This document shows positions 1 to 64,000 of a stretch of 64,000 bases of DNA, piece by piece. Under the pieces are notes generated by a model, which ran no database searches, had not been told where the DNA came from, and saw only the letters and a program-made list of their open reading frames with translations. The position numbers and the translations under genes were made by a program. Each line of letters starts with the position of its first letter. Within the stretch, counting starts at the first letter, position 1. This DNA comes from Sanghuangporus weigelae (taxonomy: Eukaryota > Basidiomycota > Agaricomycetes > Hymenochaetales > Hymenochaetaceae): assembly GCA_033182465.1 (NCBI GenBank), contig CP137322.1, positions 682,001 to 746,000 of the forward strand, given 5' to 3'.

Positions 1-310
1 TCATTCAACTTTCCTGGCACTACCAGAAAATCCATCATTTCATTTGAGCTTCGCGTCTTACCGCGTAACCTATATTCAGAGTTCTGTGTTACTTGAATGA
101 GATTCACTCTACTACAGATGGTTATAGATCCCGGTTCTATACAGTATAATACTGTTTTCCGTTTTCCCCAGCCAGAGACAGAAGGCGTCACGCTCTTTCA
201 AGAAAATTGGACGTAACATCACGTGGAATGTGACATCAGGCGCGTCCGCGTGTCGCGTCGAACACTTTGACTTTAGCTTTCGAGTTCCAACTCACAATCA
301 CCTCAAGAAC
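1..310. other. Upstream region of the Nse4 gene
   Basis: No coding region is supported here. The stretch presumably holds the promoter and 5' leader of the plus-strand Nse4 gene. The reading frame stays open upstream of the chosen ATG, back to about 230, but without another in-frame ATG. Confidence 0.4.
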
Positions 311-1761
311 ATGTCCAAGAACTCTCGAAACCGTAGACGGAGAGAAGAAGAGGAAGATGACGAAGAGATGGAAATCTCGATCGGAGCGACTCAGGATTAC
401 GATGACGCCCTCATCTACGATCCGGACCAAGATCGGGACGAAAAACGCGCGTTGAGGCAACATTATAGGAAGCTTCAGGACAATGGTATGCATAGTGACT
501 GTTGGGATGCGCGTACACGCCTGACTTACTGCCACAGAACTCCTGCTAAACCCAAATGCGATCAAAAGTGATAAATTGACGGAAATGGTGCAGACAGCAG
601 ACACGCTCTTTGCAAGAGGCACGCAACTGCTTTCTTGATTCAGTGGAGTATATAATATGACCTTTCCTTTAATACTTAGTCAAAGGACCTCAGGAAGCAA
701 CGCTCGACTCTTCATTTCTCGTGACTGCAGCAACGCTAGGCAATGCTAAAGCGCGTTCAATGCGTGCTGGTGCTGGTGGGCTCGACGTAGATGAACTCGT
801 CGCCCGATTTTTCACTTTCATGGGCGGGCATAGACCCGGGGAAGAGCATTTGACGGAGGACGGCGAGAGCATCGATCCGGATGTTGAGGGTACTCATCCG
901 CTTGACTGGGCGTCTCTTGGTAGGAAGGCACAAGCTAAGAGTCGGAGGGTGCCTGCTCAGGATTTCATGTAAGCCGTGAAGTGCTTTGTTTTACTTTGAT
1001 TGATGATTGAGAGCTATGTTTTAGGCTCGGTCCACTGATGGTCGAGGCAAAGAAGAGGGCAGTCGGGAAACGAGTTCAGCGCGAGAAAGCTGATGCCGTT
1101 GAGAAGCGACCAATCGAGGTCAGATGCCTTGAACTGATCTAAAACTCAAGTACTAAATGCACGATTGAATGTCAGCTCAAAGAAGATGACATCGAACACT
1201 CAGAAAATGAAACGACGAAGAATGTGGCTGCGGTACGTTTCACGGATTGAGTTCCTACTTCTCTTTTATTATACTGATCTGTTGGCCCGTCACATAGTTG
1301 GAACTTTTCTTGGAGAACCTCTCTGGACCGATAAACTTATTTCAACTCATAATCAATCCACAAAGTTTTGGACAGAGTGTAGAGAATCTGTTTTATCTCT
1401 CCTTTCTCATACGAGACGGAAAAGTCTCGCTTGAGTACTCGGAGCGGACGAATGAGCCGATGATCGGTAAGTAATTGCGCAATACCGAAGGACTATCCTA
1501 ACTAATTGTTATTCGATAGCGCTTGTTGAGCCACCTACTGATGAAGATTATGATCAAGGAGTGACAAAGAAGCAGATGATTCTGGAGCTGGACGTCGCCA
1601 TTTGGAAGGTAAGTCAAGTCCTAGGAATGCGTATCTCTTTCTAACGTAGATTTCTTTTTCTTCGTATAAAGAAAGCAATAGAAGTTTTCGACATTCAACA
1701 GCCAGCAATACCGACACGAAAACCGGCTAAAACAAAGTTGGGTGATAAATGGTACGGCTAG
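311..1761 (+). CDS. nse4: Nse4, kleisin subunit of the SMC5/6 complex
   Basis: Nse4 is the kleisin that bridges the Smc5-Smc6 heads in the nuclear SMC5/6 complex, which acts in recombination repair and replication-fork stability. The protein starts MSKNSRNRRRREEEEDDEE and soon shows YDPDQDRDEKRALRQHYRKL, the conserved start of the kleisin N domain. Later exons give NPNAIKSDKLTEMVQTADTLF, then VKGPQEATLDSSFLV. The hallmark C-terminal block, INPQSFGQSVENLFYLSFLI followed by RDGKVSLEY, is intact at about 1345-1420. The C-terminus reads DIQQPAIPTRKP and ends KLGDKWYG. At least six short introns are needed; the one at 619-679 appears to be GC-AG. The ATG at 311 is the first in frame, just before the conserved region. 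The gene lies 272 bp upstream of the proteasome gene on the same strand. The family call is firm; exact exon edges are inferred. Confidence 0.9.
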
Positions 1762-2033
1762 AAATACGTCTCCTCTTGGATCTTCCCTGTTTTATCTAGC
1801 ATACATGTACATCCTGTAATGCAGCATAAATATCCAATTACAAGGTGCATATACCCTTTCAAGTTGAACTCGAGGATTGGTAGCAGGAAGGATGTGTCGA
1901 TCGCCCAAGAAAGGTAATGGCTGGACGCGTAACTCAACTTCTTGAGTGACGCGTCTCCTGCCTGAAGTGCAACGCGTCTTGCACTCTTACTATTCATTCA
2001 ATTACCTCCGCAAAGTTACCCTGAGATACAACA

Positions 2034-3219
2034 ATGGTAGGCATAGGCTTCATTCATGAAATAGACATTTCTCAGTATTGATGCTCTGTTCAGGCAAGAA
2101 GATATGATAGTACGTTGGGTCATTCGAACTTGAAGCAACTCTGATGACGATCACACATTTTTAATAGGTCGTACAACTATCTTTTCGCCAGAAGGTGCGT
2201 CCACAACCATTAGACTACGTACTTGCATTGACTTCTCTCTGTAAACTAGGGCGCCTGTACCAAAGTATATTGAATCATTTCTGAGAACCTGAACTTTGGA
2301 CTAATAGACATCTCAGTCGAGTATGCCATGGAGGCCATTTCTCACGCCGGCACAGTCCTAGGTGTGCTATCGAAGGAAGGAGTTGTGTTGGCCGCTGAGA
2401 AGAAGGTCACGGGAAAGCTTCTTGACCTGTCGGGTGCAACTACAGGAGGCTACGGAGGCAGTGGGGAGAAGATATTCCTATTGAACTCGTACGCCCCCTT
2501 CTCCTGCTTCCCGGGCGTTTCAGGGCAACTTATGTTCTTTTATTTCAAAGGAATGTCGTTGCTGGTGTAGCGGGATATACCGCTGATGCGATCTCTCTTG
2601 TAAATTACGCACGTCAGGCCGCTCAGCGACATCTCTTCTCATACAGTGAGGATATTCCTGTGGAACAACTTGCTCAGCGGTTATGCGATCTCAAGCAAGG
2701 TTACACTCAGTACGGAGGTATGCTTACGCTACTTCCTTCAATTTACTTGGTCTATTGACAGCAACCACAAAGGTTTGCGACCGTTTGGCGTCTCGCTCCT
2801 GTACGCCGGTTGGGACCCACATTACGAGTTCCAGCTATACCATTCGGATCCTTCAGGTAACTACTCTGGATGGAAGGCATCATGCATTGGAGCGAACAAT
2901 GGAACAGCGCAAAGCTTGCTGAAGCAGGACTACAAGGACGAGATCACTCTGGACGAGGCGATCGGGCTTGTGCTAAAGACGCTCAGTAAAACTATGGATA
3001 GCACCACCCTCGGCAGTGAAAAACGTAAGTATCGCTTCAACTCCCCTTTTCAATAACAAATTGAAAAGTACTGTTTAAGTTGAATTTGCAACGTTAACAC
3101 TTGATCCAACGACGAAGACGCCTCGCGCAAAGATTTATCGTCCAGCAGAGGTGGATGCGTTGTTGGAAAAACACGATCTTGCGAAGAAGGAGGAGGACGT
3201 TGAGATGAGGGCGTCCTGA
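2034..3219 (+). CDS. PRE9: 20S proteasome subunit alpha-3 (PSMA4/Pre9 type)
   Basis: This is an alpha-ring subunit of the 20S proteasome core, which gates substrate entry in cytosol and nucleus. Splicing gives [20 protein letters not shown], then [18 protein letters not shown], the diagnostic alpha-3 N-terminus. Further on are [33 protein letters not shown] and [14 protein letters not shown], all matching the family in order. The C-terminus is acidic and lysine-rich ([17 protein letters not shown]), as usual for this subunit. The 5' part is split into tiny exons: the ATG alone (2034-2036), 2094-2109, 2168-2194 and 2250-2264, before a longer exon from 2317. A further intron follows LLNS, another precedes LRPFG, and one interrupts the EKLEFATL segment. 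Alpha subunits have no catalytic threonine, so none is expected. Identity is secure. Confidence 0.95.
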
Positions 3220-3492
3220 TATGTGAGTATTTGGCTTAGCTCTTGTTCATAGACCTTTCTCATGACGATACTTTTCACTTGCCCAGGTACTGAATTGTTC
3301 ATATGCTGGACGTTATTCTGCAGCAGTGTATCGAGTATTTTGCAAACAATTTCCGTTATATATTTGCAAAATAAGTCCTGACTATAGCATGAAGAAAGAA
3401 GACTATGTCCATTCTTGACAACTAGGCTAGCCTCCTTTCCTCCCTGGACTTACTCTTCCGTCATGTTGACTTAAAGGGCTCAGCTCTACTTC

Positions 3493-3981
3493 TTACCACT
3501 GCGTGAAATGGTCAGTACAACATGCGATCACTGAGCATTTGGATAGGACTTGCCTAGTCCCAGGAGTCGGCTTCCTTGTTGGTGTCGCTTGCCTTGTTGG
3601 TGTCGCTTGCCTTGTTGGTGTCGCCTGTCTTGTTGGTGTCGTCTGATTACTGCGAGACGGACTTGCTGATTGTCCGTGAAATGTACCATGTCCATTCTGC
3701 GGGAAAGATCTTGATCCTTGTGTCTGCGACGCCGGTGGAGTCGACCTACGCCCGTTGTGTTCCTCTGCAATTGTTTGAAGTCTCTGAGCCGCCTGTGCTG
3801 CTCCCGGACGCCTTGGCGTGGGCGCTACAATTCCTGGCGTTGCGGTATACGGTGGGGCCGGCCTATAGTCTTGTGCCGCCGGATGAGGACTGCCGGCCCT
3901 GGCTGGAACGGTGGGCGAACCAGGGTATGACGGCGGCGAATTATTCGGCGAGTTTGATGCAGGTGAGTTACGTCGGCTCAT
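3493..3981 (-). CDS. Hypothetical low-complexity protein with TPTRQA repeats
   Basis: A single-exon 162-residue reading frame starting at a clear ATG (3981). The N-terminal two thirds are rich in Ser, Pro, Ala and Arg (MSRRNSPASNSPNNSPPSYP) and should be disordered. Near the C-terminus a TPTRQA hexapeptide repeats about four times, encoded by an 18-bp tandem repeat at about 3574-3640. The last residues (CSVIACCTDHFTQW) are unlike the rest and may come from reading past a real splice site. No domain is recognised and no function is assigned. The plus strand across the same repeat is also open, so strand is supported mainly by the ATG and the residue composition. It may be an RNA- or nucleic-acid-associated disordered protein, but that is only inference. 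Confidence 0.4.
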   Translation of the reverse strand: MSRRNSPASNSPNNSPPSYPGSPTVPARAGSPHPAAQDYRPAPPYTATPGIVAPTPRRPGAAQAAQRLQTIAEEHNGRRSTPPASQTQGSRSFPQNGHGTFHGQSASPSRSNQTTPTRQATPTRQATPTRQATPTRKPTPGTRQVLSKCSVIACCTDHFTQW

Positions 3982-5034
3982 GATTTCCGTCTCCTTCGAG
4001 TGTTCAGCAAGTTATCAGGGGAAAAAAGCTCAGTGAATTCTGCTGGACCTATGGTGAATACGAAGGCCTTTTATACTACAGATATTGCAAAAGCTCATTC
4101 CTGCATACATGGGCTCGGTATGCTGCCTGACTGATATCTCTGCTGCAGACGTGTTCGTTTGTATCTATTACTTGCGTGCATGGCCTCAATTCCGACAACG
4201 TGCAGGCGCACAAACTGCTTGATGACTACTTTCGTAAGAATCGGGATGTCGATTGGCTGATCTTTGCTTCCGTGCTGGCTCATTCGGTGCCGAAAATATC
4301 TGAATATTTCATCTAGAAGTGGGCATTTGACTATACTTTCCTACTTTGCTCGGTTATTCGTTGCTAAGAATATCTGAATATTTCATCCAGAAACGGGCAT
4401 TTTGACTACTTTGCCAGATAAATTTTGATCGCCGGTGAATCAGACTCAGGGTAGGCCCATCTGCCGGTTCGAGGAGAATTGCGGCCCAGTTGATGGGTGC
4501 GCCACTAAATGGCAAGGCCGCTCGAGCAGCCTGTTCAGAAGAGGATCGGTTGCGCTCCAGCTTTACCTCACTCGCATCCCAAATTCTTTCACGCACTTGA
4601 CTAAGACGGCAAAATTTGGGTAAGTATATCCTTGATGTTGCGGATGGGCTTACTGTTCCGACTACTCATTTCTCTATCGTTCCCACATAGTCTATTTGAA
4701 AGATGTGAGGACTTGTCAGGACATTACACTTCAGTCGAGACCTTAGCGACTTCCTTCATGGGATGGTCATTATCCAAAAAGTTCACCATTACCGTCATCG
4801 TTAAGTTTCAGTCCTCGCCACATTGCATGGAAGATGATTAAAGGCCGTTCCCAATCCACACACCAGTAGTCAAACAATCTGAGTCGGATTCGCGGCCTAC
4901 ACACGTCTTATCGAGCAACACAAGACTGAGAATTCATCCTGGACCAAGTAATTGCCACCTGTATTCGCTGATTCAGCTAAACCATATGATACTTCTGGGA
5001 ACGACTCGATACAGTACAGGATGATTAAGACCTT
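3982..5034. other. About 1 kb without a supported gene, with a 45-bp direct repeat
   Basis: Only short reading frames without recognisable domains occur here. Two degenerate copies of a 45-base sequence lie 74 bases apart (4295-4339 and 4369-4413), each starting AATATCTGAATATTTCATC. A minus-strand 80-residue frame (4354-4596) overlaps the second copy and could be the relic of an exon, but nothing confirms it. Confidence 0.35.
4295..4413. repeat. Two-copy direct repeat, 45 bp units 74 bp apart
   Basis: Copy one (4295-4339) and copy two (4369-4413) share AATATCTGAATATTTCAT and then AGAA and GGGCATTT with a few substitutions and a one-base length change. The sequence between the copies is not repeated. 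It reads as an old local duplication. Confidence 0.6.
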
Positions 5035-6164
5035 TCATTTAAATAGCAACTTCTGCAACTCTTCCATCTTTGGATCAGACAAGAACTGGTCCAAATTGAT
5101 CTTCTCCGCAGTTACCCCGTCCTTCATGTGCGTTGGATTCTTGCTTCCTGCAAGAGGCGTCGCTCCATTGAGCTGTGCCAAGCGAAATATGACTTGTGCA
5201 GGAGTGCACTGAAGAGTTTCCGCGATCTTGAGAATAGTTCTGTCCTTGAGTAGAGAAGGGCTACCTGTAAGCGTCCAGAATGACCTATTGTCTGCATGAT
5301 CAGTAAAACGGGCGAGAGAATTGCAAAGGGAAACGTAACTGGTACATCACACCATGTTCCTTGCAGTACTTAACGACGTCCTTATCCCAGTCGTTCTCCT
5401 GATACCAGCGATTCTGTACGACCTCAACTTTGTGCTCCGCATCGAGAAGCTCAATGATCGACACCTGGTAGGCGTTGCTTACACCAATCGTGTGTACCTT
5501 GCCCTGCCCCTTCAGCGAGTTCAGCACATTCCACGCAGCAAGAGTATCATCCCGCGTAGGTAACGGGCTGTGCAGAATGTAACTGTCAAGATATGAGGTG
5601 TGCAGATTGCGGAGTGAGGTCTGGAAGGATGCGCGGACTTGTTCCGAGATTGAGAGAGAAGGATCGTAGGGGAGAGGTTTGCTGCGATCTTGGCCAATAA
5701 TCGAAGTGAACCTGAAAGATAGAGTATTAGTCTACGAAGTATCTTGAAATGAACGGCGAGTTGATGTACTTCGTTTGAAGCCAAAGGTCCTCGCGTTTCT
5801 TCCCGTGTTTATCATAAAGCTCTTCAAGAGCTTTACCAACAAGATCCTCCCTGCGAACGTTTTTTTATTTTTATAAGCACTCTGCACGTGGAAGGCGGGC
5901 AGTAGCCTGACCTATAATGTTTTGGCTGGCATGCTGGACAATTCATTAGCCACAGATTCTGGCAAAGTGAAAGCTTCAGGAGAAAGAATTGCTTGCCTGT
6001 GTCAATGGCAGTAAATCCTTGAAGCACAGCGGTAACTACGAGATCTTTCGTCGCTTCCTTCTTCCTTGAGACGATTCTCAGCAAATATGCACCCTCGACT
6101 TCAAAGGCATAAGAGGAGCAGACCAAGCAGTACCGTAGATTATTTTAGGAAGATTGATTGCCAT
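5035..6164 (-). CDS. Aldo/keto reductase family oxidoreductase
   Basis: A predicted NADPH-dependent aldo/keto reductase with the (beta/alpha)8 fold. Substrate unknown, probably cytosolic. It starts MAINLPKIIYGTAW at 6164. The catalytic tetrad is visible: Asp in GFTAIDTA, Tyr in QPKHYREDL, Lys in the TK of LWLQTK, and His in SYILHSP. Later blocks typical of the family are GKVHTIGVSN, VVQNRWYQEN and, near the C-terminus, PLAGSKNPTHM for cofactor binding. Total length is about 290 residues, normal for the family. At least four introns are needed. One (5934-5996) has a GC donor in the context CAG/GCAAGC, and it is followed by a 22-base exon (5912-5933) carrying the catalytic Tyr. The flanking genes are low-complexity proteins on the same strand with no evident metabolic link. 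Confidence 0.88.
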
Positions 6165-6928
6165 CTCTTCCTCACTTATATCAAGCTGTTATAATGGAAT
6201 CCTTGATCAGTGGCACTATGTGCTGAAAGTAATCCGGGCTACATGTACTGGTGGTGGTTAGCGATCAAGTTCACTCAGACGTCATGCCGATCGGCCATTC
6301 AAAATCGCGCTCATTACACGCTCACGTGTAGTTTACTTCTTGTTCTTCGAGTTGTGTACTTTTACCTTCATCGACCCAGCCTCCATCCTCATAAACTCAG
6401 CTTTCTTGATTTGCTTAGCGCACTTTCGGTTGTTTGAGACAACGACGTGACTTTCATTATCCTTCTTGCAAAAAAAAAAACCATTTCGGAACACCAAAGC
6501 TAAAGAATCTGATGGGTCCTGCGAGGACATTATCCACCGTTGCCCAGTTTGATAGGATGGCCTGTGGGCTGCATTTATCTTCGATCCTGGTCGGATGGCG
6601 ATGTAAGGCTATTGACTCTGTGAAGACTGTACTACATCGAATTTCAGTCTCGAGAACCAAAGTGCGCATTTGCCTCTCATCCTCTGTCTAGAACGAGTTT
6701 TTTTGAACTTCCTTATTCTATGCACTCCATTGTAGACACTCAGGTATCAAAATTTATTTACTTTCTTTTATTCTTGTCTAGTCTGCTAACTCCAGTCTAG
6801 GCGAATATCACGAGTGCATTTGAACTCGTTCCCATGAAATGCATTTCTCGATAACACCAAGTACTTTCTCGACCTCATTCTTTTCTGAAGAAGGTACACT
6901 GACCTTGTAGGTAGTAGGATATGTTTCT
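6165..6928. other. No gene supported; upstream region of the aldo/keto reductase
   Basis: Only short frames without domains are present. A run of ten A residues near 6471-6480 and a few T-rich tracts are the only notable features. The first part presumably contains the promoter of the minus-strand aldo/keto reductase. Confidence 0.35.
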
Positions 6929-7276
6929 CTAGCGATGATCCTTTGTTCTAGAGGCTCTTCCCTCGGTCCTGCCATGAGCTCCGTCATAAGTGGAACGTGA
7001 ATGCTGGTTCGACTTGTTCGGCGGCTCTGGTAACGGTCTTGGTGTGTTTGGTGCAGGGTTCGGTGGGTTTGATAAGGACCTGGGCGGATTTGGCACTGGC
7101 TCTGGTTTTGGAGGAATTGGAAACGGTCTCACAGATGGATTCGGCAATGGCCTCGGAGGATTCGGATCTGGAATCGGAGGAACTGGCGGCAGTCTGTGAC
7201 TCACAGATGGACTAGGATCCGGTGCTGGATTCGGAGGGTCTGGCAAGGGCCTTCGTGGACGCCTGGAGTTGCTCAT
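6929..7276 (-). CDS. Hypothetical proline-rich repetitive protein
   Basis: A 115-residue single-exon frame with an ATG at 7276. It is dominated by Pro, Asn and Arg in irregular repeats of the kind PPNPAPD, PPRPLPNP and PPRSLSNPP, so it should be disordered. The C-terminal 35 residues lose the proline bias. The opposite strand of the same repeat is also open and reads as a Gly-Phe-Gly-rich repeat, but that frame has no good ATG, so the minus strand is preferred. Like the frame at 3493-3981 it begins with Met-Ser and an Arg pair, but no homology is claimed. No function can be given. Confidence 0.35.
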   Translation of the reverse strand: MSNSRRPRRPLPDPPNPAPDPSPSVSHRLPPVPPIPDPNPPRPLPNPSVRPFPIPPKPEPVPNPPRSLSNPPNPAPNTPRPLPEPPNKSNQHSRSTYDGAHGRTEGRASRTKDHR

Positions 7277-8457
7277 GTTGCTTGTTAACCCCAGTAGTTC
7301 AGAAAGCGGCTACTCAGATGCGAACTATAGATATTCTAAGTCCTACCGTCGATAACTTGCTTTTATGCTGAAGGTTTGCATTCTGGCTGTAACAGTTCTC
7401 CTATTGAGACGAATTGCTTAGCCGGGGTTCTTTCCAACAGCATACAACTACTTAGATAGGGCTCAAGCATGGTGCAGAGTCTCAAGTATGACACTCCACG
7501 GGCATCCTGGCCAGTTTCCTTCAAGCCTGAAGCCGGAACTACTATAATACTGAAGGCTAGTGAGAATCTAGACTCATTACACAGCGCTTGAACTCAGAAT
7601 TGCTTTTTACTCAGAAGTATGATCTTGACTATACGACCGAGCACACAGCAAAGTGGCGAGATTATCAATCCGTTGTGATCTCAACTGACCAGTCCAACCT
7701 GCAAACTCCTGACCAGGGCTCTAGTTAGAGCCACTTTTCAAATCGCGACCATCGGAGATAATCTCAAGTACAGTGCTTACGACCATCAAGTTTGTTCACA
7801 ACTCCGTGAAGAAGCAAGGATCTCCCGACGACGGCTAGTTGGGAATTTCGGGATGAAGACTCAAGAGTTTCTGACCTACATAGCCATTTCTAGCTCTTGG
7901 TAAGCTGCAGGCCCCGAGTGTTCAAGCTCCGGGCGACCGGTCAGCCTCAGTCGTCTCTTTCACTTCGTCTATCGTGTCCATGTCTGGTTCCTAGTCAAGG
8001 TCTCCTTCCACTCTCCCCTTCGTCTTCGCGCGCAGTTTTCTCCGGAGTTTTTTTCGCCTAGCGCTCTGCCAAGTTGATTGAACTTGACAATTCCTCGTAT
8101 ACGTTCTCTAGGAAGAGGAGGCGTACACAATTCTGGTCTAAGCGACGGTCTTCTTGAGACTGTTCTTCAAATATTTCCTCTAGCTTAGAGACGAAACGCG
8201 GCAGTCACTGGACGTAGTCTGTCCAGATTTTTCTCAGACACGTACGTTGGCCATCTATTCTCAGCTGACCCATCGGTCTACTGTTTTCGCTATTCTCTAG
8301 CGGAACTCTTTGTATCTGTGATTCCTTTTCTTGGCTCATTCCCTTCTTTATTCGCCCTTTACTGTCCGCGTAACGATCGGCCGACCTCTTGCCAGCTATC
8401 TTAAAGCATTTTCTGGTTTTGGCCTACGAAATCAAACTATCTGTATATCTCAGGTCC
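7277..8457. other. About 1.2 kb without a supported gene
   Basis: No reading frame with domain character is visible on either strand. The last part may hold the promoter and 5' exons of the plus-strand protein that starts near 8458. Confidence 0.3.
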
Positions 8458-9198
8458 ATGCATCCGGTGGCGAACAACCTCTACTGTCACTTAGACGCTT
8501 ATACGATGTTACAATCTCTACCCGGCCTATGTATTCCTCTCTCTTTGCTTCTCGGTACCGCTGTCCTAGCGAAGGCAACTGTCTTGGTCTCTACTATCCC
8601 GGAGAATACCTCGAGCTGCTCTTGCAAGCGCAGACGCCATGAAGACTCGAACTCAAACTTTGAGGACGAGTCTGCCATTCGGTCTCGCAAGAAGGCACGA
8701 CTGGCCGAGTCTTCATTTCTGGACGAGGTGGATTTGTTTTTGTGCGATACAACACTAGTCGACAAGGAGCACGATGACGGAGCGGAAAGGATTTCTAAGC
8801 CTGTCACTGGCTCTCTTGTTATCCCGTCGTCAATCACACCCTCGAAATCGGGCAATTCTCGTCCGAACGTCAAGGTCGACAGTGAAAGTCTCCATGAAAG
8901 GAGGCTTGGCAGATCTGTGAACTCTCGTTCTATCACTCTCTCCTCTTACCGTCACGCAAAGCATAAAGATGAATTTTCCTACGATCCATCCGATGTCCGA
9001 CACGAATGGGAGCTCCGCTGGTTCATCTGCGCGCATCACGCCGCCTTCACAGCTGCAACTGCCATGAGCCTCCGGCGCGAGATTCGTCGCCGTAAGACGC
9101 TCTCTAGGATGTGGAGGGACATCAGGAAGGAGAATATCGCGCTTAAAGAGGATGTCAAGAAATTGACCTTTGAGCTTCATGGATTCGTCGAAGTGTAA
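8458..9198 (+). CDS. Hypothetical charged protein with a basic helical C-terminus
   Basis: An open frame runs to a stop at 9196-9198. The first convincing ATG is at 8458 (MHPVANNLYCHLDAYTMLQS), giving 246 residues; the frame is open further upstream without an ATG. Residues about 22-45 are hydrophobic (CIPLSLLLGTAVLAKATVLV) and could be a membrane segment or signal anchor. A basic stretch (CKRRRHEDS, IRSRKKAR) and an acidic, Ser-rich middle follow. The last 60 residues are rich in Arg, Lys and Glu with a helical heptad look (REIRRRKTLSRMWRDIRKEN), suggesting a short coiled coil. No known family is recognised, and the N-terminus could be wrong if an upstream exon exists. Confidence 0.45.
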   Translation: MHPVANNLYCHLDAYTMLQSLPGLCIPLSLLLGTAVLAKATVLVSTIPENTSSCSCKRRRHEDSNSNFEDESAIRSRKKARLAESSFLDEVDLFLCDTTLVDKEHDDGAERISKPVTGSLVIPSSITPSKSGNSRPNVKVDSESLHERRLGRSVNSRSITLSSYRHAKHKDEFSYDPSDVRHEWELRWFICAHHAAFTAATAMSLRREIRRRKTLSRMWRDIRKENIALKEDVKKLTFELHGFVEV

Positions 9199-9752
9199 GA
9201 TGTCGCTGCCGTTAATGCTGCTGTTACCATCTGAATCGTCTGGGTTGTTTATTCTGCAAGAATCTATCCGTGGTAATGCTACTTTCTTTAATTTTTGTGT
9301 TCTCGAGTTCTGAAATGTTCGTTAAGAATGCTATCTGTATTCGTATCTACAGTACGTACTTGTTGTGTTCATCCCTGAAACTATGCTACTTTTTTAGAAG
9401 AAAGGAATAACTATACTCCCCGCGTCATAGCGTATACAAAGCAAGATTATTGATGTGCAAGTGAAGATTATCTTCATCAAAGCAAGACGGTGTAAAGACG
9501 GAAATAAGAAATAAAAAGCACTGGAGATTCACGAGCAAGATATAATTGATAACAGGGGGGGAAATCGGACTGGTTTGCTAGAATAATCGCGATCGTTTGA
9601 TGTGCCCACCAATAAATCAACACATGTGGACCAAGAAATAAGCACAGAAAAAGATGGAAATCATAAGCAATGGCGCACAATGACTCGTATAGTGCGCAGT
9701 CGTAAAAAATTCGGATGAGAGAAAAAAGGCAATGGCAAAACAAATCGGCCTT
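9199..9752. other. Convergent intergenic region, no gene
   Basis: This lies between the 3' ends of the plus-strand charged protein and the large minus-strand gene. It is AT-rich and contains only chance frames; it should hold both 3' UTRs and terminators. Confidence 0.4.
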
Positions 9753-12700
9753 TTAATTTTCAAGCAAAGGCAGAGACTGCGACTTCCGAGTCGCATCATC
9801 AGCAACTACCGACGGAACGAGGGCAGACGCCGATTCCGTCAAAAGTCTGATATCCTCTCTGGCCTCCTCAATGAGACTCGCGTGGCGCGCATGCGAGGTG
9901 GTAAGTGAATCGAGCTTGGCTTTTAGTGAAGCTAATGAGTTGATGAGGTCCTGTTGTTGTTGGGGATCCGGCTGGGGATTCGAATGAAGAATGAGTTGGC
10001 CGTGTGCCGCTGCTGCTGAAGAAATGCCTGTGGCTGGTACAGGAAGAGGGAAGGCAAGAGAAGCAAGAGGAATGTTCACGCCAATCGGGCTGGAGCCTGT
10101 GAGTGATGTAGGCGTTGGAATCGAGGCTGCGGTACTGGCGCGAATAGCTTGAGGCGGAGAGGAGGTTGGGCGATGAACATCTGTGCTGACTGACAGACGA
10201 GCCTCTGGTACGGTACGATGCGGTGATTCTCGTTCAACATCCATTAGCGCTTCCGTTTCCCGCTCTGAAGTGCTCTGTTTTTCCATCTGAACATCCGAGC
10301 TCCGATTACGAACTCCGGAGGGTGCTCGTCCGGCGTCTGGCTCAGTAGATCTGAGCGTGCTCTGCGAGTCAATATCCACATCTGCTCCGCCGCTGCCGCC
10401 TTGCTCAGGTGAAGGAAGGCCTTCGATATCAATATTGTCCATGTTCCAATCTGTCGTCGAGCTTCGAGGCCGAGCAAGAGAAGCAAACGTCGGCCTTCTA
10501 CTCTGACTTCTCAACAGGAATCCATGATTATCTGGAGGTTCTGAAGTCGCGCGTATGTTGACAGAAGCTTGAAGCATGGATTCAGCTGCAACTCCGGCTT
10601 CTGGTTCGCGAGTCGTTCGGGCTTGAGCACTCCTCCTTCGGCGCTTCCGTGTGGGCATACGTGCATTCGCATCAGCATCCGAAACATATTCATCATCGCT
10701 TCCATCCTCATTTGCGCTGTCTTCGTTTTCACTTTCTTCGTCTGAATCGTTGACGTTACTGGTTTGTTGCTGTCGTTCTTTTTCCATCCTCATTCTTGCA
10801 CTACGCAGTTTTTGAAGGACACCCGAACTTCTGCCTCCTCTCGTTCTTTTAGTCCCTATTTCTACGCTCCTCCTTTCCGAGATTAACTTCGCAGCAATGC
10901 GTCCCCTTGGAGTGGGTTTCGGCCTCGTTACTTCTTTTCCCTTCCCTTTCGACATTTTTATTGTTGTTACTGCTGTTGTTGTTGCTGCAGTCGTTGCAGC
11001 CGAAGAAGCCGGCCTTCCGGGTTTTCCTGCATACGTACATCTTCCTCTCTTCACTCTCTTGCACCTTCTGCATGCACCCTCACCACCACCCCGCTTCCCG
11101 AAACAGCTAAATCCGCGTACTGCACATTCTGAACAGGCCGGAACGTGCTCCTCGTCACCAGGTGCGTGGTCTGTCATCCGTTGAAGTTTCATCGTATGGA
11201 AATCACCGGAACTATCCTGAGCAGTCGAAGCTGATCCTGGGGCGGCGTTTGGGTTGAGCTGACGCGTACGAATGGTTATACTGGACGTGAGGATCTGCGA
11301 TCTGTTTGGTTTTGGTTCGGCAGCAGCTTTCGATGTCGCCGCAGGCTCGGGATCAGGTTGAGGTTCAGTAACTGGTTCAGAAGCTGCGGGACGCCATCTC
11401 CACTACAAATTCATGCATTAATACGATCTTAAACAGTAAAAACCAACTATGTGATCTATCTTACCGATACCTGAGGCACTTCAATATAAGGTACCAACCT
11501 GTCCCGACTCCTTGCAGATGATCGCGAAGGGCCGGGTTTGTTGACTGCTCGTCGTACCTCAGGACGTGAGGTAGTCACCTCAGCAGTCGTGGCGCGACTC
11601 TCGGGTGCAGCATTAGACTCAAGAGAATGTCGAATTGCCGGTTGCAGGCCACTAATAGCATCAATCTGCTCTTTTTGACGAACAGACGCCCTTGCACCAG
11701 AACCGTAGGCACTAGCCGGGGTATTGAGCATCGCTTCGGCGAACTCGACAAGCTCAAAGTGCGCCGACTTGAGTAATCTAAGAGTGCTCTGTACCCAGAG
11801 AATTTCAGGTGTTTCGGATATCCCGTGGCGGGAGGAGTCAAATATTGCAAGGATTTTACGACCGTCTACCTGAAGAACATGATTAAAGTACACTTAGTAT
11901 ACTGTGCTCTGAATGGACGCCTTTCTTTTTCACATAAACAACATACCTCACATTTCCTAGCTCTAACCGTCCATTCTTTCAATCGCGTCTCGTTCGCATC
12001 CCGAGCATTGATGTCATGGGCCTCAAGAATCAACGCATCTGCCTCCTCGCATACTTTATCCAGATCATCGTAGAGACGTGCGATGTCCGCAGGCATGGAG
12101 CCATCTCTGTACGACTGCGGGATCCATGGGCGTTCGGATTCAGAGTGTCGAAGACTCGCACTATGCTCAAATTCCGGCACAGGAGTCAAAGAAGAAGAAG
12201 GAGGAGCACAAGATTCTGGAGTTGAAGAAGTAATTGTTAAATGTTGCATTCGCTGTACGGTAGGACTAGAGGAAATAGAAGGAACACGCCGGGGTTGCAT
12301 GCGCGTCCTGCTCATGTTCGGAGTCTTAGCTTCCTTATTCTCCTCCCTCACCAACTGCTCGAAATCCTCCAAAGTGAACCTCCTTGGAGAAGTCGCAGAG
12401 GTAGGAGTAAGCGGAAGAGGTGTCCCCGAAGACTGTGTGCCGGTTCTTGCGTACGAATCGAGGGAAGGCGTCCTATCCACGGACCTAGTCGGTGTAACAC
12501 TGTGAGCTATTTTTGGGGAGGTGGAAGAGGATGCGCCGCTAGCTGCACGGATCCGGCTATGTTGGACCGCTGCGGAGCCCGCTGCGCTCCCGTATTGAAT
12601 CTGAACGCGTCTTTTGTCTCGATCGATCGCTTCATCTCCGTCGGTCGGAGCTGCTAACTCGATCATCATCTTTCCGAGCGGTCTTCCAGCCATAAAGCTC

Positions 12701-13181
12701 TCCTCGAGTTTTTTGTCTAAATCCTTGGGCCATTTCTCATAAAATCCTGGCACCTCATCTGTGAACGCGAACTTCCACGCGTCGCGCACGAACGCGTCGA
12801 TATCCGCAAACGAAGGAGGTACCTCCACAGGAGCAAGTCTCGAATTGATCGACTTGAACTTGCGCTACGCTCATAGTAACAGTCATAGTTACAGCAGCCA
12901 TAAACAAGACAGAGAAGCGCTCATCAATAAGAATGTGACTTTCGAAAGAAATTAAATAAAATGTGAAAACTCACGAGGAGCTTGTTGATATTTATACACC
13001 ACTCATACCGACTCGTCCTCTGACTAATTCCTGTGCTCTTTGTGAAGTCTGGAGGGTTCATCACCTTTGCAACAAGCTCAACAAGCGCGCGTTTGTATGC
13101 CTCCTGGACGTCTTCGACGCCTTCCGATCCGTGCGCTCCATGGTTATTGTCTGAAGTAGAAGAAGAATTGTCGTTTTGCAT
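9753..13181 (-). CDS. Basidiomycete-type protein with paired Cys cluster (possible DNA-binding)
   Basis: A large four-exon gene. Exon 1 starts MQNDNSSSTSDNNHG (13181) and ends CININKLL. After splicing come RKFKSINSRLAPVEVPPSF and a conserved-looking segment (DIDAFVRDAWKFAFTDEVPG). A long Ser/Pro/Thr-rich middle follows. A helical section, LYDDLDKVCEEADALILEA, comes before the second intron; the third intron follows EVPQVS. The final exon holds CSECAVRGFSCFGK then ACRRCKRVKRGRCTYAGKPG, two C-x2-C-x6/7-C half-clusters. This arrangement recalls the Cys clusters of many agaricomycete hypothetical proteins and, loosely, Zn2Cys6 factors. The rest is acidic and basic low complexity with NLS-like KRKRRRRS-type runs, ending in a coiled coil with heptad leucines. 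An alternative in-frame ATG exists at 13214. It may be two genes, with the second starting at the ATG at 11192, but the frame is continuous through that point. A nuclear role is inferred, not shown. Confidence 0.65.
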
Positions 13182-13938
13182 CGACTTCCTAGATAATCGA
13201 ACCAAGATAAACAATCTAGAATGACTGTTTCAGTTGACGACGCGATCCTAGGACGATAAGCCCCTCCGCAGCAAACATGGGCTAGGTCGTGTCGCAAGCG
13301 CCTTTGTCTGAGTGAGTTGTGTATAAGGTTCAAGAAGAAGAACCAGTAGTGTAACGAAGAAGTTGATAGCAATGAAAAAGAAAAATGGCTCCCGATTGGA
13401 TTGCGTTGTTAGGCAAGTCGTTCGCCTTGTCTCTATGTACGAACGACCTGTGATGATGATCAGATGCCAAATAGCATACGCGTAATCGCTGGTCCCTATT
13501 CAAGTCACTGACTCGGATTAGGCACCAGCATCCTGGCCTGAGTTGTGTAGTGTAAAAATATGGACCAGTCACCGTCGATCTCCACGTTTTCCCAAGTTCG
13601 GCAATTCATTTTTTGGTCATCACGGAAACAAATCACAGAACGGTAGATTATGTACAAGTGACTACTCGTAAAACAATTATTGAAGTATGTGCATGCAAAG
13701 TATATACAGCAAAGGGTTCCAAAAATGTAAGCAACGAGGAAGTATGGGTACGTTTGGTTGCAACTAAGATTGGTATATGTACGGACTAAACTGAATTTCA
13801 TAAGTATTCTACGATTGGAGAACAGAACAAAGATGATATAACATTGCTATTCCTCGTTTCAATTCACGAGGAATCCATCCAAGGGAAAAAAGAACAAGAC
13901 TTGATTAGAAAAAAAGATTGTTTTGCTTTGCTTCTTCC
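13182..13938. other. No gene; promoter of the Cys-cluster gene and 3' end of the DUF6593-type gene
   Basis: Both neighbouring genes are on the minus strand, so this holds the promoter of the gene starting at 13181 and the 3' UTR of the one ending at 13939. Only short AT-rich frames are seen. Confidence 0.4.
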
Positions 13939-16539
13939 TTACCCTACCCCACGAAATCCAGGCGTTTTCAACGGGGGGTGAGAGAAGTCGATGGTATCAT
14001 ATGCGGGTGGAGCACAGCACTCGGATTGCCCTTCTCTGTCACTGTCATCATCGTCATCTCGTTCGAAACCACGCTGGCCAACCTTCGCACCTCTTCCATC
14101 GTCAGGCGGTGGCTGAGCATACTCTGATGGACGAGGGACGTGATGTATTCGGTGTGACGTAGTGAGCGTATAGGAAGATGATGATGAGCTAGGTGCTCGA
14201 AGAAGCGCATCGTATCCTGCATTGGAAGGAACCGGATGAGGATGACGAAGACGTAGGGGCTCTGTGGCAGGTACGGCCACCGACACTGATGACTCTGATA
14301 ATGTTCGAAATGGCGTAGGGATTGGTGACAGACTTGCCAACGATGGTGAAGGTGATGGCGAGGATGAAGGGAAAGGTTCCTTGTAAATCGAGCGGCGAAC
14401 AGCTTCTTTTAACAACGAAGAGCTGTTCTGCCGTGAACCACGCCGATCGTCATAGCTCCGTTCCTGTTGCAAATCCGATTCTGTGTCTGCTTTTGCAGAA
14501 AGTGTCATATCGGACGCCGTTCGGCGAATGGTCCGCGGTCCATCATCAGCATGCGAAGCGGACGACACAGCGACCCATCCTTCTGATTCATGCGCCTCCC
14601 TACGCGAAGCCGTTGCCGACGAAAGCGAGACAACACGCGAACCAAATGCACGAGCATTTGCGAATCCACCGTACGCTTCGCCATCACGCAATCCTGGAGG
14701 AAGACTAGGTATCGGAGGCACAGGCTGTGCTCGCTCGAATCCTCCGGCTGGTAACGTAGCAGAATGCACGGGCGGCCTCGGTAATGGTCTAAACGGTCTT
14801 CTTCCACCACTGCCACCAAGGGCTGCTCCGGCAGTCGTTGGTCTCCTCGTCGGCATCCCCATTGGACTTGATGGTAAACTCTTGCTCTCCTGTCGCGGTG
14901 TAACGAGTCCGGTGGGCGATTCAATGCTTTGCAAGTGGTCATGCGAGTATTCTCTACTCCCAGAAACAAATATGGTTGAGTCTACGTCTGGACTTTCAAA
15001 TCGTCTCGTAGAATCAGAAAAGACGCTCGCATTCGGACTGCGAGGACCTGTGTCTTCAACTGAGACTCCCAGTGTAGGAGGTAAGACGCTTGCCAATGGA
15101 CTAAACACCGTTGATGCACCGTCTTCATCAACAAATCCACTGAACTCGGAGGAAAAAGGATGTGTAGTTGTCGATAAGGATAATGGTGGTAAACGTGAGA
15201 ATGTCGATGATTGTCGTGACGTCGTCGACAAGCACGAGTTCCTGGTTCCTGGCAGCCGGGACTGCGGAGAAGACATTTGGCGGGATAGTCCCGCGCCGGT
15301 ATCCGAACTGACCTCCACGAGCGAGCCCGAACTTGACGGTCCATTGTCTAGCACGGACGAGGACGATATATCCGGACTCGACGACCTCGACTCCAGCTCT
15401 TCCTCTGCCAAATCTGACCTTTCTGGGGGTGGCAAAAGGTCGTGCTGCACCCCCATCCTCCACCGATGGATTGCACCATGTACACCACTACCGGAAGTCG
15501 GTTGTCCACGCGCTGCGGCTAACCATTCGTCCTTCTCACAGGTAATCAACAAAGCTGTTGCTATCAGATAGTCGAGCAAAAGAACCGGTACTCCACGGTG
15601 TTCTCGTAATGGGTGGGTCACGTCACGCTCATACAGTGTATCGCACACCACTATTCGAGGAGTCGTACCCACTAGGTCAAGGACTGCTATTGTCGCCTTT
15701 CCCTTTGCTACCGAGAGCTGCACGGATACGGAAAATAATCATTGGTTAGTCATTTGAATATACCACACAAGGAAGGATTGAAAATCAATTTCAAAAATCA
15801 AATAGAAGAAAACATTCGTACTTTAAAGTTTCCACCTGAGCGCTTCCATTTCAGTGCGTGTGGATAATGAGGGATGTTAAACAGGCGGGAACTGTAGTAA
15901 TTTGATGGCAGTTGTAAGCACGCGAAGACATGAAACACATCGTGAAAAAAATATTGAAACGTGCACGCACCTCGTGAGTTTCGTGCGTCTCAAGAACTCG
16001 TCGACAGAATATCGCCGACCGTGTGCCATCTGGATGGTCGCACGGTGTCTCGGACTTAACGACCTGTCCTCAACCTTGTCGTCTAGCCAGTTAACCGCGC
16101 CGACATGCGCCACACCTTGCACGGGATCCTCTCGAGATATGTTCGTGCGCGGTCCCTTGGTATCAATGACATACAGGCGCTCCCCACTCTCCGATATGGT
16201 CGTATCAAGGAAAGACGTCCCAGACAACACTAGCGTAAGGAGTGGGCCATCGCTCGCCGTGTTGATTACAGGGAGGTGAGTGCAGGACTTTGAGCGGGCC
16301 GCATTCGCCAAAGATAAGTCATCTGTGCTCTTTGAAGCACTTGGCCCGGCGATGCGAGAGAACACGATTGGACCTGGCTTCTTTGTATGTAAGCGTAACT
16401 CGTTTGCGAAGGCGCTGACAGCGCTGGTGAGGCTCTGCCGCCTCTTGACGGAGGGATCATCAATTGAACGAGACCCAGAAGGAACGTTGTTGCCCGAGTC
16501 GCGGGAAGGAGTCTGGTCCTTCTCCTTTCCCACGCGCAT
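13939..16539 (-). CDS. DUF6593-type domain protein with long disordered tail
   Basis: The N-terminal 60 residues are basic and Ser-rich (start MRVGKEKDQTPSRDSGN). Next is a beta-rich domain: LLTLVLSGTSFLDTTISESG, ERLYVIDTKGPRTNISRED, VGAVNWLDDKVED. After two introns it continues LKWKRSGGNFKLSVAKGKAT and PRIVVCDTLY. This order resembles the DUF6593 family of Agaricomycetes, whose function is unknown; the assignment is by eye. A predicted helix follows (VPVLLLDYLIATALLITCEK), then about 450 residues of Ser/Pro-rich low complexity ending in an acidic run and LKTPGFRGVG. Two introns lie near 15900-15960 and 15725-15815, both with normal GT-AG ends. A long antisense frame (14483-15571) is a shadow of the tail. 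Most DUF6593 proteins are short, so the long tail is unusual. Confidence 0.65.
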
Positions 16540-17951
16540 CTCTCGGCGCGTGAAGGATCGCCACGGTCAGGTTGGAAGGAAGGAGCGGAATAGAGCGCAC
16601 AGCTCGAATCGAAATCCAGCCAGCAGAACAAAGGGTGAGCGGTGGAGGGAAACAAGGATAGATATGCGAGGCAAGAGAAACGGAAAATGGATATGGCCCG
16701 GCTATGGCTTACTCAATCCCCGTGTAAGGCCAGAAGAAGCGTTCCGGCAATATTTGGATCTATATATCTTATATCCTCTTCCCTTACAAGCTCGACCAGC
16801 CCTTGCCTCACATGTACATTTTTACATGTGCGTCTCTATTCTGTGCGTGCGTGCGTTCTCTCGTGTGCGGCGCCAGCTCGCTGTTCCCGGCAGGTCCGCC
16901 GTTAAGCATGAATCTGCAGGAATCGGGGATACATTACGTTCTTATCAGAAATCCCTATAAAGCATAAATACTCAATTTTCACGTTGTTTCTGAATTCAGA
17001 GCGTACGGCATGATCGGTAGGACCCACGAGGCGATTGACCTGGCCTTTGTCTCGTCCCGGTGTCCCATCCCGGTATGATGCAATTTGATCGTTTTCCCCG
17101 AGAGTAAAGCGGGAACAGGTACGAAAAACGCGGTGGCAGTTTGATGCGGATATCAACCTGAAGAAGTACGCAAAGAATAATCCATCAACCTTGAAAAACA
17201 AGACGACGGCGTTAGACGCTTACGCTCCGTGCATGTTGTCGAGACACCGTTTCGCGTCTAATAAGCGCGTCCAGAGAAAACGGATCCTTCTGTGGCTCTC
17301 CCGAGTCCAACGGGACGGGACAAAGGGGTCACATCGGAAAGACATGCCTTATCCGGCTACTCCGCTGATGTAATCAATTTGAATCTGTGTGTAATCTCCC
17401 ACAGATCTTTTCTTTTCTCTTGCATCTTTTCCGTGGCTGATTTGTAGACTGAATAGCCACTTACAGTTAGTACCGGTCGGAAGAAGATGCAAAGACGGAG
17501 AAGAGGCTACTTGAACAAGTACATTCATACCCGTAGGAGGTGGACACATGACACTAATATCTGAATTTTCATCCTGGCGTCAAACATCTTTCCTGGTAGC
17601 ATCAAAGTCCCACAACCCCAGTACACCGTCTTTGGCGGCTTTGCTGTCGGTTTGTTAGCAAGAAGTGCGGGTCATAATGAGCACTATAGTCTTTTCAAAA
17701 TGGATTCATCGTTTCTACGTGAATAGTAAAATGCTAAAACGTTCTGAGCAGCAAAGTATCCATAAAAGCCGACTCAACTCCCAAACTGTAAGCTACCTCA
17801 ATTGAACTACAAATCAGCGCTTGTAATTCAGCGTTTGCAATTCAAGGAGAGGAGTCAACATACATCGGGAGCGGAATTGAGGCAGAAAGCATGCATGCTC
17901 ATGATATAAAAGCTCTTATGCACCTCTTCATCCGTAGAATTCTCACAAGTC
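16540..17951. other. About 1.4 kb without a supported gene
   Basis: No convincing coding region. The start of this stretch is the presumed promoter of the DUF6593-type gene. The end carries a TATA-like sequence, TATAAAAG at 17905-17912, upstream of a possible small protein gene. Confidence 0.35.
17905..17912 (+). promoter_or_regulatory. TATA-like box upstream of a small ORF
   Basis: TATAAAAG lies 40 bases before the ATG at 17952. This sequence fits a TATA box, but with so little room the transcription start would sit very close to the ATG. Confidence 0.35.
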
Positions 17952-18203
17952 ATGCCTAAGCCAAATGCGCCAAACGTCATTCCTCCACAGGATCAATCTT
18001 CTTCCGGACAAAGGCTATCGAAGCCCGGCCCAACGCCCGTCGGAGGCCAAGAGACAATCCCGCCCCACTTGAGGGAAGCACAGGAAAGCCTAGGCATCAA
18101 GACGGACCACATCCTTGTCGTTAACACAAATCCCGATGAGAAGGAGTTGTGGATGTTGGTTTTGAGAGTGGCGTCGACGTTCTCTTACCATGATGTACTG
18201 TGA
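17952..18203 (+). CDS. Possible small protein, 83 residues
   Basis: An ATG-started frame (MPKPNAPNVIPPQDQSSSGQ) with a Pro/Gly/Gln-rich first half and an ordered-looking second half (IKTDHILVVNTNPDEKELWM) ending STFSYHDVL. It has a TATA-like box 40 bases upstream. The switch from disordered to hydrophobic/charged sequence is more like coding than chance, but no family is recognised and the C-terminal part could continue by splicing. Confidence 0.35.
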   Translation: MPKPNAPNVIPPQDQSSSGQRLSKPGPTPVGGQETIPPHLREAQESLGIKTDHILVVNTNPDEKELWMLVLRVASTFSYHDVL

Positions 18204-18705
18204 TTACCAGCTGCTGTGGTACTACCCTGGACTGTGCTGAATGCATTGTTAACTTGTCGTACGATATCCTTGAAGCACGGTTTAAGAATTTTTGTCCGCT
18301 CAGATGTAAAAAATTCTGGAATAAACGAAGCTGGCACAAGAAGCTCGTGCCTGCGCAGAGAACAAAGAAGAAAATACTGAGGGCCCACTACCATATGAAG
18401 ATATCCATTAATTGGTTCTTGAAGAATAGAAGTACCAAACTGTAAGTAGCAGGGCAGACAGAACATATGCAAAGTGCTTATAAGTAGCTGGAAAGTCATA
18501 TCCGAAAATCCCATACCTCCGCTTTTTGCAATTTACTCGGCGATTCAGCGTACAGCAGTTGAGACTCTACCCATGATGCTGTCCTAGCCGAGCTCCGCAC
18601 CAGCATAAGCGCTACAACTGAATAACAAAATGCGGTGGTCAGTCTTCCATACTGCAAGTTAGTAAAGCATCAATACGCCAGGAGCATAACGCATACCAAG
18701 CTCAG
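18204..18705. other. No gene supported
   Basis: Short frames only, between two possible small protein genes. Confidence 0.3.
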
Positions 18706-18885
18706 ATGTCTTTGAAGCCAACAGAGAACATGAGCAACCTGAGCAAGTCTTGCCCACCGCACGCAGAGACATCTGGCTCGAAACGATCGAATCTGGATCC
18801 ATGCCTACCGCCAGGCTCGACTATAAATCCGATCCCGCCTGGTTCGAGGCATCTGGTGGGGAAAAAGGTCAAGGAATCTCCCTAA
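18706..18885 (+). CDS. Possible small Pro/Ser-rich protein, 59 residues
   Basis: An ATG frame beginning MSLKPTENMSNLSKSCPPHA and ending VGKKVKESP. It is Pro- and Ser-rich with two Cys and a basic end. It resembles the 83-residue frame at 17952 only in general composition. No domain, no clear promoter. It may be a chance frame. Confidence 0.2.
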   Translation: MSLKPTENMSNLSKSCPPHAETSGSKRSNLDPCLPPGSTINPIPPGSRHLVGKKVKESP

Positions 18886-19329
18886 GCCTAGTCCTCCTCG
18901 CCCTACAGGATGGGGTCAGAAGTGACGAAGAGAATGGAATCCAGCAGGAGCACGACATGGCTTCAAGTTGACGGCCTGACCAAGGATATGTGACACACAT
19001 CAGTTTGCGAGTAACGGATTGTTACAGCATCTATCCGCCAGTTGCCTAAAGAGTAACAGCTCTTGAAATAACTTTCACTTGGAATTTCAATTGACGAGGA
19101 AAGAGGTGGTCGATAGTGTTCGTGTTCGTGAAGGCAAGCCCGGAATTCCTTTTCCTATTTCTCTCCGCTGACGTAATCAAAACCTCACCAGGCCCGCTGA
19201 TTTTCTTTTCTTTTCTTTCTTTAGCTCGAACTATCTTCAACCTCGACGCGTCGTTGCCTCATCTCTTAACCGTTCACATTCATTTCCTACCTGAAATCCA
19301 CTTGTCACTAAGCTTTGAAAAGTCCATCC
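18886..19329. other. Upstream region of the CHZ1 gene
   Basis: No gene is seen. The pyrimidine-rich stretch before 19330 (repeated CTTTT tracts near 19200-19225) is like the initiator regions of fungal promoters. Confidence 0.35.
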
Positions 19330-20071
19330 ATGTCTGAAGACGCGTCTGCAGAAAAGGGAGCAATAATCGATGTGTGAGTCGTATTCCATACGCGCCGCCA
19401 CACGCCGACCACACATCTTTCGCGTCTCCCACCCAAACTCAATCCATACTTGCTTACACTTTCCTTTTCCCTTCCTTTTAAACTAGCGACGCTCCAGAGG
19501 GAACGACAGCGACACCAGCATTAACCAAACCCGTCTCATCCTCCAAATCCTCCGCAAAAAAGCCCGCGTCATCCTCCGCCAACAAGCCCGTCTCATCTTC
19601 CAAGCCCTCCTCCAAGCCGCCCTCGAAAGCCGCTAAAAATGCTACTGCACCGGCGTCTGTGACGCTGGACAAGGGCAAAGGCAAGCGCACCGCCGAGGAA
19701 GCGGAGGTCGACGAGCGGAACGCGCGTGAGAAGAAACGCGCCGACGCGGAGAAGCGAGTTCGAGAAGTGGAGGAGGACGACGACGACGATGACGACGAAG
19801 AAGAGGACGATGAGGAGGAAGCTGAAGGGGAAGATGAGAGTGACGAGGAGGTTCGTTTTTTTTTCTTTCTTTCCTTTTTTCGAGCTTCTCCTCTTACTTA
19901 TTTCTCGCTTTAATTTAATTCAACGACTTGCAGGTGGAAGAAACCTTCGAAGAAATCGACCCGAGCGCCATCCGCTCTCGACGTACTCGTGGCGTCAAGA
20001 TCGACTACACGAGCCCGGAAGCACTTGCCAAAGCGGGTCTTAAACCCGATGAAGGAGACGACGACGAGTAG
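19330..20071 (+). CDS. CHZ1: Histone H2A.Z-specific chaperone Chz1
   Basis: Chz1 binds H2A.Z-H2B dimers in the nucleus and delivers them for exchange by the SWR1 complex. Three exons are inferred. The first reads MSEDASAEKGAIIDV. The second is Ser/Lys/Pro-rich, then highly acidic, with a run of Asp and Glu at about 19777-19850. The third contains the CHZ motif: EETFEEIDPSAI, SRRTRGVKIDY, then PEALAKAGLKPDEGDDDE. The motif core (EID...I...RRTRG..IDY) and the preceding acidic tract match the family, as does the small size of about 160 residues. Introns follow GAIIDV (donor GTGAGT) and the DEE run (donor GTTCGT). The motif is the main evidence; the rest is low complexity. Confidence 0.82.
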
Positions 20072-20735
20072 AGTGTCTAAAATAGGCGTATCGAGCCTCA
20101 GTCATCCTTTTCTCTGGCAAGTTCATTTTACTCTACTTTCGGCTCTCAACAATCTTTCTCTAAATTCTGCAGGTCTTGAGAGCTACTTATTTGTCTCTAT
20201 TTTTAAAGTTATATCCCGTCTGTACCAAACCTGTCGCTTGTAAAAAAAAAAATCACGAAATAAATTTTTGCACCACTGCAATCTGATATTCACACATCGC
20301 TCTACTGTACATATAACTTAGGTATGATGGATTACCTCCAAACCAGAACTCCATTGCCCCGACTAATCGTAACGACAAACGATCATCTACTGTATGCTAA
20401 CTACAAACTAAACCACCAGAGCGCTCACTGAACTACCCGTCTATGCACCTCATCAACCCGGAGGGAGAGATACATAACCAAAGCAATCCAGGAGCTGCAT
20501 CAAGCAGTAAAGAAGAAAGAAAGTAACAGAAGCGACGAAGTCATCAGAAAAGGCGGCAACAACAGAAGAATGGGAAGGAAGGAATCTATGAGTCGATGAG
20601 GAGATCACGTCCGAAAATATAATACGATACTAGAGAAACGAAATGGAGAGAGAACATGGATAAAAACCAGAGAATGAAATCCGAGAGGTACGTGGGAGGG
20701 GATACTTTTTATATGTATGAGTCGCCGAGCGTTCT
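20072..20735. other. Convergent 3' region between CHZ1 and HAC1
   Basis: No gene supported. This should contain the 3' UTRs of CHZ1 (plus) and HAC1 (minus). Fungal HAC1 3' UTRs can carry an element that docks the mRNA to Ire1, but I cannot identify one here. Confidence 0.35.
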
Positions 20736-21938
20736 TCAGAAGACACCAACACCAGATGATGTCGGCGCCAGGTCGGCATTCAACCCTCCGCACAGCTCGA
20801 GTCCCAAAGCTGTGCTTGCGTCCATCGCTTGGTTGTTCGCAGCGACGACGCCCCCATCGGACTGGACCGTCAAAAACAGGTCCAGAAGTCTCTGCATCTC
20901 CACTTCGTTTTCCCATTCAGTCGTGATCTCCGTCGACCCGATCAACGGCGCCGCGGAGGGGGTGGGCGCGGTGTATGGAACGTCCTGCCCTTCGCCAGAA
21001 GTATTAACCTCTGGCAAAGGCGACGACGCGTTGAGAGGGGAACCCGAGAAGATTTCCCGGATCCAGGCGTCCACATCTGCTTCGGCTGCTGGCGCAGGCG
21101 ACGGGAGGTCATAGAAGAGGGGAGTCGGTGCGAAGTCCGCCTCAGGGCCAGAAGCGGCTGGAGACGGGAACGCAGAACGAAGAGTCGTCGTGTCAAGTCC
21201 ACCCGCTGCAGGGGCATCGCGGGGGGGATTGCCGCGGTGCTCACCACCCGTGCTAGGTGGCAAGTGGACTCGGACTCATCTGCGTCAAGACTTATGCTCG
21301 CACCGGAGATGGATGGAGAGGGTGTGATAGGGAATACAGGCGTTGATGGAACTAAGACGGGAAAGGTGGTCGTGGTATTGTTAGTGTCGGACTGTGGAGG
21401 AGATTGTTCAGACATTGGAGTCGATTGAGCGGTGGGAACAGGAGTAGGGAGACCCTGGGCGGCGAGAACCTTCATTACGGCCTCCCATCCTTTCTCAAGA
21501 GACTTTATTCGTTCCTTGAGTTCTGCGTTCTCTCGCTCTCGCTCCTTCTCACGCTGCTGCTCTTGTGCACGTCTTGCATCTGCATACTGGAGGTCCGATA
21601 GTGTCATTCCAGCACGCAGTTGTTTGTTCTCCTCTTCCAGCTCAGCTACGCGACGCTCCAGAGTTGTGAACTGAACTTTCCGTCTGTCACGAGAGTTCTG
21701 AGCAGCGATGCGATCTAAATCATATCTCAGTAAACGACTAGTTGGCCATGCAACCGTAGATCCACCTACTTCGGTGTGCGCGGGCTTCTTTGCGCTCCTC
21801 TGCTGACATTTCGGTCCTCTGTCGCTTTCGCGGTGGGGCCGACGCAGTGTCTGAATGCGACGGATGTGGAGAGCTGGCCTCATCAGACTGCGGCGAGGGC
21901 AATGAGAGCGCTGAGGGGTTAACGGTGTTTGCGGACAT
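20736..21938 (-). CDS. HAC1: HAC1/XBP1-type bZIP transcription factor of the unfolded protein response
   Basis: A bZIP activator of ER-chaperone genes, normally produced only after Ire1 cuts its mRNA during ER stress. It starts MSANTVNPSALSLPSPQSDE (21938). A normal intron of about 60 bases splits the basic region and joins ...ERKEARAHR to NRIAAQNSRDRRKVQF. The leucine zipper follows: LERRVAELEEENKQLRAGM. The basic-region signature N-R-I-A-A-Q-N-S-R-D-R-R-K is that of basidiomycete Hac1/Cib1 factors. In the bZIP frame the gene stays open to a stop at 20942. A second frame on the same strand (open from about 21263 to 20736) encodes an acidic, hydrophobic C-terminus (DVDAWIREIF, EVEMQRLLDLFLTV) that looks like an activation domain. 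A frame switch between them is expected through an Ire1 intron ending at 21209. The coordinates given are for the spliced form. An in-frame upstream ATG exists at 22160. Confidence 0.85.
21201..21217 (-). promoter_or_regulatory. Ire1 3' cleavage hairpin in HAC1 mRNA
   Basis: In the mRNA sense this reads UGCCC-CUGCAGC-GGGUG: a seven-base loop CUGCAGC closed by five pairs (three C-G plus two G-U). The loop is identical to the known 3' cleavage loop of XBP1 and fits the Ire1 rule CNG/CNGN. Cutting after CUG (between 21209 and 21208) would place the downstream sequence in the activation-domain frame. Confidence 0.75.
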
Positions 21939-22647
21939 GACTGGCGTGTTTGTCGTTAACTGAGAAGGGGACGTGGTCGTACGTGGAAGAGAGAGCGCAA
22001 ACGAGAGTGAAGAGACTAAAAGGGACGGGACGAGAGAGGAGACGAGTGTAGACGTGGCGGTAGGTGTAAGAGTTATGTGGACACGTAGCAGTCTGATGTA
22101 ATCAGTCGGAGATCGAAATGCAACACTGCCCTCCGAGAAACGAAACTCTGAAGTAGGCATTATTACATGGCAAGCACGCTGTGATGTAGTATTTTAGCTC
22201 GAAAAAAGTAATTAGCATCAGCTTCGCCGAAATAATTTCGCTAGTTCACTCCGAGTCATTCCTTTTCATCACCGTCGTAGATATTTAAATAGTCGTAGTA
22301 AGGAGCTCAAGGGAGTCTAGATATTATATGGATCTTAGAGGTGGAAGGCATAGATCAAATTCGGTGGGGTTCTAAAAGACTGGATGCTTCAGATTGCTCA
22401 ATTGACAGCCCAGGACGGTCAGCTCTCTTTTCCCTCTAGATTAATATGCTTCTCCATTACAGACAATAAGAACTAAAAGATGCAATGTTGTTTTGTTTGA
22501 AGCAGAGCAGGAGAAGACTGTGATCCCAATATAGTGACTACCCCGATTTGGAAGACCGATTTTTTCCGTTTTTCTTTCTGTGATCGACGCGTGGTAGGCA
22601 TCTCTTACTTACAAAAGACGACTTCCGCTCTTTCATCTCTCGCAGCC
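21939..22647. promoter_or_regulatory. Divergent promoter region of HAC1 and PRMT1 with ACGTGG motifs
   Basis: This 709-bp stretch separates the two divergent start codons. Three ACGTGG sequences lie on the HAC1 side, at 21971-21976, 21981-21986 and 22052-22057. The first two are spaced by exactly ten bases, about one helical turn. ACGTGG is the core of bZIP/UPR-type elements, so HAC1 self-regulation is possible, but this is inference; the two nearest copies may lie in the leader. The PRMT1 side carries a pyrimidine-rich tract near 22559-22580. Confidence 0.4.
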
Positions 22648-24275
<1,628 letters not shown>

Positions 24276-25994
24276 TCTAATCGCTGCATGATAAAATCTT
24301 GCATCGTACATTGTGCATTCATGTTTTACTTGACCTCGTCTCACATTTCTCGCTGTGCTGTTCGCGTTCCACAACACGTATCGATCGCATGCGTACCCAA
24401 CTCTTGTTTTCTTCACATACTGCATCGCATATCTCACGACTGCTCTTATTCCCGATGAACGACATCCTTCCCTTCCTCGATACAGGTATTGATTGCCATA
24501 TCATAATATTGATGCGATGAGTTACGATTGCGCATGAATTCCCCCGTACTTAACTTTCTTGGACTCACATCGTACATGTTTTCGGCATGTCTTGTCCCGT
24601 CCCGTCTTGACCTTATCGCTAGTTGGTTTGATTGTTGCTGAAAAAATATATGTTGGAATCTGGGTGGCTGGACACCGGTCTTACACACCAGTTTGTTTCT
24701 TCCGGAAATTGGAGCTCTATACCGTGATACGAGACGACATCGTTCTTGGACAATCCCATACCCAAGCAACAAAGACTTTTCCCTGGTATTGTGTCTATTG
24801 CTCTGCTCTCGTCCGCAACCATAGTTACGTCTTAGGAAGTATTCCCGAATAATCAACACTAATCAGAAGAGGCACAAGACAATAATCAATCCTTCTCAGA
24901 ATAACAGCGCATGTCAAGGATGTAGCTCACAAAGCCGCCAGTGCAGATGATGGATACAGTGTCGATGCTACGCGTGAAGGCATAGCCAACTTGTGCGCGT
25001 AGTGAATCAGATTGAACGCGGGATGTCGCCGTGTAGTCCGTGAACTCTGGTATTGACATCTCGAGAAAGTCGGGGATGGCTGGGAGACACTTTGATAACT
25101 CTGATTGAAAGATGGTGTTTCCGGCAGTAATACTGTCTCAACCATCCCTCCCAAAGTGCTTTGAAACACCTCCTGCTTTACGGTTCTTGCCATCAAGAAG
25201 GCAAGCCAAGTAAAATTCTGGGCAGCATCGCACAGCGCAGATCCTAGCAGGAACATGCCGGTAGAAAAGAACAACCGTATAAGAGTTCATGCCTGGTTGT
25301 GCTTATGAGCACATGAAGCTCGAAGCGGGCAGGACTCATACATGCGGACACTGCGGATGATGGTCACGTAGCTTCATTTGAGGGATCATAAGGGAAATTA
25401 CTAAGTAAATATGCTGATACGATCCAACTGTAATTGGATTCACCGCCGATATCTTCAACAGCTAACGTGGCATTGGCACAGCTACGACAGTTTGATCCAG
25501 TGTTTCTAAGAAAACTGAACAGAGTAGAAGTCAGCGCTTATAATTACAGTACTAAGAGAAAGGCATACCAGTCAGCATAAATCAGTCAATGCTAGTGATA
25601 TACGAGCAAGTTATATTACGGACGCCAGAATGACAATCTTCATATTACTGGTGAGATTTGATATGCATAAATTCAGAAGTGCTGTGAATAAGCTCAAATC
25701 AGTTACTTGTGCGGTTTTCCTTTCTCGTGCTGCACTTCTTCATGCTTGGTGCCCTAGCAATGACCACAGCAGGTCGTTTGTTACCGTCTCCGATAGTGCT
25801 CAAGTTATGTGTGAGTTCATCGTATAGGTAGTATGCACATGAGCATACTAAAGAGAAAACTGAGAGTAGTCAATATTCGCGTTATTTACACGTATTTGTA
25901 GCAATGCAATGTCACGTGGACGGTCAATGCTTCGTGCTGCTGTACTGCGAGTTGCTTCCGTCGCTCATCTTCTTCCCTGTCTTCCCCTGGCGCA
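24276..25994. other. About 1.7 kb without a supported gene
   Basis: Several frames of 60-137 residues occur on both strands but none shows domain character or clear splice linkage. A minus-strand frame at 24927-25274 has a hydrophobic start (FLLGSALCDAAQNFTWLAFL) and might be the remnant of a membrane protein, but it has no ATG at its beginning. The stretch otherwise holds the 3' end of PRMT1 and the promoter of the next gene. Confidence 0.35.
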
Positions 25995-28028
25995 ATGGAT
26001 CATCAAGATGCTGTTGATCGTCTCAACAGCGTGCCTATGAGCGTCGCAGAACGGGTTATAAATGTTCACACAACTAAGTCGTTCGAATGGGTAGTCGATA
26101 ATATTTTTAACGAAGAAAAATGCGGGAAACGGTGCGTCCTTCTCGTGGACAATGAACGTCATTCGCCCCCATCGTCTCAATATACTTGAATCCTAGGAAC
26201 AAAGTTTTGTTCTGGAAATCGGACAAACCTGGATCCTGTCATTTCTTCGTCGAGTTTGCTCAAAAGGACTCCATACCAATCGCTCAGAAGGAGGCCGGTC
26301 CAGGAGTTACCGTACATTGTCTATCGCGCAACATGAATATGGCCTACGTATTTGACTGTCTCTCTCGTGGTATTGATCCACCGAAGAAACGAGCTCAGCC
26401 AGACAATGAAGGATCCCAGGTTGGAGATCCTCCGAACTCGGCTAAATATTCAATTTCTTCCACTACCTCTGCGAAGCGGCAACGGATCCTTGAGAATGAA
26501 CCTGCAAGACGGCCAAGCCCACCCCCTAGCTATCGCGATGCTCTGCACAAGCCATACCGGCCTGCCACGAGTTTCTCTCAGAATGCCCGTGATACTGCCC
26601 CGCGTGATGTTCCTCCGCGTGACGCTTCGCAGCGAAGCTACGCCTACGATTCCAAACCAAAGCAGAATTGGAACACGAGTGTGGACAACCGGGACAGTAA
26701 TCGTCGGTATCAGAGCGGCTATAGCAGCAATTACCAGAAGTCTCGATTTCGTAACAATCGGAGCTCTAATGGCTCTGTCAGTCCTCCGCGTCGCCTGAAA
26801 GATGAAGGCCTCTACTATGGGGACAGAGATGACAAGCGCGGACGTAGTCGTGAACGAGATTTCAGTCCGGCACGGTCTTCCTTCCGGCGATCATCCGACA
26901 CTTCTATGAAACGACCGTCAGAAACGTCGTTAAAACGACCTTCTGACGTTGCCATGTCCACTTCTAATGATTCTTATATTCCAACTTCTCGCCTTCCTGT
27001 TCCTACCCAACCACCAAGCAAGGACGCTTTTGACTTGACTAACCTAGACTCTTTAAGTGACGATAACATTTCAGCTGTTATTGACTCTCTGAAGTCATCG
27101 TTCAGTGGACCAGAAACCTGGATGACCGTTGCAGCTCATTACCGGCGGAAGGAACTGCATAAGAATGCACTGGCTGTTGTTGATAGCATGCTGGAGGGTA
27201 ACTAAGCATTTTCTCTTGATCTTCGCAAAGGAGTAGTTTTCTTTCTTATTAACATTCCTTCTTTCAGTCATGCGCGAAAGAGGCATGGAAAAATCGGATC
27301 TGCGTCCTGCCTTGTTGCTAATGGCTCAATGCCACTATAACATTGCGAAGCAGGAAATGCATGATCCCGATTCTAAGGAGGCCTCGAGTAGACATTTTGT
27401 CTTGTTGCTCGACTGGTTGCGCGAAACGTATGGGCCATTCACTCCTGTGCTCGATGCCATTGCTCAGTCAGCAAATCGGAACCCGTGGAGTCCAGGGAAA
27501 GAAGGCGCATCGTCTTATCAGCAGGCTCCATACGATTCTGCGCAACGCTCGGTTGTTTCTGGTTACGATTCCGTACTACCGTTATCATCCAGTTTGTTTG
27601 ACTCTCATAGCTCCGTTCCGGCGAGGATTGATGCTATCAGCGAAGAAAACAAGCGGTTGCGTGAAAGTGGATCGTCGACATCGGCCGAACTCGCTGCATG
27701 TCGCACAGCGCTTCACGAAGCTGAGAACCAGGCGCGATTGACAGAAGTGAAGCTTCAGCGAGCGTTGGAGGACCATCGCTTGGCTGCTGCAAGTGCTGTT
27801 CGCGAATCCGATGCGCGTCGGCGCGCAGAGGACCGTCTCATTCAGGACCGCAAAGCCTGGGAACGACGAACGGAAGAACTTCGGGACGAAGGAGCACGAT
27901 CTGCAATGAGGGAGTTGACTGCGATCTTGACGTTGTCCGCGCGTGCACCTTTATCTATGCTAGAAGCTACGCGTGTCTTCTGTGAAGCGCGGGGACGAGT
28001 AGAGCGCGACGTTCCCAATACCGCTTAA
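25995..28028 (+). CDS. Hypothetical basic, RS-like protein with C-terminal coiled coil
   Basis: Three exons. The start is MDHQDAVDRLNSVPMSVAER (25995). Exon 1 joins exon 2 at GKR/NKVLFWKSDKPGSCHFF. The N-terminal 110 residues look like an ordered alpha/beta domain, ending in NMNMAYVFDCLSRGIDPP. I considered a BRCT-like fold but see no clear signature. The middle (about residues 115-290) is disordered and rich in Arg, Ser and Asp, with DKRGRSRERDFSPARSS and two near-repeats (MKRPSETSLKRPSD). Then an ordered helical region spans the second intron (DNISAVIDSLKSSF, ETWMTVAAHYRRKELHKNAL). The last 150 residues form a long Glu/Arg/Ala coiled coil. The protein ends VERDVPNTA. RS-like content hints at RNA or chromatin association, as inference only. 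It is convergent with the kinase gene. Confidence 0.7.
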
Positions 28029-28527
28029 AATGTCAACTTTCTGCATCTCCTTTAGACTAAAATGAAGAAAACGATGACGTTTTCTTTTTCTTGAGCTCTT
28101 CGATCTCAAAATTTTTTCGAAGACTTCTTCGTACATATGTAAACCGTGGTCGCTACTGCAATGTAATCGATCAAAAGTTCTGCTGTACATGCAAACAATG
28201 TTGACATGCAAAATAATAGCTTATCCTTGAACAAGAGTGGCTACAGGGAGATAGAAAGAACGGTGCCATCTATAAGATCATGGAGCGTGATGGCCGTCCG
28301 AGGTCGTATTAAGTACAAAAAAAAAATACTTAAAGTTTCATAAAGTTCATGAAGAAGAAGGGCAGTGCAAGAGTCTATAGACGAACAATGCAATTATGTG
28401 CAGACGTCCCAAAATGCAATGAAAAACAGCGAAAAAGAACCAACATTTAGTTACTTGCAAAGGCGAAAGGATGATGATAAAACAGTATTGAGACAACTCA
28501 AGGCGTCACATCGATATTCGGCAACGA
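28029..28527. other. Convergent 3' region, no gene
   Basis: AT-rich sequence between two converging genes; expected to hold both 3' UTRs. Confidence 0.4.
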
Positions 28528-31370
28528 CTATGAGGTCTTCGACTCCTTTGCAACAGGGATTGGCGCGTTAGCAGCACTCTGCGCTTGAGCATTATTAACA
28601 GCGTTGGCTGCTGCTTTGGCCCTCAGCAGATTGTGGGCACTTTTCCTTCGCCCGGCAGACAACCCTTTACCGACCAAGCCAACCGCACTCAGACGCGTCA
28701 TCTTGGCGCGTTCCACTCGTCTCAAGAATGGGCTAGGCAGGTTCTCTTCGTCGGAAGGGTCGTAGTAAGGTGTCGGAGGTAGTGGTGCATTCTTCTTTCC
28801 TAAGGTAGACTTCGGTTGTGTTCCACTGAAAAGTGCAGGAGTAGAAGCGGAGGTCGGGATACTTGGTCGCCCTGACATGCGAGTCGATGGTCGGCGCGCT
28901 TTAGTCTGTGCCGACTGGCTCGCTTTCTTTACGGCAATCTTCTGAGGCGAGGACTTTGGTACAGGTAGCGCCGACGGCGTAGTTTTCGCTTTATTCGATG
29001 AATGTCTGCGAACAGTTATCTTCGCACGAGCCGAAATAGAGCCAGACGATGAAGTGGTCTCGTCCTTCCCTCGCGAACGGCGACGGGCTGTCACATCCTT
29101 TGTCGGAGAGTTCAGCTCTGCCACCGAGGAAGCACACGAATGACTCGTCGTAGTAAGTGTACCCGTAACGTTCTCCGTATCATCAGCATCAGCATCATCG
29201 TTTTCATCGTCTGAACTTTCGGATTCTGCAAAGTCGAAGATTTTCCTGAAGTTGAGACCGATAGCAGGGGTGTTCTTGATGATGTTGGTGAGCGCGGCAT
29301 TCGCTTTTGAGCCAGTGTGAGTGAATGGAGCTGGTGTCTTCAGAGCCTCGCCTGTTGCGGTAAGAATTACACCTCGCATGGCAGAGCCTGGAAGTGGAGC
29401 GACGGTCTGTTTTTTCTTATCTTCGATGGGTTTCGATGTAGTCGGCGTCTCAAGACTACGACAACGATGCAAATTAGCTTCTGGTCTACGTGGTGTTGCT
29501 TCGCAATCACTGGTCTCCTCCTGAGTCATACGTCTGGAGGGTGCAATAAGATTCTTTACGTCCTCCAAGGGATTTTTCTCATGACGGTTCGCTGTTGGCC
29601 GTCTCAGTTCTCGTCAAATCAGATGAATAGGTACTACGAAGCACGAACCTCTGGTTGTTTGCTGCATTTGCTCTCTCTCCTTCGCCAACTTCATTCTCGC
29701 TCCATCAATCTTCTGTGTTTCTTCGGCGAGCTCTTTTTGGCGTGACTGAACCCATTGCATGGCAGACTGGAGCTCGCTTCGCAACTGTTCTTCTCTCTTC
29801 TGCCATGCTGTATTGATTTCCTCTTCCCTCTTTCGCACTGCCTCAAGAATCTCTTCCTCTCTTTTGCCCATCGCAGCGCGAACTTCCTCCTCTCGGCGCA
29901 TAACAGCTGAGCACAGCTCCTCTTCCCTCGCTGCGATTGCTCGCTTGGTGCGTTCTTCAGCCTGGCTTACAAGCGCAGTTAAACGAGCAATCTCTGAATC
30001 TTTTTGAGCGATAGTGGTCGACAGGGCTGTCTCGCGTTGTGAAAGGACAGTACTGAGGTTCTGAAGCTCGCGTTCCTTTGCAAGGACATTCGCCTTATGT
30101 GTCTTGACCGACTGAAGCCTTCCAGGAGTTAAGCTAGAGATAGCAAAGAAGAGTCCAAAATGGCTTACATTTTTTCAGTATCAGCTACTTTCCGAGCAAA
30201 GTCGATCCGCTCGTGCTGAAGTAGCTGTTGGGCGGAGGGCCTCATAGCCGGCTATTTCGCTGATTTAGCTTGATAGAGAAAGATAAAGAGTCGAGGCGTA
30301 CATTCAGGTTTAACATCGACTTGATTACGTGGCTTAATGAGCTAGAATAGCCTTTCGGTAGCGGAGGAATTCGGGCATTACGAATCAGCATGGACAACTC
30401 GCTATGCGTCTGAGCCTCGGCGAAAGGGGGCCTTAGAGCACATAACTCGTAGATCAAGCAGCCAAGCGACCAAATGTCACTCTTTGTGTCATACGATTTC
30501 TCTTGAATGAGTTCTGGTGACATATAGTAAGGAGTCCCGACGTAGGTGTTGGCAAAGTTTGTTTGGGTGAGAGCCTTTGAGAGACCAAAGTCGCCTAGTT
30601 TGATCGTCTTGCCTTTGCTAATAAATACTGCACAGGAAATTCAGTACTAGGATTGAGCGAGAGGATAACATTGGATTGCATACCGTTCTCCGGTTTCAGA
30701 TCCCTGTGTAAAATCTGCTGCCGTCTAATCTCAGTAGCGCCATCCTCGCCAGGGCTGGAAGTCGGACAATGACAATGTTGAAGTGCAAGAAGAAGCTGAA
30801 GGAAGTACGACCAGACTACGTCTTCAGGTAGTGGACGCCCGACTCGCGAACACTGCTTGATGATCGATGTAAGATCCCCTCCGTCGCAATATTCCATTAA
30901 TATGTACAGAATGCCGGCTTCCTTGTCGACATGCTTTATGCCACCTCGTCAGCTGGTTTACCCAAAAACCTTAGGGAACAGCATACCCTATCGATATATC
31001 TGACGATATTCTCATGGTGCAGATCTTTCAGGATATTGCTGAGGAGCGAGCAAGTAGTATCAGGACGGGTTCAAGCAAAGTCCAACACGACACGCACACT
31101 TCAGCCACGATCTGCTTCCGATCCCTCTCGGACATGCGCTCAAACTTGAGCTCCTTCCTTGCAAGTATCTGTACACATAAGATGACTTTGGTCAGTTTAT
31201 CTGTTTCTACAATTCATAAATGCACAAGTAAGTTCAACCACGCGTACCTCGCCATCAGATTTCCGTCGAACTTTGCGTATGATACCAAAAGATCCATTCC
31301 CGATTATATCCAGAGGGTCATATAGATCCATCGGATTGGACGGGTTGGATGCCGTTGTAGGCGCAGACAT
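28528..31370 (-). CDS. nimA: NIMA-related serine/threonine kinase
   Basis: NIMA kinases promote mitotic entry and spindle events. The protein starts MSAPTTASNPSNPMDLYDPL (31370). The kinase domain shows the P-loop IIGNGSFGIIRKV, the lysine in ILARKEL, the hinge LMEYCDGGDL, the catalytic loop ILHRDLKPEN, KLGDFGLSKAL, and activation-segment end YVGTPYYMSPEL. DIWSLGCLIYELCALRPPF follows. The FGII sequence in the P-loop and the LGDFGLSK pattern place it in the NIMA/Nek2/Kin3 group. After the kinase comes a long coiled coil with 12-residue repeats built on KREEE (about 29720-29910). The tail is Ser/Lys-rich with IIKNTPAIGLNFRKIFDFAE, basic runs and ends VAKESKTS. Several short introns interrupt the kinase part. 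All catalytic residues are intact. Confidence 0.92.
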
Positions 31371-31778
31371 CGTTGGATGTTAGGATGGGAGGATAGGAGT
31401 GGCCTTAAGAGTCAGTTCGGTTTGAACTTGTTGAAGTTGAAACTTGGATGGTTCCGGTCATGTGATCGTGCCGTGGACGGCAGGCTTTCTGGGTAACAGT
31501 GGCAACGCTTCAACTTTCCGCTCTTTGCCTTAGCATATAGATTATCAAGCTCTTTGTAATAGATTTTACAATTCCGCTCTGAAATACTCATCCTTACTGT
31601 CGGAGCATTATGGACCATCTTCATCGTACGTCTGTCGTCTGTCTCTAGATTTTTATACGCCTAAAATAAGATTATCCGTGGAAGTGGTTCAACTCTGCCC
31701 ATTCTTAAATGAAAGTGGATAGTTGACAGCGCAGAAGATGTCGATTTTTCTCCGCGGCTCAAACGAGCGGAGAAAGAG
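31371..31778. other. Divergent upstream region of the kinase and the F-box relic
   Basis: About 400 bases between two divergent starts. A minus-strand frame (31412-31624) has no recognisable domain. Confidence 0.35.
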
Positions 31779-33283
31779 ATGACAGAATCAAGAATTAATT
31801 GGCAAAGCGCTTTAGAGGATCTCCATCGCATTTCGAAATCGGTCGATCAACTTCCACGAGTGACCCTGCCTTTGGAACTTGTTCAATACATCGTGGCTCT
31901 CGCCTTTTTCAGAGGGCGACTTATCCGACTTGAGGGGAGCGTCAGAGCATCGTGGTGTAGAAAGTCTTCTCACCTTCGAGCATCCGGCCCATAATGTCTT
32001 GTTGGCTTCCACGACATTCAAGGTCCACAGTTATTGCCTTTATGACGAGAATCCCAAATGGGAGAGTTTCGACGATCCTCAGCTTCAAATTCCCGATGGA
32101 AGATTACGAGTAGAGCTTTCCGATATACCTACTGTGCACAATGAGTGGGTGGTTCGATTCGCCCGACGGTTCGCTCGTCGGGCGAGACAATTAAAATTTT
32201 ACACTGCTTCTGAACTGGAACAATGCGGTCCTGTTCTCCCTCATCTACGGTATTTTGCTTTTGAACTTGACAGTAATTCAGACGTGCAAAACGAGGTTCC
32301 CAACTGGGATTGGCTGGCCAAAGTAGTGGGATCTACGGAACGCGTTGAACTGCGATGTGCATCAATACCCGGTCCTTTGTCGAAGGATTCATCTCGTCTG
32401 GCTATTTAACGAACATCAGCCGCCTTACTATCAAGCTTGTGTGCAAAGCGCAAACGATAAACGAGTGGCCGTCCCCAGATGAAGTTCTGAAGATGCTGCC
32501 AGAACTCACGAACCTCGTTTCACTCACAATCGGCAACATTGATTCCTCCTGCCCTGACATAGAGCTGGGCACCGCACCGGACTTAATGTTATACGATACT
32601 AACAGGTTGTATCGCAATTATTCGAACGGTTTACACCCGGAGCTGCCTCCACTCAGGCAACTTCGGTTTGAGACATAGAATGGGATATTGCTCTGCCCTT
32701 TATCTCGAAACTGGCGTCTTACGATTTGAAGGAACTTTCCATTTTCGAAATCTTTAATCCGAAAGGTGACAAGATTAGTGCTTCTTGTAACAAGCTGTCT
32801 GAATTGTTCCCCAACCTGGAGGCTCTTCTGTTTCCGACGGTAAATTTTTAATCTGAACCCGTCACCACACTGCTAATGTTGCCGTTTTATAGCTGGACAT
32901 TCGAAGAGTCCTGATCAGAGAAGAATCCACACATAATGGTAGGGGCAGCAAACTCTGGAATTTCCCGCATTTACACACACGCTTGATATTCACCGAGCCG
33001 ACTCTCCCGGTTCGATTGAATCACTAATGGACGTCGTGGAAGTTATCAACTTACGAGCAGCAGCGGCCGCTCAGCGTCATTCTTCTGCCTGTAGTGATGG
33101 CCCAGAGGAACTTGTCGAACCCATCAACCGCCTCTACATGAACCTTCCGAAAGTTTATCACATCTGTGCAGGCACTTTTTCCAAATACGTGAAATCGGTA
33201 GGAAGCTTGGAAAGCCAGAATATGCTTTTGTACCTGGGACTCGAACAAATTGTTCCGAATCTCGTGCTCCAGTCAATAGAGTA
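31779..33283 (+). pseudogene. Decayed F-box/LRR-type gene
   Basis: The start (MTESRINWQSALEDLHRI) leads to an F-box-like segment, LPLELVQYIVALAF. The coding signal then moves to another frame at a run of five T near 31905-31910: one extra T would explain it, since ALAF followed by SEGDLSDLRGASEHRGVESL reads smoothly. A second frame change falls near 32370-32395, where the signal passes to GFISSGYLTNISRLTIKLVC. A third falls near 32670, before EWDIALPFISKLASYDLKEL. An apparently normal intron (about 32840-32892) and a last part (MDVVEVINLRAAAAAQRHSS to VLQSIE) follow. The family is common and fast-evolving in Agaricomycetes, where such proteins would pair with Skp1. With three breaks this is probably a pseudogene, though sequencing error at the T run cannot be excluded. 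Confidence 0.6.
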
Positions 33284-33921
33284 AGGCGACCGTGGTTTCT
33301 GCGTCTCTCAATGCTATGGATCCACGCCGACGACGGATGCCTTCTTGCGTTGATACAGATAATAATTCCACTGTATGGATTTAGGAGCCCAACGTATGGC
33401 CAAGCAACATGTCGTCCTCCCAGACTAACTCAATTTCTCCAGAAGGTTACAGTGCAAAGAGTCACAAGGATATGAACTGGAAGTCGAGCAAAGATATCCT
33501 GAATAGATCACAAGAGGAGCATCTTGGGGAATGTTTCTCACACGAGTCAGTATCTCCCCATAAACAATATGTCTAGAATGTCATAGTCGTTGTTCAACTG
33601 GTCTCGTTTTCCACGGTTCGTAAACTAGAATGTCGACCTATATATGGTTCTTCGATCAAATTTAGCAGCACTTTAAATATTCTAGCGCAGGTACTCAGTA
33701 TGTCCTGACATACTGTAATAATGAAAACGAAAAAAAAAAAATGTCGACCTTATTCGATATCAGTAAGTAGACAGAATCACTGTGATTCAATAGACTCAAG
33801 CCAACAAGATAAACTCTGGTATGGGCACTACCGAATACATATCATGTAAGATCGCTGGTAACGACCTCGGATCTTCCGATGGGCCTGTCATAAGTAGTTA
33901 ACTATGCCTTTACCTTTACTT
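33284..33921. other. No gene supported
   Basis: Short frames only; an A-rich run at about 33730-33741. Confidence 0.3.
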
Positions 33922-34152
33922 TTAGGACAGGCAACAACTTGACATTGACCCGGCACGCCTAATTCCGGGAAAGCCAAGAACCCCAAGAGCAACGGTCAGT
34001 AGGCCCATAACTTCCTTCGAATCTACCCCACTCGCCAGCTCATACGGGTTCATGCCTACCATCCAGGCGGGCATGATATGTACACAACAGAACCCGATCT
34101 GGGATGTACTTCTCTCGAAGGCAAGATGCCTTCCCACTCCACTTCCACTCAT
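33922..34152 (-). CDS. Possible small protein, 76 residues
   Basis: An ATG frame (MSGSGVGRHLAFERSTSQIG) with a TATATATA sequence 36-44 bases upstream of the ATG on the same strand. The C-terminal half is hydrophobic (EVMGLLTVALGVLGFPGI) and could span a membrane. No homology is recognised; a chance frame is possible. Confidence 0.25.
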   Translation of the reverse strand: MSGSGVGRHLAFERSTSQIGFCCVHIMPAWMVGMNPYELASGVDSKEVMGLLTVALGVLGFPGIRRAGSMSSCCLS

Positions 34153-34458
34153 GACGAAACTCCCATTCGTTGATTGGTGCTATAATTATATATAGAGCAC
34201 TGGTAACTACACCAAAGATTGAGATACCTTCGTAGAGAAACAGGGAAGAGCATTTATGGTATTGGTATTAAGGGGTTGACAGAATGGAAACCGACAATAC
34301 TATTTATTCTCCTCGTGTCGCGACGAGCAAATATTGGAGAAGGAGGACCTTCGCGTTGAGGACGACGGGACGCAATACGATTCTCAAGCTAAATACAATA
34401 CTACCCTAAATCACTTTCGGAGTCTGTTCGTGCCATATGTCTGAGAATCCAGACGCTG

Positions 34459-35187
34459 TTAATATTTCGAAGCTTCAGTGGAACAACCTCCGTACAACCT
34501 GATATAAGCTATATGATCTTGTTCATCGATTCTCTTGAATTCGGAGGCGAAAGTGATACAATCGGGAATGCATGAATATTGTTGTTTAAATCCAATCGTG
34601 TAAGGAAAAAATAGAAGGCACTCCGTTCCTTTGACTACGCAGGACTTCTCAACTTCGTACTGAAAACCCGAAACATAAAACACTATCAGACACAGGCGAG
34701 GACAGCAAGAACTGAAATAGAAGACTTCAGTGTTGTTTCTTTTCTGATCGGCAAGATAGATCGCATCAAACTAGTCCGCTAAGGTCCGAGCGGAAGAGAG
34801 AGTGGCTTTTATAGTGTAACTTGCTCCACATACATCTACCACGAGACCGTATCGGTCCGAGGCCAAAAATGCTCCTATCTTCTTGACATGGAGACAAGTT
34901 GATGATGATGAGAACACGATATGAAGCTAGCTTTCATCAGGATCTCGTTTACGTTTATACTCGAGACCCCATTAGCATTCTTCTCCGCTTGAATGCAATA
35001 AGAGCGTAGAGGGCGACCGTCGGTGAATCTTAATGATCATCCTTAAAGGAAACGTCCAAGTAAATGAAGCAGGAAGATGATTTTCATCGACATATACTTC
35101 GGCAAGCATTCTATTAGGATATTTGACATCTGTTTGATTGACTGGTGCTGGAGGAGGGTTAGAGAGTAAAGTATCGAATATCGGCAT
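34459..35187 (-). other. Possible two-exon coding relic
   Basis: Two minus-strand frames look more protein-like than their surroundings. The first, 34972-35187, starts at an ATG: MPIFDTLLSNPPPAPVNQTD then MLAEVYVDENHLPASFTWTF. The second, 34459-34662, follows a good acceptor (GGTTTTCAG) and reads YEVEKSCVVKGTECLLFF then IPDCITFASEFKRIDEQDHI. No good donor links them and no family is recognised. It may be a degraded gene or two unrelated fragments. Confidence 0.2.
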
Positions 35188-35667
35188 GCGGCTTCAGTAC
35201 AGTATGTATTGAGACGTACGCCAAGCAGCAGCGTTGAAAGTGCTTCCCCAGCGAGTACGCGCCACGTTAGCCTGGATCGAGCAGTAGCCTTCTTTTACTC
35301 ACTCCGCATCGGCCTTCATAGAACTAAAGGTGTCCAGGTCTAGGCTCAGCCCGCCGTGGCTCCGGTCTCGACCCCAAATGCGACTGAACTGATTCAGTAG
35401 CCGTAATGGGGCGAGTCTGGACGATATGCATGACGTCAAGAAAATCCAACATGCAACTTGTTGCGGGTTCAGGATCGGCGTTTGAGCGCGTGGAAGGCGG
35501 GGCGCGCGCCACTTCTAGCGTCAATCCACACGCAATCAGGCGAGATTTCGAGTGCCTTGTACGATGGAGCCGGAGAGAATTGCCGCTGACGCAGGAGCGG
35601 CGGCGCATCGGCCGGCAACAACGTCGGTCGTCTCGTTATCCGAGCATTCGCTTCAAGCGAGTACAGC

Positions 35668-35709
35668 GCTGGGGATTATAAGACTGCACGTCATGGTTTG
35701 ATCCCCAGC
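35668..35709. repeat. Hairpin next to the MITE
   Basis: GCTGGGGAT (35668-35676) and ATCCCCAGC (35701-35709) are perfect nine-base inverted arms around a 24-base loop. The right arm ends exactly where the MITE terminal repeat begins. Confidence 0.6.
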
Positions 35710-35839
35710 CACACCGGGCAAAAACTCATTTCCGAACCGTGAAAATGTTACCCAGAATGGAAAAAGAGCCAATCGGATGAGAGCTCACCCGTTCCGATCG
35801 AAATTTCTAAGGGCGCGGAATGAGTTTTTGCCCGGTGTG
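35710..35839. mobile_element. MITE, 130 bp, with 24-bp terminal inverted repeats
   Basis: The left end CACACCGGGCAAAAACTCAT is repeated inverted at the right end (35820-35839). The pairing extends four bases further inward with one base of length difference. The trinucleotide AGC flanks both sides (35707-35709 and 35840-35842), consistent with a 3-bp target duplication. There is no coding capacity. The short length, terminal repeats and direct flank identify a non-autonomous DNA transposon relic. The superfamily is uncertain: a 3-bp duplication suits CACTA or PIF-Harbinger groups, but the terminal bases do not decide it. Confidence 0.65.
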
Positions 35840-36855
35840 AGCATCATCATCAAATTTAAACGTGCGTATGGACACGTACGGATGGACATCTGCCCGCTGA
35901 AGATCTTCTGGGGAGTATTGGGCGGGATTGGGTTGATGCGAGGCTCTATTCGCATGCGCATAAATTATTGATGAATTCAAAAATCGTCGATGTGGGATCA
36001 AAAGTAATTAGGCACGCTCTCTACGCCTATGCTGAATCTGCCGATGAAGTGAGCTGAGATGGCGACGCAGCGATCAACCGAAACCGTGTCAAATTGGAGC
36101 GTGAAGCTAACTTCTCGTCACTTGCTAACGTCGACGTCGAGGCGTTCTGAAAGCTTAGACCGGGTCCAGTTTGACTCCAGATCGCCGTCCGTTGGGCCTT
36201 ACGAATCGAGCTTCCGAATCAAGCCAGAGAGAATCTATCCCGACATTTAATAAGGCAAGTGCCAGCCAAGATCCATCAGAATAGGAATTGAATCAAACAA
36301 AGGTATGAGAACGGAAACACTATTTATTAGAACTTATCACCACAAACCATTTCCGTCTCTCCTTCCGCAAAACGCACGCACGAGGATCCTCAGGCAGATC
36401 CAACGGCATCGAGAACGTCTTTCACACATGCATATAGATGCATACGCATCGGCACGCGCAGCTAAATTGCAGAGGATACTCAGTTTGACTGTTTTCCGTT
36501 CCCGTTCTCTCACGAGGCTCTCAAGAAACCCAGGAAGACGGCGACGGATGTGACGATCATATGTGTTCATTTGTGTTCATCGTAGACTTCGAGTAGCGAA
36601 TGCCAGAGCGAGGATTACGAGTGTTTGGAGAAGCATGGCTTATATGACCATGTATGAGTGAAAGTGCGTCGAGTAGACACAAAGGGGAGAACTGCAGTAA
36701 ATCGTTAAGTGGCCATGTCAAAAAATGAACGATAGACAACAAACAATATTAATTATGCCTTACTTCTGGATTCCGCTTTAGCTAGGACGTAAAGTGCCTG
36801 AACCTGGCGGATGGATGATACTGACACAGTTCTAGTTTCTCCTCCTTCCGTCCGC

Positions 36856-36878
36856 TCGCATCGCATCGCATCGCATCG
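36856..36878. repeat. Pentanucleotide repeat (TCGCA)n
   Basis: Between four and five uninterrupted TCGCA units. Confidence 0.85.
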
Positions 36879-37358
36879 TGCCTATTAGGCACTCTACTTT
36901 GAGAATAGTAAACACGTACGCAACAAAGAAAGCACGAATCATACCGATTATTTTGGAGTAGCGAGGAATCAAGAATATTAGCCATCCCAAGCCATCCACG
37001 AGACGGGACAAGAGCGAACTTTGCGGGCCTAAGAAGAAAACCCTAAGACCAACCGAGAATCCAAGGCTCGCAGCCAAGACTCAAGATGAAGATCGTCCAT
37101 CTCCGCTCCGGTATATTTCCCGACGCCGCCGGCCTCGGCTCCGGCTTCGGCTCGGTAGGCCGTGGGAACCACTCCACCCATCCAGGAACAAATACATCGA
37201 ATTGTTGACTCGACGTTGAGTGAGTGAGTGGAGTGGAGCAGAAGAGCGAGTCAGTCATTAGTAACGATGCATGTAATGCTGGCACCAATACCATCGATAA
37301 TAAATATAAATACGGATGAATACAGAATACTTTTCGAGCCAAGCCATGATATGTATGG

Positions 37359-37374
37359 ATATATATATATATAT
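37359..37374. repeat. Dinucleotide AT run
   Basis: Sixteen bases of alternating A and T. Confidence 0.85.
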
Positions 37375-38956
37375 GTTACTTCGGCTCTCCCTCGGTCGAA
37401 ATCTGAGGAAAACGTGAGAAGTGCAGGGTCCATGTCCACATGTGAGCGAAGTGTGATTAAGTAGTCACTAGCAGTCATGTCGAATGATCCCCATTTCATA
37501 AGACCTCGCACATCAAAAAGAAGACGAGGGATCAAATAACTTCCCTAGAAGGAAAAATAAACGGACATCACTCACGAATGAATCCTGAGAATTAGAAGTC
37601 ATACAGAGTGACTGGGAGTACTAATCCAAAGAGTATAGGGAATGTCTCTTTTTCTTTCAGGTAACCTGATGCGGATGAATCTGCGAGAAGAACGAACGGC
37701 CGAGGCCTTCGTAGGACGCGTTGACAGTTGGGATCACCAAACTGCGAAGGAATACGGCGGAGGGAAGTAAAGAAGAGGGAAATGTAGAAGAGGGTGCACG
37801 TTTGTTTGACGGGGGGCGGGAGTGCACGAGGAAGCGCAAGAGGTAGGAAGAAATGATTTTGAGAACAGTCCAATCCGGGAGTAAAAGCGGCCAGGAACAA
37901 AGAAGCTCAAGCCCTTTGGATGAAAGTTCTCAGTAAAATGCTTCTTAATGCTTCCTATGAAAGAAAAAAAGGGAAACGTGTCTCGTGCCCCAAACCGTTG
38001 TTCAGTTCGCAGAATATCGGCCGAGTCTCGTGTCTTGAGAAGAGGTCCTCTCGTTCCGAGAAGGACGCAGAGTAGCTCCATGCTCCATTCCACTCCTCCT
38101 CACGATTTCTTTCGGGGACGTGCTTGTGACGATTTCGAATGTCGGACTAGACAGAACTTGAATCCAGCGTAAATACACATTCATAGTAGCGGAAATGTCA
38201 TCTGCCCAGGTCCCAGTGGCTCTGCAAAAGAAGAAGCTGTTAAAGTTATTCTTGCTTGCGGAGAACTTGACAGAAGGAGGCCAACAATTAATACTCATGA
38301 TCAAACGTCCGGATAAATATTAATCTCTGAACCTGACGGCCTTGAACAACAACAGCAGCAGGGGGTCGTCCGGCAATGATTTATGTCCCGAAGTGACCGA
38401 CGGATGCGGTGTCTTCGGTCAGTCCGTGATTTCTGGAGTGTCCCTCGGTATCTTAAACGTCTTCGGAAGGAATCTGCACATACTGTAAGTCAGGTTTGTT
38501 GGTTGGAATGATAGAATCAGCGGTGTATACCTGCGAATATCTAATCATTTGACAAAAAACGGATCAACAGCAGGACGGAGACTTACAATATAACGTTCTG
38601 AGCGCTCCAGCTTTCGGTGGCCGTGGCTGGCTCCCGTTCCATCCGGAATACGACTCGGTCCGCTCGGAGTACGTGCACACAGACCGAATGCCTGCTGCAT
38701 ACAGTACCTTCCAAAAGCCTAACAGTTCTGCATTCTCTCCTTATACACATACTATACTCGTAGTCCATGCTTGGAATCCAACTCCAAATCCAAATTCAAC
38801 ACCCTCGCGGATCAAATGCACGCCGATTCGTACCGACGCAAACGCACGAACGAACGCGCCGAACCCCCAAAACGGATTATTATGCATATCGAATTTTGAA
38901 ATTCGGTCCGTTTTATCATTGAGCGGTGGCGCGGCTGAGTGAAACGAAGAAATCGA

Positions 38957-39000
38957 GTTTGATTTGATTTGATTTGATTTACAGTATGCAATGCAATGCA
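38957..39000. repeat. Adjacent pentanucleotide arrays (GATTT)n and (ATGCA)n
   Basis: Four full GATTT units are followed within a few bases by about three ATGCA units, then by imperfect CTTGTA, TAATG and GGTCG repeats to about 39050. Confidence 0.8.
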
Positions 39001-40579
39001 GGCGTTGTACTTGTATACTTGTACTTGTAATGTAATGTAGGTCGGGTCGGGTCAGCGGCGCCTACTCCATTTCCATTTCGCGGTGTTGTCAAGTCAGCTG
39101 GTCGGTCGGCGCGTCGGGAGTGGTTTGATCCCGAAAAGATGGTATACGGGCGGGTGCGAGCCCGAGCAACGACTAGAGTAAGACTGTGCAGGTCTCGTTC
39201 GTTCGTCGTTGAGGAGCCCAAAGTCGATGTGATGATCCTCTCATTTCATACCAGCAGCACCCGAGCCCTGCGAGTACTAGTCTTCTCTTCGGCATAAGGC
39301 AGACAGTAGCTCGAAAAGATTGCACAACAATGTCAGCCAAGAAGCAAAAAGCGGGAATGATAAATGCATTATTGACGCGCTGATAGAATTAGAATCGGGA
39401 ATTGGCATCCTCCACACTCCTTGCTAGCTTCGTTCGAGGCTTTCGGATCGCCGAGTCTAAGTCGGTCGATCTCTCCCTCAAGCGCGGACAGCGTACGGAC
39501 GCGCAAAAGTCGGAGATAAGATCGTTGCGAACTTTTTACGCAAGGTTGACGAATTTCGAAATACACTTATTATTTTTTCGCGCAATTCTTCAGTCTGTCT
39601 GATAAGTAGATGATGTGACGAAGTCTATGTACTGAATGTAGCAAGAATGACATGACTGTGCATCATCCCACAAGCCTACCCACCGTTACTGCTACTCAAT
39701 GCGCGAATGTATGCTAAACGCAAAACGGAAATGCAGCAGGAGATCAACTCGGTTCCACATTTCCCGCGAGAAGCAAATATTCTATACCCAACCCCGTCAC
39801 ACAATGCGCGTTTCCACACGAAAAAAAGAGTCTAAGTACTCAATCCGAAGCCTGCTAAAATGCAGAATGCAGAATACAGAATGCAAAACTGCGGGATATT
39901 TATGAGAGACTCGCAGGATGAGGGAAGGAAAACCATCCCGTCCATAACGAAGTCCGTCCGAACTGCGGGGACTGCGCAGTTGAAAGCAATATTAATGAAT
40001 CCCGCGCAGCCAGTGTGCCCCGCAGCCGCCCTCCTGCACGACCGCGTCGATGCGCATCGAGAGAGAGAGAAGGACATGCATATCTAAAGCCAATCCTGGC
40101 AATATCAACTAATAGTGTTAATCAGCGTTAATCCCTGCGCAAGATAGACGCTAATTCCTGCATTGAGAAAATTCTCCGGAAAATCCGGGATGTACGGTAT
40201 ACGGTAATCGCGGAGTTCGTCCCAGGCCAAATGCTGTGATGTCGGAGATATGCGCATGCATGTGATCGAATATGCTTGCCGAGAATGACGGAGGGGTTGT
40301 GTCCAAAGGGTCCAAGGTCCAAGCCAAGTACTACATAGTTGCCGCGCGGACGTATGTCATAATTAGTATAATATCCACAAAAGTCATGCATATATCCACA
40401 TGGTACGGGAGACACTTCGACAGGCCGAATTACCGTAGGAACAACGCGCATAGTGCGCGTCGTAGGCGTTGGATTCGGGGCTGCAATGTTGTGCAGTGTT
40501 GTATGCCGTTGCATGACGACGGTGACTACGATGACGATGACGGTGCAGGCGGCGGCGGTGCCCACGCATGCGCGTTGCG

Positions 40580-40608
40580 GTGGCCACTGGCTGTGACGCA
40601 GTGGCCAC
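40580..40608. repeat. Inverted repeat, 10-bp arms
   Basis: GTGGCCACTG (40580-40589) and CAGTGGCCAC (40599-40608) are perfect inverted arms around a nine-base loop. Confidence 0.8.
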
Positions 40609-40665
40609 GCGTATATGCACGCATGGTCAACTCGCGATTTGTTTGCGCCCTGCCCGACGGCCTTA

Positions 40666-40679
40666 GCGCATATATGCGC
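40666..40679. repeat. Perfect 14-bp palindrome
   Basis: GCGCATATATGCGC is self-complementary over its full length. Confidence 0.85.
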
Positions 40680-41616
40680 ATGGCCCTCGAGGATGACGAG
40701 CCCAGGACCTAAAGTTGGTAGATGGCGCTGGCTGTGCCCCGATCTTAAGCTGTGCCGTCTGTGCTTGAGACCCATGCTCCTATGTAGAAGAAAGGAATAA
40801 GAGTGAAACGAACGGAGTCAGACGCTGACACAGGAAAAGCGTTTCAAGTTGACTCGGGGGATGACGCGTGAGCGCTTCTTGCGCACTTGAGTGCTGTGAC
40901 ACGACTAAGCGCTTGAGACCTCGGGATGAGGAAGTCGCCTGGCCCGCGTGGCTGAAGGCTTGAAAGAACTGGCCATTAATTGTATTTGTTTCGATCATAG
41001 GAAGATATTCGCTCATTGACACAATACTAGTCGTGCCGAATGAGACATTTTGGCCCGCTCCATACTCGACATCTACATTTCGACAATAAGCAAAGCAGCG
41101 AAGGAGAGACAGAAGGCGTACTCAGTGATATGTAAGCCTATGCGTATGTGTATTCCTAAGCGTCGTAGTCATAGATTGCATTTTATCAGGCTAATCATTA
41201 TTGTGGCGTCGGAGGCAATTTGGATACATATCGATTTAATTTAACGAGGAAAGTGAGTGTGAGTAATTACGAAGAGAGAAGAAGAGGAAAAGAGAGGCCG
41301 AGATGCTGGACAGCAGGGCAGGGATCAGTGAGTAACGCCGGGTAAATTGCGGGGTGAGCTGGCAGTCGTAGTATGTAGGCGCAAAGAAGGGAGCAAAATG
41401 AAATACATAATAATACTACTTACGGGACATATTTTATTATTATTTTATTGTAATGTGACTGTGACGTACCCGTACGGATGCGGCTTGTCCCTCAGTACCA
41501 CCTTACCTTACCGTGCACCTCGCTCTTGTCACCGCTCTCATTCTTTCCTTCCTTCTCTCATCCTTCCACTCCCCTCCCGCTCATCCTCATCAAAGTCGCT
41601 CCCCCGACCAGCGACA

Positions 41617-43389
41617 ATGTCTGCCTACGCCACTATGCCAGTCTCTGCCCTTCCTAGGCCTCGCTCAAGGAAGCAGTATGTGCCATCATCTACTTTATAA
41701 TCGCATCCGTTCAACTCATATCTCCTTCAACAGAATCGCAAAGCTCGACTACGCCCGCAAATGCATAAAGGTCCGTTCTCTCTCTCCCATGTCGTCTCTC
41801 AGGTGCGCTAACCAACATGCGGTCATTCGGCCGTTCCTCCTCCCCACTCAGATCATCGGATACATCCCGGCACCTCTCCCTCCCGAGCTGCCCCCGTCTC
41901 CGCCGCCCTCGCGCAGCCCCTCGCCTGCACCCCAGCACATCCCCACAGCGAGCTCATCGAAGCGCAAGCTCGATGCACTCGCAGAGAAGCCGGAAAGCGC
42001 AAAGCGGGCTAGGCTCACAAAGCCGCCTATTCCTCCCTCGGAGCTCCCTTCCGGTACTCCCTCCTCCTCCGCGGCTTCTCCTCCCCTCGCAGCCTCTTCG
42101 TCTTCTTCGTCCACCAGCAGCAGGCCGTCCGATAAGGCGAGCAGCGTCACGTCGGTCACGACGGCGGTGTCATCCGTTGGAGACGCGACTTCGCGGTCTC
42201 TCACGGTCTACGAACCGCTCCGACGGCCACGGCATGGCATCGAATCCATAGATTTCCGTCAGATGCACAAGAATCACTATGCTGAGGCCCGCATATTCAA
42301 GTATTCTGGTGAAGCTCGCTACTTGTCCACTTATCCGCAGAGTCACTCTGGGTACCGACCCTTGCGGGAACCACCAGCAAAGGGCACACCTTATCACACC
42401 CATGGAGGACTCATGGCAATACTAGAATCTCTCGAAGCACTGATTAGCTTCGTTTATGCTGCATGGTGTCAAGATCATATCTCAACGGGAGGGTTTAATG
42501 ACTCTTGGGAAACGATCCCTTCATACTTGAACTGGTGCAAGTCGAAGTGGTATCAGTACGTCGGCTCCCGGGATAACGTACGAGAAAAGTCATTTATCGG
42601 TCTCATGTGAGTTACTCTACTGTAATTTCCCGACTCTTGTCCAGGTGATTACCCTCGAACACGTTGCTGACCTCACCCACCTTTCGGTGTTTCAGCCACA
42701 TGATCGAGGCCTTTACACATCAGCGTATCGTGCGCTTCAAACTCAGTAATGTTTTGGATGCTAAGACGAAGCAGTACGTGCACGACATTGAAGTTGCGGC
42801 GAAGGCGAAGCAGGCAACTGTGGACGCATCGGCAGTGAAGGCCAGGCTCACTTTGCCAGAGAAGTCATTACCGTCACCAGACACTGACGCAGCGAGTGCA
42901 AACTCCACGCCCGCAAACCCCAGCAATGGAACGCCTTCAATTTCAAATGACATAAGGGCCGAAGAGGCGAAAAGAGCCGGTAACAAGCTTCCGCCCAATC
43001 GACCACCAGAAGGAAACTCTTCAGACGATATGGTTTCGGTCAAACAATCTTATATCACGTCTGTTACGAGACTCCTTGGTGTCCAGGCAACGGCTTCTCA
43101 AGAGATGAAGAACTCGGAGAAGACGCTCTCATTGGCGATCATGCGCGAGCACTTTCCTCACACCTTCGGGAGGATGGTTTGCTCGACCCTGTCTGCTTAC
43201 GAAGAGTACGAGCCCGACATGGAAGACGGCGACGGGGAATTGTTCTGGCCCAGTCAGTGCGTAACCGGCGAGGGTATCGCGTGGGTTTGCCTTATGGGAC
43301 GAGCCATGGTTCGGGAATTTGGAAAGGACATCGGTTATACCAGCTTCGCCGGAATCATACCCAAGCCTGGCGGGACTGCTTCCAGCTAG
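41617..43389 (+). CDS. Orphan conserved-looking protein with a Ser/Pro-rich N-terminal half
   Basis: Four exons. The first reads MSAYATMPVSALPRPRSRK; it joins QIAKLDYARKCIK, then IIGYIPAPLPPELPPSPPPS. A disordered Ser/Pro/Ala-rich region (about residues 55-150) contains SSKRKLDALAEKPESAKRAR, a likely nuclear signal. The ordered part begins LTVYEPLRRPRHGIESIDF and includes HYAEARIFKYSGEARYLSTY, HTHGGLMAILESLEALISF and YAAWCQDHISTGGFNDSWET. After the last intron comes HMIEAFTHQRIVRFKLSNV, an Ala/Lys-rich linker, then SVTRLLGVQATASQEMKNS and MREHFPHTFGRMVCSTLSAY, ending KPGGTASS. Splice joins keep frame at every step, so the gene looks intact. No family is recognised. A nuclear regulatory role is only suggested by the basic run and the long upstream region. 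Confidence 0.7.
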
Positions 43390-44390
43390 ACGCTAGAACA
43401 CGCCGGCCTTGGTCTCGGCATGGAATTCAGGAACTAAGTTATTGGAATTTGGATATGTGCTCTGCGAGCTGCGCACGCACGCGCGGATACTCCCTCAATA
43501 GGTGGCTTACAGAGCGGTCTTGATCGGCGGTCAACGCAAGCAGCTGTACCTGTCTTCTTTGCGTGAGGACTTTTGGCGCTCCGCAACTGCTATATCCCAC
43601 GGTTCTTGTCTGTATCTCGTCTGTGCTACAAGGAGCTATCGGGATTTACTGCAGTCTTATGATCGATGGCACCCGCATGCGAGAATGACCGCGGGATGTT
43701 TCAAACCCATTTGTCGCCGCTTAGACTCCGCAACCGGTCCGCAAATGCTTACCCTCTCACACGGCTTCCCGCCTACTCTGAAGCATGACCTCACGCCTCA
43801 CCTGCCTCTTTTATCCGACTTCCTCACGCATTGCATATCGGGCTTGGGAGTGCCACCCTTCATGTCATCTCCACCCGTCTCCCACCACACCCTTTTTGAA
43901 GAGCGCATAAGCCTCAGTTAAAAAGCGGCAGCCTTCTCTCTCCGAAGGACGAGTAGCCCAGATCTGGTTGTTGGCCTGTATTCGGACATGGGTTAATATA
44001 CATAGCGTACACACGCGCTCACTTGTTATATTTTTTCTTGGAACGGAACTGCTGTGTGTCGCGTTTGATGCACCATCCTCTCTGGGTTCTTCTTCGCCTT
44101 ACTCGTCTTCACTTTTACCATCCTAAGCCGCATTTGGAATACTCACCCGCATTTTTGGATTTCATATCTCTGTTCATATATCTATCTCTCTGTTCCGTTT
44201 TCCCGATTTATTTAGTCTTCTCCCTGATCCTGACTCTCCGTTCTGCTTTTTTTCCCCTTTGGTTTTATTCTTTCGCTTATTCCCGTCCTCCTCCTTCTAA
44301 GTTGCTGTCGAATGTGCTTTGCTTTTTCTTTTGTTTTCTACTTTTTACTTTTACTTTTAGCCATTCCTCTGCTATTATCTCTATCACCTA

Positions 44391-44413
44391 TCCCATCCCA
44401 TCCCATCCCATCC
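44391..44413. repeat. Pentanucleotide repeat (TCCCA)n
   Basis: Four TCCCA units plus a partial one, uninterrupted. Confidence 0.85.
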
Positions 44414-44930
44414 TCTTACCCATCATCAGTATCATACTCACCCGTCATCTGTGTCATTATTGATCGCAAGGAATCGCATTGCTCACTATCATCGTCAATC
44501 ATCCACCGTCAGTCTACTGAGCGGTCGTTATCATCAAGATCATCAACCCCAAGAAATTCATGTTGCATCTCAATTTTATTCCCTACCTTTCATTGGTTAT
44601 CTAACGGAGTGGAACTCGGTCGTGATGAGGATTCTGGAGCTTCTTGGAGTTGGTCCATGTATATACTGTCAAGTTACTTAGATGCTGCTGGTGCTCATCG
44701 TCCCGTCGTTCGGAGGTTACCGACCAGTGGAGTGAGTGTCAGGGTGCTAAGCTAAGGGTTACGCGTGGCTCGTGCGTCAATAAATAACGAATTGGAACAA
44801 ACAGTTGACATGAACAGGCGTTTAGCGGCCGCGGCCGTCGAAGCGCGCTTTGGTCATGGCAACCACACCCTTCAGAGCCTCGGTCTGGGCGCGGTATGAT
44901 TGCAATCAGCGCATTGCGTTTCGGTTGTAA

Positions 44931-44985
44931 TGGTATGGTATGGTATGGTATGGTATGGTATGGTATGGTATGGTATGGTATGGTA
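44931..44985. repeat. Pentanucleotide microsatellite (TGGTA)11
   Basis: Eleven perfect TGGTA units in a row, the longest pure tandem array in the window. Confidence 0.95.
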
Positions 44986-46946
44986 TGACGACTTGATCAA
45001 TGATCCCGTCTCGTTTGCCTCTCCGTTATTTCCGCGTCCGCGCTTCCGATCGATCGAGCCTTGTTTGCGCACGCACAGTTGTTTGCCGCCTGTTACCGAA
45101 GACACGCACCTGCGCTTGGCACACCCTCAACCCAACGATCAGCCGTTTGGAGCCGTGCGCGTGCAAAGAGCCACACACACACACACAGGACTGTCTATCT
45201 ATACTACCCTGTTTCGCGCTCGCAACTGGCTCCCTCGCGAGAGTCTGTACAGTGTGTGTATAATGTAGTAATATAGTATGGAGTATTGAATTCTCTATTT
45301 TTAAACTCCCCAGGTCGTCTCCCGGCCCTCTCTCTAGATATCTTTTGCCCCTCTGCCCCCTCCTGATCCCGCCGTTTGTTATATCTGGATCTTGTGTGCT
45401 ATATCCGTTCTGTATACGACGTTATCTGCGTTTATACCGAGGAGGACTGCATCGCTTTTCCTGTGCGGGTCTTTTCTTCTTTTCTGGCCTTTTTTCCTTC
45501 TCGGTTTTGCTTGAAGATCAGATCATCTGTCTGGTATGTTCGTACTGTGCTTGCAAGTGTATAAATGTAGTAATAACGCGAAAAATGCGAGGGACTCGAA
45601 TCTACTAGACGGAGTTAGTGGAGACTCCAATACCAGACCAGAGTTAACGGAACGGATGCGGGATCCAAGGTCAAGTGGCGACCTCGGCTTCGACTCGACT
45701 TGGGTTCCGGGTTTCAGATGCATGCGTATGTATGTATGTATGTGGTCTTCGAACGTGCTGCTCGTGACAGCGAGTGGGTGGGTAAGCTCAAGGTTTCCCC
45801 CTTCCCATTCGTTTATTCACATCACATCGCACATACTGTATCTGAGTGAAACGGAATGGAATGGAATTTGGTTTGGAATATGATGTGGAATATCAATGTC
45901 TCTTATGCCAATGCAAATGTGCGGGAAGTTGCTTGTACGTACTGTATATCTCGATCTGGTCTGGGAAGTCATACATAGTAAATGCAAATTTTGGTTGTGA
46001 GATACGCTCTGTCTCTCTTTTCTTCGAGTGAGTGAGATAGATGTCGGAACGGTGATGATGATATCTTAAACATCGGGAGAAGAGAAGAGAAGGAATGTGA
46101 GTGAGTGACCCGCGTGCGCGTCTCATTGATTATTAGCGTCCACGGAGTTGGTGTGAGTAACTCGGAATTTTTTTTTAGTTTTGTTCAGGACCTATACATA
46201 ACATTTCTTTCTAGGCCATTCTGCCGTTACTCTATCTGACGATATTCGAAGAAGGTGACGATAGAGAGAGATAAAGGATAAAGCGGTAGGTATCCTTAGG
46301 TATCTCACACCGATGCGTTGGGGTAAATGCTAAGCAGATAGACTCAGGATGCACACGTTTGTATTGTTATTGGTGGTACATGGATGTACGCACCGAGTCC
46401 GAGTCCGAGTAAGTTCATCGCAGAGGCTGATAAACGGGAACTCTAGGCCTTCCGTCGATTCTAGAACATGATATCTCCTCAAAAAGTCCGAGTCGAGTTC
46501 TCCCCACCGTGATGTATGGACTCAGTGAATTGTTTCTAGAGAGAGTATTAGTACATAAAATCATCCGGTGGATGGATGAGTGGGCCTAGTTTATTGTATT
46601 GACCTGGGTAAAGAGTTTATCAGTTCGTTGAGAGTGGCTGGTTATTAGGCAGAAAATGAATTTGATTTGAGATGGATATATGCGCATAACGTGACCCTTT
46701 GTCTCGCATTTTATTATTAATTTTGAAAACGGAGATTACCAGTACAACAATTAACTTACACAAAGGCGAATTATGTGAGGAATGTAATTACTTCGATCTC
46801 CTGCTGTTGTTTCAACGATTCTGCGTCTACAAAAGACACTGGAAAGAGCAGAAATTTCCAGATTAAGTAAGGTGATAAGCAGAGCATTACGTGATTACAG
46901 AGTAGCTGTATAGTATTATGTCATAATAATTCTCACAGTCGCAATC

Positions 46947-46973
46947 CCGACACGAAATTCGTTTCCGTGTCGG
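46947..46973. repeat. Hairpin upstream of the uS7 gene
   Basis: CCGACACGAAA (46947-46957) and TTTCCGTGTCGG (46962-46973) are inverted arms with one bulged base and a four-base loop, about 106 bases before the ATG. It could lie in the promoter or in the 5' leader. Confidence 0.6.
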
Positions 46974-47078
46974 TCAACAGGTGCTCAAATCCAAAGCCTC
47001 AGAATCGGTGCGTACTGGTCTTGCTCTCGTTGTCAAGCTCCTGTTACTGACTAGCGTCTCGATTGAAGGTTGTTCAAA

Positions 47079-48047
<969 letters not shown>

Positions 48048-48667
48048 AATCGTCCATTTCGCTCCCTTCCTTCTTTGATGCACTCGACGGGGGAAGACAT
48101 GCTTTCTCTTCGACTCCGGTCACTTCCTATATGATGTGCATTCCCCGCTATGTAAAAAGCATGCATGTATGCCTATGAGCATTCTTCCATCTCACCATTT
48201 ATGGATTGCGATGCCACCGAAAAGCTACAAGGGAGTTACTTGTTCCGATTAATAATATGGTCGCGGAAATATTCATCTACTCCGCGGCTCAGACTGGTTC
48301 AAAACGAGGCTAAGAATGACAGTAGTTCCACTAGTACTACACATATATAGTACTACATAAGCACGACAGCACTTTGACTGGCATGGGTTATTTTAAGCAA
48401 GCTGTCGTCCCGGTGTTGGCGCACACCCCTTTACTAACCACTTTAGGAGACACTTTCAGTCCATTCTGGGGCTGATTTTGTGCTACACCATTCCGTCGTG
48501 AGTGTTTGGTGCCCTGGGCACCGGGGTTGGAGTATCGCCTTCCTCCATCCGGTTTATTTTCTTCTAACAGACACCAAGAATTATTAGCACAAGCAAGACA
48601 AGCACGGATGATACAGATCCTAATCAGTCGCTTCAAGTCGTAATCATTTATTACAATCTAGTTTAAA
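48048..48667. other. Convergent 3' region between uS7 and the carrier gene
   Basis: No gene is supported. A minus-strand frame at 48388-48636 begins without an ATG and has no domain. Confidence 0.4.
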
Positions 48668-50155
48668 TCAGGCTTTCGCATCCCACCTGAGAAACGCGGT
48701 CAGCGCGGAGTTAGGAAAGCCACATATTACGGAAAAGACTCACAAGTCCAAGAAAAGCTTCCACAGAATAGAGAACATCAGTCCTTGCAAGCCGTTCGCC
48801 AGTATCCTCGTCTTCAATCCTCTTCCAAATAGTCCTTTGATACCGTCAGCGGCGATTACAGCACGCGCTGCGTTCGCGTATGAAACCCGCGATGGGTCGA
48901 CTTGTCGGTAGGTCTTGACGACGCGGAGGGAGTTGGAGACGGTGTCTGAGACTACGGAGGCGGCGAAGCCGATGAACGCTTGTCGGAAGAGCGTTTGGAT
49001 GAGCGTGTGCGCTTCAGGGAGGTTCGCGGAGAGGTAGTTGTAGGTTCCGAACCACTGAAGATTTAAGAAATTTTGTAAGTTAACGAGAGAAGAAAATGGA
49101 GAGTAGGAAGAATATGTACCGGGTAGTGTCCTACGAATGTTGCTGCCGCGGTAGCAACTGCACCATACCACAAAGTTCCGACTCCATGGGCTTTTATCTT
49201 CAAGTATAAAAATAATTTTAGTGAAAGCACATACTGACGTTATTTGCACGTCAAGTACCCACCCTGGCTCTCAAAAGCTTCAATCCATCTTTCCCCTGAG
49301 TCTGCAACGTCGTCTTCACAGTGTCGACCGGCGTAAGGATCATTCTAAAGCCCGCTGCCGCCAAGCTAGCAAACACCGTCTTCACCAGCTCCGGGAGACG
49401 TCTCAGGTAGATATTTCCCTTGAGTAAGGCGAGTATGCCGACGTTTGCTGCGGTATCGCCAAAACGCGCGACGGGGCCTTGTATGAGTGCGGCGGAGAGG
49501 CCTTGGTAGTACCTTGTCCAACCACCGTCGAGGTAGAGCGTCTTGACGGCTTGTGTTGTGGTCGTTCCATAGCGGTATTGATAGTTCATTACCGTGCGTA
49601 GTGGCTACAAATACTCAAATATACATCGGTTTTGAATTTGAAGGGACAACAGTACTTACCATGAGTGTCAACACTTGCAGCACCATGGCTTAGGGTATTG
49701 ATAGAACAATGGTGAATATCCCTTGGGCCATTGTATCCAAGAAACTAATTTAAATATGCACCTGCAGCACCGCTCAGTCCACCTCCCAAGGCACTCTTAA
49801 GTGCCTTTTTGAGATCAAACTTTAGGGATTATAAGATACACAACCAGGCGCCTAAGTTAGACAATATTAATTAGACTGATTGATAGTACAAGCGCACCTC
49901 TACATCGTCCGCGTCGACATAGCCCTTGATGATAACAACAAGAAGAGCAGCAATTAGGATAGCTAACAACGCGTTTCGCGCGAGTACCCTTGCTGATACT
50001 TTCTCCTTGACCTTCGAAGGAGGGTCCGCGTCGGCGGCAGTTGAGTTCGACTCATCTGCGATTGGAAGGTCCTGTCCGTCGTAAGATACGGCGGTGATTG
50101 ATGTGTCGATGAGAGGGGTGCGATCTCCCTTTATGTCTGGAGCAACTTCAGTCAT
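48668..50155 (-). CDS. Mitochondrial carrier (SLC25) family protein with extra N-terminal membrane helix
   Basis: A predicted transporter; substrate unknown, probably of the mitochondrial inner membrane. The ATG at 50155 gives MTEVAPDIKGDRTPLIDTSI; the frame is open upstream but without an ATG. A membrane helix (NALLAILIAALLVVIIKGYV) precedes the carrier repeats. These begin FDLKKALKSALGGGLSGAAA, MVLQVLTLMPLRTVMNYQY. The second repeat carries PVDTVKTTLQTQG, the clearest signature (Px[D/E]xx[K/R]); the first and third are degenerate (PLRTVMN, SDTVSNSLRVVKTYRQ). GLFGRGLKTRILANGLQGL follows. Six or more introns are inferred. The last has a good donor (GTGAGT) and acceptor and would give the end LFLDLWDAKA; if it is retained, a stop follows immediately at 48740. 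The degenerate signatures place it among atypical carriers. Confidence 0.8.
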
Positions 50156-50822
50156 ACTGGACGACTTATCAGTTGATAGATGAAGGCCGGAAGGGAGTCG
50201 TCGCTCGCCGTCGCCTCCGTGGCTGGCCCGCAGTTCTGAGAGCACCTTAGTCAGTATCCATGGCGCGTGTGAGTCTGGAGATAGCGTGCTTGACCAATCC
50301 AGCAGGCTTCCGCCCCGGCTGATCGGCGAAGATCGTCGGAGATCTACACTCCGACGGAACTTTTTCCATCATCTATCATCAAAATACAACACTCATACAC
50401 TGTTCCTTTTGTTCTTGCACTGCTGTCAACTTCATATGTTTGGATGTGAGGGCCTTCGAAGCGCTGCTCTGATGTCTACCATCAAAACTGAACGTCGTGG
50501 ATGAAAAGAACGAGGACACACGAAGTGGCCTCCATTCAGTACGAAAAACAACACATGGATGGCATCGAATGCATATTATTGTTGTCTGCCATGAATGTTT
50601 CTGTGTAGTTGGTTGCTTGCATAAATAGAGGCATCTATGTTGGAGGAAATTATCATCAGACTGACTCAAGTCTCCATCTCTTGATTCATACGTGTATTGT
50701 CTATCTCGAATCTTCGTCGAGTCTTCGTAAGTAAGCTTTTCGTTTTCTTCCAGGATGCCTTATTGATTTTTCATCTGATTCGGACAGAGCAGTTTTAGTG
50801 TGCGATCGAACTTGGGACAACC
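50156..50822. other. Divergent upstream region, no gene
   Basis: Lies between the starts of the carrier and the F-box/LRR-type gene. It carries only chance frames. Confidence 0.4.
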
Positions 50823-52010
50823 ATGTTCGTGACGAGTTTTAAGTTGAAATATGACGGAAGGGAAGGCCCGGAGAGAGGGCGAAACCTTCTGAATGCCCTC
50901 GAAGCTGTCATCCAGAGGAACAAGGACTCACCCTTGCGTTTTTACGCCGAAATCTGGTTTAATGCAGAGTCCGATAACGACTGCACGATTGCAAGTCAAC
51001 TCGTCGCTACCTTGCTCCTCCACCAGAACAGGTGGTGGCACGTCCATCTGGATTTGTCTCTTACAGTGTCCTCGGATGTTCTGTTTCTTGACATGGTAAA
51101 CATGCCCATGCTGGTGTCCTTCACTGGAGACTTTTCGGTCAAGTTCGTGGACGGAAGGTGGCATAAACCTCGCATCGACATCACCAACTCTTCGCATCTC
51201 AAGCACCTCGACCTAGAAGGTGATTACCTACTTCAACACGGCGGAGGACAGATAGCCTCTCTGAAAATCCTGACGCTAGGCAATCTTGCAGAGAATCCCG
51301 GCATCGCTACGAATGCTCTAGCAAACCTGACGCTTCCCGCCGTCGAGCGCCTGGATCTTTACTCGCCACTACCACTTGACGATAGCGATGTCACGATCGA
51401 TCCGGTGTTATTGAGCGTCATCATGCATTCGCATCCCCCGCTCACTCACTTGGAGATATTCGGACGCGATTCCGATGAGGACCAGCTGCCTGAGATGCTC
51501 ACCCTGCTCCCCGCTCTGCAGAGGCTTCGCATCCTTGCATGCCAAGAGACAGAATGGCTATTCGACGCCCTGAACGTAGACGAGCCTTCCGATGATATCA
51601 TCCGCTGTCCTCAACTCCGTTCACTCTGTCTCGACGGATGGTACATCGATTTCGGTGACGAAAACATCCACATGAACGAGGCCGTTGCATTATGCGAGAT
51701 GGTCACTTCCCGCTGGCGAATGTTCCATACGTTCGAGAAGACGCTCATTAACGATAGGTATACTCTCGATGCGCAAGGCGCTTTGAGCGTGGCGGCTGCA
51801 GAAGCGGTTAGAGACCATACGTTCGTGTGTAATGGCTACTATCTGAATAAGCTTATTGTCCTTGCTGAAGAGGACAATGACGAGGATGTCGTTGGGAATT
51901 GGCCGCTGGCAATTGATAGTGATGGACGTGCTGGACGTGCTGGACGCAGTATTAATTCACTATGCCGCCAACTCGAGAGTTCATGCAATCTGGGGGATGC
52001 GACTGAGTAA
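50823..52010 (+). CDS. F-box/LRR-type protein, F-box not visible
   Basis: A single-exon 395-residue protein starting MFVTSFKLKYDGREGPERGR. Leucine-rich stretches recur: HLKHLDLEGDYLL, ASLKILTLGNL, LPAVERLDLYSPL, LTHLEIFGRD, LLPALQRLRILAC and CPQLRSLCLDGWYI. They alternate with beta-like segments, as in the large agaricomycete F-box/LRR group whose members select substrates for SCF ubiquitin ligases. The usual N-terminal LPxEIL F-box is missing from this frame. It may lie on an upstream exon in 50156-50822, or have been lost. The C-terminus is acidic and then degenerates (DGRAGRAGRSIN, from a repeated GGACGTGCT unit). The family call rests on repeat character, so it is moderate. Confidence 0.65.
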   Translation: MFVTSFKLKYDGREGPERGRNLLNALEAVIQRNKDSPLRFYAEIWFNAESDNDCTIASQLVATLLLHQNRWWHVHLDLSLTVSSDVLFLDMVNMPMLVSFTGDFSVKFVDGRWHKPRIDITNSSHLKHLDLEGDYLLQHGGGQIASLKILTLGNLAENPGIATNALANLTLPAVERLDLYSPLPLDDSDVTIDPVLLSVIMHSHPPLTHLEIFGRDSDEDQLPEMLTLLPALQRLRILACQETEWLFDALNVDEPSDDIIRCPQLRSLCLDGWYIDFGDENIHMNEAVALCEMVTSRWRMFHTFEKTLINDRYTLDAQGALSVAAAEAVRDHTFVCNGYYLNKLIVLAEEDNDEDVVGNWPLAIDSDGRAGRAGRSINSLCRQLESSCNLGDATE

Positions 52011-53111
52011 AGTATGCAATATTGTAATATGCAACTGTTGAAATACGAGAACGTTGAAGTAACGAACAGTGCTGGCTGTGAGATACATCTCGTCATTAAA
52101 ATATCAAAGGCTGCACGTACGTGAATGAGTGCCGAGAATCTTTTGACCGTTACTAGGTACTGTCCACCCGGACAAATCGAATCCGAAGGAGCAATGTTTG
52201 TTGACTAAGACAACATGGCAAAACACTTTCAACCTGTCCGCGTTCGATCATTTTTTCCCGACTTCGGATCGCTCTGAGAGCTCGCTTAATATTTTCAAGA
52301 TGTTACTCCAGGACTATTTCGATTTGTCACGATTGACATCTTAGCTGTGTTTTGAGCGCATCGCGCGCGAGGCCGCTGTGCCCGGTGTATATTATCGTGG
52401 AAACCAAAAGGATTTGCTGGAGGATTCTTCCAGTAGTCGATCCACTTGTCCTTTTGTATACTCACCAATTCGACAAGGTCCCGGATTGCGCTGATCGTGC
52501 GCGCAAGGAAAAACCAAAGTCAGGTGAACAGTTTCAGTTGTCATGTCATACGATGTAAATGCTCCATTACTAAACTCAGAGAAGCGCTAGCCCCGCTGGG
52601 CTGCGGAGCGGTGAAGATGATGTGGTCGGAGAGTCTTGAGAAGAAACTTGGGTGTGAATAAGATCTTGGGTGGTGATGGTTGCTCTCTCCAGAGCTTGGA
52701 AATATTGATTCTGTCCCATGCAAGTGATTGGCCGCCTCGAGAAGAGAGACTATTTGAGCGTATTTTATGAAAATATGCTAAAACTGAGGTTTGTCTCGGG
52801 AGGTAGGATGACTTACACAAGGTGTCATGCACGCACTGGTCGAGGTGCTGCGGAAGAAGAGAGGGCTACCCGAAAAGGCAAGTCGATCAGGGGATCAGAC
52901 CCCGCTCCAGAGGTGCCGATTGCCGAGACGCGCTGGCCGTTGCATTGCACAGCCGACCTCTTTCACAGAATATATAATATGTGTAACAACAACATTACTC
53001 GCTTCCATCTCCCTCACAAGCTAAATCCTCTCATTGTCCCGCAGCAGGTTCCTGCATATCTCTTTGCCATTTATTTTACTTGAACATTTTAAACCAAGTC
53101 GGATTTATATC
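52011..53111. other. 1.1 kb without a supported gene; promoter of the GPI protein
   Basis: Only short frames. A TATATAAT sequence at about 52971-52978 lies some 140 bases upstream of the ATG at 53112 and is a plausible TATA element. Confidence 0.35.
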
Positions 53112-54057
53112 ATGGTTTCGCGTCTTGCTTTTGCTTCTTCTCTCCTCGTCCTCGGCGCAGGCCTTGCGCATGCACAGTGCGTACTTGAATCATTAATGTT
53201 CAGAATGGTCTGCTGACTTTTTTTTGCGCAGAATCAACATTTCCTCCGAGTGTCAGTCGACGCTGCTCACTGTAGCGAGTTCAAGCGAAGCGTCTTGCCT
53301 GAACGTAGTCGGGCTCGCCAGTATTCTGACGACGCCTGCAAACTCCTCGCTCGTACAGCCGATCAACTCGTGGCTCTCCGGCGCATGCGCACAGGACCCG
53401 TGCTCGAACCAGTCTTTGTCAGACATTGTTGCGAACATCACGAACGGATGCGGCAGCGATCTTTCTTCCCTCGGTCTCTCGGGTGACTCTGCCAATATCA
53501 CTTCGATCGTCCAGCAGGCGTACCCGACGGTCCGCGACGTGCTGTGCCTGAAGCAGTCGTCGAATGACACACTTTGTGTGACGTCGCAGCTCACGCAAAT
53601 TGAGGCTGTGGAGGGGACAACGTTGAGCATTGACAATATCTTCTCGTCGTGGGCGTCAATACTAGGGGGCGGACTGTCGAACGTTCCGAGCTACATCATC
53701 TGTGGCGAGTGCTCGAAGGAACAGTTCAATGTTATTGCCACTGCTGAGCCTGCTATCGCGTCCAACACCACGGTCACAAGCGCCATCGAGTCGCAGTGTG
53801 GTTCGAGCTTCCTCGGTAAGCATACACAGCTTCTGACATATCTCTGTGTTGTCATGGCACTCATTTTGGTTTCTTTTTTTACAGACGGCTCTGACCAGAG
53901 CAACGTCGTCGAGGGCACCGGTTCAGCTGCGCCTACTGGGACCGGCGGTGTCAATGCTGCCTCCTCTGCCACGGGTCTGTTCTCTACCGGCGCCCTGACA
54001 GGCATAGCATTCTCGTCCCTTGCGGCCATTTCGTCTGCATTCCTCGTCCTTGCTTAA
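53112..54057 (+). CDS. Secreted, probably GPI-anchored, cysteine-containing protein
   Basis: The protein starts MVSRLAFASSLLVLGAGLAH, a clear signal peptide with cleavage likely after AHA, just before Q-I-N-I. The mature part has about ten cysteines (SSECQ, ASCLNV, SGACAQDPCSN, NGCGSD, DVLCLKQ, DTLCVT, IICGECS, SQCGSS) and many Asn-x-Ser/Thr sites. A Gly/Ser/Thr/Ala-rich linker follows (TGSAAPTGTGGVNAASS). The C-terminus is hydrophobic (GIAFSSLAAISSAFLVLA) and ends the protein, the pattern of a GPI signal. Two introns: one right after the signal peptide, one near 53816-53884. The family is found widely in Agaricomycetes as uncharacterised cell-surface proteins; I assign no enzyme function. 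Confidence 0.8.
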
Positions 54058-54382
54058 ATGTATATATTCCATCATCATCATCAGCTCATGGATCGTAGCT
54101 CGGACACCCAAATTTAGCATACAATAGTACGGACAATCGAATTATCTACACGCTGTATTTAACGAGAACCACACTTAAAATCCCTGCGTATATGCGCCAT
54201 TTAATTACATAAGCTATGATCTGAGAACGCGTCTGGACTGTATGGAACAGGAGTAAGTACAGCACGCCCCTAGTGCGAGGTGTGCCCTTCTCATTCCGAC
54301 TACATTGAAGAGTCAGTAGACAACGTAGAGTAGGTCTAGTCAAGGCGACGTTTCATTCTGCCCGTCGAGCATTACTGGGCCG
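54058..54382. other. Short intergenic region
   Basis: Nothing beyond the 3' end of the GPI protein gene and the promoter of the gelsolin-type gene is seen. Confidence 0.4.
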
Positions 54383-57300
54383 ATGGAAAGCCCAGCACGT
54401 CGGCGCATAGAAGTGCCTCGAGCCTCCGCCGACGCAGGATTGGCGGAATGGACGAGCAAGATCAAAGCAATACAGCGCGATGTCGATGCGGATGAGGAGC
54501 TTGAACAGCGAAGACTGGAAGAAGAGATCCGGGCGTCGAGGCTTGCGAGGACTCGACGCAGTGCTCAGTTTGCTGGGCGAATGTCGTTAGGCACGTTTGG
54601 TGAGGATGAGAATACTAAAGGTATGTGTGCTGGATACCTGTCTCTGCTGAGGATTGTGCGCTGAGGAGATGTGCTGGTCGTGTTGTAGGCTCCACCCCTG
54701 CTGACGCGCTCCGTAAACTGAGCGGGGAGCCAGCTGCAGTGCGAACGAGCCCTCCACCCGTCGCCGTTCCTGTCGAACCCAAACCCTCAACCACACCAAA
54801 CTCAAACTCAAATTCAAACCCCGAGCCGATATCTCTCGCAGCCTTCATCGGCGGACGTGCAACGGGTCCACGTTTGAACAGACCTGCACCACAACCCGAC
54901 GCGTATGATCCGACGCAGTTCGAGCAAAGATCGCGCGCGGATATCGTTGCGCCCCATCCGGTATTTGGGAGCGGTGGTGTTGCGCTTGTGGGTCTTGCTG
55001 GGAAGGGACGGGAGACTGTTGAGAACAGGAGGGATGCGAAGACACCTGAAAGGAATGCGAGCGTACCGGTGAGGGAGGAAATGAAACCTGCGGCTAGCGG
55101 GATTGCTGCGACGAAAGGTGTGCCGACTGCGAATGTAGGAAGTACAGTGCAAGCGCCGGCGAGAAGCTGGGCGCGCTCGAGGACTGTTAGCTCGCCCTCG
55201 CCGTACATGCCACCGAAACCTGTGAAGTCGTCCCCGCCGCCGGTCATCCTGGCTGGCTCACCGGGCGTGAAGGGTCGTGTCGAATCGCTCTATGCGCATG
55301 CGAATCGTTCAACGGAACGAGTAACTTCTCCGCCTGTGTTGCGAGGATCGAAGAGTACCGACAAGATGGGACAGCGTCCTGCGGCTCCTGCGAAGCCTGA
55401 TGTCTTGAGGAAACCTCAGGCCGCTCCTGTCGAAGTTAATACACCTCCGCGATCCTCTACTTCCCCATTATCTGTTTCGACAACGTCCCCGCCTCCGCGT
55501 ATACAAACACCTACTTCGGCAACGCCGACAAAGCCCACTTCTACCTCTCCTCCTGTCACCACCCCGTCACTAGCACGACCGCTTCATCCGCAGTCTCGCC
55601 CTGTATCCACTGGCCCTCAGATCCCTCAGTCGAGGAACCCCGCACCGGCGTTCCTCAAACCGCATCAGCAGAAGGATCTTACGCCGAGCCTTAGTAGACT
55701 TCAAGGTCGTGGATTCGTGCAAAGCTTTGTCAAGCTCAGTGGTGAAATTGAAGCGGCAGCAGGGAACAATGGTGGATCTCCGGAGCGTCCTGCTGCGACG
55801 GCAACTCCTTCACCTAAGAGGGCTCCAGTGCTTGAGCGTTGGAATCCGTCCAGTCCGAGTTCGAGTCCGTCGAGTGGATCGCCTATCTCTGCGCCGCCGT
55901 TGCGGAAGGCAAAGACTTTTGATTTCCCTGGACGCGCGGCTGAATCAACTTCTGCATCCGCGCCTGAGCTTATGCGGCCGACACCTCAGCCAAAGCCCGC
56001 TTCGCTTGCAGCAGGACCAGCAAAGTCGACTCCGACGAAAGCTAAGAGCGCACCTGTACCTGCTCCGGGCGACGTCCTCCCGCCAGGTTCGTCAAATACG
56101 ATGATCTCTTACATCAAATCGACGAAGACTGGTGATGCTCCTCCCACTGATTCTGTGGAAGCTCCGAGGTCAGAGACTCCGAGCAGGCACGTCGATGAGA
56201 AGCCTCATGGGGACGTACTTGGTGTCCGTCCGAAGTCGCGTAGTTCTAACACGAGATCACTCAGTCCTGTGAAGAAGGCAGGTACTGCTGCTCGCCCGAG
56301 CGCGAGTGGGAAGTCTGACTTGGCGTCTTCTGTACCGAGTAGCGGACGCCCTTTAAGCCATGTGCGTTCTCTTTGGTGATTGTCATGTGTGATTTGTAGC
56401 ATTGATACTTTCTACTTTCTTATGTTACGTTTTATATCTGTGCATAATGGGACGGTTGTTTTTTTGTTACTATGGGACACTGCGTGTAGCCTACGAAAGA
56501 TAGAGCGAAAGTGCGACGGAAAGGTGGTGGTGGGCAGGCTCAGTTGAAGATGGATGATCAGGAAGCGCTTGAGACTCCCGTGGATGGTCCAGTCGCACGG
56601 GAGTCAGGTGTTACTGAACCTGCTACGACCAAAGGAGCAACGGCACCTGTCCTTAATGTGAGCCGAGCTGTCTCAAAGTCCGAAGCACCTTCTAGTGCTG
56701 GCACCATTCAACGGGAGGAACAATCCAAGACTCTATCAGGACAAGGTCGTGGCGAGAACATGCGGCGCTTGCAGGACACTTGGTCTAACCAAGGACCGAT
56801 TGGAGTGAAGCCGCTGCGCAAACCGCCTATCACTAGCCCCTCACCTACTCGTTCCTCCTTTGGTGCGTCTTCACCGCAGGTCGTTCCTAAGACGGGAGTG
56901 AAGCAGGCGCTTCCAGGCCTCGCAGTATCGACTCCGAACTCTGGGCCGACCGGGCCTGTTCCACCCCCGTCGCCTCCTTTGACTCCTCCATTGTCAGTAG
57001 GAGCGCGTCAGGAGAGGGTGAAGTCGCCTTCAAGTCCCGCGAAGCATGGGAGAATTCCGAGCACTGGCTCCCGTGCGACGGTGATGGACGTCGCGCAGGC
57101 TTTGAATGCTAGTGTTGCTGCGGGTTCGCCAGTATCGCCTGTTGCTCCGAAACCTCCGCGCAGTCGTTTTGCACCACCCGCCGCGGGCGATAATGATCGC
57201 CAGCGCGACCCTGGAGGATGGAGCGAAGCAGAGAACGAGCGCACGATCACACCGGCAATTATTAAAGCTGAGCGCAGACGGTCGACGTACGAGAGGTACT

Positions 57301-59183
57301 CGAACTTTACGTTACCTGTCCTTCCCGAGGAGAAGACGCCCGTGTCAAGCCCCGTCGGTACGCTTAAGAAGGGCGCGGATATTCCGGTCCCTGATGATGG
57401 TGCCGGCGCCGAAGAGGAAAGCAGCAAACAAACTCAGAGTGTTGGTATTGAGACACGCATGGAGAAACCCGCCCCACCAAAGAAACCGGACTTTGCTCGT
57501 GCGCCGTCGTCGAAGATCCACATCGGTACGTAGATCAAAAACAATGTAGACCGGTTTCGGCAGCATGTACTTATACATAGTCACACACAATGGACAATTG
57601 GTTCTGAACAATGCAGATGTTGTGGATGAACCTGTGCCTGCGGTAAACGCTGCGAAGATTTGGGAGACCAGACCGCCTGGATTCGTTCCGGACCCGGACC
57701 AGCATACTGTTTCGGTTGAGGTCCTCGATGTTGCTGGAGGATCTTCGACGGAAATTACGAAAGGACCGGATAATGGTTATATGTTTTATGAGACGGAGGT
57801 GCTGGCTATTGTACACCGCGCGAAGAGTCGCTCGTCAGGTCTCGTTACGACAAAGCTATGGGCGTGGATTGGAAGAAAAGCGGGGGTTGGTGAGAGAGAG
57901 GAAAAGAAATTGCAAGAGCTTGCGAAGAGATATGGGACTGTGTTATTGCGATGCGGTCAGTGTGCCGAACCTCAAGAACTTGTGAATATTCTGGGAGGGA
58001 TACTGGTCATTCGTCAAGTGCCGTTTCTTATCGTGGATCTTACAGTTTTGGTAGAGACTGATTCTCCTGCATCTACAGGGCCAACGCTCGTTGTGGTCGT
58101 CTGAGAATACGACGATGCACGTAGTCCGCTCTTCGGCAGGTGTGATCCTCATAGACGAGGTTGACCTTGTAAACAAACCTACGTTAATATTCCGCATACT
58201 CGTTACTAACTATCTGCCTTACAATCAGAACGTTAGCAACCTCTGCTCAGGATTCAGCTACTGCATTTCCCTTCTCGAAACTATCTGGGTTTGGTACGGC
58301 TGTGGATCCATTCCGGCAGAGCGCAACGCAGCATTGCGGTATGCACAGACTTTGTGCTCAGGTAATGACGAGAAGAAAGTGGTTGAGGTAGAAGAGGGGA
58401 ACGAGGATGAGATGTTCTGGATGTTCCTTGGTGAGGACGGATATGCCAGTGCGGATTATTGGAAGTGGAGGAAGAACGAGAGGGTTATGGACCCGCGATT
58501 TTGGAGGGTGGATTGTGCGAATACTGGCTCGGAGGTGCGCATCCATATGTGTTTCGCGAAGAGGGCGGATAGGGGCTGACGTCTTTTCGAACTTTGCCTG
58601 TAGGTGAAAGAGCTCGAGACGCTCCCTCCTCCATCTGAAGTCTCGGAATCGATTCTCGTCGTCCACCTTGCATACGAGATATTCACCCTCATTGGGTCCG
58701 CGGCCCGAGGACAACGGCGCAATATCAAGCTCGGTCTGACACTTGCTCAGGTATGTTCGCTTTGCGCATCGGGTTCCGGAACTTATGGCTTCACTTCACA
58801 ATATCAGGAATTATCCTCGCACACGGCACGATCTAAGCCCTTCCGACCGCCCGTACATGTTCTGATCTTTCCCTCGCAAGTTCCTTTGGACTTGCAGGCG
58901 GCTGTTCGAGGACTTGATGTAGAAGCAATTGTATGCATTCCATATCCACAGTGCTATGGTGAATGTATTTTTATGATTTTATCTCTAGCATACAGCAACG
59001 CAACTTCCAAATCATATGAACCTTCTTACTCTGAGTGACGCTTGGAAACAGGTGAGCTGTTCTTCGTGTCTACCCGTGATACTGCTCTAATTGGAGGGCT
59101 ACCAAAAGCTGCAACAGAGGGACTGGGACCAGAACGACCTGGAGGATGGATCAATGATGCCTCTTGGACTAATGCCACGCTGA
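54383..59183 (+). CDS. DUF4045/gelsolin-repeat protein, probable actin regulator
   Basis: A large multi-exon protein. The N-terminus (MESPARRRIEVPRASADAGL) is followed by a conserved helix: LAEWTSKIKAIQRDVDADEE. About 950 residues of Pro/Ser/Thr-rich disordered sequence follow, carrying conserved islands such as YDPTQFEQRSRADIVAPHPV, LQGRGFVQSFVKLSGEIEAA, ENMRRLQDTWSNQGPIGVKP and RRSTYERYSNFTLPVLPEE. This matches fungal DUF4045 proteins. The C-terminal 450 residues hold gelsolin-like modules: SSGLVTTKLWAWIGRKAGV, ELVNILGGILVIRQG, LLETIWVWYGCGSIPAER, FWMFLGEDGYASADYWKWRK. The end is HMNLLTLSDAWKQ joined to RDWDQNDLEDGSMMPLGLMP. Gelsolin modules bind actin and phosphoinositides, so a cortical actin role is inferred. 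Introns fall at 54620, 56360, 57530 and several in the gelsolin part; frame is kept at each join I checked. Confidence 0.85.
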
Positions 59184-59393
59184 TGCTAACGATCTGTTAT
59201 GAAATTTTGCTTTCAATGAATCTTTCGACTTCTTGTACTGATCACCATCGCAATGATTTTTGATTGTATCACTTAACATCATATGTCATGCTTGACAATA
59301 CTGCACTGTAACAAATGCACGAAATAGTTGGTTAAGAATGTGCAAAATAGAACGAGAAACACAATACAGAAGAATTGAGACTGGCAAAGTGCA

Positions 59394-60174
59394 TTAACCA
59401 GTGCCTTTTGCCTCTTGAGGATGCACAGGTAGTGCATAACGGCCGAGCTTTGCGCATTTCTTATAGCTCTTCATCCATTGCATGTTTTGCGCGAGGCTGA
59501 CCACCTCGAACCCTGGGAATTCTGTTCTTCGTGCGCATTGAACATCTTGTGTTTTTGCGAACTCAACAAAGAACCGTCGTCTGCGACTCTTGCCGGGTCT
59601 GCATGCATGGACCTTGACACTTGTGAGTAGTCAGAAGATCGCGGGTTTTCAAATAAGGAGGAAAAGCGTACATCTCTCCGCAGGTTGAGAAAACCGAATG
59701 GATATCAGACTCATCATATTCCTTCAGGCAACGTACGACGAGAACGCGATCTTGAAGGCCGGTCCTCTTTGCAGACAGTCTGGTTGTTTTCCGCTTACTG
59801 GATGAAGAGCTTCCGCAATAGAAGCTTCCGTATGTGCATTGCAACGACTCGAACAGCGGTAAGAGCTCCAATGAGCTATGAAGAGGGTCAACTTTGACAG
59901 CGGGCGGGACGTATACGCCGGTTGCTTTGCGAGCAGCGTCTTCATCCTCGAATTCGACGAAGTAGTGAGATAATCCGGGGAAATCTCTGAGGCATCCAGG
60001 TGGTAAATCAAAAGGAATAATCCTGAGTCTGAAGGGGATCATTATATTACTTCGTTTCGGAACTCGAACTCTGACATTTACTTACATCTCACCGCAGTTG
60101 GCGAAGAGACTATAAACTTCGGATTCGGTAATGTATCTTGAGCAATCTACAATAGCGACCTTTTCCGAAAGCAT
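59394..60174 (-). CDS. Small protein with two RRM-like domains
   Basis: Three exons. The first starts MLSEKVAIVDCSRYITESEV and continues YSLFANCGE, the beta1-alpha1 part of an RNA-recognition motif. The second gives ILRIIPFDLPPGCLRDFPGL and HYFVEFEDEDAARKATGVYV (RNP1-like YFVEF). After a linker a second RRM begins DRVLVVRCLKEYDESDIHSV, FSTCGE. The third exon contains RRRRFFVEFAKTQDVQCARR, then EVVSLAQNMQWMKSYKKCAK and the end HPQEAKGTG. RNP motifs are weak (Cys and Glu replace aromatic positions), resembling fungal proteins of the Mei2/meiosis-type divergent RRMs. The role is probably RNA or protein binding; the target is unknown. It is convergent with the gelsolin-type gene, 210 bases away. 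Confidence 0.75.
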
Positions 60175-60496
60175 TGAGTAATACTGTAGACGACTTTTGA
60201 GGCAGAGCCTGAGGAAGGTTGAAGCAAGTAGGAAAGTACATGTCACGTGTCTAATGCGCGAACTTCATTCCCACTGTTTGTAGTTATTTATGACTGACAA
60301 TATCGCGAGTCCAAATCAAATACAGCAGTTCTCTATTAAATTTCAATCTGTAATTGGAAATCGTACTCGCCCCTTTCTTCCCCACGAAAAATGAGGGTAT
60401 ACAAAGGCCATCAGTCGTCTATTCAGAGTATCGATATCCGATGAGACCCGCCTCGTGAGCCTTGATTTCTAATAGAACCATCAATTGTCTGAAGAT

Positions 60497-62935
60497 CTAT
60501 GAACAACCTGAAACCTTACGAAGAGCAAGTAACTTCGAGTAGTAGCGAGTTTGCGCGAAGTTACCTGGGTACAAAAAGGATAAATATGGCGTCTGAGTGT
60601 TTCATGTATTGTTGCTCACCCATTGCAAAGTACAAGCCCGGAACGCCGGAATAGCGGAACACGGAGTTGAGTTCTCCCTCATCATTGATTCCCCATATTG
60701 GATCAAAGCGCTCGGCAACGTTACGGCTAACAAGAGTCTTCACATGTTCCATTGCGCCTTCATACCTTCGGGTGGACAAGAATCAGTGAAGGACATTTGT
60801 AATGTGGGATTCTCGAGTAAGGAGCACCCACCCTGTTGCAAGGATCACGACGTCTGCAGATAGAGAAGTTCCATTCTCAAACTCAATTCCGTCTTCTGTG
60901 AATTGTTTGATCAGGCTGTCATTCTTTAATTTAATTTTACCGTCGACGATCATTTGGCTCGCTCCGGTGTCTAAGGAATGCAATTAAATATAGCGCTCAA
61001 CGAGGAAAGACATGTCGGCTGACCGAAGTAGAAGCCTCCTCCTCGCCGGAGGAACAGCATGATGACGCCAGAGTCGTCTTCTCCCATGTTCAATTTAAAT
61101 CCGCGCTTCCTAAGTCCATCGAGAAGTTCTCTACATTTAAGGTCAGCGTGTGCTTCTGTTAAATGTAGGAGATCAAGTCGAATACACGCACTTGTCCATC
61201 TCTGCAATCCGAGGAGCTTGACGCTGGTGTAACATCTTGGTCAGGAAGCTGGGAAACGATGCACCAATCCTGTCGGAGACATCCGGAGGCGGAGTGTCGT
61301 CCCCGTAAGCACCTACAATTCCAATAAATCAAGTAATTCTCTTAATACTGCTCTAACAATACTGACCTTTCTGGAACGTAGTGACGCCGAATTTAGTCGA
61401 CATTATATAGGTGGACTCTCTCTGCACCATTGTAGTATCTGCATCGAGAAGTTTTCAAGAAAAATCGACAGTGAACGCTATAGTGCACACCAATTCCGCG
61501 CTTTCCATGATCTTGAGCAACATCGTGACCTGATCTGATGTTAGAAACAGTCTGAGAATATTCATATAAGATCCTAGCCTGATGTGCAGGAACCGATGAT
61601 TACAACTTTCTTCCCATCATGCTCTTTCGCAGTCTTGTACTGAGTCGTATGTATGAGCTTCCCTTTAAATTTCTCCTGCCAGTATCGAGAACATTATGCT
61701 CAGATGCTTTCATCAGCAGTACCATCCTGAACCACATACCATTCCGGGAAACTTCGGCATTCTTGGTGAACCACCAAAGAGACCTGTGGCAAATGCGACA
61801 TGCTTCGGTTTAAGAATCCTTGTTTCACCACTGGCGCGTCTTATGTGAACGCTCCAGGGATCCTGTCCGGAGACTGTACCCTCATCGATTTTTTCGACAT
61901 GTGTGCTTGTCCAGACGTTCAGATCCAAGGCCTGTGCATAAAGCTCAAGCCAGTCAGCAATCTGAAAATTTGCGGTAAGCAATGAGTATACAAATACACC
62001 ACAAGAAGACGGACTTTTGGAGATGGCGTCCAAAGCGGCCAGGTCGACGGAAATCTTTGCAGAAACAAGGTAAGATGTATTTTAACGAAATCATGGTATT
62101 GGACGCACGAAAGATAAGGCATATGTATGTAGTCTATGGCCGACCGGTCATTAGAGTTGCAGATGATTTGACAGGAATGTCGATACTTACGGACGGGATC
62201 ATGCAGAGACAGTGCCTCGTAACGAGTACGCCAGGAATCCCCGACGCGGGGATGACGCTCAATAACCAAAGTAGGCACACCGAGGTATTTCAATCTTGCG
62301 GCGACCTCAAGCCCACAATGTCCTGCGCCAATGACTACGACAATCGGTTCAGATTCTTCGAAAGAAAGCTCGCGCTGTCGCTCCGACAGCCAGTCATCCC
62401 CATGATTGGGTAAAGTAGAGCGCAAAGGGCCCACGAGTTCCGGAAACCCTTTTAGTCCTTCCAGATTCGTATAGACCACATGAGCTTTCCATGTTCCGGA
62501 AGAGGTCGGAACCAAGCGAAACACGCCAGAACCGGAGCCCACAGAAGTCTCGAACGAAAATATCGCCTGGATCCAAGCAAGATCCGGATACGGTGTCTGA
62601 AGTGATACCTTGTCCTTGTCCAAGGCCAGCTTTGAGATGCTTACGGAGTCCCTACCCTGTGAGTCAAAAGACTGGGAGGAAGTGTTCAAAATATCGTTTA
62701 AGAAGCGAGCGATCTTTGCCGTTCCATGGAAGGTGCGAAAATCCCAGGTTAGAGCTAATGTATCACGCCAGAATGCATCGTCTATGAGGAGAGCCATAAC
62801 TCCTGTCGTATCGCACTCTCCTAGACATTGTGCGAACTGGTTAAACCAATCCGAGGTGATTGCAACGGCATCAATATCTTTGGGGAGCTCGACGTTGAGT
62901 CGAGTTAGTGTAGGAAGGGCTAACTCTGGAGCCAT
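60497..62935 (-). CDS. Flavin-containing monooxygenase-like protein with N-terminal NTF2-like domain
   Basis: A predicted FAD- and NADPH-dependent monooxygenase; the substrate is not identifiable. It starts MAPELALPTLTRLNVELPKD at 62935; an in-frame TTG upstream is not preferred. Residues 25-170 look like an NTF2-like fold (DWFNQFAQCLGECDTTGVMA, AFWRDTLALTWDFRTFHG). The FAD site follows, IVVVIGAGHCGLEVAARLKY (GxGxxG), then VGDSWRTRYEALSLHDPV. The NADPH site is KKVVIIGSCTSGHDVA. The late ATG motif is SLSADVVILATGYEGAMEHV. The C-terminus is GVPGLYFAMGNFAQTRYYSK and ends LALRKVSGCS. The NTF2-like plus FMO layout is common in fungal monooxygenases. About eight introns. All dinucleotide-binding motifs are intact. 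Length of about 600 residues fits. Confidence 0.88.
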
Positions 62936-64000
62936 AGATGGAGTTTCTCGTTGAATCAAGGTAGTCGAAGTATAATACTAGGAGAAATGCTAGGAGATGA
63001 AGTTGGGAAGAAGAAAGTGTGCTTAAACGTAAATTGACGCGTGCATGTAGATAGATAAGAATCGTATTCCCAAGACGATCGCATCAAAAGGTCATCAGGC
63101 GTAGGAGCTTATTTCGAGATGAGGTCAACTTTAGGATAACCCCGACGATCGATTGAAACCTGAACGGTAATCTTATGTAATCAACCGTCTGTTTATCCAT
63201 CCTTCAGGAGAAGAGAGAAGAGACTCCCCATTCTTCGGTGCACTTTGTCAAGGTAGAAGCCCATCCGGATCGGACAAAAAGCAAGGTCCCATTTTGGGGC
63301 TCTGAGCGAGTTTAGTTCAAGTAAGTAAGATTGTTGACATAGATGAGCGTCTAGCTCGAGAAGCTCTAGTTACGGGTCGGATCTGGTTGCCTATCCATCC
63401 TACCATCCGATTCTTGTTATGCTGGTGGTCTCTAGTGAGGCGTTGTCATATTTCAAGCAAGTGTTTCGTAGTAGGAACGACTTCGCAAACGCTCCATCGG
63501 TTGAGAATATCAGCTTAGCCCGCAGCCTTGCTGATGAGTAGAGGGGAGAAGGCCATGCTTGGCATTGTTATTTCAAACACGTAGATCATATGAGGACTCC
63601 GAAGCCTTTGGTTTCGGGTAGTAATTGGTGCTTCTACCAAGGGCAATGCAGTGCGGGCAGCCGAAGGGTCTGCAATACAGCACAAGTCTGTGAGTACAGG
63701 CAGAAACGCAACGAGAAAGAAAAATCGAAAAGCACTTGCCGACAGTCCATGTTGTGTACATTGTAATAGCAAGAAGCATGCTTAGCGCTGTCTAAGTTCC
63801 ACAGGCAATGAGGATAGAAAGTCGTTGGAGTTTTTGAGTCGCATTCCCTAAATAGACCGTGTGTAGTAGTTGACCGTGTTTCGTAGACTCGTAGTAGTAT
63901 TTCTTGGATCGTATTACGGATCAACCGTGCAGTTCTCAGCAAGTCCCGACGTGAAACTTAAAAACTATACCCAGATAAACTTAACCAGATGATCGAATAG
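62936..64000. other. Window end, no supported gene
   Basis: The first part is the promoter of the flavin monooxygenase. Minus-strand frames at 63515-63942 contain a short hydrophobic stretch and may be the 3' part of a gene running off the window edge (a stop lies at 63515), but no domain is visible. Confidence 0.3.

Follow-up and report, generated by a model that had tools for sequence, protein, structure and literature searches.

Among the closest described systems, HXL1 of the basidiomycete Cryptococcus neoformans carries a 55-nt conventional intron and a 56-nt unconventional intron, and its C-terminus is switched by splicing (PMC3154848). As given there for the serotype B ortholog, the product changes from 406 aa to 426 aa on splicing, and homologs in Coprinopsis (CC1G_02249) and Laccaria (LACBIDRAFT_293210) are described as identified by BLAST (PMC3154848). 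In Ustilago maydis, the bZIP UPR regulator cib1 is described as activated by cytoplasmic Ire1 splicing (PMC10688622; PMC4836707). The Pycnoporus cinnabarinus genome paper reports Ire1 and the ligase, and no clear Hac1 (PMC4101180). The Ire1 rule is stated as CNG↓CNGN or CNG↓ANGN in a 7-nt loop (arrow, cut), and CUG↓CAGC in an XBP1 hairpin was cut in vitro by Ire1 of both S. cerevisiae and S. pombe (PMC6037481). A frame-switching Ire1 intron is already a known kind of switch. The unconventional intron is 65 nt long in cib1 and 26 nt long in animal XBP1.

We analyzed a 64,000-nt stretch of Sanghuangporus weigelae DNA (assembly GCA_033182465.1, contig CP137322.1, positions 682,001 to 746,000; hereafter the window, whose numbering is used throughout). 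Its minus strand carries a gene that we read, with a probability of about 0.8, as a HAC1/XBP1-type gene with an Ire1 intron whose 3' cut lies between 21209 and 21208, whatever its 5' site (Table 1). The points in favor of this reading are a bZIP domain, a switch of codon signal beside a hairpin, a loop that fits the Ire1 rule, an HXL1-like arrangement, and an acidic tail. An initial annotation had proposed the same type of gene, and the frame, codon, and hairpin evidence described below supports it.

Table 1. Positions of the features of the bZIP gene and of its putative Ire1 intron in the window
Feature	Position	Strand	Basis or remark
Exon 1	21770..21938	-	Translation MSANTV...EARAHRN, in frame with basic region; probable start, ATG 21938
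Conventional GT-AG intron, 55 nt, GTAGGT...TTTAG	21715..21769	-	Interrupts basic region
bZIP basic region and start of leucine zipper	21608..21712	-	Pfam bZIP_2 E 4.4e-8, bZIP_1 E 1.2e-7
Exon 2, ending at the favored 5' Ire1 cut of the 62-nt model (after 21271)	21271..21714	-	Codon log-odds; putative end point
Putative Ire1 intron, 62-nt model	21209..21270	-	Codon signal, weak preference
Alternative intron starts	21234 (26 nt), 21252 (44 nt), 21279 (71 nt), 21282 (74 nt)	-	Tail frame stays open
Overlapping 5' candidates ACG↓CAGA (74 nt) and CAG↓AUGA (71 nt)	21273..21289	-	Sequence and fold energy
Hairpin CCACC-UAGCACG-GGUGG, 44-nt candidate 5' site	21244..21260	-	-5.9 kcal/mol as written
Tandem GAGUCC GAGUCC	21266..21277	-	Sequence; at 62-nt cut
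Predicted exon-exon helices around intron	21126..21305	-	Folds in 121-521-nt contexts
3' cleavage hairpin UGCCC-CUG↓CAGC-GGGUG	21200..21216	-	Cut between 21209 and 21208
Putative 3' exon frame read in the spliced mRNA (acidic hydrophobic tail)	20736..21208	-	Codon log-odds +26.2; stop 20738-20736
C-terminal extension of unspliced frame	20942..21208	-	Codon log-odds -4.3 over 21208-20942

Excision of the 55-nt intron (21769-21715) restores AHRNRIAAQNSRDRRK, joining ...EARAHRN to RIAAQNSRDRRK...; an alternative in-frame ATG lies at 22160 on the minus strand. Both bZIP_2 and bZIP_1 exceeded the Pfam cut-offs. PDB matches of the bZIP frame were weak (ATF-2, E 0.033; CREB, E 0.079), and its four NCBIfam matches were all far under the cut-off. 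The basic region resembles the XBP1 segment NRVAAQTARDRKK, with 18 of 36 residues identical to this segment and 14 of 35 to ATF-2. Because this likeness to XBP1 is modest, the splicing anatomy carries more of the family assignment than the domain does. As in the description of HXL1, a 55-nt conventional intron lies upstream, a short unconventional intron would follow 3' of the bZIP region, and the C-terminus would be longer once spliced; however, in HXL1 the intron measures 56 nt, has CAG at each border, and has been proven to depend on Ire1, whereas the Ire1 intron here is putative, and the conventional intron, described as upstream of the bZIP domain in HXL1, falls inside the basic region here (PMC3154848). 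With cib1, the gene here would share the character of a basidiomycete bZIP UPR regulator activated by Ire1 splicing (PMC10688622; PMC4836707). S. cerevisiae HAC1 is also an Ire1-cut bZIP gene, but its intron is given as 252 nt (PMC3154848).

As the initial annotation had stated, the bZIP frame stays open to 20942 (stop at 20944-20942, minus strand), and a second frame is present on the same strand; we found the latter open from 21275 to 20736 (179 codons) rather than from about 21263. The tail that it encodes from the 3' cut holds 21 D+E and 3 K+R in 156 aa, whereas the extension of the unspliced frame is basic, arginine- and proline-rich (24 K+R and 1 D+E in 88 aa). The tail frame had no Pfam family at E 1 and no NCBIfam match. 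We scored codons with a model built from 14 long window ORFs picked by the analyst (4635 codons); these ORFs are not confirmed genes, and two of the nine that were scanned in Pfam matched. Over 21712-21284, the codon log-odds were +22.6 for the bZIP frame vs -8.6 for the tail frame, and over 21208-20736 they were -12.3 vs +26.2. The best single switch from the bZIP to the tail frame was at 21263, with a 2-log-unit interval of 21272-21258 and a 3-log-unit interval of 21275-21258.

A long open run is by itself no proof of coding, because off-frame runs reach 176 codons in the training ORFs. We therefore looked at leave-one-out windows of 156 codons, which scored +21.8 on average when in frame (n = 499, lowest -5.4) and -10.7 when off frame (n = 992, highest +9.8); just four of the 992 off-frame windows were free of stops, and all four scored below -21. 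By this measure, the tail resembles typical coding sequence and the unspliced extension does not, consistent with the proposed passage of the coding signal from one frame to the other. Removal of 26, 44, 62, 71, or 74 nt in each case opened the tail frame and changed the frame of the C-terminus.

The initial annotation had also proposed a 3' cleavage hairpin at 21201-21217. The hairpin is present, at 21216-21200 instead, and its 7-nt loop CUGCAGC is, as claimed, that of the animal XBP1 3' hairpin as printed in PMC6037481. It is flanked by three G-C and two G-U pairs. The minimum free energy (MFE) structure of the 17-mer had exactly this 7-nt loop (-4.5 kcal/mol; -3.4 kcal/mol for the full 5-bp form), and in that fold CUG↓CAGC agrees with CNG↓CNGN in a 7-nt hairpin loop; the 13-nt core alone favored a 6-nt loop. 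The human XBP1 3' hairpin is stronger, at -8.8 kcal/mol with the same program. Frame, codon, and hairpin evidence support a 3' cut between 21209 and 21208, which leads into the tail frame.

We asked how unusual such a hairpin is. CTGCAGC occurs nine times on the two strands of the window; two of the nine have at least four contiguous flanking pairs, and three G-C pairs are found only here. CNGCNGN occurs 494 times on both strands, with a stem of at least three contiguous pairs (at least two of them Watson-Crick) in 27 cases and of at least four contiguous pairs (at least three Watson-Crick) in nine, the 3' hairpin included. When the 250-nt region 21360-21111 was shuffled 2000 times, a CNGCNGN 7-nt loop on a contiguous stem with at least three Watson-Crick pairs arose in 65 cases. 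The hairpin alone is thus only moderately unusual, and what matters is its position at the frame switch. In larger folds, the 7-nt hairpin had a pair probability of 0.04-0.09, competing with a long helix, and the MFE structure at this site had a 6-nt loop and two pairs; this low predicted probability in longer contexts counts against the 3' site.

We infer the following course of events. The mRNA would first lose its normal 55-nt intron. Without ER stress, the bZIP region would be read on into the arginine- and proline-rich tail to give a product of 313 aa from ATG 21938. Under ER stress, Ire1 would cleave twice: within the CUG↓CAGC loop, after 21209, and farther upstream, after a G that holds codon position one. 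A tRNA-type ligase would rejoin the mRNA ends. The join would shift translation into the acidic, hydrophobic tail, which may act as an activation domain (361 aa with a 62-nt intron).

Given a 3' cut after 21209, the 5' cut has to fall behind the first base of a codon. Four G sites had been put forward in the initial annotation (26, 44, 62, and 74 nt), and their frame arithmetic is correct; we considered two further in-phase G sites, after 21280 (71 nt) and after 21304 (95 nt). At none of the six do letters that fit the rule coincide with a loop of 7 nt and a stem that is stable (the 95-nt site was judged by eye). We place the cut after 21271 (62 nt) first, with about one chance in three. The 62-nt model outscored the other five Ire1 models on codons by 1.4-2.9 log units and, when the training ORFs were resampled 300 times, ranked first among the six in 299, a figure that gauges training noise only; this codon preference is weak, as it rests on few codons. 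The 62-nt candidate is also the closest to the HXL1 intron in length. At the cut itself, CCG↓AGUC is off the rule with U at +3, and its GAGU/ACUU hairpin has an 8-nt loop and a predicted energy of +0.3 kcal/mol.

Alternatively, the Ire1 intron may be real with its 5' cut after 21280 (71 nt), 21283 (74 nt), or 21253 (44 nt), to which we jointly give somewhat less than an even chance. The 71-nt site, CAG↓AUGA, fits the CNG↓ANGN letters but needs an 8-nt loop with three pairs (-1.4 kcal/mol). At the 74-nt site, ACG↓CAGA, the appeal lies in G↓CAG, CAG being described as conserved at both HXL1 borders (PMC3154848), and the difficulty in an A at -3 and an unstable stem (+3.1 kcal/mol). The 44-nt site offers the most stable 5' hairpin among those tested (MFE -7.6 kcal/mol with a 5-nt loop), but its loop departs twice from the rule, with U in place of C at -3 and C in place of G at +3; the stable stem and the off-rule loop had both been noted before. 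On codons, each of these three lies 1.4-2.1 log units under the 62-nt model, a weak difference.

The preference of the initial annotation for a 26-nt intron fared less well. The loop letters CCGCGGC do fit the rule, but the stem, already called poor, proved to be no stem, with zero base pairs flanking the loop. This heptamer lies mostly inside another helix, 21236-21232/21222-21218, predicted with a mean pair probability of 0.90-0.93 in five of five fold contexts, and the codon score of the 26-nt model is ~2 log units under that of the 62-nt model. Nor is equality with the animal XBP1 intron a guide to length, given the 56 nt of the intron in HXL1, the precedent among basidiomycetes. The 95-nt site, CCG↓GUGC, was rejected: G at +1 breaks the rule, and its codon score was the lowest of the Ire1 models.

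We next consider the fold of the region. Helices between the exons were predicted at 21305-21297/21134-21126 (in three contexts of 241-521 nt), 21286-21279/21176-21169 (in four contexts of 171-521 nt), and 21277-21273/21186-21182 (in five of five contexts of 121-521 nt); in a further predicted helix, 21272-21264/21202-21194, the 3' exon pairs for the most part with the first bases of the 62-nt intron. Within the 3' exon, GUGGACUU (21202-21195) contains GGACUU, a possible pairing partner for either copy of the tandem GAGUCC. The predicted partner of GUGGACUU changes from the second copy in the unspliced fold to the first copy, across the junction, in the 62-nt spliced fold, where the junction lies within a zipped helix of the exons, a point in favor of 62 nt; long helices persist after 26-nt and 44-nt splicing too. 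This pairing resembles the zipper-like RNA structure of XBP1 mentioned in PMC6037481, a likeness that is suggestive only.

Overall, the fold of the intron region is unexceptional. A 241-nt segment gave z -2.62 (0 of 200 shuffles as low) and a 121-nt segment z -1.32 (21 of 200). Four 180-nt tiles spanning the 62-nt stretch ranged from z -0.8 to -2.2, and tiles further down the tail reached -3.7; among tiles of other ORFs, 4 of 116 had z <= -2.0. Pairing between the intron and an assumed 5' UTR (22140-21939), as in yeast HAC1, was not evident here: shuffles did as well in 59 of 300 cases for the 62-nt intron and in 13 of 300 for the 74-nt intron. Separately, we observed a predicted 14-bp hairpin, CCUUUGCCAGAGGU/ACUUCUGGCGAAGG, at 21020-20989 on the minus strand within the tail coding region; tiles around it fold more strongly (z to about -3.7) than the intron region.

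A more specific version of the 62-nt model, which we regard as doubtful, is that of an asymmetric Ire1 intron. A proper CNG↓CNGN hairpin would be found only at the 3' site, and the 5' cut CCG↓AGUC, which is the border between the two tandem GAGUCC copies, would be set by the exon-exon helix. After cleavage, the exon GAGUCC would displace the intron copy on GUGGACUU, zipping the exons together for ligation. If true, this would widen the known Ire1 substrate rule.

We also weighed readings in which Ire1 plays no part. An ordinary continuous bZIP frame could have been split by an indel from sequencing or assembly, such as one in the run of seven C at 21227-21221; we give this reading a small chance. 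An indel in the C run has a codon score of 52.2 vs 51.5 for the 62-nt model, and a free single switch at 21262-21263, as from an indel, reaches 56.5, 5 log units over the 62-nt model with the cost of choosing its position uncounted. However, the C run lies outside the 3-log-unit interval of the single switch, an indel would account neither for a CUGCAGC hairpin right there nor for the HXL1-like arrangement, and a sequence error within this very stretch would be rare a priori.

A spliceosomal intron linking the frames, such as GTGCGA...CAG at 21303-21206 (98 nt) or GTGAGC...GAG at 21244-21141 (104 nt), is unlikely and has a smaller chance still. In its favor, 55 GT-AG pairs 35-200 nt long bring the frames together in an open reading, and of the two examples the 98-nt one has CAG at its end and the 104-nt one a good donor. 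Against it, the codon scores of these two fall short of the 62-nt model by ~3.6 and ~9.4 log units, their GC is 64-67% vs 44% in intron 1, and their YTNAY sites are only at 79 and 52 nt, compared with 16 nt from the end in intron 1. CTRAY 10-50 nt from the end was found in none of the best 25 of the 55 pairs and in none of the 12 best of 40-100 nt, a test that is weak because intron 1 of the same gene fails it too. A good-looking 39-nt GT-AG intron, GTGAGC...CTGCAG at 21244-21206 on the minus strand, ends 3 nt past the Ire1 cut. It cannot link the frames, because its length is divisible by 3 and the bZIP frame is kept; it is probably too short for splicing and could mislead gene predictors.

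Returning to the HAC1/XBP1-type reading, searches with the 90 bZIP residues confirmed none of 221 stretches that fit the pattern in a genome-contig collection and none of 58 in a viral-contig collection. The DNA pattern of the basic region had no match in the viral-contig collection; its sole genome-contig match (L001, a cyanobacterial MAG) was set aside as chance by eye from the 401 bases read. Rfam gave three matches over 20400-22300, all unrelated and under the gathering scores. Ire1 introns in HAC1 genes of mushrooms went unmentioned in the titles and abstract beginnings listed from the open-licence literature. In basidiomycetes, HAC1 genes are divergent and readily overlooked, and the combination seen here, a bZIP region with RIAAQNSRDRRK, a 55-nt intron, and a CUGCAGC hairpin at a frame switch, may serve as a template in searches for the UPR factor of related fungi. 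In addition, the weakness of the 5' site makes it possible to test the Ire1 substrate rule in such fungi.

Two features flank the gene. Pumilio-like motifs, UGUAGUUA (20405-20398) and UGUACAGUA (20311-20303), lie on the minus strand in the likely 3' UTR; Puf4 reportedly has a controlling role in both the splicing and the decay of HXL1 in Cryptococcus (PMC10688622). On the other side, a divergently placed methyltransferase-like gene lies at 22857-23494 on the plus strand (Pfam PrmA, E 2.4e-6); by eye it is arginine methyltransferase-like, and it apparently has several exons.
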